Shown here in pieces: positions 1-34,551 of a stretch of DNA of 34,551 nucleotides. The position numbers and the translations under genes were made by a program. This DNA is from Actinomycetota bacterium (GTDB taxonomy: Bacteria > Actinomycetota > Acidimicrobiia > Spongiisociales > UBA5794): positions 1 through 34,551 of the forward strand of contig JAADIG010000037.1 in assembly GCA_013151445.1 (NCBI GenBank). Direction: 5' to 3'. The notes beneath the pieces are model-generated. The model was not told where the DNA came from and ran no database searches. It was given only the letters and a program-made list of their open reading frames with translations. How positions within the stretch are numbered: the stretch's first letter is position 1; each line of letters begins with the position of its first letter.

Positions 1-92
1 TTCGTGAAATGCCAGCTACGTCACACCTCTTAACGAGCAGAAGCTCAGCTACTGGGGTGTTTCGGGGTGCCGCCTGTGCTGGGAGCAACAGA

Positions 93-117
93 CTACGCCC
101 GTGGTGCGTAGACTTTT
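93..117 (+). terminator. Small hairpin with short T run, possible terminator of an upstream gene
   Basis: Six perfect pairs (93-98 with 106-111) enclose a 7-base loop and are followed by TTTT at 114-117. The stem is short, so this is only a weak candidate. Its right arm overlaps the possible -10 box of the lipoprotein gene. Confidence 0.25.
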
Positions 118-147
118 GATGGTCACGACAACCGAAGGGGAGTGACT

Positions 148-882
148 GTGGCATCTCTTGTTCATCCTCGGTTGCGACGTCGCCGGACCGTCGGCTGGTT
201 GCTGGCCTTCGTGTTGGTCGTCCAGGCGTGCAGCAGCGGGCAGGCCGGGCCAGATGTCGTATCTGTGCAATGTCCGACCGGTGAGTCGTTCCCGCTCACC
301 GCGGTGGCCGATCCTGTGCCGAGATCCGAGTTTCTGGACACTTCGCTCGGCGTCCACATTCGTGACTTCTATGCAACCGACCCGTCCGCGGGCGACGAGG
401 AGATGTTCGATCGTGCCGATGCTTTTGTGGATCTCGGTTACGAAGCGGTCGGGCTGATCTTTGACGACGAATTCGTCTGGGTCATCGACTTCGTACCGCG
501 GGTCGACGGGTTGCAGCTCGAAGCGTCGTATGGCTGCAAACCGAGAATCGCCGGCGACGGTCTCGTGGCCGAGCGATGGGACCTGGATACGAGGTCCACG
601 ACTCCGGACGACGAAGTTGCGATCCAGGTTCTCCTCGGCGCCTGTGCGAACCGTGATGACAAACAAACCGTGAGTCGCGTCGACACCGTGGAGACGCAGG
701 AGTCGGTCACTATTACGGCGTGGGCTACAGTTTTCGATCCGAGCCTGCTGTCTTGTGCAGGTGTGGGAACTTCGGAGGACATTCTCGTTCAGCTTGAGCG
801 ACCCCTCGGCGACCGAGTGGTCCTCGACGCCAGCACCATCCCGGCCAAACCACCCTGGAATGTGCCCGGCGAAGGCCAGTAG
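148..882 (+). CDS. Putative secreted lipoprotein of unknown function
   Basis: I do not recognise the family. The 244-residue product starts with a basic stretch (RLRRRR), a hydrophobic segment and a lipobox-like end (VVQAC) with the acceptor Cys at about residue 28, so it is probably a lipid-anchored exported protein. The mature part is acidic, with Cys in a GC-K context near residue 130 and two more Cys further on that could form disulfides. I chose GTG 148 because AAGGGGA at 135-141 lies 6 bases upstream; the in-frame GTG at 142 is too close to that site. A TAGACT box at 109-114 is a possible -10. The antisense strand is also open over most of the gene, but the signal peptide supports this strand. 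The next gene has its own promoter. Confidence 0.7.
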   Translation: MASLVHPRLRRRRTVGWLLAFVLVVQACSSGQAGPDVVSVQCPTGESFPLTAVADPVPRSEFLDTSLGVHIRDFYATDPSAGDEEMFDRADAFVDLGYEAVGLIFDDEFVWVIDFVPRVDGLQLEASYGCKPRIAGDGLVAERWDLDTRSTTPDDEVAIQVLLGACANRDDKQTVSRVDTVETQESVTITAWATVFDPSLLSCAGVGTSEDILVQLERPLGDRVVLDASTIPAKPPWNVPGEGQ

Positions 883-948
883 CACCCGCTACGGTGCGGC
901 GAGCTTCTGGGTGAGGACTCAATCGCCGCCCCGGACGCACTAGCGAAG

Positions 949-954
949 TAGCAT
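949..954 (+). promoter_or_regulatory. Leaderless-type -10 box (TAGCAT) of the FKBP gene
   Basis: TAGCAT fits the actinobacterial TANNNT -10 and ends 7 bases before the ATG at 962. There is no Shine-Dalgarno sequence, so transcription probably begins at or next to the start codon. Confidence 0.5.
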
Positions 955-961
955 CCCATCC

Positions 962-1339
962 ATGGATACCACCGAAAAACCCGCCGTTACTGTTCCCGAT
1001 TCCGCGCCACCGACCGAGCTTGTCATTGACGACCTTGTCGAGGGTGACGGGACCGAAGCCACGGCCGGTGGCCTGGTTACCGTCGACTATGTCGGGGTGA
1101 GTTGGTCAACGGGTGCCGAGTTTGATGCGTCCTGGAACCGCAATGAGCCGTTCGTCTTCCCGCTCGGAGCGGGGCAGGTCATCACGGGCTGGGACGAAGG
1201 TGTGCAAGGTATGAAGGTTGGCGGTCGCCGCCAGCTCACGATTCCGCCTGCCATGGGATACGGTGCGGCAGGGGCCGGCGGTGTCATTGCACCCAACGAG
1301 ACGTTGATCTTCGTGGTGGATCTGCGAGCAATCGGGTAA
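962..1339 (+). CDS. FKBP-type peptidyl-prolyl cis-trans isomerase
   Basis: The 125-residue protein is a single FKBP domain that accelerates cis-trans isomerisation of peptidyl-proline bonds. Typical elements are visible in order: VTVDYVG near residue 40, a GAEFDASW strand, PFVFPLGAGQVITGWDEGVQGMKVG at about 60-83, the IPPAMGYG segment, and the closing FVVDL strand. The first 20 residues are acidic and proline-rich with no signal peptide, so it looks cytosolic. The length is normal for a stand-alone bacterial FKBP. The ATG at 962 lacks a ribosome site but has a -10-like box 7 bases upstream. The following gene is convergent. Confidence 0.92.
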   Translation: MDTTEKPAVTVPDSAPPTELVIDDLVEGDGTEATAGGLVTVDYVGVSWSTGAEFDASWNRNEPFVFPLGAGQVITGWDEGVQGMKVGGRRQLTIPPAMGYGAAGAGGVIAPNETLIFVVDLRAIG

Positions 1340-1378
1340 CCAGAGCCGTTGTGGGGTAGGGCCCGACCCTCAAGAGGT

Positions 1379-2389
1379 CTACTCCTCGGGTGGGAACGGT
1401 ACCCCGGCCCGAAACGCTGCTAGCAGCGCCGACGCCTCAGGTTCGACCGGGATCACATACGATGTCCCGTTTTGGTTCGAGATCTCGACCGGCAACGTCC
1501 GCATGTCGATGTTCTCGACGTCCAACGCCAGGCCGGCCTTACCGAGTTCGAGTAGCACCCCGGGCGTGATGCCCTCATCTGCGGTGATCTGTTCGGCGAA
1601 TGTACCGATGAAACCAGGAAGGTTGAACGCCGATCCGGGACTTTTCGCCTGACGGAACATCGTCATCAGCACTTCTTGTTGACGACCGGTTCGCCCGATG
1701 TCGCTGCCTCGGACACTCACCCACTTGCCGTTGCGCAGCTCCTGGTAGAACCTTGATCGGGCATAAGCCAGGGCCATCTCGCCATCGAGACGCTGTTTCC
1801 CCTCTTCGACGCGAAGACCCGATTTGGCGTCACGGGCCGGATTGTCGAACGTGATCTCGATGCCGCCCAACGAGTCGACGACCTTCCCGAATCCACCAAA
1901 GTTGATCTCGATGTAGTTGTTGATCGAAATCCCAAAGTTCTCTTGGATCGTCTGGATCAGCAGGTCCGGTCCGCCGAACACGAACGCCGCGTTGATCTTG
2001 TTGATGCCCTTACCGGGAATGGTGACGCGCAGATCTCGAGGGAGTGAGATGAGCTGACCCTCCCCGTCGGGAGTGATCTGAGCGATCATGATGACGTCGG
2101 TGCGTTTTCCGGAAAAGTCACCGAAGTTGTCCTCCCATTCGGGTGGGAGGCCGTCGCGCGAGTCACTGCCGACGAGGAGAATCGTGCGAGCTTCGTCCGG
2201 TGCAACCGGCTGTAGGGAGACAAGCTCCTCGGCCGGGATCTTCTCGATCTTCGAGTCTGCCCACCAGATGAATCCAAGTGCGCCAAAGACCGCTGCTATC
2301 GATACCACCAGGAACGTGAGGAAGAGCTTCTTGACCAGTGATATGCGCCTCTTGGGGGGCGCAGGCGCGGGGGGTTGTTGTTGAGTCAT
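1379..2389 (-). CDS. LCP (LytR-CpsA-Psr) family cell-wall polymer ligase
   Basis: LCP enzymes transfer polyprenyl-phosphate-linked glycopolymers to peptidoglycan, or in mycobacteria arabinogalactan, on the outer face of the membrane. The 336-residue product has a short proline-rich basic cytosolic tail, one membrane helix at about residues 20-43 and an extracellular LCP domain. Visible motifs are LLVGSDSRDG, KRTDVIMIAQI, LISLPRDLRV, GINKINAAFVFGG and the late LDGEMALAYARSRF; the conserved Asp and Arg residues that bind pyrophosphate and metal are in these segments. The reading frame is open 22 codons further upstream, but ATG 2389 is preferred because AGGA lies 8 bases before it and the family begins this way. 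A TACTAT box at 2428-2433 (minus strand) is a possible -10. It is divergent from the cytosine deaminase gene. Confidence 0.9.
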   Translation of the reverse strand: MTQQQPPAPAPPKRRISLVKKLFLTFLVVSIAAVFGALGFIWWADSKIEKIPAEELVSLQPVAPDEARTILLVGSDSRDGLPPEWEDNFGDFSGKRTDVIMIAQITPDGEGQLISLPRDLRVTIPGKGINKINAAFVFGGPDLLIQTIQENFGISINNYIEINFGGFGKVVDSLGGIEITFDNPARDAKSGLRVEEGKQRLDGEMALAYARSRFYQELRNGKWVSVRGSDIGRTGRQQEVLMTMFRQAKSPGSAFNLPGFIGTFAEQITADEGITPGVLLELGKAGLALDVENIDMRTLPVEISNQNGTSYVIPVEPEASALLAAFRAGVPFPPEE

Positions 2390-2480
2390 GGAGGTTGTCC
2401 TGCACTTGAGGAGAGGACCGACAGTGAATAGTAGCGAGATGTCATTCAAACGCACGGTCGATGCTCGCAGTCGAATCGCG

Positions 2481-2486
2481 TAGTGT
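2481..2486 (+). promoter_or_regulatory. Leaderless-type -10 box (TAGTGT) of the cytosine deaminase gene
   Basis: TAGTGT ends 6 bases before the ATG at 2493, and no Shine-Dalgarno sequence is present. The geometry matches other starts in this window. Confidence 0.5.
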
Positions 2487-2492
2487 GGTCAC

Positions 2493-2936
2493 ATGGACGA
2501 CAACGAATTCATGGCAGTAGCGATCGAAGAGGCCCGCCTCGGTCTTGTCGAGGGCGGAATCCCCATCGGAGCGGTACTCGTCGCGGACGGTGCGGTCCTC
2601 GGCCGGGGCCACAATCGCCGTGTCCAGATGGGTTCGGCGATCCGTCATGGAGAGACCGACGCTCTTGAACACGCCGGGCGACATCCAGCCTCGGTGTATA
2701 GCCGGGCCACAATGTACACAACGCTCTCACCGTGTGACATGTGCACCGGGGCGATCCTTCTCTACGGCATCCCGCGGGTGGTCATGGGGGAGAACGCCAC
2801 ATTCAGGGGCGGGGAGGACTATCTCCGATCTCGCGGCGTCGAGGTCATCAATCTCGATTCGAGTGAGTGCAAGGAACTGATGCGTGACTTTATTGCGACG
2901 CGTCCCGAACTGTGGAACGAGGACATCGGCGAGTAG
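2493..2936 (+). CDS. Cytosine deaminase of the zinc-dependent yeast (Fcy1) type
   Basis: Predicted to hydrolyse cytosine to uracil and ammonia in pyrimidine salvage. The 147 residues form one cytidine-deaminase fold with HGE (zinc ligand His52, proton-shuttle Glu54) and PCDMC (zinc ligands Cys81 and Cys84). From memory of yeast Fcy1, similarity runs end to end: GRGHN before the active site, YTTLSPCDMCTGAI, YGIPR, GEN, and above all the C-terminal WNEDIGE tail, which supplies the substrate-clamping Trp and base-binding Asp (here Trp141 and Asp144). That tail separates it from TadA and guanine deaminases. The common bacterial cytosine deaminase CodA is an unrelated amidohydrolase. Isocytosine or another base cannot be excluded as substrate. 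The start is supported by a -10-like box only. Confidence 0.85.
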   Translation: MDDNEFMAVAIEEARLGLVEGGIPIGAVLVADGAVLGRGHNRRVQMGSAIRHGETDALEHAGRHPASVYSRATMYTTLSPCDMCTGAILLYGIPRVVMGENATFRGGEDYLRSRGVEVINLDSSECKELMRDFIATRPELWNEDIGE

Positions 2937-2995
2937 GTAACCGCCCCGAACGCCATGAATCACCACTCGGTGCCTGAGCTGTCTACGGATCGCAC

Positions 2996-3001
2996 TATTG
3001 T
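2996..3001 (+). promoter_or_regulatory. Leaderless-type -10 box (TATTGT) of ilvD
   Basis: TATTGT ends 6 bases before the ilvD ATG at 3008, with no ribosome site between them. I see no convincing -35. Confidence 0.5.
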
Positions 3002-3007
3002 CGTGTC

Positions 3008-4675
3008 ATGAGCTCCAAAATTCACTCTCAGGACGTCACGATCGGTCCGGCCCGCGCCGGAGCACGCGCCATGTTGCGTGCCGTTGGGTTGAGTGAGGAC
3101 GACTTCGCAAAACCCCAGGTTGGAGTCGTCTCCGCCGGGAATGAAGTAACCCCGTGCAACCTCACCGGTCCCGAACTTGCCAAACTCGCCAAAAAGGGTG
3201 TGCAGGCCAGCAACGGAGTTGGCCTGACCTTCGCAACCATTGCGGTGTCCGATGGAATCTCTATGGGACATGAAGGCATGCGCGCCTCGTTGGTTTCCCG
3301 GGAGGTCATTGCGGATTCCGTCGAACTCGTGATGCACGCCGAACGATTCGATGCGATGGTGTCGATCGCTGGTTGCGACAAGTCACTTCCGGGCATGCTG
3401 ATGGCTGCCGCTCGTCATAACCTCCCGTCGGTTTTCCTCTACGGGGGTTCCAGCCTCCCTGGCAACTACAAGGGCAAGGATATTTCGATTGTCGACGTGT
3501 TCCAGAGTATCGGTGCATACAATGAGGGGTCGATCGACGACGCCGAGTTGTTAGCGATCGAGCAGGCAGCATGTCCGGGAATCGGCTCATGTGCCGGTAT
3601 GTTCACCGCAAACACGATGGCATCGGTTGGGGAGGCCATTGGGATGTCGCTGCCGGGAAGCGCGGCACTCGCCGCGATCGACCCCGAACTTCGCGAATTC
3701 GCACGACGTTCCGGCGAGGCCGTGATGGCACTCTTGGAGGCCGACATTCGCCCCCGTGACATCATGACCCGCAAGGCTTTCGAGAACGCAATCACGACGG
3801 TGATGGCGCTGGGCGGCTCTACGAATGCGGTCCTCCACCTGATGGCGATTGCCCACGAAGCCAGGGTTGAGTTGACCCTCGAAGATTTCGATGCCATTTC
3901 GCGACGGACACCGCACCTTGGTGACCTGAAGCCGTTTGGGAAGTACCACATGATCGACCTCGACCGTATCGGTGGTGTGCCGGTTGCTTTGAAGGCGCTG
4001 CTTGATGCGGGTCTGCTGCACGGCGACACGATGACGGTCACTGGCAAAACCATGGCCGAGAACCTCGCCGACGTCACCTTCCCGACGGATCAGGATGTGC
4101 TCCTGCCCGTCGATGCACCGCTTGCGGCCGAGGGAGGGATTGCCATTCTGCGTGGCAACCTCTGCCCCGAGGGAGCGGTTGTGAAGATCGCTGGTATCGA
4201 ACTCGACGTCTTCGAAGGGCCAGCCCGGGTGTTCGATGACGAGCAGCATGCCCTGAAGGCACTCGAAGACCACAAGCTCAACAAGGGTGACGTGGTCATC
4301 ATCCGCTACGAGGGACCGAGGGGCGGTCCCGGTATGCGTGAGATGCTTGCCATCACCGCAGCGATCAAGGGTGCCGGATTGGGGAACGACATTCTTTTGA
4401 TCACCGACGGTCGGTTCTCGGGAGGAACCACTGGAATGTGTATCGGGCATGTGGCTCCCGAAGCGGCAACGGGTGGTCCGATCGGACTCATCGAGGAAGG
4501 CGATCTCATCAAGGTCGACGTCGGACAGCGGCGGCTCGACATCCTTGTTGATGATGCAACGCTCGAAGTACGTCGCGAGACCTGGGAGTGCATCCCGCCG
4601 CGGTACACGACCGGTGCATTGGCGAAGTACGCCAAGCTCGTGCAGTCCGCCGAGACCGGAGCTGTCTGTGGGTAA
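3008..4675 (+). CDS. ilvD: Dihydroxy-acid dehydratase
   Basis: IlvD dehydrates 2,3-dihydroxy-isovalerate and 2,3-dihydroxy-3-methylvalerate to the 2-keto acids of valine and isoleucine synthesis. The 555 residues are full length for the family. Three candidate iron-sulfur ligands are visible: Cys50 (VTPCN), Cys123 ([10 protein letters not shown]) and Cys196 ([15 protein letters not shown]). This is the three-Cys arrangement of the oxygen-tolerant [2Fe-2S] enzymes, such as the mycobacterial one (family knowledge). The C-terminal part carries [10 protein letters not shown] and [21 protein letters not shown], which bind substrate and magnesium. No other branched-chain amino-acid genes are adjacent. 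The next gene, a membrane methyltransferase, begins 32 bases downstream with its own ribosome site and could be cotranscribed. Confidence 0.97.
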
Positions 4676-4707
4676 GCAGTCACCCGCAACCCGGGGGAAC
4701 AGGAACT

Positions 4708-5208
4708 ATGCCAGAGACACCTGATCAAATCGATCATGAACCCAGTCGAGATCGAGGAGTGATCTGGGTTGCGATCCAGGGTGTGTTATTCGTGGTCTTT
4801 TTCGGTGTGTTTCTGTTGAGCGATCCGATCGCCGACTTCTCCGGCCTTCTCGCAGTTCGCATCATCGGAGTGATCGTCGCTCTGGCGGGTTCAGGATTGT
4901 CCATCTGGGCCGTTCGGCTCCATGGCCCCGAGCTATCGCCGTACCCGTCCCCGGTACCGGGCACCCAGGTGATCACCGAGGGGGTGTACCGGTGGGTCCG
5001 TCACCCGATGTACGGGGGGATTGTGCTGTTTTCTCTGGGTACGGGCCTGGCCTACGCCAAACCCTGGGTACTTGTCACCGCGGTGTTGTTTCTGGTGTTC
5101 TTCGCCGCCAAGTCAAAACACGAAGAGCAGCTGCTGGTGGACTTCTTCGAAGACTACGCGGCGTATCAGGCCACGGTTCGTTGGAGGATCATCCCGTTCC
5201 TCGTGTGA
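4708..5208 (+). CDS. Isoprenylcysteine carboxyl methyltransferase-like membrane protein
   Basis: The 166-residue protein has about four hydrophobic segments (roughly residues 15-35, 40-60, 95-110 and 115-135) and the signature of the ICMT/phospholipid methyltransferase superfamily: GVYRWVRHPMYGG near residue 92, then a late E-E pair (KHEEQLLVDFF..YAAYQ) that contributes to S-adenosylmethionine binding. Bacteria lack prenylated CaaX proteins, so the acceptor is unknown; it may be a lipid or other small isoprenoid. The ATG at 4708 is preferred over the longer open frame because it follows GGGGGAACAGGA and matches the family N-terminus. Confidence 0.85.
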   Translation: MPETPDQIDHEPSRDRGVIWVAIQGVLFVVFFGVFLLSDPIADFSGLLAVRIIGVIVALAGSGLSIWAVRLHGPELSPYPSPVPGTQVITEGVYRWVRHPMYGGIVLFSLGTGLAYAKPWVLVTAVLFLVFFAAKSKHEEQLLVDFFEDYAAYQATVRWRIIPFLV

Positions 5209-5297
5209 ATCGGAGGGGCGTGGTCCCGTCCCTTGATTCCCTCATCAATTCCGCGGACTTCGATCCCGAAGAATTCGCAGTGTTTCCCCAGAATCGT

Positions 5298-5326
5298 TTG
5301 ACACGGGCGGTTTCTCCGATTAAAAC
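5298..5326 (+). promoter_or_regulatory. Promoter of the disaccharide phosphorylase operon (TTGACA-17-TAAAAC)
   Basis: A perfect -35 TTGACA at 5298-5303 is followed by a 17-base spacer and the -10-like TAAAAC at 5321-5326. The -10 lies inside the first LacI-type operator, so repressor binding would exclude RNA polymerase. Confidence 0.7.
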
Positions 5327-5332
5327 GTTTCA
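5321..5332 (+). promoter_or_regulatory. LacI-type operator O1 (TAAAACGTTTCA)
   Basis: Matches the palindrome at 5342-5353 in 11 of 12 positions. It overlaps the -10 box and has the central CG typical of LacI/GalR-family sites. Confidence 0.75.
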
Positions 5333-5341
5333 GACAGTACC

Positions 5342-5353
5342 TGAAACGTTTCA
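5342..5353 (+). promoter_or_regulatory. LacI-type operator O2 (TGAAACGTTTCA, perfect palindrome)
   Basis: A perfect 12-base palindrome lying just before the ribosome site and start of the lacI-family gene. Its centre is 21 bp from that of O1, two helical turns, so two dimers could sit on the same DNA face. Together with O1 this implies autoregulation of the whole operon. Confidence 0.8.
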
Positions 5354-5361
5354 AGGAAACT

Positions 5362-6384
5362 ATGCGAGCCACCATAAAGGATGTCAGTAGGGTTGCAGGA
5401 GTGTCGGTTGCGACCGTCTCCAACGTCCTAAACTCACCCGACATCGTCGCCGAGCAGACCCACGACCGTGTTATGGCGGTTATCGAGCAACTTGGATACA
5501 AGCCGAACCGGGCTGCGCGTGCACTCCAGCAACAGCGCACATTCTCGATTGGGTATCAGATGCCCCGAGAGACGGATGGGTTTGCGCTTGACGTATTCCT
5601 ACATCGCGTCGTGGAGCGTGCTGAAGAGGCCGACCTGGCGATAGTTCTTTTCGCACCGCGGCCAGGACAGGACCAGGTCGATGCCTATCGAGAGATGATT
5701 CGGCGCGGTGCGGTCGATGGGTTCGTGATCTCGGCTACCGGTCACGGTGACGATCGGATCGAACACCTTCTCGAGGCCGGATTCCCGTTTGTGACGTTTG
5801 GTCGGACCGATTTCTCCGGTGACCATGCTTGGGTGGACGTCGATGGCTGTGCGGGTGCTGACCTTGCAACTGCGCACCTCCTCGACCGAGGACATCGCGA
5901 GATCGCCTTCATCGGCTGGCCCGAAGGCTCGATAACCGGCGACGAGCGCTCGTCCGGCTACCGAAGGGCCCTGGCTGACCGCGGCGTTTCGGTGCGTCCC
6001 GAACTTGTGGTGCGAACCGAGAATGGAGTCGAGCCTGGCAGCACCGCGATGCAGCAACTACTGGACCTCGAAAACCCTCCGACTGCCGTTGTCGCGGTAC
6101 AAGACCTGCTCGCCCTCGGTGCCATGAATGCGATTCGTGAGAGAGGCCTCACTATTGGTCGCGACATGGCCGTGGTCGGGTTCGATGACATTCCGAGTGC
6201 AGCGCTTGCCTCCCCAGCGCTCAGCAGTATCCGTCAGCCGATGGATAGAGTCGGGGAACTTGTCGTGGAGATGCTTGTGGAGGAGCTTGACGAAGATTCC
6301 GTGGGCACCGCAAGAACGGGAATACTCACACCAGAACTCGTCGTTCGGGCGAGTAGCGGACCCGACGGGGGGAGCACTCGATGA
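5362..6384 (+). CDS. LacI-family transcriptional regulator of the alpha-glucoside operon
   Basis: The 340-residue protein has the classic N-terminal helix-turn-helix (TIKDVSRVAGVSVATVSNVLN, about residues 4-24), the hinge helix ending in PNRAARALQQQRT (about 48-60), and a periplasmic-binding-protein-like effector domain (DGFVISATG, FPFVTFGR, HREIAFIGWPEGS, VVGFDDIPSAALASPALSSIRQP). It most likely represses its own operon until a sugar or sugar phosphate binds; that role is inferred from its position and from the two palindromes in its promoter. ATG 5362 follows AAGGAA closely. Its stop codon overlaps the start of the phosphorylase gene (ATGA), so the two are translationally coupled. Confidence 0.93.
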   Translation: MRATIKDVSRVAGVSVATVSNVLNSPDIVAEQTHDRVMAVIEQLGYKPNRAARALQQQRTFSIGYQMPRETDGFALDVFLHRVVERAEEADLAIVLFAPRPGQDQVDAYREMIRRGAVDGFVISATGHGDDRIEHLLEAGFPFVTFGRTDFSGDHAWVDVDGCAGADLATAHLLDRGHREIAFIGWPEGSITGDERSSGYRRALADRGVSVRPELVVRTENGVEPGSTAMQQLLDLENPPTAVVAVQDLLALGAMNAIRERGLTIGRDMAVVGFDDIPSAALASPALSSIRQPMDRVGELVVEMLVEELDEDSVGTARTGILTPELVVRASSGPDGGSTR

Positions 6385-8507
6385 TGCTGCGCGATCGCTC
6401 CTCTACCTGGGAGTACCGCGAGGATCGGCTCCTGGCCGACACTGCTCAGTGGAGAGCATCGCTCTTTACCGTGGGCAACGGGCATCTCGGTACGGTCGGT
6501 AGTTTCGAAGAGGGTTTTGATGGTCTGGTGCCAGCCACATTTATAAACGGACTGTTCGTCACGCCGCCCGGTGATCTGCCGGTACTCGGCGCAGTTCCCG
6601 AGTGGACAGGGATGGGCATCACAATCGACGGCGAACCATTCCGCCTTGATCGACGCTCACCAGCCGGGTTTGAGCGCACCCTTAACCTGCGTAACGGTGT
6701 TATGACGCGCACCGTCATATGGAAGGGTGCCGAGTCTGGTGTGGTCAAGGCGGTATTCCGCCGGACCGCATCGATGGATGATCCCGGTCTCGTGGCGCTT
6801 GATGTCACGTTTACGGCGCTCACGGAGCCGCTCACAGTCATGATCGAAGCCGGTATCGATGCGACCATAGAGGGCCCGTTCGGAGCGCTTTGGGATGCGA
6901 CTGGATGGAAGCAGCTCGACGCTGATTCACTATCCCTCGACGCCCGAAGCATTGATGGCGTTCACAATCTGTCGGTTGATTGCCGTTTGGCTGGACTGGA
7001 GGGCTGGGTCGTGCTGCGGGATCAGATGCATCCGCGCTTCCACGGTACGTTTCGCCTGGAGACCGGTGCATCTCGTACGATCACAAAACTTGTTCGTTAC
7101 TCGTCGTCGATCTGGGCTGATCGTCGACTCCCTCCGCCCGGAACCGGTGTCGACGAAGTCATTGCTCGCTCGGAGCCCTACTGGTCGCGACGGTGGGAGA
7201 CGAGCAGAATCGATGTTGAAGGTGATCCCGGAGCCGAGCGGGCACTGCGCTTTGCCGCCTTCCATGTCATCGCGGCAGCACCCCCAACGGAGAGTCCGGG
7301 CAGCATCGGTGCGCGGCTGCTTTCGGGGTACGGATACCGCCACCACGTGTTCTGGGACACCGACGTGTATGTGGTGCCGTATCTCACGGTATCTCAGCCT
7401 GACCTCGCCCGGAACCACCTCCACTACCGCCACGATGGACTCGGTGGTGCCCGCCGCAAAGCTGCCCGGTTTGGCCGCGAAGGGGCGTTCTACGCATGGG
7501 AAGCTACCGACACCGGCGACGATGCAACGCCAGTCTGGGGCCACCTCGCAAACGGCGACCGTACTCGTATCTGGACCGGGGAACTTGAAGAGCACATTAC
7601 GGCTTGTGTTGCGTGGGCAACCGATCACTACCACCGCTGGTCAGGTGACGATGGGTTCATGGCCCGCAGCGGTGCCGAGATGATGCTCGACGGGGCCAAG
7701 TACTGGGCGAGTCGTCTCGAGGTCGAGGCCGACGGTGCCCACATCCGCAACGTCATTGGTCCCAATGAATACCACGTCCACGTCGACGATTCATTCTTCA
7801 CCAATGCCATGGCTGGGTGGCAACTTCGCCGTGCGGCTGATACTGCCGGATGGCTTGAGAAGACCGACCCAACTCGTCTTGAGGGCCTGCTGAAAGATCT
7901 CTCGATCAGCGAGGCGGATCTCGGTGCCTATGCGGACCTCGCCGGGCGCATCGTGCTTCGTAGGAACGTCGACGGCGTTTGGGAGGAGCGCGACGGATTC
8001 TTCGATCTGGACCCTGTGGACCTCGATTCGTTCCGACCCACCCGCAGATCCCTTCATGATCTTCTTGGGGATGCACGGACTCAGCAGGTGCAGCTGGTGA
8101 AACAGGCAGATGTCCTGATGGCGCTCGTACTTCTTGAGGAGTACGGCGACCAACCCGGGGCCCTCGCCGCCGCATTCGACTACTACGCGCCCATCACGGA
8201 TCACGGGTCGTCCCTTAGCCTTGCAATGCACTCGCTGGCGGCGTCTCGGATCGGGAGACCCGAGGTCGCCTACGAGTACTTCGCCCGGGCTGTCGGAATC
8301 GATCACGACGATGCGATGGGCCGCGGTGGGCAAGGGATGCATGCCGCGGCCCAGGGCGGAATCTTGCAAGCTGCGATATACGGATTCGGGGGGCTTCGGT
8401 TGCAAGGAGACGTCCCGCAGACCTTCGCACAGTTGCCTGAACATTGGATTTCTCTCGGTTTCTCGTTTGTACACAATGGTGTACGTCATGAGCGACTGTT
8501 GAAATAG
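6381..8507 (+). CDS. Glycoside hydrolase family 65 disaccharide phosphorylase
   Basis: GH65 enzymes mostly cleave alpha-glucosides such as maltose, trehalose, kojibiose, nigerose or glucosylglycerol with phosphate, inverting to beta-glucose 1-phosphate. The 708 residues show the N-terminal beta-sandwich start (RLLADTAQWRASLFTVGNGHLG), the HHVFWDTDVYVVPYL segment of the (alpha/alpha)6 barrel, the general-acid motif GPNEYHVHVDDSFFTN with Glu463 as predicted catalytic acid, VKQADVLM, and HGSSLSLAMHSLAASRIG, which resembles the family's phosphate-binding loop. A beta-phosphoglucomutase in the same operon supports phosphorolysis rather than hydrolysis. The exact disaccharide cannot be read from sequence alone. 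It is slightly shorter than typical members (about 750-790). ATG 6381 overlaps the lacI stop by 4 bases after GGGGGGAG. Confidence 0.9.
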   Translation: MMLRDRSSTWEYREDRLLADTAQWRASLFTVGNGHLGTVGSFEEGFDGLVPATFINGLFVTPPGDLPVLGAVPEWTGMGITIDGEPFRLDRRSPAGFERTLNLRNGVMTRTVIWKGAESGVVKAVFRRTASMDDPGLVALDVTFTALTEPLTVMIEAGIDATIEGPFGALWDATGWKQLDADSLSLDARSIDGVHNLSVDCRLAGLEGWVVLRDQMHPRFHGTFRLETGASRTITKLVRYSSSIWADRRLPPPGTGVDEVIARSEPYWSRRWETSRIDVEGDPGAERALRFAAFHVIAAAPPTESPGSIGARLLSGYGYRHHVFWDTDVYVVPYLTVSQPDLARNHLHYRHDGLGGARRKAARFGREGAFYAWEATDTGDDATPVWGHLANGDRTRIWTGELEEHITACVAWATDHYHRWSGDDGFMARSGAEMMLDGAKYWASRLEVEADGAHIRNVIGPNEYHVHVDDSFFTNAMAGWQLRRAADTAGWLEKTDPTRLEGLLKDLSISEADLGAYADLAGRIVLRRNVDGVWEERDGFFDLDPVDLDSFRPTRRSLHDLLGDARTQQVQLVKQADVLMALVLLEEYGDQPGALAAAFDYYAPITDHGSSLSLAMHSLAASRIGRPEVAYEYFARAVGIDHDDAMGRGGQGMHAAAQGGILQAAIYGFGGLRLQGDVPQTFAQLPEHWISLGFSFVHNGVRHERLLK

Positions 8508-8562
8508 GATCTCGGCCGGAACACCCCGGAACAGAGACGTAGACGGACACAGGAGAAAGAAA

Positions 8563-9873
8563 TTGAAACGATTAAAATGGGCTTTCCTATTGATCGCTCT
8601 CGCCCTGGTTGCCGCCGCGTGCGGAGGTAGTGCGACAACGACAACAACAACAAGTGGAACAAGTGCGCCTACGGAAGGCGGTGACACCACGTCGTCCGTT
8701 GCCCCGGCAATGGCGCTCGATGGTGTCGACCTCAAGCTGTGGGGATGGTCGTCCTCCGAAGCGGAGAACACCGCACTCTCGGATCTTGTTGGCCAATTCA
8801 ACACGGCCACAGGAGCAAACGCAGAGTTCCAACCGCAGGCCGACTATGACGTTGCACTCCAGAGTGCAATGGCATCGGGAGCACCACCAGACGTGTTCTA
8901 CATTGACAGCTTCAAGCTCGCCGATCTAGCGGACGCTGGCGTTCTGGCACCGGTTCCGACCGGGGCATTGAGTAGCCCGGATGATATCTATCCGTCCCTG
9001 CGTGAGGCCTTCACGTTCAACGGAACCTGGTATTGCCCACCAAAGGACTTCTCAACACTGGCCCTCGTTTACGATCCGGAAGCGCTCCAAGCCGCCGGTG
9101 TTGACGTCCCAACGACGTGGGAAGAGCTGGCCACAGCGGCAGCAGCACTGACCACCGGCACGACTGCTGAGATTGCCGCCGGGGATGCCCAGGCGGGACT
9201 AGCCATGGGTGTCGAGTACCCACGGTGGGGTTCGTTCTTGTTTCAAGCAGGCGCCGCGCTCACCGACGAGGCAGTCACCAAGATCACGCTGGACACCCCG
9301 GGCGCGACCGATGCGCTCCAGTTCATTGCAGATCAGTACCAGGCCGGATATTTCATCAGCCCGGCTGATGTCGATGCCGGTTGGGCTGGCGAGGCGTTTG
9401 GTCAGGCCAAGTCTGCGATGACGATCGAGGGCAACTGGATCATTGGCTACCTCCAGGACACGTTCCCCGATCGGAACTTCGCGGTAGCGGAACTCCCTGC
9501 CGGTCCCGCCGGCAAGGGCACCTTTGCGTTCACCGTTTGTTACGGGGTCGCCGCTGATGCACCGAACCCGGATGCGTCGTGGGCGTTCGTCGAGTATCTG
9601 ACGAACCCCGAGGGCTCTCTTGCATGGACCAACGCGTTCAACGTGATGCCTGCTCGGGCCTCGGTTTCCAACGATTGGATCGGCTCACACCCGGACCTGG
9701 AAGCATTCGTTGCTGGCGCCGACTACGCCAAGCGCTGGGGCTTCATCCCCGGATTCGGTGATGTGATCGGTGTGTTTAACGACAACGCCGCCGGTCTGGT
9801 CGACGGGTCCGTTACCGTTGCAGAACTGATAGCTGCTGTCACAGGTGCCGGAAACGACGTAATCGACGGATAG
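8563..9873 (+). CDS. Sugar ABC transporter substrate-binding lipoprotein
   Basis: The 436-residue protein belongs to the extracellular solute-binding family 1 (MalE-like). It begins at TTG 8563 with AGGAG (8551-8555) 7 bases upstream. A signal peptide ends in a clear lipobox, VAAAC, with Cys20 as lipid anchor, followed by a Thr-rich tether (TTTTTTSGTS) and the binding domain. Family features include ANAEFQPQADYDVALQSAMASGAPPDVFYID, FSTLALVYDPEALQAAGVDVPTTWEEL, AMTIEGNWIIGYL and the late WAFVEYLTNPEG. It should capture an alpha-glucoside outside the membrane and deliver it to the two permeases that follow. It is separated from them by a strong hairpin that may raise its expression relative to the permeases. 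Confidence 0.93.
   Translation: MKRLKWAFLLIALALVAAACGGSATTTTTTSGTSAPTEGGDTTSSVAPAMALDGVDLKLWGWSSSEAENTALSDLVGQFNTATGANAEFQPQADYDVALQSAMASGAPPDVFYIDSFKLADLADAGVLAPVPTGALSSPDDIYPSLREAFTFNGTWYCPPKDFSTLALVYDPEALQAAGVDVPTTWEELATAAAALTTGTTAEIAAGDAQAGLAMGVEYPRWGSFLFQAGAALTDEAVTKITLDTPGATDALQFIADQYQAGYFISPADVDAGWAGEAFGQAKSAMTIEGNWIIGYLQDTFPDRNFAVAELPAGPAGKGTFAFTVCYGVAADAPNPDASWAFVEYLTNPEGSLAWTNAFNVMPARASVSNDWIGSHPDLEAFVAGADYAKRWGFIPGFGDVIGVFNDNAAGLVDGSVTVAELIAAVTGAGNDVIDG
8564..8575 (+). promoter_or_regulatory. Possible third, degenerate LacI operator at the binding-protein start
   Basis: TGAAACGATTAA matches the operator TGAAACGTTTCA at 10 of 12 positions, with one half-site perfect. It overlaps the TTG start codon and the next codons, which are unusually AT-rich for this genome. 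It may be chance. Confidence 0.3.
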
Positions 9874-9876
9874 CCC

Positions 9877-9915
9877 GAGGTGGGGAGGTCGTCACTGAGG
9901 CGGCCTCCCCACCTC
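9877..9915 (+). repeat. Strong intercistronic hairpin between binding-protein and permease genes
   Basis: GAGGTGGGGAGG at 9877-9888 pairs perfectly with 9904-9915. Three further pairs inside (one G-U) leave a 9-base loop. It begins 3 bases after the binding-protein stop. There is no T run, so it is more likely an mRNA-stabilising or partial-termination element than a full terminator, like those known after malE-type genes. Confidence 0.75.
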
Positions 9916-9939
9916 CCCAACTCGGGAAGGGGATCACGA

Positions 9940-11010
9940 GTGGTCAAAGCAAAGACCGCCAACGGACCCAGACGCCGCGGCGGCCACCGTGCCACGAAAC
10001 TTGCACCCAGGGGGTCCCTCCACAGCGGAGACAACTTTCTCGGTCTGGTGTTCACCGCACCAGCAATGATCGGGCTCGTCATCTTCGTGGCGATCCCGAT
10101 TCTGCTGACCCTTTGGGTGAGTTTCCGGGACTGGAACGGTTTTGTTTCGCCCTTTGACAGTTCCTATGTCGGGCTTGATAACTACAACGAGCTGCTCTTC
10201 AAACCCGGAATTCGTCAAACGGATTTCGCACGGTCAATTCGCAACAACTTTTACTATGTCGTCGGTGTCGTCCCGATCCAGACGGTGCTTTCGCTTGTCA
10301 TTGCGGTCATCCTGAATCAGAAGTTTCTCAAAGGCAAGAGCTTCTTCAGAACCGCCTACTACTTCCCGTCGATCACGAGTTCCATCGCGGTCACCCTGAT
10401 CTTCATCTTCATGTTTCAGAGTCAAGGTGCGATCAACGCAGTTCTTCCGTTCGACAACATCAACTGGCTCAACAACGCAAACGGCATGATTCACAACGTA
10501 CTCGGTGTCTTCGGTGTCGACCAGGCTCCAGGGTGGGCGAAATCGGTCGAGTTTATGGGGCTCTCCCTGTGGGAATGGATGGCCGGGCCGAGCGTGGCGA
10601 TGTTTGCGATCATGATGCTCGTCACGTGGACAACTACAGGCACGATGATGCTTATTTTCCTGGCGGGGCTGCAGAGCATCTCACCGTCCGTGGAAGAGGC
10701 TGCGACAGTGGACGGGGCCAGCTCGTTCCAACGATTCCGGTACGTCATCGTCCCCATGATGCGCCCGACGATTTACTTCGTTGTCACCCTCGGGCTCATT
10801 GGGACATGGCAGGTTTTCGACCAGATCTATGCAACCAATTTCGGTGGTCCGCGCAAGACAACGATCACGCCAGCTTTCTGGATCTACTTCCAGTCGTTCC
10901 GCAACTCCGAGGCTGGCCTTGCAGCCGCGATCGCCATTCTCCTGTTTGTGATAATCATGTTCTTTGCGTTCCTGCAGCGTCGCGTGAACACCTCGAAGGG
11001 GGTGACCTGA
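9940..11010 (+). CDS. Sugar ABC transporter permease, MalF/UgpA type
   Basis: The 356-residue integral membrane protein has a basic cytosolic N-terminus and about six hydrophobic helices (starting FLGLVFTAPAMIGLVIFVAIPILLTLWV). The EAA loop that docks the ATPase reads EEAATVDGASSFQRFRYVIVPMMRP. It forms the translocation channel with the next gene's product. GTG 9940 is chosen because AAGGGGA (9927-9933) lies about 6 bases upstream; the longer in-frame GTG at 9880 lies inside the strong hairpin and lacks a ribosome site. No ATP-binding subunit is encoded nearby, so a shared ATPase (MsiK type) is expected from elsewhere. Confidence 0.92.
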   Translation: MVKAKTANGPRRRGGHRATKLAPRGSLHSGDNFLGLVFTAPAMIGLVIFVAIPILLTLWVSFRDWNGFVSPFDSSYVGLDNYNELLFKPGIRQTDFARSIRNNFYYVVGVVPIQTVLSLVIAVILNQKFLKGKSFFRTAYYFPSITSSIAVTLIFIFMFQSQGAINAVLPFDNINWLNNANGMIHNVLGVFGVDQAPGWAKSVEFMGLSLWEWMAGPSVAMFAIMMLVTWTTTGTMMLIFLAGLQSISPSVEEAATVDGASSFQRFRYVIVPMMRPTIYFVVTLGLIGTWQVFDQIYATNFGGPRKTTITPAFWIYFQSFRNSEAGLAAAIAILLFVIIMFFAFLQRRVNTSKGVT

Positions 11011-11011
11011 C

Positions 11012-11884
11012 ATGGCGGTGGTGACGGCGAAAGCCTCGGATCTCAGCCAGATTGCCAAGCGCGTCGCTGGTTACGCAGCGTTGATCTTCTTCGCCCTCCT
11101 GTTCATCATGCCCTTCATCCTGACGATCGTGACCTCGTTCAAGACGTTGCCAGACATCCAACAGAACCCAGTCCAACTCTGGGCCGATCCGGACATGGGG
11201 TGGACGCTTGATGGTATTCGGGGTCTCGATACGAGCAACGTTCGGCTGCCGAGGTGGGCGTTCAACTCGTTTGTGGTGACGACGACCGTGGTCATCGGGA
11301 GAGTGTTCCTCGACTCTCTCGCCGGGTTCGCCCTGGCAAAGATGAAGTTCCGCGGGCAACAGGTCATGTTCGCATCCGTCGTCATGCTTCTTGCTGTGCC
11401 CGGTGTTGTGCTGCTCATCCCCAAATTCCTCATCATGAAGCAGCTCGGGATACTGAATTCATACACCGGGTTGATCCTGCCGCTGATGTTCGACGCGTTC
11501 GGAATCTTCCTGATGAAGCAGTTCTTTGAACAACTGCCAAACGAAATGCTCGAGGCCGCCGCAATCGATGGAGCATCGACCTGGCAAACGTTCACCAAGG
11601 TCATGTTGCCGCTCGCCAGACCCGGACTTATCGCTCTCACGATTCTGTCGATTCAGGGAGTGTGGAACGACTTTATGCATCCGCTGATAGCGGTTCCAGG
11701 CAACCCCGACCTGGCGACATTGCCGCTCGGACTCGCAAACATACGAGCGGCGTTCGGGAACGCACAACCGTGGAACACGATTCTCGCTGGGACCATCATC
11801 GCGACGATCCCCATTGCCATTGTGTTCTTTGCCTTTCAGCGCTATTTCGTACAGGGCGTTGCGGGCTCGGGAACTAAGGGATAG
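11012..11884 (+). CDS. Sugar ABC transporter permease, MalG/UgpE type
   Basis: The 290-residue partner permease starts one base after the stop of the first permease gene and follows GGGGGTGA, indicating translational coupling. About six membrane helices are visible, with the first at FFALLFIMPFILTIVTSF. The EAA motif reads LEAAAIDGASTWQTFTKVMLPLARPGL, followed by a C-terminal FFAFQRYFVQGVAGSGTKG ending of the MalG kind. It should pair with the preceding permease to import the sugar bound by the lipoprotein. Confidence 0.93.
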   Translation: MAVVTAKASDLSQIAKRVAGYAALIFFALLFIMPFILTIVTSFKTLPDIQQNPVQLWADPDMGWTLDGIRGLDTSNVRLPRWAFNSFVVTTTVVIGRVFLDSLAGFALAKMKFRGQQVMFASVVMLLAVPGVVLLIPKFLIMKQLGILNSYTGLILPLMFDAFGIFLMKQFFEQLPNEMLEAAAIDGASTWQTFTKVMLPLARPGLIALTILSIQGVWNDFMHPLIAVPGNPDLATLPLGLANIRAAFGNAQPWNTILAGTIIATIPIAIVFFAFQRYFVQGVAGSGTKG

Positions 11885-11929
11885 AGGCCGCCCCTCGACC
11901 ACCTTTTCTATTGATACAGGAAACCACGC

Positions 11930-12709
11930 ATGCCTCAACCGAATGATTCGCGCCATGGATCAGCCACGATCGACGTCACCGAGTTCGATGCGGTCGTCTT
12001 TGACATGGACGGTGTTGTCACCGATACCACTGCCGCCCATACGGCGGCCTGGAAAGAAGTCTTTGACGAGTTCCTGGTGAGGGTGGTTGGTCCCGACGTC
12101 GACCGGTTCGATCCTGTGGCGGACTACCTCGAGTTTGTTGACGGTAAGCCACGGTACGACGGCGTACGGGCCTTTCTGGCGTCTCGTGGAATCATGCTCG
12201 ACGAGGGGCGACCCGGCGATCCTCCGTCGGCTGACACCGTGCACAGTCTTGGCAACCGGAAGAACCAATCGTTCCTTGCGCGACTCTCCGCATACGGCGC
12301 GGATTCGTATCCTTCGACGCTGCGCCTCCTTGCCGAGCTTCGCCGGGTCGGCATATCGACTGCTCTGATCACCTCCAGTAGGAATGCGAGTGTCGTGCTC
12401 CAGGCCGCGGACGTCGATGTGTCGTTCGACGTCGTCATCGATGGGGAGGTTGCCGCCGAACGGGGTCTACCGGGGAAACCATCACCAGCCGTGTTTCTCG
12501 CCGCGACCGACGATCTCGGCATTTCAGCGGTGAGGGGAGTTGTCATCGAGGATGCCATTGCTGGCGTCGCCGCGGGCCGCATGGGAGGTTTCGGTCTCGT
12601 CATCGGTGTAGCGCGCCACGACAACGTCACTGACCTTCTCAACGCCGGTGCACATGTGGTCGTCGACGACCTTGCTGCCGTTTCCGTCGTGAGTTGTGGC
12701 TCTCGTTGA
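11930..12709 (+). CDS. pgmB: Beta-phosphoglucomutase (HAD superfamily)
   Basis: Predicted to convert beta-glucose 1-phosphate, the GH65 product, to glucose 6-phosphate through an aspartyl-phosphate. The 259 residues begin with a short polar extension, then FDAVVFDMDGVVTDT (nucleophile Asp25, acid/base Asp27). A cap domain follows, then LITSSRNA (motif II Ser/Thr), a GKPSPAVFLAA Lys (motif III) and the metal-binding VVIEDAIAGVAAG (motif IV). The N-terminal HAD sequence resembles the HAD half of actinobacterial HAD-GH65 fusion proteins, here split into separate genes (family knowledge). It is the last clear gene of the operon, 45 bases after the second permease. Its stop codon sits inside an inverted repeat. 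Confidence 0.9.
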   Translation: MPQPNDSRHGSATIDVTEFDAVVFDMDGVVTDTTAAHTAAWKEVFDEFLVRVVGPDVDRFDPVADYLEFVDGKPRYDGVRAFLASRGIMLDEGRPGDPPSADTVHSLGNRKNQSFLARLSAYGADSYPSTLRLLAELRRVGISTALITSSRNASVVLQAADVDVSFDVVIDGEVAAERGLPGKPSPAVFLAATDDLGISAVRGVVIEDAIAGVAAGRMGGFGLVIGVARHDNVTDLLNAGAHVVVDDLAAVSVVSCGSR

Positions 12710-12750
12710 CGATGGGAACCTTTCCCCCAGGCGGGACCTTCGTCGACGAG
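12702..12750 (+). terminator. Inverted repeat at the end of the sugar operon, possible terminator
   Basis: Eleven bases at 12702-12712 pair with 12740-12750 (one G-U pair), enclosing a 27-base spacer. The pgmB stop codon lies in the left arm. There is no T run; it might be a U-less terminator or simply a structured spacer ahead of the selenoprotein gene. Confidence 0.35.
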
Positions 12751-12777
12751 GGCACCGGGAGGTAGCAGATGAGTGAC

Positions 12778-12783
12778 TACAGT
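12778..12783 (+). promoter_or_regulatory. Leaderless-type -10 box (TACAGT) of the selenoprotein gene
   Basis: TACAGT ends 7 bases before the ATG at 12791, the same geometry as at the FKBP and lnt genes. A competing signal is GGGAGG at 12757-12762, which could serve an in-frame GTG at 12773. Confidence 0.4.
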
Positions 12784-12790
12784 GCCTGGC

Positions 12791-13051
12791 ATGAAGATGA
12801 CACTGGAATACTGCGCGGCCTGACACTACACAGACCGTGCAGTTCGCATGACACAGGGTTTGCTCGACGAGTTCGAGCACAACATCGACGACTTGACGCT
12901 GATCCCATCAAAGGGTGGTGTATTTGAGGTCACCCTTGGCGACACCTTGGTCTACTCGAAGATCGAAACGGGACGCCACGCCGAGTATGAAGAAGTTGCT
13001 CAACCGATCCGTGAGATCCTCGGAAGGTCAGCTCCCGAGTCGACCGACTAG
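12791..13051 (+). CDS. SelW-like (Rdx family) selenoprotein with in-frame TGA = selenocysteine
   Basis: Read with TGA 12821-12823 as selenocysteine, the frame gives an 86-residue SelW/SelT/SelH-family thioredoxin-fold protein. Its N-terminus is MKMTLEYC, followed by the redox motif CAAU (Cys8, Sec11) in the usual place after the first beta strand, a helix (RAVRMTQGLLDEF), and the family signature IPSKGGVFEV followed by LVYSK. The TGA falls exactly where CxxU/CxxC is expected, and the frame stays open to the TAG at 13049-13051. A candidate SECIS hairpin follows the TGA. Ordinary gene calling would start at ATG 12848 and lose the active site. The role is unknown but probably thiol redox. The stop overlaps the next gene's GTG by one base. 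An N-terminal extension from GTG 12773 is possible. Decoding needs selA, selB, selC and selD elsewhere. Confidence 0.82.
12831..12862 (+). promoter_or_regulatory. Candidate bacterial SECIS element
   Basis: Lower helix 12831-12835 pairs with 12858-12862, and upper helix 12836-12840 pairs with 12846-12850 (one G-U in each). The apical loop AGTTC (12841-12845) has G at its second position, and a 7-base bulge lies on the 3' side. The loop begins 17 bases after the TGA. This agrees with the bacterial SECIS pattern as I remember it (loop about 16-37 bases downstream, G among the first two loop bases). Pairing was done by hand. Confidence 0.55.
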
Positions 13052-13950
13052 TGGCTGACACGCGTAGGGTTCTTTCGACATCTGAAGGGTCTCACACCGG
13101 GGACTTCCAACGCGGACACTGGGTGTTGGTTGCGCTTGTTGCTCTTGTTTTTGGGTCGGCATTCTTTTGGATCGCACTTTCGCTGCGGTCCTTCGACCCC
13201 CGTTTTCTGGCCTTCGGACGAGTGACCCTCGGCGCCGCGGCGTTGGCCCTGTTCCCTGCCGCTCGGCGGCGGATCGATCGTGAGGACTACCTGCGCATCG
13301 TGGTGGCGGGAGTCGTCGGCCAAGCGATGCCAGCAGTGCTCTTTGCTCTCGCCGAACAGCGCATTGAGTCGGCGCTGACGGGCATGATCACCGGTGCCGC
13401 CCCGATCACCGCTGCCCTATGGGCTGCCCTCTTCATGGCCAAGCTCCCTTCGAGGCGACGAGTGGCGGGTCTTGCGGTCGGCTCCGCTGGCATTCTGCTC
13501 CTGTCGCTACCGTCGCTGGGAGAGGGAGGGTCAAGCGCCCTCGGTGTGCTCTTTGTTGTCATCGCGATCTCGGGGTACGGACTTGCGGCGAACATACTCG
13601 TCCCGATGCAACCAAAGTACGGGGCGGCGGCGGTCATTCTGTGGGCCCTCATCACGGCGGTCGTTGTCCTCGCACCGCTGGGTATCCCGGCCTACACACC
13701 GGGTGCTTCGACCGAGTCGATCGTTGCTCTCCTGATACTTGGAGTCGTTGGCACCGGAGTCGCCCGAACGCTGCATGTGTCATTAATCGGCAGGGTCGGC
13801 GCCTCGCGTGGATCGGTCGTCGGTTATTTCCTTCCGCTTGTCGCTCTGTTCCTCGGAGTTGTGGTGCTCGACGAGAGTATCGGCCCGATCCAGATCATCG
13901 GCATGCTGGTGGTCGTACTCGGTGCCTACATTCTGAGTCGCAAGGATTGA
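13051..13950 (+). CDS. EamA/DMT-family transporter
   Basis: The 299-residue protein has about ten hydrophobic segments arranged as two EamA repeats (roughly residues 25-155 and 165-297), as in drug/metabolite transporters. Characteristic stretches are FGSAFFWIALSLRSFDPRFLAFGRVTLGA in the first repeat and SVVGYFLPLVALFLGVVVLDESIGPIQIIGMLVVVLGAYIL in the second. The substrate cannot be predicted. GTG 13051 shares its G with the stop of the selenoprotein gene and lacks a close ribosome site, so its translation probably depends on ribosomes that have read through the upstream TGA. Confidence 0.88.
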   Translation: MADTRRVLSTSEGSHTGDFQRGHWVLVALVALVFGSAFFWIALSLRSFDPRFLAFGRVTLGAAALALFPAARRRIDREDYLRIVVAGVVGQAMPAVLFALAEQRIESALTGMITGAAPITAALWAALFMAKLPSRRRVAGLAVGSAGILLLSLPSLGEGGSSALGVLFVVIAISGYGLAANILVPMQPKYGAAAVILWALITAVVVLAPLGIPAYTPGASTESIVALLILGVVGTGVARTLHVSLIGRVGASRGSVVGYFLPLVALFLGVVVLDESIGPIQIIGMLVVVLGAYILSRKD

Positions 13951-13967
13951 CTGGCTGTTAAACGCGC

Positions 13968-13973
13968 TAACCT
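13968..13973 (+). promoter_or_regulatory. Possible -10 box (TAACCT) of the small zinc-ribbon gene
   Basis: TAACCT lies 9 bases before ATG 13983, and TTGACT at 13947-13952 could be a -35 with a short 15-base spacer. No Shine-Dalgarno sequence is visible. Confidence 0.35.
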
Positions 13974-13982
13974 CGTCGCCCT

Positions 13983-14174
13983 ATGAATAATGGTGTGGCC
14001 AGGACCGCGCTCGTCACCGACCTCCTTCGAGGTGACGGGCCGTATCAAGCAATCGCGGAAGACTTCGTCGTGCAACGCTGCTCGTTTTGTACCGGAGCGG
14101 TTGACAACGATGTCCGCTTCAACGAGCAGGGATACCTCTGCACACCGTGTCTCTCGCTCGAGGTCGCCGTCTAA
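13983..14174 (+). CDS. Small zinc-ribbon-like protein, function unknown
   Basis: A 63-residue protein of no family I recognise. Its second half has two CxxC knuckles (CSFC at about 33-36 and CTPC at about 53-56) separated by 16 residues, as in a zinc ribbon, with YLC before the second. It sits between a transporter and a cyclic-nucleotide-binding protein on the same strand. The start rests on a -10-like box with no ribosome site. A longer overlapping frame begins at 13990, but its real coding part is the downstream gene at 14242. Confidence 0.6.
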   Translation: MNNGVARTALVTDLLRGDGPYQAIAEDFVVQRCSFCTGAVDNDVRFNEQGYLCTPCLSLEVAV

Positions 14175-14241
14175 CGACCCGCTAATCGGGTGCGCCGTAG
14201 CTCCGCTTGCTAATGTCCGCATGGACCAGCGAGAGGGACCC

Positions 14242-14661
14242 ATGAACACTGTTGAATTTCTGCGCGGCACGCCGCTGTTTGCAAGCTGTTCCGACAAAAG
14301 CCTCACGAGCCTCGCGTCATTGGCGCGCAAGAGAGAGTTTGCGGCCGGGGACCAGATCATTCGTGAGGACACGGGAAGCACGATGGGCTTCTATCTGCTG
14401 CTTGAGGGATCCGCCGTCGTGACCCGCGGAGACACTTTGTTGGCCGAGTACGCCCCCGGTGACTACTTCGGGGAGATCGCTCTTTTACTTGACGACACCG
14501 CACGCACCGCAACGGTGAGCGCGAAAACGGATGTCAGTGTCCTCGTGATCACTCGATGGGATTTCCGTGCCCTCGTCAAGACCAACCCTGAGATCGCCGT
14601 CGAGCTGATGGCAGTTCTGGCCCAGCGTCTTGCCGATACCGACCGAGTGATCAGCGAATAG
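14242..14661 (+). CDS. Stand-alone cyclic nucleotide-binding domain protein
   Basis: The 139 residues form one CRP-type nucleotide-binding domain with no DNA-binding or enzymatic part. LRGTPLFASCSDKSLTSLASLA opens the domain, and the phosphate-binding cassette reads PGDYFGEIALLLDDTARTATV, with Glu78, Arg88 and Thr89 in the positions that contact the ribose and cyclic phosphate in CRP. A cAMP-responsive adaptor is the likely role, with an unknown target. ATG 14242 follows GAGAGGGA; ATG 14221 in the same frame lacks a ribosome site. A TAATGT box at 14212-14217 would place the transcript start close to 14223. The gene lies 31 bases before a cyclase-ATPase, which suggests a shared signalling role. 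Confidence 0.85.
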   Translation: MNTVEFLRGTPLFASCSDKSLTSLASLARKREFAAGDQIIREDTGSTMGFYLLLEGSAVVTRGDTLLAEYAPGDYFGEIALLLDDTARTATVSAKTDVSVLVITRWDFRALVKTNPEIAVELMAVLAQRLADTDRVISE

Positions 14662-14692
14662 CGGTCAAGCTATTCCCGGGAATGCCAGCGTC

Positions 14693-17600
14693 GTGGTAGG
14701 GAGGGGCGTTGCAACGATCCTGTTCACAGACCAGGTCGGATCGACCCGTCTTCGTGAGCTCATTGGCGATGACGGCGCTGACAAGATCGGTCGTGAACAC
14801 GACAGGATTGTTGCCGACGCCGTAACATCCACCGGCGGTCGAATTGTGAAGAATCTCGGCGATGGTGCCCTTGTCGTATTCGATTCCTCTGTCGATGCGA
14901 TCACTGCCGCACAACGGATTCTTGAGGGCGTCAATGTCTACAACCGTGATATATCCGAGGCCCATCGTCTGAAACTTCGCATTGGCATCAACGCTGGTGA
15001 GCTTGTTACCGGAGAAGATGGAGACGTATCCGGACTGCCGGTGGCTGTGGCATCGCGTGTCTGTGAGATTGCGGGTGCGTCGCAGATTGTCGTCACGGGG
15101 GTTGTCCGTTCGCTTGTCGGCAGGCGAGCAAAGTTCGGATTTCAGCCCCTTGGACCGTATCAACTCAAGGGTGTCGTGGAGCCCGTGGAACTGTGGACGG
15201 TCGGTGCGGCGGTCGTCGCGGAGACGCAGTCAGCGGAGACGGTGATCCCGTTCCCGGAGTTTCTTCGTCGTGGTGTTCCTCGACTGCTGGTCGGGCGTGA
15301 GAAGCAGGCGGCGGCGATCGAGACGGCATATGGGGCGGCCACTGACGGTGTCAGGTTTGCGGTAGTCATCGGCGAACCGGGAATCGGCAAGACCGCTTTG
15401 GTATCAACATGGTGTCGCGAGGCTGTCGAGCGTGGTGCGACCATCGTCGGAGGACGTTGCACTCCCGACGCGGCGTTACCGTATCAACCTTTCATCGAGA
15501 TCGCACGTGCGGTTCTTGGCGCACGCCCGGGGTTAATTGCGGACCTTGGCCCGGCGTCGGGAAATGTCGCCCAACTCGTGCCGGGCGTTGTCACTCAGGT
15601 GACCCTACCTCCGCCGGTCCAGGCGGACCCTGACACCACTCGATACTTGATGGCGGAAGCATTTGCGCGGCTTCTACGAGCGGACGCCGCCGGTCTCCCA
15701 GTGGTTGTTGTACTGGATGACCTGCACTGGGCGGATGAGCACTCACTCGGGGTGGTTGCCCACCTCGCGCGATACGCAGACGATCTGGCGCTGCTGCTCA
15801 TCGGAACGTACCGCGACACCGACCTGGTGCGCAATCATCCGTTGCCTCAACTCCTCACCGACCTGAGGCGCGAACGCCGACTGGTGCGGATCCCGGTTCC
15901 TCGCCTCACCGAGAGCGAGGTCGGTGAGCTCATCGCCGCCCGTTTCGGTGCCGAGGCTCCTGAAGCGGTGGTGGACTCCATCTCGGAGGAAACCCAGGGG
16001 AACCCGTTCTTCATCGAGGAAATCACCATGCATCTTGAGGATGAGGGGGCGATCGACGCACATGGTCAGTGGATTTCGGAGGTCCCCATTGAGGAGTACG
16101 GAATTCCCGAAGGGGTGCGAGACGTCGTCGGGCGGCGTCTCGACAGGTTGGGGGACAACGCCAATGCAGTTCTCGAAGTCGCGGCCGTCATCGGACCCAC
16201 TTTCTCCATCGATGTGGCGGGATCGATCGCGGGTCTTGATGAGGGGCAGATCGACGAAGTAGTGACCGCGGTGGTGAGTGCCGGTATCTTCGAGGAGGGC
16301 ACCGGCCCGGAGGAGTTCGTGTTTACTCACGCCCTCATACGACAGACGCTCTACGACGGATTGGCAACGAGGCGACGAACTCGGTTGCACCGGGGTATCG
16401 GCGAGGTGTTCGAAAGTCGTGGCAGCCATCCTGGTGTGGTACTTCACCATTGGCTTCATGCGAATGATCCGACGCGAGCATTGGCAGCAACTGTTGATGC
16501 GGCGTCGTCGGCACAAAGAACCTCGGCGGGGATCGATGTGCTGGCGTACCTCGAACTCGCGCTGGACCTATGGGACGACGCTACTGATCCGGAAGGGACG
16601 GTTGGCAGCTCCCACGCCGACCTGGTGCTCCGCGTGCTGGATTCCTACAGCGATTTCGGTGATCCGCGCGGTCTGGCCATCAGCCTGGTCGAGGCCGAGA
16701 TTGCACGCGTCTCCCCGACCGATACAGCAACCTTGAGTTTGCTTCACTCGGCATTGGCGGGCCAGTACTGGGTGAAGGGGCGCAACGGGGACGCTCTGGC
16801 GGCCCATCTTGAAGCTCTTCGCCTCATCCCGGATGATTCGCCGAGTGAGGAGCTTGTTCAGGTTCTGGGGAGCTACGCCGCCCACCTCATGCTGGCGGGG
16901 GACCTTGACGAGGCGATACGGATCGGGGAGCGGGCCTTAGCGGTCGCTAGCGCTCTCGGTATCGCACACGACACTGCCGACATTTCACGTGCCGGAGCGG
17001 CTCGGTCACGCGCGGTTGGCGCCCTCGCGACTGCGTATGGCAACCGCGGAGACATTGAAACATCTGACCGCTACTTCGATGAACTGCGCCAGGAAGCTCA
17101 AAACAATGGTGATTCCCGCTCGCTGCTTCTTGGATACACCAACCAGGGGACCGTGTGTGGCGTTACTGGGAAGCTAACGAAGTACTTGCAGATGTCCGAT
17201 GAGGGAGCGACTGTCGCTGCCGAGCTTGGCCGAGATCGGTGGCAGGCGATTCTCCTCACGAATGCCTTCGAGGCATTGTTTGGACTCAGCAGATGGGAGG
17301 AGGCCGAAGATCGGTTGCGAGCCGTCCCGCCTGCTGACACACGGGACAAGCCGGAACTCGCGCGGGTCATGTCCGTGTTAATCCTGGCTGTCGAACGCGG
17401 TGACGGGGAGTTGGCGGACGGCGCATGGGAAGAACTCGCGAGAGTGGATATTTCCGATCTGGATCCCGAGATCAGAGGACCGAGTTGGGCGGCTCGGCTC
17501 TCACAACATCGGTGGGGAGGTGATCTCGCCGCGGGGTATGACGTCGCGTTGGAAGCCCTTCCGCTGCTCGGTGACACCAATTGTTGGTCGGCAGCGGCGT

Positions 17601-17992
17601 TGCTCGCGGGCAGTGCTATCGAACTGGTGGCGGATGCTCTCGAGTCTGGAGCGGGCGATGCCACATGGCTGGAAGCGGCTCGTAGCTGGCATGACATGTT
17701 TGTCAGGAACAATCCACCCGCCCTGTTTTCGGCGGAACTTTGGGCCACAGCCACGGCGGACCTCGCCAGGGCGGGTGGTGAGAACGATCCCGAACTCTGG
17801 AGAAAAGCTGTTCGAGCCTGGGGCGGCCAGGGGTACTACGAGGCGAAGGCCAAGTGGCGTCTCGCCCAGGCCCTCGCGGAGACTGATCCAGCGCATGCAG
17901 ACATCGGGCCTTTGCTCGACAGTGCCGCGGTCGTCGCCGACCGTCTGCGTGCACGCCCATTGAGTGAAGCGATTCACCAAGCGCGACCCTAG
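14693..17992 (+). CDS. Class III cyclase-like / AAA ATPase / TPR protein (cyclase site degenerate)
   Basis: The 1099-residue cytosolic protein has three parts. Residues about 5-170 are a class III nucleotidyl cyclase domain keeping FTDQVGST (metal Asp13), GGRIVKNLGDG (Lys53, Asp57) and Arg122. The positions for the adenine-binding Asp and transition-state Asn read Leu115 and Ala118, so catalysis is doubtful. Residues about 195-480 are an AAA_16/STAND ATPase with a LVGRE lead-in, Walker A GEPGIGKT (227-234) and Walker B VVVLDDLHWAD (about 338-348). The rest is alpha-helical and TPR-like. GTG 14693 has no good ribosome site but gives the family's natural N-terminus (VATILFTD). It is a signalling protein whose target cannot be inferred. 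Confidence 0.88.
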   Translation: MVGRGVATILFTDQVGSTRLRELIGDDGADKIGREHDRIVADAVTSTGGRIVKNLGDGALVVFDSSVDAITAAQRILEGVNVYNRDISEAHRLKLRIGINAGELVTGEDGDVSGLPVAVASRVCEIAGASQIVVTGVVRSLVGRRAKFGFQPLGPYQLKGVVEPVELWTVGAAVVAETQSAETVIPFPEFLRRGVPRLLVGREKQAAAIETAYGAATDGVRFAVVIGEPGIGKTALVSTWCREAVERGATIVGGRCTPDAALPYQPFIEIARAVLGARPGLIADLGPASGNVAQLVPGVVTQVTLPPPVQADPDTTRYLMAEAFARLLRADAAGLPVVVVLDDLHWADEHSLGVVAHLARYADDLALLLIGTYRDTDLVRNHPLPQLLTDLRRERRLVRIPVPRLTESEVGELIAARFGAEAPEAVVDSISEETQGNPFFIEEITMHLEDEGAIDAHGQWISEVPIEEYGIPEGVRDVVGRRLDRLGDNANAVLEVAAVIGPTFSIDVAGSIAGLDEGQIDEVVTAVVSAGIFEEGTGPEEFVFTHALIRQTLYDGLATRRRTRLHRGIGEVFESRGSHPGVVLHHWLHANDPTRALAATVDAASSAQRTSAGIDVLAYLELALDLWDDATDPEGTVGSSHADLVLRVLDSYSDFGDPRGLAISLVEAEIARVSPTDTATLSLLHSALAGQYWVKGRNGDALAAHLEALRLIPDDSPSEELVQVLGSYAAHLMLAGDLDEAIRIGERALAVASALGIAHDTADISRAGAARSRAVGALATAYGNRGDIETSDRYFDELRQEAQNNGDSRSLLLGYTNQGTVCGVTGKLTKYLQMSDEGATVAAELGRDRWQAILLTNAFEALFGLSRWEEAEDRLRAVPPADTRDKPELARVMSVLILAVERGDGELADGAWEELARVDISDLDPEIRGPSWAARLSQHRWGGDLAAGYDVALEALPLLGDTNCWSAAALLAGSAIELVADALESGAGDATWLEAARSWHDMFVRNNPPALFSAELWATATADLARAGGENDPELWRKAVRAWGGQGYYEAKAKWRLAQALAETDPAHADIGPLLDSAAVVADRLRARPLSEAIHQARP

Positions 17993-17996
17993 ACGT

Positions 17997-18059
17997 GACC
18001 AGGTCCAAGGGATCTGGTCCACAATCACGCCTTCGCCCACCCCTCGATTCAAGGAGGGG
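17997..18059 (+). terminator. Two GC-rich hairpins after the first cyclase gene
   Basis: GACCAG at 17997-18002 pairs with 18014-18019 (11-base loop), and CCCCTC at 18040-18045 pairs with 18054-18059 (8-base loop). Neither is followed by a T run. They lie just after the stop codon and before the next promoter, so a terminator role is plausible but unproven. Confidence 0.35.
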
Positions 18060-18082
18060 CACTCGTCTGGTCGGGAGATCGC

Positions 18083-18088
18083 TAGATT
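18083..18088 (+). promoter_or_regulatory. Leaderless-type -10 box (TAGATT)
   Basis: TAGATT ends 6 bases before GTG 18095, with no ribosome site between them. Confidence 0.45.
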
Positions 18089-18094
18089 CCTGGT

Positions 18095-18547
18095 GTGGCA
18101 GGCATTGAACCGTATGAGATCGTTGAAGACGAATACCGACGCATAGCGTTGTTACGAGATGGTGTTGAGATTGCTGCCGGCTCGCCTGCGCTCAACCGGC
18201 GTGACTCCTGGCATGCCATCATTCGTGGAGCTCGGTTCAAGGTTGATGTTGGAGACCAGTCCTTTACGGTCTTGCAGCGCGAGTTCTCTCGATTCAGCAA
18301 GAAACGCCGTCGGTTGGAGATCCTTGCCGACGACGATTCCCTGCGGTGGGTGGTGATGCCGGTGGGTCGCTTTATGGGTCACGTCAGGCGTGCGGATGGA
18401 CATATGATCGGATTGCTTGCGAATACTGGAGCATCATCGAACGCCGATAACGAGACGGAGCAATTGCTGGTCGCGATGCTTGGAGCGCTCAAGGTTCGCC
18501 TCGTGCTGTCGGTTCCGTGGTTCGGTCTTGCGATCAGAGGCTTCTAG
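18095..18547 (+). CDS. Conserved-looking protein of unknown function
   Basis: I do not recognise this 150-residue protein. It is rich in charged beta-strand-like segments (YRRIALLRDGVEIAAGS, ARFKVDVGDQSFTVLQREFSRFSKKRRRLEI) and ends in a hydrophobic stretch (LLVAMLGALKVRLVLSVPWFGLAI) that may pack against a membrane or be buried. There is no signal peptide and no Cys. The start GTG 18095 is supported by a -10-like box 6 bases upstream. It sits between the two large cyclase-ATPase genes on the same strand but has its own promoter signal, so a link with them is only positional. Confidence 0.6.
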   Translation: MAGIEPYEIVEDEYRRIALLRDGVEIAAGSPALNRRDSWHAIIRGARFKVDVGDQSFTVLQREFSRFSKKRRRLEILADDDSLRWVVMPVGRFMGHVRRADGHMIGLLANTGASSNADNETEQLLVAMLGALKVRLVLSVPWFGLAIRGF

Positions 18548-18581
18548 GGAGAGAGGCTTCGGTTTTCGGGGGAGCTTCTTG

Positions 18582-18611
18582 TCGACAGGGAGCCTTTGTG
18601 CGGGATATGCT
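18582..18611 (+). promoter_or_regulatory. Promoter of the second cyclase gene (TCGACA-18-TATGCT)
   Basis: TCGACA at 18582-18587 (5 of 6 to TTGACA), an 18-base spacer and TATGCT at 18606-18611 form a good sigma-70-type promoter. The short leader then carries GGGGAG (18635-18640) 6 bases before GTG 18647. Confidence 0.55.
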
Positions 18612-18646
18612 CAGGTCTCTTCGCGACCTGATATGGGGAGTACACA

Positions 18647-21600
18647 GTGGTTTGCAGCAACTGCAATACGGAAAACGAGTCTGGACACTCGTTCTGCTCG
18701 AATTGTGGTGCCGCGCTGTCGATCACCTGCCCCTCGTGTGCAACCGCAAACGGTTCGGCGAACAAGTTCTGTTTTAACTGTGGATCCCAGCTTCACAGCG
18801 CTACCGAGTCGGGCCAGTCGCAATCCGGAGCCTCTGGCATCGCGGAGCGGCGCCTTGTTTCTGTTGTATTCGCAGACCTTGTCGGGTACACGTCGTTCTC
18901 CGAGGACCGGGACGCCGAGGATGTGCGGGCGATGCTCACCACGTACTACGAGCGCTGTCGTGACATCATCGGTCGTTATGGAGGCACCACCGACAAGTTC
19001 ATTGGCGATGCCGTCATGGGTGTGTGGGGTGCGGAAACCGCCAACGAGGACGATGCCGAACGGGCAACGAGGGCGGCACTAGAACTCGTCGACATGGTCG
19101 CTGGCCTCGGGTCCGAGATTGCTGTACCCGAACTTTCTGCTCGAGCTGGCGTTCTCTCCGGGGAGGCGGCCGTTGGACCAGGCGGCAACCTGCACGGTCT
19201 TGTCGTGGGTGACCTTGTCAATACGGCCTCCCGCTTGCAGTCATTGGCGCCACCCGGTGCCGTGCTGGTCGGTCAATCGACCCATGACCTGGTGGGCGGT
19301 TCGATCGAGTTCTCTGCTTTTGGAGAGCACACCGTCAAGGGCAAGGAGATCCCGGTATCTGCTTTCCAGGCGTTGCGGGTGGTTGCTCGCTCAGGCACTC
19401 GGCGCGGCAGTGATCTGCGCGAAGCCCCGTTTGTGGGTCGCGGCGACGAACTTCGCATGCTCAAGGATCAGCTCCATGCGACTGGCCGTGACGGCCGGGC
19501 GCGCCTGGTTTCGATCGTGGGGGAGGGCGGGATTGGGAAGTCCCGTCTTGCCCAGGAGTTACTGCGCTACATAGACGGCATCACCGAAGATGTGTACTAC
19601 CACAACGGCCGATCCCCGGCGTACGGTGACGGTGTTACGTTCTGGGCGCTCGGTGAGATGGTGCGTCATCGGGCCGGCATTTCCGAGGGTGAAGATCCGA
19701 TAAAGAGTCGCATGAAGTTGCGCACCGTGGTCGCCGAATTCGTTCCTGACGAGGACGATCAGACCTGGATCGAATCCAGACTGGCGGCCTTGATTGGTAT
19801 CGCTTCGATGCCAGCCGGTGATCGCTCAGAGTTGTTTTCCGCGCTCCGAACGTTCTTCCAGAGAATCGCCCAGCGGGGCACCGTGCTCATGGTTTTCGAG
19901 GACTTGCATTGGGCAGATGCGGGTTTGCTTGACTTCGTTGACGAACTTGTCGAGCGGACGACGCAGCATCCGATTCTGGTCGTGACACTCGCCCGACCAG
20001 ATCTTCTCGACCGCAGGCCGGGGTGGGGCTCGGGTCGGCGACAGACTTTGTCGATACATCTGAGTCGTCTCGATGCGGGGTCGATGCGGGCTCTCACAGC
20101 CGGGCTCGCGCCGGGTCTTCCCGAAACGATGGTCAACCGCATCGCAGATCGAGCGGCCGGAATCCCGCTTCATGCAGTCGAGTTTGTCAGAATGCTCGTG
20201 AACAGCGGACGTCTTGAGGCCGATGGAGACAGGTTCCGCTTCCTCGGTGATGACGAGGACCTCACTATCCCGGATTCGGTTAGTGCCATTATCGGAGCAC
20301 GACTCGACCGGCTCGACCCCGACGAGTTGGCCGTCGTCCAGGACGCGGCCGTGGTAGGCATGTCCATGACACTTGTCAGTGTGTCCGAGCTACAAGGCAA
20401 GAGCCCGGAGGCGGTGGAACCGCTGCTGCGAAATCTCGTTCGCAGCGAAATCCTTGAGTTCGACGAAGACCCCCGTTCGCCCGAGCGCGGCCAGTTCCGC
20501 TTCGTGCAAGGTCTGATTCGTGAGGTTGCCTATGCGAGATTGTCTCGTTCCGAGCGGGTGAATCGGCATCTCGCCATCGCGCAACGGCTCGAGGCTGATG
20601 GCGATGTTGAAGTCGCTGGGATCATCGCCGGACACTACGCGAACGCAGCGGCCGCAGCCCCCGATAACGCCGAGGTCGTCGAGCACGCCCGCAGGGCCGT
20701 CGTGGCCGCAGCCGAGCGTGCGGCGAGTCTTCACTCCGATGTCCAGGCCGCGAGCCTCTACGAGCAGGCGATAGCGATGATGACCGACCCCGCTGAGGTC
20801 GCGCTACTCCAGCTTGCTGCTGCCGAATCGTGGGAAGCGGACGGAGAGGTGGACAAGGCCGCCAATCTTGCTCGTCTCGCACTCGAGTTCTATCAAGATG
20901 CTGGTGATGATGACGGCATCGTTTCAGCGTCCGTTCGGCTCTCCGAGGTGCTTTCCGGGAACTTCGAAGCGGACAAAGCGGTAGAGATCATTCTTCCGGT
21001 CTACGAAGCAACGCCGCAACGTTCGGACCTTGCATGGGCCCAGCTCGCTGGCGAGACGTCGCGCGCGCTGATGTTGGCGGGCCGATCCGCGGAGTCGATT
21101 GCGGTCGCCGACGTCGCACTGCCCGTATTGGAAGAGCTGGACCTCGTTGCGGAGGTAGCCCACGTGCTGATCAACAAGGGGACTGCCCTTGGTAACGCGG
21201 GAAGGTGGCTTGAAGGCAGTGCATTGTTACGCGGTGCGGCCGACATCGCGGGTGCCCATGATCTTCTTCCCGAGCGTGCGCGGGCCCTCAACAACCTGGC
21301 GATCGTCGTTGGCCCTGACGACCTTAGAGATCCGCGGATCCTTGAGGAAGTCATTCACATCGCCGAACGGTTGGGAAGCCGGTCATGGATTCTCCGGTCC
21401 TCGTTCATAGGCGCGCTCCAAACTATTGCTTACGGGGAGCTTGACGAAGCACTGGAGAAGCTGTCGCTCGTCGACTCCCTCGATGTTCCCGACTTCTGGG
21501 CTGAGCAATACATCATCATGCGTAACGCCATAACGATGCTGCGACATGGATTCGATGCCGAGTTATCACGGGAGCTGTTTGAAGTCTTGGAAAAGTATCT

Positions 21601-22135
21601 CGACTCGACGGATCCTCAACTTCGCGGGTTGATGATCAATTTCCAGGCCAACGCCCTGATCTGCGCGGGTCGGGTGGATGAGGTTGCCAAACTCATTCCT
21701 CACATGGACCGCATCACCGGTTCGTACCCTGCCGGCCTCGAGTCGGCCATGTTTGCGGCGGGCTGGACGGGAGACCACGACGGCATTCGCACGATTGGCA
21801 AACGTCTCGACGCTGACTATCGACGTGGCCGCGCAACGCGGGGTCTCCGGCGCTTCGTCGCTGCTGTGGATGCGGCATTCAGCGGCGATAGGGAGGGCGC
21901 GGTTGCGGCCTTTCGCGACGGTGAGTTGCTGTGGGAAGAGACCGGTGGTCCCATGAATCTCGCCGTCATGCGTGCATTGTTCGCCAAGACAATCGGACTC
22001 GACGACCCCGTCGGACGCGAAGCCGGAACCGCCGCTCGAGAGTTCTTTGAGGAGCACCAGGTGAAGCTTCATCTTGACCTGCTCGCCGATGGATTGCCAC
22101 AGAGCAACGCCAACGAGGCCGAACTCGCCGTTTGA
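18647..22135 (+). CDS. Double zinc ribbon / adenylate cyclase / AAA ATPase / TPR protein
   Basis: A 1162-residue multidomain signalling enzyme. Four CxxC knuckles (Cys3/6, 17/20, 28/31, 42/45) form a double zinc ribbon. A class III cyclase domain (about 68-245) has the full catalytic set: metal-binding Asp77 and Asp121, the Lys117/Asp189 pair that selects ATP, and Asn192 and Arg196 for the transition state. An AAA_16 ATPase follows, with Walker A GEGGIGKS (292-299) and Walker B VFEDLHWAD. The remainder is helical and TPR-like. It should make cAMP, perhaps gated by ATP hydrolysis and ligand or partner binding to the repeats. GTG 18647 is supported by GGGGAG and a promoter upstream. Unlike its neighbour at 14693, its cyclase site looks intact. 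Confidence 0.92.
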   Translation: MVCSNCNTENESGHSFCSNCGAALSITCPSCATANGSANKFCFNCGSQLHSATESGQSQSGASGIAERRLVSVVFADLVGYTSFSEDRDAEDVRAMLTTYYERCRDIIGRYGGTTDKFIGDAVMGVWGAETANEDDAERATRAALELVDMVAGLGSEIAVPELSARAGVLSGEAAVGPGGNLHGLVVGDLVNTASRLQSLAPPGAVLVGQSTHDLVGGSIEFSAFGEHTVKGKEIPVSAFQALRVVARSGTRRGSDLREAPFVGRGDELRMLKDQLHATGRDGRARLVSIVGEGGIGKSRLAQELLRYIDGITEDVYYHNGRSPAYGDGVTFWALGEMVRHRAGISEGEDPIKSRMKLRTVVAEFVPDEDDQTWIESRLAALIGIASMPAGDRSELFSALRTFFQRIAQRGTVLMVFEDLHWADAGLLDFVDELVERTTQHPILVVTLARPDLLDRRPGWGSGRRQTLSIHLSRLDAGSMRALTAGLAPGLPETMVNRIADRAAGIPLHAVEFVRMLVNSGRLEADGDRFRFLGDDEDLTIPDSVSAIIGARLDRLDPDELAVVQDAAVVGMSMTLVSVSELQGKSPEAVEPLLRNLVRSEILEFDEDPRSPERGQFRFVQGLIREVAYARLSRSERVNRHLAIAQRLEADGDVEVAGIIAGHYANAAAAAPDNAEVVEHARRAVVAAAERAASLHSDVQAASLYEQAIAMMTDPAEVALLQLAAAESWEADGEVDKAANLARLALEFYQDAGDDDGIVSASVRLSEVLSGNFEADKAVEIILPVYEATPQRSDLAWAQLAGETSRALMLAGRSAESIAVADVALPVLEELDLVAEVAHVLINKGTALGNAGRWLEGSALLRGAADIAGAHDLLPERARALNNLAIVVGPDDLRDPRILEEVIHIAERLGSRSWILRSSFIGALQTIAYGELDEALEKLSLVDSLDVPDFWAEQYIIMRNAITMLRHGFDAELSRELFEVLEKYLDSTDPQLRGLMINFQANALICAGRVDEVAKLIPHMDRITGSYPAGLESAMFAAGWTGDHDGIRTIGKRLDADYRRGRATRGLRRFVAAVDAAFSGDREGAVAAFRDGELLWEETGGPMNLAVMRALFAKTIGLDDPVGREAGTAAREFFEEHQVKLHLDLLADGLPQSNANEAELAV

Positions 22136-22154
22136 TAGCCCGCAATCTTGTTAC

Positions 22155-22177
22155 CCGGAGAGTGCCTTGGACTCCGG
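22155..22177. terminator. Hairpin between convergent genes
   Basis: CCGGAG (22155-22160) pairs with CTCCGG (22172-22177) around an 11-base loop in the 67-base gap between the convergent cyclase and amidohydrolase genes. There is no T run on either strand. Confidence 0.35.
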
Positions 22178-22202
22178 CCTCGTGGGTGATCGGCGGATGT
22201 GT

Positions 22203-23726
22203 TCAGGCATCCCACCATGGCAGGGTTCTGTCGACGAGAACCGGTGTCCCATCGACGTAGGTGTCGAGCACAGTGGTTGCTCGCAGTTCGTCGGGGGTGG
22301 CGGTAAGCGGGTTCCTATCGACCACGACGAAGTCGGCGGGACTTCCGATGGCTAGTGGTCGCGGCTGCTTGAGTGCAGCGGCGGAACCTTCCGTGAACAG
22401 TTCGGCCGAAGTCAGGCCCTCTTCGGGGACGATGCCGGCACGGTCGATTGCTGCGGCCATACCCCAGAATGGGTTCGGCGATTCGACGGGACAATCGGAA
22501 CCGCCCGCAAGCAGTGCCCCGGCGTCGAGCAGCGACCGCAGCGGATACGTCCGCGGCATGCGCTCGGAGCCGACCCGTGCCTCAAGCCAGTCGGTTTCGG
22601 ACGGGAGAAACGCCGGTTGCACGGACGCGATCACACCGGTGTGGGCGATGCGCTCAACGAGATCCCCCGTCAGGACTGAGGCGTGTTCGATACGGAACCG
22701 GTCGGGGCTCCACCCGTCGGCGATGAGTTCTTCGAACTGGTCGAGGATTGCTGCGATCGCCCGGTCACCAATCCCGTGAAACGCGACATCGCCACCAAGT
22801 GTCAACGATTCTGCGGCGAGGGTCCGGTCGTAGTCAGTGAGCCTGAGCGTGCCGAGGGTATCTACGTCCGTGAAGGGCTCCACCATCGCCGCGGTGTGGG
22901 CACCGAAGGAGCCGTCGGCGAACCGTTTGATGCCCTGCCATTGGAGACGACCACCGGCGGAGTCGATCGCGGTGCGAAGTTCCTCGGGCGTGTCCGCAAT
23001 GATGTAGGCGTGAACCTTGATCGGGAGTTCCGCAGCGACTGCGACTATCGCGTCGACCTCGTCGCCAAAACGCAACATCGCTCCGATCGACGTCAACCCC
23101 AGACTTGCGAGCATCCTCATCGCGTGGAGCAGCTCGTTGACTCCGACGCGGGGACGGGGGACCGCGCCAACCACCATGCCGATCGCGGTCTCGCGTAGAA
23201 CACCGGTCGGTTCTCCGCTTTCATACCGATCGAACGACCCGCCAGGGGGGTCCGGTGTTGCCGCCGTGATTCCGGCTGCGGCGAGTGCCGCGCTGTTGGC
23301 GGTGGCGACATGGCCGCAGTAGCGGGTGACCAGGACAGGACGGTCCGGTACCGCCGCATCGAGGTCATCCGATGTTGGGAGTCGACGGTCAACGAGGTGA
23401 TCATCGTCGAGACGTGACGCATGGAGGGGGCCTCGGCCGGGACTCTTCTCGGCCGCACGGCTGAGCCGTTGCTGAACTTCGGCGATCGAGGTCGCCGACT
23501 TCAAGGAAATACCGTCGAGAAGGTCGGCGTACCAGATCGGGTGGAAGTGGGCGTCGCGCAGACCGGGGATGATGGTCGCACCAGGGAAAGGTTCCTCTGG
23601 AACATTTGGCCGCTGCAACTCGGCGTGTTCACCGATCGCGACGATCACACCGTCCTCGATCAGGACTGCGTCACCGAGAACGCCATCGTGACGGATGACC
23701 CTGTCCGCATGAACGAGTTTTCTCAC
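22203..23726 (-). CDS. YtcJ-like metal-dependent amidohydrolase (amidohydrolase family 3)
   Basis: The 507-residue TIM-barrel hydrolase has an N-terminal beta-sandwich strand set (VLIEDGVIVAIGEHAEL), the metal-binding HxH (PGLRDAHFHP, His60 and His62), FRIEHASV carrying a later His, and GSDCPVESPNPFWGMAAAIDR, where the Asp is the catalytic metal ligand. The C-terminus shows GSPADFVVVDRNPL, typical of cyclic amidohydrolases. The substrate of this subfamily is rarely known; hydrolysis of an amide or related bond in a small molecule is expected. GTG 23726 overlaps the stop of the upstream monophosphatase gene by 4 bases (GTGA), so the two are coupled. Confidence 0.88.
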   Translation of the reverse strand: MRKLVHADRVIRHDGVLGDAVLIEDGVIVAIGEHAELQRPNVPEEPFPGATIIPGLRDAHFHPIWYADLLDGISLKSATSIAEVQQRLSRAAEKSPGRGPLHASRLDDDHLVDRRLPTSDDLDAAVPDRPVLVTRYCGHVATANSAALAAAGITAATPDPPGGSFDRYESGEPTGVLRETAIGMVVGAVPRPRVGVNELLHAMRMLASLGLTSIGAMLRFGDEVDAIVAVAAELPIKVHAYIIADTPEELRTAIDSAGGRLQWQGIKRFADGSFGAHTAAMVEPFTDVDTLGTLRLTDYDRTLAAESLTLGGDVAFHGIGDRAIAAILDQFEELIADGWSPDRFRIEHASVLTGDLVERIAHTGVIASVQPAFLPSETDWLEARVGSERMPRTYPLRSLLDAGALLAGGSDCPVESPNPFWGMAAAIDRAGIVPEEGLTSAELFTEGSAAALKQPRPLAIGSPADFVVVDRNPLTATPDELRATTVLDTYVDGTPVLVDRTLPWWDA

Positions 23727-24535
23727 CGGTTTGTGTTTCGCTCGGTTGGGTTGCTGAGATGGGGAGGCACGAGCGGTGCGATGATCTCAAGCAGGCGGTC
23801 GTGGAGGTTGCCGTTGCTTGCAATGATGAGCGATGTGTCCGGGGTGGATGGTGTTCCGTGCTGATCGGTCGTCCTTCCGCCCGCCTCGGAGAGGAGCACC
23901 ATGCCAGCGGCACCATCCCATGGTCCGATGGTCATCTCGAAGTATGCGTCGAACCGGCCCGCGGCAACCCATGCGAAATCAAGAGCGGCGGAACCAAGAC
24001 GGCGTATCCCATTCACCTCGGCGAGTACGGCCGTAAACGGTGCGGCGTAGTCGGTTGCGTACTGGTCGTGGTCGTACGGGAAACCGGTTACAACGACGGA
24101 TTGGTGAAGTACAGTTGCGTCACTTACGTGGATTGTTTGTCCGTTCAGTGTCGCACCCTCGCCCCGCGCGGCCGCAAATGTTTCGTTGCTGATCGGATGG
24201 ACCACAACCCCGACGAGACCGATGTCCCCGTCCCAGAGACCGATGGAGACACTGAAGTGGGGGATGCCGTGGATGAAGTTCACGGTCCCGTCGAGTGGAT
24301 CAATAATCCACCGGCGCCCGGCCGTTGCCTGACCCGAACCCTCCTCGGCGAGGATGCCATCGTCCGGGCGGAGTTCGGTTAGGACGGAGACGATCGCCTT
24401 CTCAGATGCCAGGTCGACCTCGGTGACCGGGTCGAGACGCCCCTTCTGTCTGACGTGGAGACGTCCACCGAACCGGTCAGCCAAAATCGCGGCGCCAGCA
24501 TCGGCTGCTTGAAGGGCTACTGCTAGGTCATCCAT
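23723..24535 (-). CDS. Inositol monophosphatase family protein
   Basis: A 270-residue magnesium-dependent sugar-phosphate phosphatase fold. Metal-site motifs are all present: DPVTEVDLASE (about 35-45), LAEEGSG (Glu64/Glu65), WIIDPLDGTVNF (Asp79, Asp82, with the Gly83-Thr84 loop that binds phosphate) and the late GPWDGAAGMVLLSEAGG whose Asp completes the site. Substrates in this family include inositol 1-phosphate, histidinol phosphate, fructose 1,6-bisphosphate and PAP; sequence alone does not decide, and no histidine or inositol genes are adjacent. ATG 24535 has a leaderless-type box upstream. It heads a two-gene minus-strand operon with the amidohydrolase. Confidence 0.9.
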   Translation of the reverse strand: MDDLAVALQAADAGAAILADRFGGRLHVRQKGRLDPVTEVDLASEKAIVSVLTELRPDDGILAEEGSGQATAGRRWIIDPLDGTVNFIHGIPHFSVSIGLWDGDIGLVGVVVHPISNETFAAARGEGATLNGQTIHVSDATVLHQSVVVTGFPYDHDQYATDYAAPFTAVLAEVNGIRRLGSAALDFAWVAAGRFDAYFEMTIGPWDGAAGMVLLSEAGGRTTDQHGTPSTPDTSLIIASNGNLHDRLLEIIAPLVPPHLSNPTERNTNR

Positions 24536-24541
24536 CTGGCC

Positions 24542-24547
24542 ACTCTA
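24542..24547 (-). promoter_or_regulatory. Leaderless-type -10 box (TAGAGT) of the monophosphatase gene
   Basis: On the minus strand TAGAGT ends 6 bases before ATG 24535. It shares a 55-base divergent spacer with the lnt promoter. Confidence 0.5.
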
Positions 24548-24577
24548 CGCGACTCTTTGTATACAGACACGCCCGGC

Positions 24578-24583
24578 TAGTCT
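24578..24583 (+). promoter_or_regulatory. Leaderless-type -10 box (TAGTCT) of lnt
   Basis: TAGTCT ends 7 bases before ATG 24591, with no Shine-Dalgarno sequence. The two divergent leaderless promoters are close enough to interfere with each other. Confidence 0.5.
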
Positions 24584-24590
24584 CTACACA

Positions 24591-26099
24591 ATGGCTGGAC
24601 TCGGTGCGGCACTTTTAAGCGGACTCCTTCTTTGGGCGTCATTCCCCCCAATCGGTTTGGGGGTTCTTGCATTTGTGGCTCCGGCGCCCCTCCTGTGGGC
24701 GATCCGTCGCGAGGAGAGAGCGTTTCTCGCGTTGATCTACGGATGGGTCACCGGTGCGGTCTTCTTCGGACTGATGCTCTCGTACATCATGACGTTGGGC
24801 GTTGTTGCATGGCTTCCGCTGACGGTCTACCAGGCGACCACGATGGCAGTGATGAGCCTCGTTCTTTGGGCATTTCGTTTGTGGCCCGAGCGGCGGTGGT
24901 GGTTTATAGCCATCGGCGTCTGGGTCGGGTTCGAGATGGCCCGGGGTTACTTTCCGTTCGGTGGGTTCCCCTGGGGGTCAATTGGTTACGCAACCGCCGG
25001 TCTACCCGGAGCGATTGGGTCCGTGCAGTGGATCGGACCCATCGGATGGTCGGCTCTGACTATTGCGGTCGCCGCCGGGTTTGTGCTCGTTTTCGAGGAT
25101 AAGAATCATTGGAAGTACCTTGTCGATGGCAGTGTCGCGACGGTGCTTTTCGTGATGGCGGGCACATTCTTCGCCCCATCACCTGGCGGTCCCGCGGTCA
25201 CAGTGGCGATCGTGCAGGGCGGGTCACCCTGTCCTCAAGTCCGGTGTCAGAACGAGAACCAACGCATCTACGACCGACACATGGCCCTGACCCGTGCACT
25301 TCCTGATCTTTCGGTTGATCTCGTCGTGTGGCCGGAGAACTCCACGGGATCCCCCGTTTCGCCGCTCGACAACGACGTGATCCGTGACGAAATCACCGCC
25401 GAGGGAGCGCGTCTCGGTGCGTACATGTTGATCAGCGGAACACTGAGCCTTTCGACGCACGAATTCCGCAACGTGAACGTGATGTATGCCCCCGGTGGCA
25501 ACCTTGTCGGGACCTATGACAAACGTCACCCCGTGCCGTTTGGTGAGTTTGTTCCGATGCGTGAGTTGTTGAGCTTTATCCCCCAACTCGACCAGGTGCC
25601 ACGCGATATGAAGCGTGGCAAGGAAGCCGTCGTGTTCAAGACTTTGTTTGGTGATATCGGGTCGGTAATTTCTTTCGAGGGGGCCTTTCCGCGTTACCTG
25701 CGCGAGGAGGCTCTTGCGGGAGGTCAGTTCATTGTTGTTGCCACGAACGAGTCCTCCTACGGACCTTCCCCGGCGAGCGACCAGTTCATCGGCCTCACCC
25801 GTGTGAACGCGGCGGCGATCGGACAAGATCTCGTGCATGCAGCCATCACGGGTAAGTCAGCGTTTGTCCAGGCCGATGGTGCGATCGTCCGTGAGACGGA
25901 GCTGCTCACGGAATCGGCGCTCGTTGGTACGGTGCGGCTACGCACCGAAGGACCCACGATTTACACGCAGTTCGGCGATTGGGCCGGAGTCGCAGCGATG
26001 CTGCTGGCCTTTGCGGCGTTCATCGTTCCCGGCCGTGACCGGCCCCAACGTGCCAATTCGGGTAGTCGAGCGAGCGCAGCAGCGAGAACTCTCCGCTAA
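24591..26099 (+). CDS. lnt: Apolipoprotein N-acyltransferase with Cys-to-Ser change at the catalytic position
   Basis: Lnt adds the third acyl chain to lipoproteins at the outer face of the membrane. The 502-residue protein has about seven membrane helices in its first 200 residues, an extracytoplasmic nitrilase domain, and one C-terminal helix (about residues 462-482). The nitrilase triad Glu and Lys are clear: VVWPENSTG (Glu249) and YDKRHPVPFGEFVP (Lys311). The nucleophile segment, normally I-C-Y/F-E..FP, reads ISFEGAFP, so position 361 is Ser (codon TCT, one base from TGT). Everything around it is conserved, so this is either a natural variant, a paralogue with changed chemistry, or a sequencing error. 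At least two likely lipoproteins are encoded in this window. ATG 24591 is supported by a -10-like box. Confidence 0.88.
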   Translation: MAGLGAALLSGLLLWASFPPIGLGVLAFVAPAPLLWAIRREERAFLALIYGWVTGAVFFGLMLSYIMTLGVVAWLPLTVYQATTMAVMSLVLWAFRLWPERRWWFIAIGVWVGFEMARGYFPFGGFPWGSIGYATAGLPGAIGSVQWIGPIGWSALTIAVAAGFVLVFEDKNHWKYLVDGSVATVLFVMAGTFFAPSPGGPAVTVAIVQGGSPCPQVRCQNENQRIYDRHMALTRALPDLSVDLVVWPENSTGSPVSPLDNDVIRDEITAEGARLGAYMLISGTLSLSTHEFRNVNVMYAPGGNLVGTYDKRHPVPFGEFVPMRELLSFIPQLDQVPRDMKRGKEAVVFKTLFGDIGSVISFEGAFPRYLREEALAGGQFIVVATNESSYGPSPASDQFIGLTRVNAAAIGQDLVHAAITGKSAFVQADGAIVRETELLTESALVGTVRLRTEGPTIYTQFGDWAGVAAMLLAFAAFIVPGRDRPQRANSGSRASAAARTLR

Positions 26100-26153
26100 C
26101 TGCGAGCAACCTCTGCGACCTTGGCTCCACATGGACACCAAAATCGGAAAGTT

Positions 26154-27431
26154 TTATGCGGAGGCACTTTCGTGGGCGGTGAGCGCCGCATCGAGGATGT
26201 CGATGCCCTTGTCCAGGTCCTCCATCGAAACATTGAGCGGTGGGATGAACCGGATCACGTTGGCGTCGGGACCACAGTTCAAAATGAACATGTTGTGATC
26301 GCGTGCAAACTTACCAACGAACTTCCACGCATCGGGGTTGGGTGTGTTGCCCTCGCCAACGAGTTCGATGCCGATCATGAGACCGAGACCGCGGACATCG
26401 CCGATGATGGGGTACCGCGACTGCATTTCGCGGAACCGCGCAAACGCGTGGAGGGAGCGCTCGTTGACACCGGGCAGGACGTCCCTGAGTCCATCCACCG
26501 TCGCGATAGATGCCGCACAAGCAACGGGGTTGCCACCATAGGTTGAACCATGAGATCCCGGCGGCCACTCATCGAGCAGATCCGCCGAGGCACCGACCGC
26601 CGAAAGCGGGAAACCGTTGGCGATTGCTTTGCCCATGACAAGAACGTCGGGCTGGATGTCGTACACCTGTGACGTGAACCAGTCTCCGGTGCGACCGAAC
26701 CCGGTCTGAACCTCGTCCAGAATGAGTTTGATGCCATGCTCGGTCGCGATATCCCGGATTGCTTGAAGAAACTCACGCGACGCCGGGTAGTACCCGCCTT
26801 CGCCCTGGAGCGGTTCGATGAGGAAACACGCGATCTCTCCAGGTGTGATTTCGTGTTTGAGTTTGAGCCGGAGCTCATTGAGTGCCAACTCGTTCGCTTC
26901 GTCCTGGGTCATACCCCAGCGATAGGGGTGCGGGAACGGTGTGACGAACACCGAGCCGACCAGTGGGTGGTAACCCTGGCGGTAGGCGGCCTTGGACGTG
27001 GTGTACGAGACGGACCCCATAGTGCGCCCGTGAAATCCACCGCGGAACACCACGATGCCCTGGCGGCCCGTTGTCTTGCGGGCCAGCTTGACGGCACCCT
27101 CCACGGCTTCTGCGCCAGAGTTCATGAAGAAGAACTTCTCGATCCCGTCCGGGGTGATATCCCGAAGTTGTTCGGCGGCACCCACAAGCGTTTCGTATCG
27201 GAACACACCACCGGCGTGCCAGAGCTTGTCGATCTGGGAGAGCACTGCGGCCTTCACGCCCGGGTGTTGATGCCCAAGGTTGTTGACCGCGATGCCGCAG
27301 GCGAAGTCAAGATACTCTTCACCGCTGGCGGACGTGACATACGAACCGTTTCCCGCGACGATCTCGATGTCGGTGTCCCAGGAGATGACTGGGGCGATAA
27401 GGTCCTGAGACCGTGAAACAAGGTCGGCCAT
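26154..27431 (-). CDS. Class III aminotransferase, 4-aminobutyrate aminotransferase-like
   Basis: A 425-residue PLP enzyme that moves an omega-amino group to 2-oxoglutarate or pyruvate. Visible features are the PLP-phosphate loop NSGAEAVEGAVKLAR (about 104-118), GGFHGRT, ILDEVQTGFGRTG with cofactor-binding Asp239, and VMGKAIANGFPLSA with Schiff-base Lys268, followed by STYGGNPVACAA. It resembles GabT/PuuE-type enzymes more than ArgD, but ornithine-type or other omega-amino substrates are possible. ATG 27431 follows AAGGGAG at good spacing. The gene lies 78 bases after purM on the same strand but has its own promoter and a 30-bp palindrome over the likely transcription start, suggesting separate regulation. 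Confidence 0.9.
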   Translation of the reverse strand: MADLVSRSQDLIAPVISWDTDIEIVAGNGSYVTSASGEEYLDFACGIAVNNLGHQHPGVKAAVLSQIDKLWHAGGVFRYETLVGAAEQLRDITPDGIEKFFFMNSGAEAVEGAVKLARKTTGRQGIVVFRGGFHGRTMGSVSYTTSKAAYRQGYHPLVGSVFVTPFPHPYRWGMTQDEANELALNELRLKLKHEITPGEIACFLIEPLQGEGGYYPASREFLQAIRDIATEHGIKLILDEVQTGFGRTGDWFTSQVYDIQPDVLVMGKAIANGFPLSAVGASADLLDEWPPGSHGSTYGGNPVACAASIATVDGLRDVLPGVNERSLHAFARFREMQSRYPIIGDVRGLGLMIGIELVGEGNTPNPDAWKFVGKFARDHNMFILNCGPDANVIRFIPPLNVSMEDLDKGIDILDAALTAHESASA

Positions 27432-27456
27432 GGCGATCTCCCTTTCGTGTTGTGGT

Positions 27457-27486
27457 GTTCATACCGGCCATATGGGCAGTATGAAC
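27457..27486. promoter_or_regulatory. 30-bp palindrome, probable operator of the aminotransferase gene
   Basis: Outer arms GTTCATAC (27457-27464) and GTATGAAC (27479-27486) are perfect inverted repeats. The inner 14 bases are also palindromic apart from two mismatched pairs, so 13 of 15 pairs match. On the minus strand it covers the predicted transcription start and ends 25 bases before the ATG. There is no T run after it, which argues against a terminator. Confidence 0.6.
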
Positions 27487-27489
27487 GCA

Positions 27490-27518
27490 AGAATGTCGGG
27501 GTTGGGCTGTTATGTCAA
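27490..27518 (-). promoter_or_regulatory. Probable promoter of the aminotransferase gene (TTGACA-17-CATTCT)
   Basis: On the minus strand TTGACA (27513-27518) is followed after 17 bases by CATTCT (27490-27495). The -35 is formed by the last two sense codons of purM. Transcription would start inside the palindrome at 27457-27486. Confidence 0.5.
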
Positions 27519-28526
27519 CTGCACGACGCCCGCACCCGGCGTCACGACCCCGATCGCACTGCCCGATCTGGCATGCGTTGCGATCATTTCGAGGGTGCCG
27601 GTCACATCGCCCGGTGCGACAACCGCGACAAATCCGATACCCATATTCCAGGTGGAGTACCTTTCCGCTCGGTCCGCCCCCGACCAATCGGAGAACACAG
27701 TGAACACGTCCGGGACGACCCAGGAGCCCGTCTCGATCACCGCATCGGTCGTCGCGGGAAGGATGCGAGGCAGGTTACCGAGCAACCCGCCGCCGGTGAT
27801 GTGCGCCAGACCCTTGACGTCGATGGTGTCGATGAGAGCGAGCACACTCGGGGTGTAGAGAACACTCGGCTCGAGGACGACATCGGCAACAGTTCTGTCG
27901 GTGCCGGGGAATGTCGCATCGAGCGAGGTGTGCTCGTTGATAAGCCGGCGAACCAACGAATACCCGTTGGAGCGAAGGTTGGGGCTATCGATCCCAATGA
28001 TGACGTCCCCTGGAACGATCCGGGATCCGTCGATCACCGCTGACGCCTCGACGATGCCGAGCGCCGTGCCAGCAACGTCGAAAGCGTCGGGTTCCATCAC
28101 CCCCGGATGCTCGGCGATCTCCCCGCCGACCAGAGCAACATCGGCGGCGGCACAGGCCGCCGCTACCGACTCGACGATACGAACGACCAACTCGGTATCT
28201 ATTTCCCCAATCGCGATGTAGTCACTCATCGCGATGGGGCGCCCACCTGCGGCGACGAGATCGTCGATGCACATGGCGACGAGGTCCCAGCCAAGTCCGT
28301 CGACCTTACCGGTCTGACGAGCAACCTCGGCCTTCGTGCCGACCCCATCGGTCGACATCATGAGCACCGGCTCGGTGTATCCATCGGGCATGCGAAGTCC
28401 AGCGGCGAAACCACCGAACCCTCCGATTACCTTGTTACCCCATGTCGCGACCACCGCAGGTTTGATCCGGGCGACCGCAGCGTCGGCTGCATCGAGATGG
28501 ACTCCCGAGTCCGAGTAGGAGGTCAT
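27510..28526 (-). CDS. purM: Phosphoribosylformylglycinamidine cyclo-ligase (AIR synthetase)
   Basis: PurM closes the imidazole ring of FGAM with ATP to give AIR, the fifth step of purine synthesis. The 338 residues are full length. Family features include SYSDSGVHLDAADAAVARIKP at the N-terminus, LMMSTDGVGTKAEVA (ATP/FGAM-binding Asp and Lys), CIDDLVAAGGRPIAMSDYIA, LVGGEIAEHPGVM, NLRSNGYSLVR and AHITGGGLLGNLPRILP. ATG 28526 overlaps the purF stop by 4 bases (ATGA), so translation is coupled. The last two sense codons double as the -35 of the next gene. Confidence 0.97.
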   Translation of the reverse strand: MTSYSDSGVHLDAADAAVARIKPAVVATWGNKVIGGFGGFAAGLRMPDGYTEPVLMMSTDGVGTKAEVARQTGKVDGLGWDLVAMCIDDLVAAGGRPIAMSDYIAIGEIDTELVVRIVESVAAACAAADVALVGGEIAEHPGVMEPDAFDVAGTALGIVEASAVIDGSRIVPGDVIIGIDSPNLRSNGYSLVRRLINEHTSLDATFPGTDRTVADVVLEPSVLYTPSVLALIDTIDVKGLAHITGGGLLGNLPRILPATTDAVIETGSWVVPDVFTVFSDWSGADRAERYSTWNMGIGFVAVVAPGDVTGTLEMIATHARSGSAIGVVTPGAGVVQLT

Positions 28527-29950
28527 CGCGAATTCTCAAGTGCGATCTTGTTCGTAGTGGTTGGAATATCAGTGGCGTACTGTCCGGAAAGACACGCCGT
28601 GCACAACGTCTCGGGTGCTAACCCGGTGGCTGCAAGTAAACGGTCGAGCTCGAGATACGCAAGCGAGTCGACGTTGAGGAATGCTGCAATTTCATCGACC
28701 GATCTACCTGCCGCAAGGAGGGTGTTGCGGTCCCCGGTATCCATGCCGTAAAAACAGGGCCACCGGTACGGAGGTGAGGAGATTCGTAGATGGACTTCGG
28801 TTGCGCCAGCCTCTCGAACCATGGCAACCAGTTGTTTTGTGGTGGAGCCGCGCACGATGGAATCGTCGACGAGCACCACCCGCTGCCCACCCAGCTCGCC
28901 CGGCATCGCGTTCAACTTGAGACGCACGCCCCGGTCACGCATCGACTGGGCCGGTTCGATGAACGTTCGTCCGACGTAGCGGTTCTTCACCAAACCATCG
29001 GTGTATGGCAGGCCCGTCGCGGCCGCGTACCCCTGAGCGGCCGGGATGCCAGACTCCGGGACCGGGACCACGATGTCGACGTCAACGGGCGCCTGGTCGG
29101 CAAGACTCACCCCCATGCGCCGCCGCACCCCGTGGATGTTTTTGCCGGCCATGATCGAGTCGGGGCGCGAGAAGTACACAAACTCAAAGACACACAGTTG
29201 CCTTGTCTGTTGTTCGGGGAACGGATAGTGGCTCTCGAGTCCGGCCTCGGATACCACGACCATCTCTCCTGGCTCGATTTCACGTACGAACTTGGCGCTG
29301 ACGATGTCGAGTGCGCAGGTCTCCGAGGCTATGACCCAGGCATCGTCGAGCTTGCCGAGCACGAGGGGACGGAATCCGAAGGGGTCGCGGAGGCCGACCA
29401 ACGTGTTCGTGTCGAGGATCGTGAGGCTGAACGCGCCGACGAACAGTGGTGCAACGGCGGCGACCGCTTCGGGGAGGGTGTGTCCGTTTTGTACCTCCAG
29501 TGCGATCATTTCGGTCATGATGTCGCTGTCGCTAGTACCGGGGTCGGGGAGACGTGCCGCCAGTTCATGGGTGTTCGAGAGGTTGCCGTTGTGGGCAAGT
29601 GCGATCCCGGTACCGTTTGCTTGCCGATAGATTGGTTGGCTGTTCACCCACGCACTTGAGCCGGTCGTTGAGTAGCGTGTGTGACCTATTGCAATGTTCC
29701 CGGTGAGGCCGCTGAGGGTTGTTTCGTCGAACACCTGTGCCACGAGGCCGAGGTCTTTGTAGACGGTGACGGTCTCGCCGTCCGCCGCGGCGATACCCGC
29801 ACTTTCCTGGCCACGATGTTGCAGGGCGAAAAGACCGAAGTAGGTGAGCCTGGCTGTGTCGAGGTTGGGTGCGTAGATCCCGAACACACCGCAGGCCTCG
29901 CCTGGGCGATCGTCAACAAGATCCGGGGGAGGAAGTGCTGTCTCAAACAC
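28523..29950 (-). CDS. purF: Amidophosphoribosyltransferase
   Basis: PurF makes 5-phosphoribosylamine from PRPP and glutamine, the committed step of purine synthesis. Starting at GTG 29950 the protein has 475 residues: a 19-residue propeptide, then Cys20 (EACGVFGIYA) as the N-terminal nucleophile glutaminase after processing, QHRGQESAGIA, HNGNLSN, and the C-terminal phosphoribosyltransferase domain with VVLVDDSIVRGSTT. Cys residues in QLCVFEFVYF, RWPCFYGMDT and CTACLSGQY match the iron-sulfur, propeptide-bearing Bacillus-type enzyme. The frame is open another 55 codons upstream, but those residues do not look like PurF. A TACCAT box 8 bases upstream suits a leaderless GTG. Confidence 0.95.
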   Translation of the reverse strand: MFETALPPPDLVDDRPGEACGVFGIYAPNLDTARLTYFGLFALQHRGQESAGIAAADGETVTVYKDLGLVAQVFDETTLSGLTGNIAIGHTRYSTTGSSAWVNSQPIYRQANGTGIALAHNGNLSNTHELAARLPDPGTSDSDIMTEMIALEVQNGHTLPEAVAAVAPLFVGAFSLTILDTNTLVGLRDPFGFRPLVLGKLDDAWVIASETCALDIVSAKFVREIEPGEMVVVSEAGLESHYPFPEQQTRQLCVFEFVYFSRPDSIMAGKNIHGVRRRMGVSLADQAPVDVDIVVPVPESGIPAAQGYAAATGLPYTDGLVKNRYVGRTFIEPAQSMRDRGVRLKLNAMPGELGGQRVVLVDDSIVRGSTTKQLVAMVREAGATEVHLRISSPPYRWPCFYGMDTGDRNTLLAAGRSVDEIAAFLNVDSLAYLELDRLLAATGLAPETLCTACLSGQYATDIPTTTNKIALENSR

Positions 29951-29958
29951 GTGATGGG

Positions 29959-29964
29959 ATGGTA
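29959..29964 (-). promoter_or_regulatory. Possible leaderless -10 box (TACCAT) of purF
   Basis: On the minus strand TACCAT ends 8 bases before GTG 29950, and no ribosome site is visible there. Confidence 0.4.
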
Positions 29965-30080
29965 GCCGATCGTGTGCCCCCTGGCGCGCCCGCGTGATTG
30001 GACCCCTCCGGTGGCTTGGTAGTCGTCTGTCGCTCGTCTCCCACAGATTGAGTGAGCTCCGGCGTCTTGCTTTGGTTTCG

Positions 30081-30107
30081 TTGCGGACGTGCCGATGCAG
30101 GTATCCT
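30081..30107 (+). promoter_or_regulatory. Possible promoter of the glycan gene cluster (TTGCGG-15-TATCCT)
   Basis: TATCCT at 30102-30107 is a fair -10. TTGCGG at 30081-30086 is the nearest -35-like sequence, though the 15-base spacer is short. It lies in the 194-base divergent gap between purF and the glycosyltransferase; I see nothing else clear in that gap. Confidence 0.35.
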
Positions 30108-30144
30108 TGAACCACCCGTTGTCGGCAGCGTCAAGGTAAACCCC

Positions 30145-30930
30145 GTGTCAGAAACAACCGCTCTTCCCAACAAGATCACCGTCATTTCGGCCGGAATCTC
30201 GACGACCTCGCTCGAAGAGGTCGCGGGGCTCATTGTTGACCCTCCGCCGGAGGGTCTCACGGTTGCCGTGTCCAACGTGCAGGCAGTCATGATGACCCGA
30301 TCCGACAAGGAATATGCCGCCGCTCACGCCGCATCGTCGATCGCTACGTCCGACGGCGTTCCGCTCGTTTGGGCGTTGCGAAAACTCGGACAACCGGACC
30401 AGTCGCGTGTGGAAGGTTTTCAGATCACCTCCCGGGCGATCGAGCTCGGACTCGCTAAGAATCGTCGACATTTCTTCTACGGGGCTTCCCAGGAGACTCT
30501 TGACCTTCTGCAGGAGAAACTCAAGCAGCGGTACCCGGAGATTGAAATCGCCGGGGCGTATTCCCCGCCGTTCGGTCCAGTGACCGATGACACCGTGGCC
30601 GATGTTGTGACCCGCGTGACCGAGAGTGGGGCCGACATCCTCTGGATCGGTCTGGGTCTCCCCAAACAAGACGTGCTGATGGCCAGAGTGCATCCCAAAC
30701 TTCCCGGGGTCTCAATCGGGGCAATCGGGGCGGTGTTCGACTGGTTTGCTGGAAACGTCTCGAAAGCTCCCGAGTGGATGCAAAAAGCCGGTCTCGAGTG
30801 GCTGTATCGTCTGTCCAAAGAGCCGCGCCGGCTGTGGCGTCGCTACATCTACAACAATCCGGCGTATCTCATTCTGTTGGGGAAGCAGCTCTTGCTGGCA
30901 AAGTTCAAGAAAACCAAGGTGGGTACATGA
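30145..30930 (+). CDS. WecG/TagA/CpsF family glycosyltransferase
   Basis: This GT26 family moves a sugar such as N-acetylmannosamine or glucose from a nucleotide donor to a lipid-linked acceptor during surface polysaccharide synthesis, at the inner face of the membrane. The 261-residue protein shows the hallmarks: [13 protein letters not shown] near the N-terminus, [19 protein letters not shown] (conserved Asp), [41 protein letters not shown] and [44 protein letters not shown], with a basic C-terminal tail that likely binds the membrane. GTG 30145 is preferred (AAGG about 8 bases before) over a longer open frame from 30052. Its end overlaps gmd by 4 bases (ATGA). Confidence 0.9.
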
Positions 30931-31961
30931 AACGCGCATTCGTAACAGGGACGACCGGACAGGACGGTTCGTACCTGGTCGAACTTTTGATCGAAAAGGG
31001 CTACGAGGTTCACGGCACCATTCGGCGGGCCTCGGTGTTCAACACCGCTCGCATTGACCACCTCATGGATCACCCACAGGTGAAGCTTCACCACAGCGAT
31101 CTCACCGACAGCTCGAACCTCAACAAGCTGCTGGCGACGATCAAACCCGATGAGATCTACAACCTCGGGGCACAGTCCCATGTTGCGGTTTCGTTTGAGG
31201 TGCCTGAGTACACGGCCCAGGTCGACGCAACGGGAACGTTGCGGTTGCTCGACGCGATGCACTCATTCTGCCCCGAGGCCCGTTTCTATCAGGCGTCGAC
31301 CTCGGAAATGTACGGCAAGGTACGCGAGGTACCCCAGAGTGAGACGACGCCGTTCTACCCACGTAGCCCCTATGCGGTTGCCAAACTCTACGCATACTGG
31401 ATTACGAAGAACTTCCGAGAGTCGTATGACCTGTATGCGTGCAATGGCATCCTCTTCAACCACGAATCGGAGCGTCGTGGGCGCACGTTCGTGACGAGAA
31501 AGATCACGACCAACCTTGCTCAAGTCCACCTCGGCCTTCGTGACACTGTCCGTCTTGGCAACATTGATGCGAAGCGGGACTGGGGATACGCCAAGGAGTA
31601 TGTCGAGGCCATGTGGCTGATGTTGCAGCAGGACGAACCCGACGACTTCGTTATCGCCACCGGGGAGATGCATAGCGTTCGAGACTTTTGTGAGAGGTCC
31701 GCCTCCTGGCTGGGTTACAACCTGGTTTGGGAGGGCGAAGGCGTGACCGAGATCGGTCGCGACGAGACGACCGGCAAGGTGCTCATCGAAATAGATGAGC
31801 GTTACTTCCGGCCGGCGGAAGTTGAGGAGTTGCTCGGTGATCCGTCGAAGGCCGAACGCGAGCTTGGATGGAAAGCCAAGGTCGGTCTTGACGAGCTCGT
31901 CGACATCATGATGGAGAGCGACATGCGGGTCGTGAAGAAAGAAGCTGGCATTGTCGAGTAG
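30927..31961 (+). CDS. gmd: GDP-mannose 4,6-dehydratase
   Basis: Gmd converts GDP-mannose to GDP-4-keto-6-deoxy-mannose, the first step to GDP-L-fucose or related deoxysugars. The 344-residue short-chain dehydrogenase begins [17 protein letters not shown] (NADP-binding loop). The predicted catalytic residues Thr125, Glu127, Tyr149 and Lys153 are in STSEMYG and SPYAVAK, and [17 protein letters not shown] is the usual nucleotide-sugar contact. ATG 30927 follows AAGGTGGG and overlaps the glycosyltransferase stop. The frame continues open far upstream, but that sequence is the glycosyltransferase gene in another frame. It is followed by fcl, completing the GDP-fucose route. Confidence 0.96.
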
Positions 31962-32907
31962 CACACTGTCCGCCGAATCGAAGATCTATGTCGCGGGGCA
32001 CCGGGGTATGGTCGGCTCCGCGATCGTGCGGCAGTTGCAGGCCAAGGGGTACACGAACATCGTGGCACGCACCTCGGCGGAGCTTGATCTCCGAAACCAG
32101 GCCGCAGTAACCGAGTTCTTCGAGGCGGAGAGGCCGACCCACGTGGTCCTTGCCGCCGCCAGGGTCGGTGGCATTTACGCCAACAACACCTATCGCGCCG
32201 AGTTCCTGTACGACAACCTCGCCATCGAGATGAACGTTATCGATCAGGCGTATCGCAACAACACAGACAAACTTCTGTTCCTTGGTTCGTCGTGCATCTA
32301 CCCGAAGCTCGCTCCCCAACCGATGGTTGAAGAGGCTCTGCTCACGGGAGAGCTGGAACCTACCAACGAACCGTACGCTATTGCGAAGATCGCCGGGATC
32401 AAGCTCTGCGAGGCCTATCGAGACCAGTACGGCAGCAATTTCATTTCGGCGATGCCAACGAACCTGTACGGCCCGAACGACAGCTACGACCTCAACAACT
32501 CGCATGTGTTGCCCGCTCTGCTGCGGAAGTTTCACGAAGCGAAAGTGGAGGGGGCGCGCAGCGTCGAGGTGTGGGGAGACGGTTCGGCGTTGCGTGAATT
32601 CATGCATGTGGACGATCTCGCCGCGGCGTGTGTGTTCCTGCTGGAGACGTACAACGAGAAGCAGTTCATCAATGTCGGGACCGGGCAGGAGGTCTCGATC
32701 GGTGAGCTTGCCGCGACGATCAAGGACGTTGTCGGATTCGAGGGGGAACTTGTCTATGACACTTCCAAACCGAACGGCACACCGCGCAAGTTGATGGACT
32801 CCGCAAAGTTGCACGCCCTCGGGTTCCAGTCCCGGGTGACACTTCGTGAAGGTGTTGAGTCGGTGTACGAGGACTTCCTCGACGACATCGAGCGGTATAC
32901 GCGGTAA
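31951..32907 (+). CDS. fcl: GDP-L-fucose synthase
   Basis: Fcl epimerises and reduces the Gmd product to GDP-L-fucose with NADPH. The 318-residue protein shows the Rossmann loop [12 protein letters not shown] (about 14-25), [22 protein letters not shown] with Ser114, the YxxxK pair Tyr142 and Lys146 in [18 protein letters not shown], and [13 protein letters not shown] 31951 overlaps the end of gmd by 11 bases and is the only suitable upstream start. The ribosome site is weak (GAAAGAAG), so expression may depend on coupling. The stop codon falls in a hairpin shared with the convergent crotonase gene. Confidence 0.94.
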
Positions 32908-32928
32908 CGAGGGTTGTTACTCGCCGCG
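32900..32928. terminator. Shared hairpin between convergent fcl and crotonase genes
   Basis: CGCGG (32900-32904) and CGAG (32908-32911) pair with CTCG (32920-32923) and CCGCG (32924-32928), with a TAA bulge and an 8-base loop. The bulge is the fcl stop codon, and the loop holds the stop codon of the opposing gene. It probably serves as a bidirectional terminator, although no T run is present. Confidence 0.45.
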
Positions 32929-33750
32929 AAAGAGCGGTGGGCGCTTTTCAACGAATGACATCACGGCTTCGGTGATGTCATCAGACTTCAAGAAGGAGCT
33001 ATTCCAGAGCGCAACGTAGTCCAGCGCCTGGTCGACGCTCATATCATCACCCGCCTTCATCACGGCCTTGGTACCTTGTACGGCAAGCGGTGAATTGGCG
33101 GCGATTTCGCCCGCCACAGCCATCGCGTGCGCGTAGACAGCTTCTTGACTATCGAGGACTTTGTTAACAAGTCCGATGCGCAGCGCCTCGTTGGCATCGA
33201 TGTCTCTTCCGGTGAGCGCGAGCTCGTTGGCATCGCCACGGTTGATGATGCGCGGGAGGCGTTGCAACGTACCGACGTCGGCGGTGATTGCGATCTTTGT
33301 TTCTCGGATCGAGAAGATTGCGTTTGCCGCCGCGAAACGGATGTCGGCGGCGGTGATGAGGTCCATACCGGCACCGATGCAGGCACCGTGAACGGCCGCG
33401 ATCACCGGCTGTCGGGCCTTGTCGAGAACGGTAAACGTGTGCTGCATGAGTTTGACCTGTTGGTACAGTTCGCGGTTCTGCTTTGCCATCGACGTGTCAC
33501 TCTTGACAGCAAACAAGTCCGCGAACTCCTGGAGATCGAGACCCGCAGTAAACGCACGGCCCCTCGCCGCGACCACTATGACACGTACATTTTCGTGTTC
33601 CGTGATCGCCTCAATGATGGTGGGAAACTCGGTCCAGAAACCGGGTGCCATCGCGTTGAGCTTGCGGGGGCGGTCAAGCCATACGGTTGCGACGTGCTCG
33701 GCGTAATCGACGGAAATGACTTCGCTCGTTGGGAGGGTTGTGACATCCAT
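32917..33750 (-). CDS. Delta(3,5)-delta(2,4)-dienoyl-CoA isomerase-like crotonase
   Basis: A 277-residue crotonase-fold protein that most resembles ECH1, which shifts the double bonds of 3,5-dienoyl-CoA to 2,4-dienoyl-CoA in unsaturated fatty-acid oxidation. The CoA/oxyanion segments are RAFTAGLDL (about 66-73) and HGACIGAGMDL (about 121-131). The three acidic residues of that enzyme class are present with identical spacing: Asp130, Glu150 and Asp158 (rat 176, 196, 204, from memory). ADVGTLQRLP and the late YVALWNSSFL also match. Ordinary enoyl-CoA hydratases have Glu in different places. The ATG at 33750 has a -10-like box 6 bases upstream. No other beta-oxidation genes are adjacent. Confidence 0.87.
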   Translation of the reverse strand: MDVTTLPTSEVISVDYAEHVATVWLDRPRKLNAMAPGFWTEFPTIIEAITEHENVRVIVVAARGRAFTAGLDLQEFADLFAVKSDTSMAKQNRELYQQVKLMQHTFTVLDKARQPVIAAVHGACIGAGMDLITAADIRFAAANAIFSIRETKIAITADVGTLQRLPRIINRGDANELALTGRDIDANEALRIGLVNKVLDSQEAVYAHAMAVAGEIAANSPLAVQGTKAVMKAGDDMSVDQALDYVALWNSSFLKSDDITEAVMSFVEKRPPLFRGE

Positions 33751-33756
33751 GGAGCC

Positions 33757-33762
33757 ACCCTA
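33757..33762 (-). promoter_or_regulatory. Leaderless-type -10 box (TAGGGT) of the crotonase gene
   Basis: On the minus strand TAGGGT ends 6 bases before ATG 33750. It lies just past the stop codon of the small upstream membrane protein gene. Confidence 0.5.
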
Positions 33763-33766
33763 CTGG

Positions 33767-34123
33767 TTACGGTGCGTGGCGGGCCTCGAAACATGCATCG
33801 GTCATGGCGTCACAGATGCGATAGAGACCCGGTTCGAACGACCCGGGGATTATCAGCGAAACACCAGTTACCTGGTCGTCCGCACACCCCGCCCATTCTC
33901 TGGGGGCGTCCCAGTTACGCTCGATTGCGTCAGCAACGCTGGCCGATGCGATGCGCGACCAGGCGTCGACCTCCTTAACTTCGAGGTTGAGGCAGGTGCC
34001 ACCAGACCAGCTCACTTCGCCCGGATCCGAGACGAACGAAGGTCGCGGCCCCGCAAACCACCACAGTATGAGCGCAAGCGCCACAACTGCGGCAACGGTC
34101 GGGGCGGTTTTCCGTTTTTCCAC
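33767..34123 (-). CDS. Small membrane-anchored protein of unknown function
   Basis: A 118-residue protein with a short basic start (MEKRKT), one hydrophobic helix (about residues 8-25, AAVVALALILWWFAG) and an acidic extracytoplasmic domain with four Cys (about positions 44, 80, 103 and 110) that could form two disulfides. I recognise no family. GTG 34123 is supported by an excellent GGAGGGAGGGAG ribosome site 5 bases upstream. The helix may be an uncleaved anchor, since no clear signal-peptidase or lipobox site is seen. It is upstream of the crotonase gene on the same strand, but that gene has its own promoter signal. Confidence 0.7.
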   Translation of the reverse strand: MEKRKTAPTVAAVVALALILWWFAGPRPSFVSDPGEVSWSGGTCLNLEVKEVDAWSRIASASVADAIERNWDAPREWAGCADDQVTGVSLIIPGSFEPGLYRICDAMTDACFEARHAP

Positions 34124-34222
34124 GGTACTCTCCCTCCCTCCGCCTGGGCGCCAAGATACTCCTCATTGCTGCCCTATGAGGGGACCAACGCTCATCCCAG
34201 CTCTCAGGGACGGGGGCCCGAT

Positions 34223-34247
34223 GTGCCCGTGGTGCACAACCGGGCAC
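34223..34247. repeat. Hairpin in the gap before the hydrolase gene
   Basis: GTGCCCG (34223-34229) pairs with CGGGCAC (34241-34247) around an 11-base loop in the 162-base divergent spacer. It could be a leader structure of the hydrolase gene; nothing else clear is visible in this spacer. Confidence 0.35.
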
Positions 34248-34285
34248 CAAGGTGGTAAAAAGGGTGGTACGAACCTGGAGGAACG

Positions 34286-34551
34286 ATGGATCTCGAAGTT
34301 ATTCACAAAAGCCCGGAATCACCCCATGCGACCCCGATTCTCTTGTTGCATGGTGCCTGGCACGGCGCCTGGTGCTGGGACAACGGGTTTGTAGATCAGC
34401 TTGTCGCCGACGGCTTCGAAGTGTTCGCCCCGAGCCTGCGTGGGCATGGGAAGAGTGGTGGGTCCGCACGGTTCGCGACCCTTAGCCAGTACAAGGCTGA
34501 TCTGGCTTCGGTGGTGTCATCGATCGATCGCCCACCGGTGGTCGTTGGTCA
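34286..34551 (+). CDS. Alpha/beta hydrolase, N-terminal part (runs off the window)
   Basis: The first 88 residues of an alpha/beta-hydrolase-fold enzyme. After a short strand (MDLEVIHK) comes ILLLHGAWHGAWCWDNGF, the HG oxyanion-hole region, then FEVFAPSLRGHGKSGG and a helix ending in VVVGH, where the nucleophile elbow (GxSxG) would start just beyond the window end. The substrate cannot be told. ATG 34286 follows GGAGG (34277-34281). Confidence 0.85.
   Translation, partial: MDLEVIHKSPESPHATPILLLHGAWHGAWCWDNGFVDQLVADGFEVFAPSLRGHGKSGGSARFATLSQYKADLASVVSSIDRPPVVVG

Follow-up and report, generated by a model that had tools for sequence, protein, structure and literature searches.

The window analysed here (34,551 nt from contig JAADIG010000037.1 of an Actinomycetota draft genome of 3.07 Mb in 159 contigs, 98% complete) very probably contains a gene for an 86-residue SelW-like (Rdx) selenoprotein whose UGA at codon 11 would be decoded as selenocysteine (Sec). 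Judging from the sequence, we place the probability of this reading at about 97%; the reading frame, the protein family, the selection acting before and after the TGA, the genes of the Sec machinery and a conserved hairpin all point to it. The frame runs on the forward strand from ATG 12791 to TAG 13049–13051 with a single in-frame TGA at 12821–12823 (Table 1; translation MKMTLEYCAAUHYTDRAVRMTQGLLDEFEHNIDDLTLIPSKGGVFEVTLGDTLVYSKIETGRHAEYEEVAQPIREILGRSAPESTD), and its Rdx domain contains neither a frameshift nor a second stop. The TGA closes a redox motif that opens with the Cys codon TGC at 12812. A preliminary description had proposed that the frame continues upstream of ATG 12848 through the TGA and supplies the missing N-terminus of a SelW/Rdx protein, which is borne out by an Rdx model match extending across the TGA. 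An Rfam search of the window and a plasmid search returned no match.

Table 1 Features of the selW-like locus and its immediate surroundings (positions in the window).
Feature	Position	Strand	Remarks
TACAGT, −10-like box (TANNNT), candidate leaderless-mRNA promoter	12778..12783	+	7 nt before ATG
Predicted selW-like selenoprotein gene	12791..13051	+	86 codons plus TAG stop; Sec = codon 11
CxxU redox motif TGC GCG GCC TGA (CAAU, residues 8–11)	12812..12823	+	Sec codon = TGA 12821–12823
SECIS-like hairpin CGUGC-AGUUC-GCAUG	12836..12850	+	Starts 12 nt after UGA
67-residue remnant without active site, expected from standard gene calling	12848..13051	+	ATG 12848 start
EamA-family transporter gene	13051..13950	+	GTG start overlaps final base of selW stop codon

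Family membership was assessed with curated protein models. Searched in all six frames with the Pfam Rdx model (PF10262), the genome gave one site only, at 66.3 bits (cut-off 22.6), with a single TGA inside a match that covers model positions 2–74 of 74. With Cys put at the TGA, the protein scores 73.7 bits against PF10262 (cut-off 22.6) and 60.7 bits against TIGR02174 (CXXU_selWTH; cut-off 34.2). Full-model matches above the curated cut-offs, together with a CxxU motif near the N-terminus, place it among the Rdx (SelT-SelW-SelH) proteins. Its best solved relatives are Cys-type Rdx proteins, among them Atu0228 (2FA8; E 3e-11) and SAV_2001 (3DEX; E 2e-9), which are homologous along the domain and whose CxxC aligns with the CAAU of the window protein, in agreement with the earlier placement of the TGA within a CxxC/CxxU redox motif. 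Both carry Cys where the window protein would have Sec, so recoding is unneeded there. The window protein should be a small redox protein with a thioredoxin-like fold and, by homology, Sec 11 together with Cys 8 would alternate between a reduced and a selenenylsulfide state.

Conservation of the TGA was followed through 119 relatives' genomes, from the same genus up to the same order. Rdx matches were present in 71 of these genomes (72 matches), and 71 of the 72 contain exactly one TGA; the lone exception is a fragment at a contig edge (G066). Seventy genes of the order were read out, the window's included, and the TGA occupies the CxxU column in all 70. A pattern taken from elsewhere in the protein, scanned against GTDB contigs, gave 80 loci, mostly titled as Actinomycetota or Chloroflexota, with TGA in the CxxU column in 80/80, a figure that says nothing on the frequency of Cys forms, the pattern being biased toward close relatives. 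A wider draw from Actinomycetota shows Sec forms to be common and Cys forms to occur in several families, and 16 distant homologues have a Cys codon in the CxxU column. The UGA is thereby aligned to the Cys of homologues, within a frame that is conserved on both sides: upstream of the TGA dN/dS is 0.10 and downstream 0.11 (26 independent close pairs), and strong purifying selection acts on both.

The preliminary description had held that a random nonsense mutation would rarely land at this position, had suggested aligning the Rdx family, and had named random stop codons or frameshifts in close relatives as the mark of a pseudogene. In the relatives each Rdx match that spans the motif has one TGA, the Sec column is kept, with Cys appearing in more distant homologues, and the frame is intact. 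If the TGA were a nonsense mutation or a sequencing error, the gene would be a pseudogene in decay that once encoded a Cys-type Rdx protein; a standard stop codon does break the frame, and Cys versions do occur in other actinobacteria. However, the same TGA recurs in all relatives' genes read out, across the order and into another phylum, with constraint on either side of it, which makes decay vanishingly improbable, and we rejected it on the conservation of the TGA together with the intact frame, and on the presence of the Sec machinery.

It had also been foreseen that annotation would give a 67-residue fragment lacking the active site, and ATG 12848 is indeed the default ORF start. This ATG lies in frame, and one could suppose that the short protein beginning there is the functional product and that the part before the TGA is merely a leader. 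Yet constraint on the ten codons ahead of the TGA is as strong as on the remainder of the gene (dN/dS 0.10), and these codons provide strand 1 and the motif Cys. Moreover, several relatives have Ala or Thr in place of this Met, so ATG 12848 is not a conserved start, and we consider a functional short protein extremely unlikely. With the 86-residue selenoprotein as the predicted product, an entire actinobacterial lineage would have a small selenoprotein of which standard gene calling leaves a fragment without an active site, and the SelW-like protein is likely to be missed when these genomes are annotated.

The search for selA, selB, selC (tRNA-Sec) and selD in the same genome, proposed at the outset, recovered all four genes: a tRNA-Sec whose anticodon is TCA (68.6 bits, cut-off 47), selB (329.5 bits) and selA (418.8 bits) adjoining on contig 153, and selD (380.3 bits; locus L016), which itself contains one in-frame TGA (HGAGUACK). 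At least four further redox genes of this genome (L188, L189, L192 and L194 among our loci) carry a TGA in an active-site motif of the CxxU or UxxC type. They comprise an AhpD-type protein with TGA in a CHYU motif, an AhpD-related protein with CFYUT (213 bits against NCBIfam NF041238, cut-off 175, a model named (seleno)protein) and two others: a Prx/ResA-like protein, encoded on the contig that also carries selAB, has WUPYC, and a TlpA/thioredoxin-like one has WUSVC. Because at least six genes have a UGA at a likely Sec position, selenium use looks like a real trait of this genome. Across the relatives, selW and tRNA-Sec were both present in 60 genomes, selW only in 11, tRNA-Sec only in 33 and neither in 15 (Fisher p = 0.07), a tally over incomplete genomes in which all 11 with selW only are at most 92% complete; the co-occurrence is not significant and was therefore not counted as support. 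As a side observation, ten genomes (G050, G054, G056, G064, G070, G080, G084, G089, G096 and G117) show a second, weaker match to the tRNA-Sec model (about 49–56 bits), which may represent an atypical tRNA-Sec or else a different long-arm tRNA.

An open frame with a recoded UGA is not enough to identify the residue: the codon might be reassigned to another amino acid or read by a near-cognate tRNA, and position 11 would then not be Sec. Against this stand the full Sec system in the genome, Cys as the homologous residue, the neighbouring HAD gene, which terminates at an ordinary TGA (12707–12709), and a SECIS-like hairpin that follows Sec-type genes only. We judge such a reassignment very unlikely and rejected it on conservation and the presence of the Sec machinery.

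The hairpin downstream of the UGA has a 5-bp stem and an apical loop at 12841–12845 (AGUUC) with G in second place, 17 nt from the UGA. A bacterial SECIS model specifies a loop of 3–9 nt, a stem of 4–16 bp, a G among the first two loop positions, a UGA-to-loop distance of 16–37 nt and a minimum free energy of −7.5 kcal/mol or lower (PMC13188914). The window hairpin agrees with this model in loop size, stem length, G position and distance (PMC13188914); taken alone it folds at −5.6 kcal/mol, the weakest of a set in which 65 of the 68 relatives' sequences lie at or below −7.5, and the wider downstream stretch of the window folds at −9.6 kcal/mol in a competing fold. A codon-preserving shuffle of single hairpins gave a weak signal per sequence (mean z 1.6), and the argument rests on the fixed position of the hairpin and on its paired changes.

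Both are seen across the order. In 66 of the 68 distinct sequences the loop of the best candidate hairpin lies at the identical place; Cys homologues have no candidate hairpin at a fixed position, its location differing between them. Within the stem, the third base of an Arg codon (T12838), which can change without affecting the protein, has as its partner the first base of the codon four codons on (A12848). This pair is T-A in 58 and C-G in 10 of the 68 and is never mismatched, and the C-G form appears in separate places of the tree (for instance the L018/L051 pair, L074, and a group with L081 and L082). The covariation score of the whole helix is 0.192 against a shuffled mean of 0.128 (0/500 shuffles as high); this control is inflated by relatedness, and the repeated compensatory changes carry more weight than the shuffle count. 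The loop GU is present in 68/68, though these bases also encode an invariant Val. A conserved hairpin with compensatory changes is as expected of a bacterial SECIS element, a role we predict for the one in the window. Comparing other Actinomycetota and Chloroflexota (L093, L108, L182–L185) with the window lineage (L017–L085), we additionally observed that the loop mostly lies about 4 nt farther from the UGA in the former.

The start of the gene is most likely ATG 12791, as already assumed in the first description, and the upstream sequences of the relatives agree with it. A TANNNT box beginning 12–14 nt before the start codon is found in 58/68 relatives (L017–L085), compared with 0–4/68 in control windows, and Shine-Dalgarno-like 5-mers occur upstream in 10/68. 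Chloroflexota homologues show the opposite, with a TANNNT box in 0/37 and a Shine-Dalgarno sequence in 28/37. A TANNNT box about 12 nt before the start is a mark of leaderless genes, which are common in Actinobacteria (PMC3160421). We also considered GTG 12773, which has GGGAGGT (12757–12763) 9 nt ahead of it; ATG 12791 is preferred because relatives share this ATG and the TANNNT box. From this pattern the selW mRNA of the window is probably leaderless, and we think it fairly likely that selW mRNAs of Acidimicrobiia in general are leaderless, in which case the UGA would be only the eleventh codon of the transcript and the hairpin would fall inside its first 60 nucleotides. If this is true, SelB-dependent decoding would take place almost directly after leaderless initiation, a situation of which we found no description in the open-licence literature. 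Should the arrangement be confirmed, it would make a simple test case for SelB action right after initiation.

The gene neighbourhood gave no lead to a functional partner among the loci compared. The EamA gene after selW is shared only with the genus-mate among these loci; elsewhere the neighbours of selW vary, and none is conserved beyond the genus. In Anaerolineae, the gene directly downstream of selW often belongs to the class I Trp/Tyr-tRNA synthetase family (PF00579, matched by 13/40 downstream genes scanned, at L110, L114, L115, L120, L126, L128, L130, L132, L141 and others), an adjacency that may be mere neighbourhood. Farther along the window, positions 14693–17992 encode a large protein that combines a guanylate/adenylate cyclase domain with an AAA ATPase domain and resembles TOMM kinase/cyclase fusions at a score below that model's cut-off.

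We propose that the ribosome would initiate at ATG 12791 of a probably leaderless mRNA and meet the UGA at codon 11, where SelB with Sec-tRNA(Sec), held by the hairpin at 12836–12850, would insert selenocysteine in place of termination. Translation would then continue to TAG 13049–13051 and yield a thioredoxin-like protein whose Cys-Ala-Ala-Sec pair would serve as a thiol/selenol oxidoreductase. SelW-like CxxU selenoproteins form a major bacterial family (PMC1088965, PMC2398784) and are among the commonest bacterial selenoprotein families (PMC2398784), which accords with the preliminary remark that they are known in some bacteria. That remark went on to call Sec machinery in an actinobacterial lineage notable; the machinery is present, but Sec decoding in Actinomycetota is not new, since by 2006 the Actinobacteria had already been counted as a phylum rich in selenoproteins, with 12 selenoprotein families listed (PMC1794560). 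Because both the decoding in this phylum and the SelW-like family were already known, the find is less surprising than first held. We regard the window gene as a firm further example of the known SelW-like selenoproteins, as seen from the open-licence literature; an earlier report in this lineage may exist.

A close parallel is SelW of Campylobacter jejuni (CJnc60), likewise a small, unannotated protein in which UGA is read as Sec (PMC11955535). It belongs to another phylum, and its full-length translation is confirmed by ribosome profiling and proteomics (PMC11955535); the NCBIfam equivalog model for Campylobacter scores the window protein at 69.1, below its cut-off of 88. With the bacterial SelW-like selenoproteins at large (PMC1088965, PMC2398784, PMC1794560), the window gene has in common its family and size, the CxxU motif and, following the UGA, a SECIS-like hairpin. 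Nothing essential differs between them; what sets the window gene apart is its host, an Acidimicrobiia-type member of the Actinomycetota, and an mRNA that is probably leaderless.
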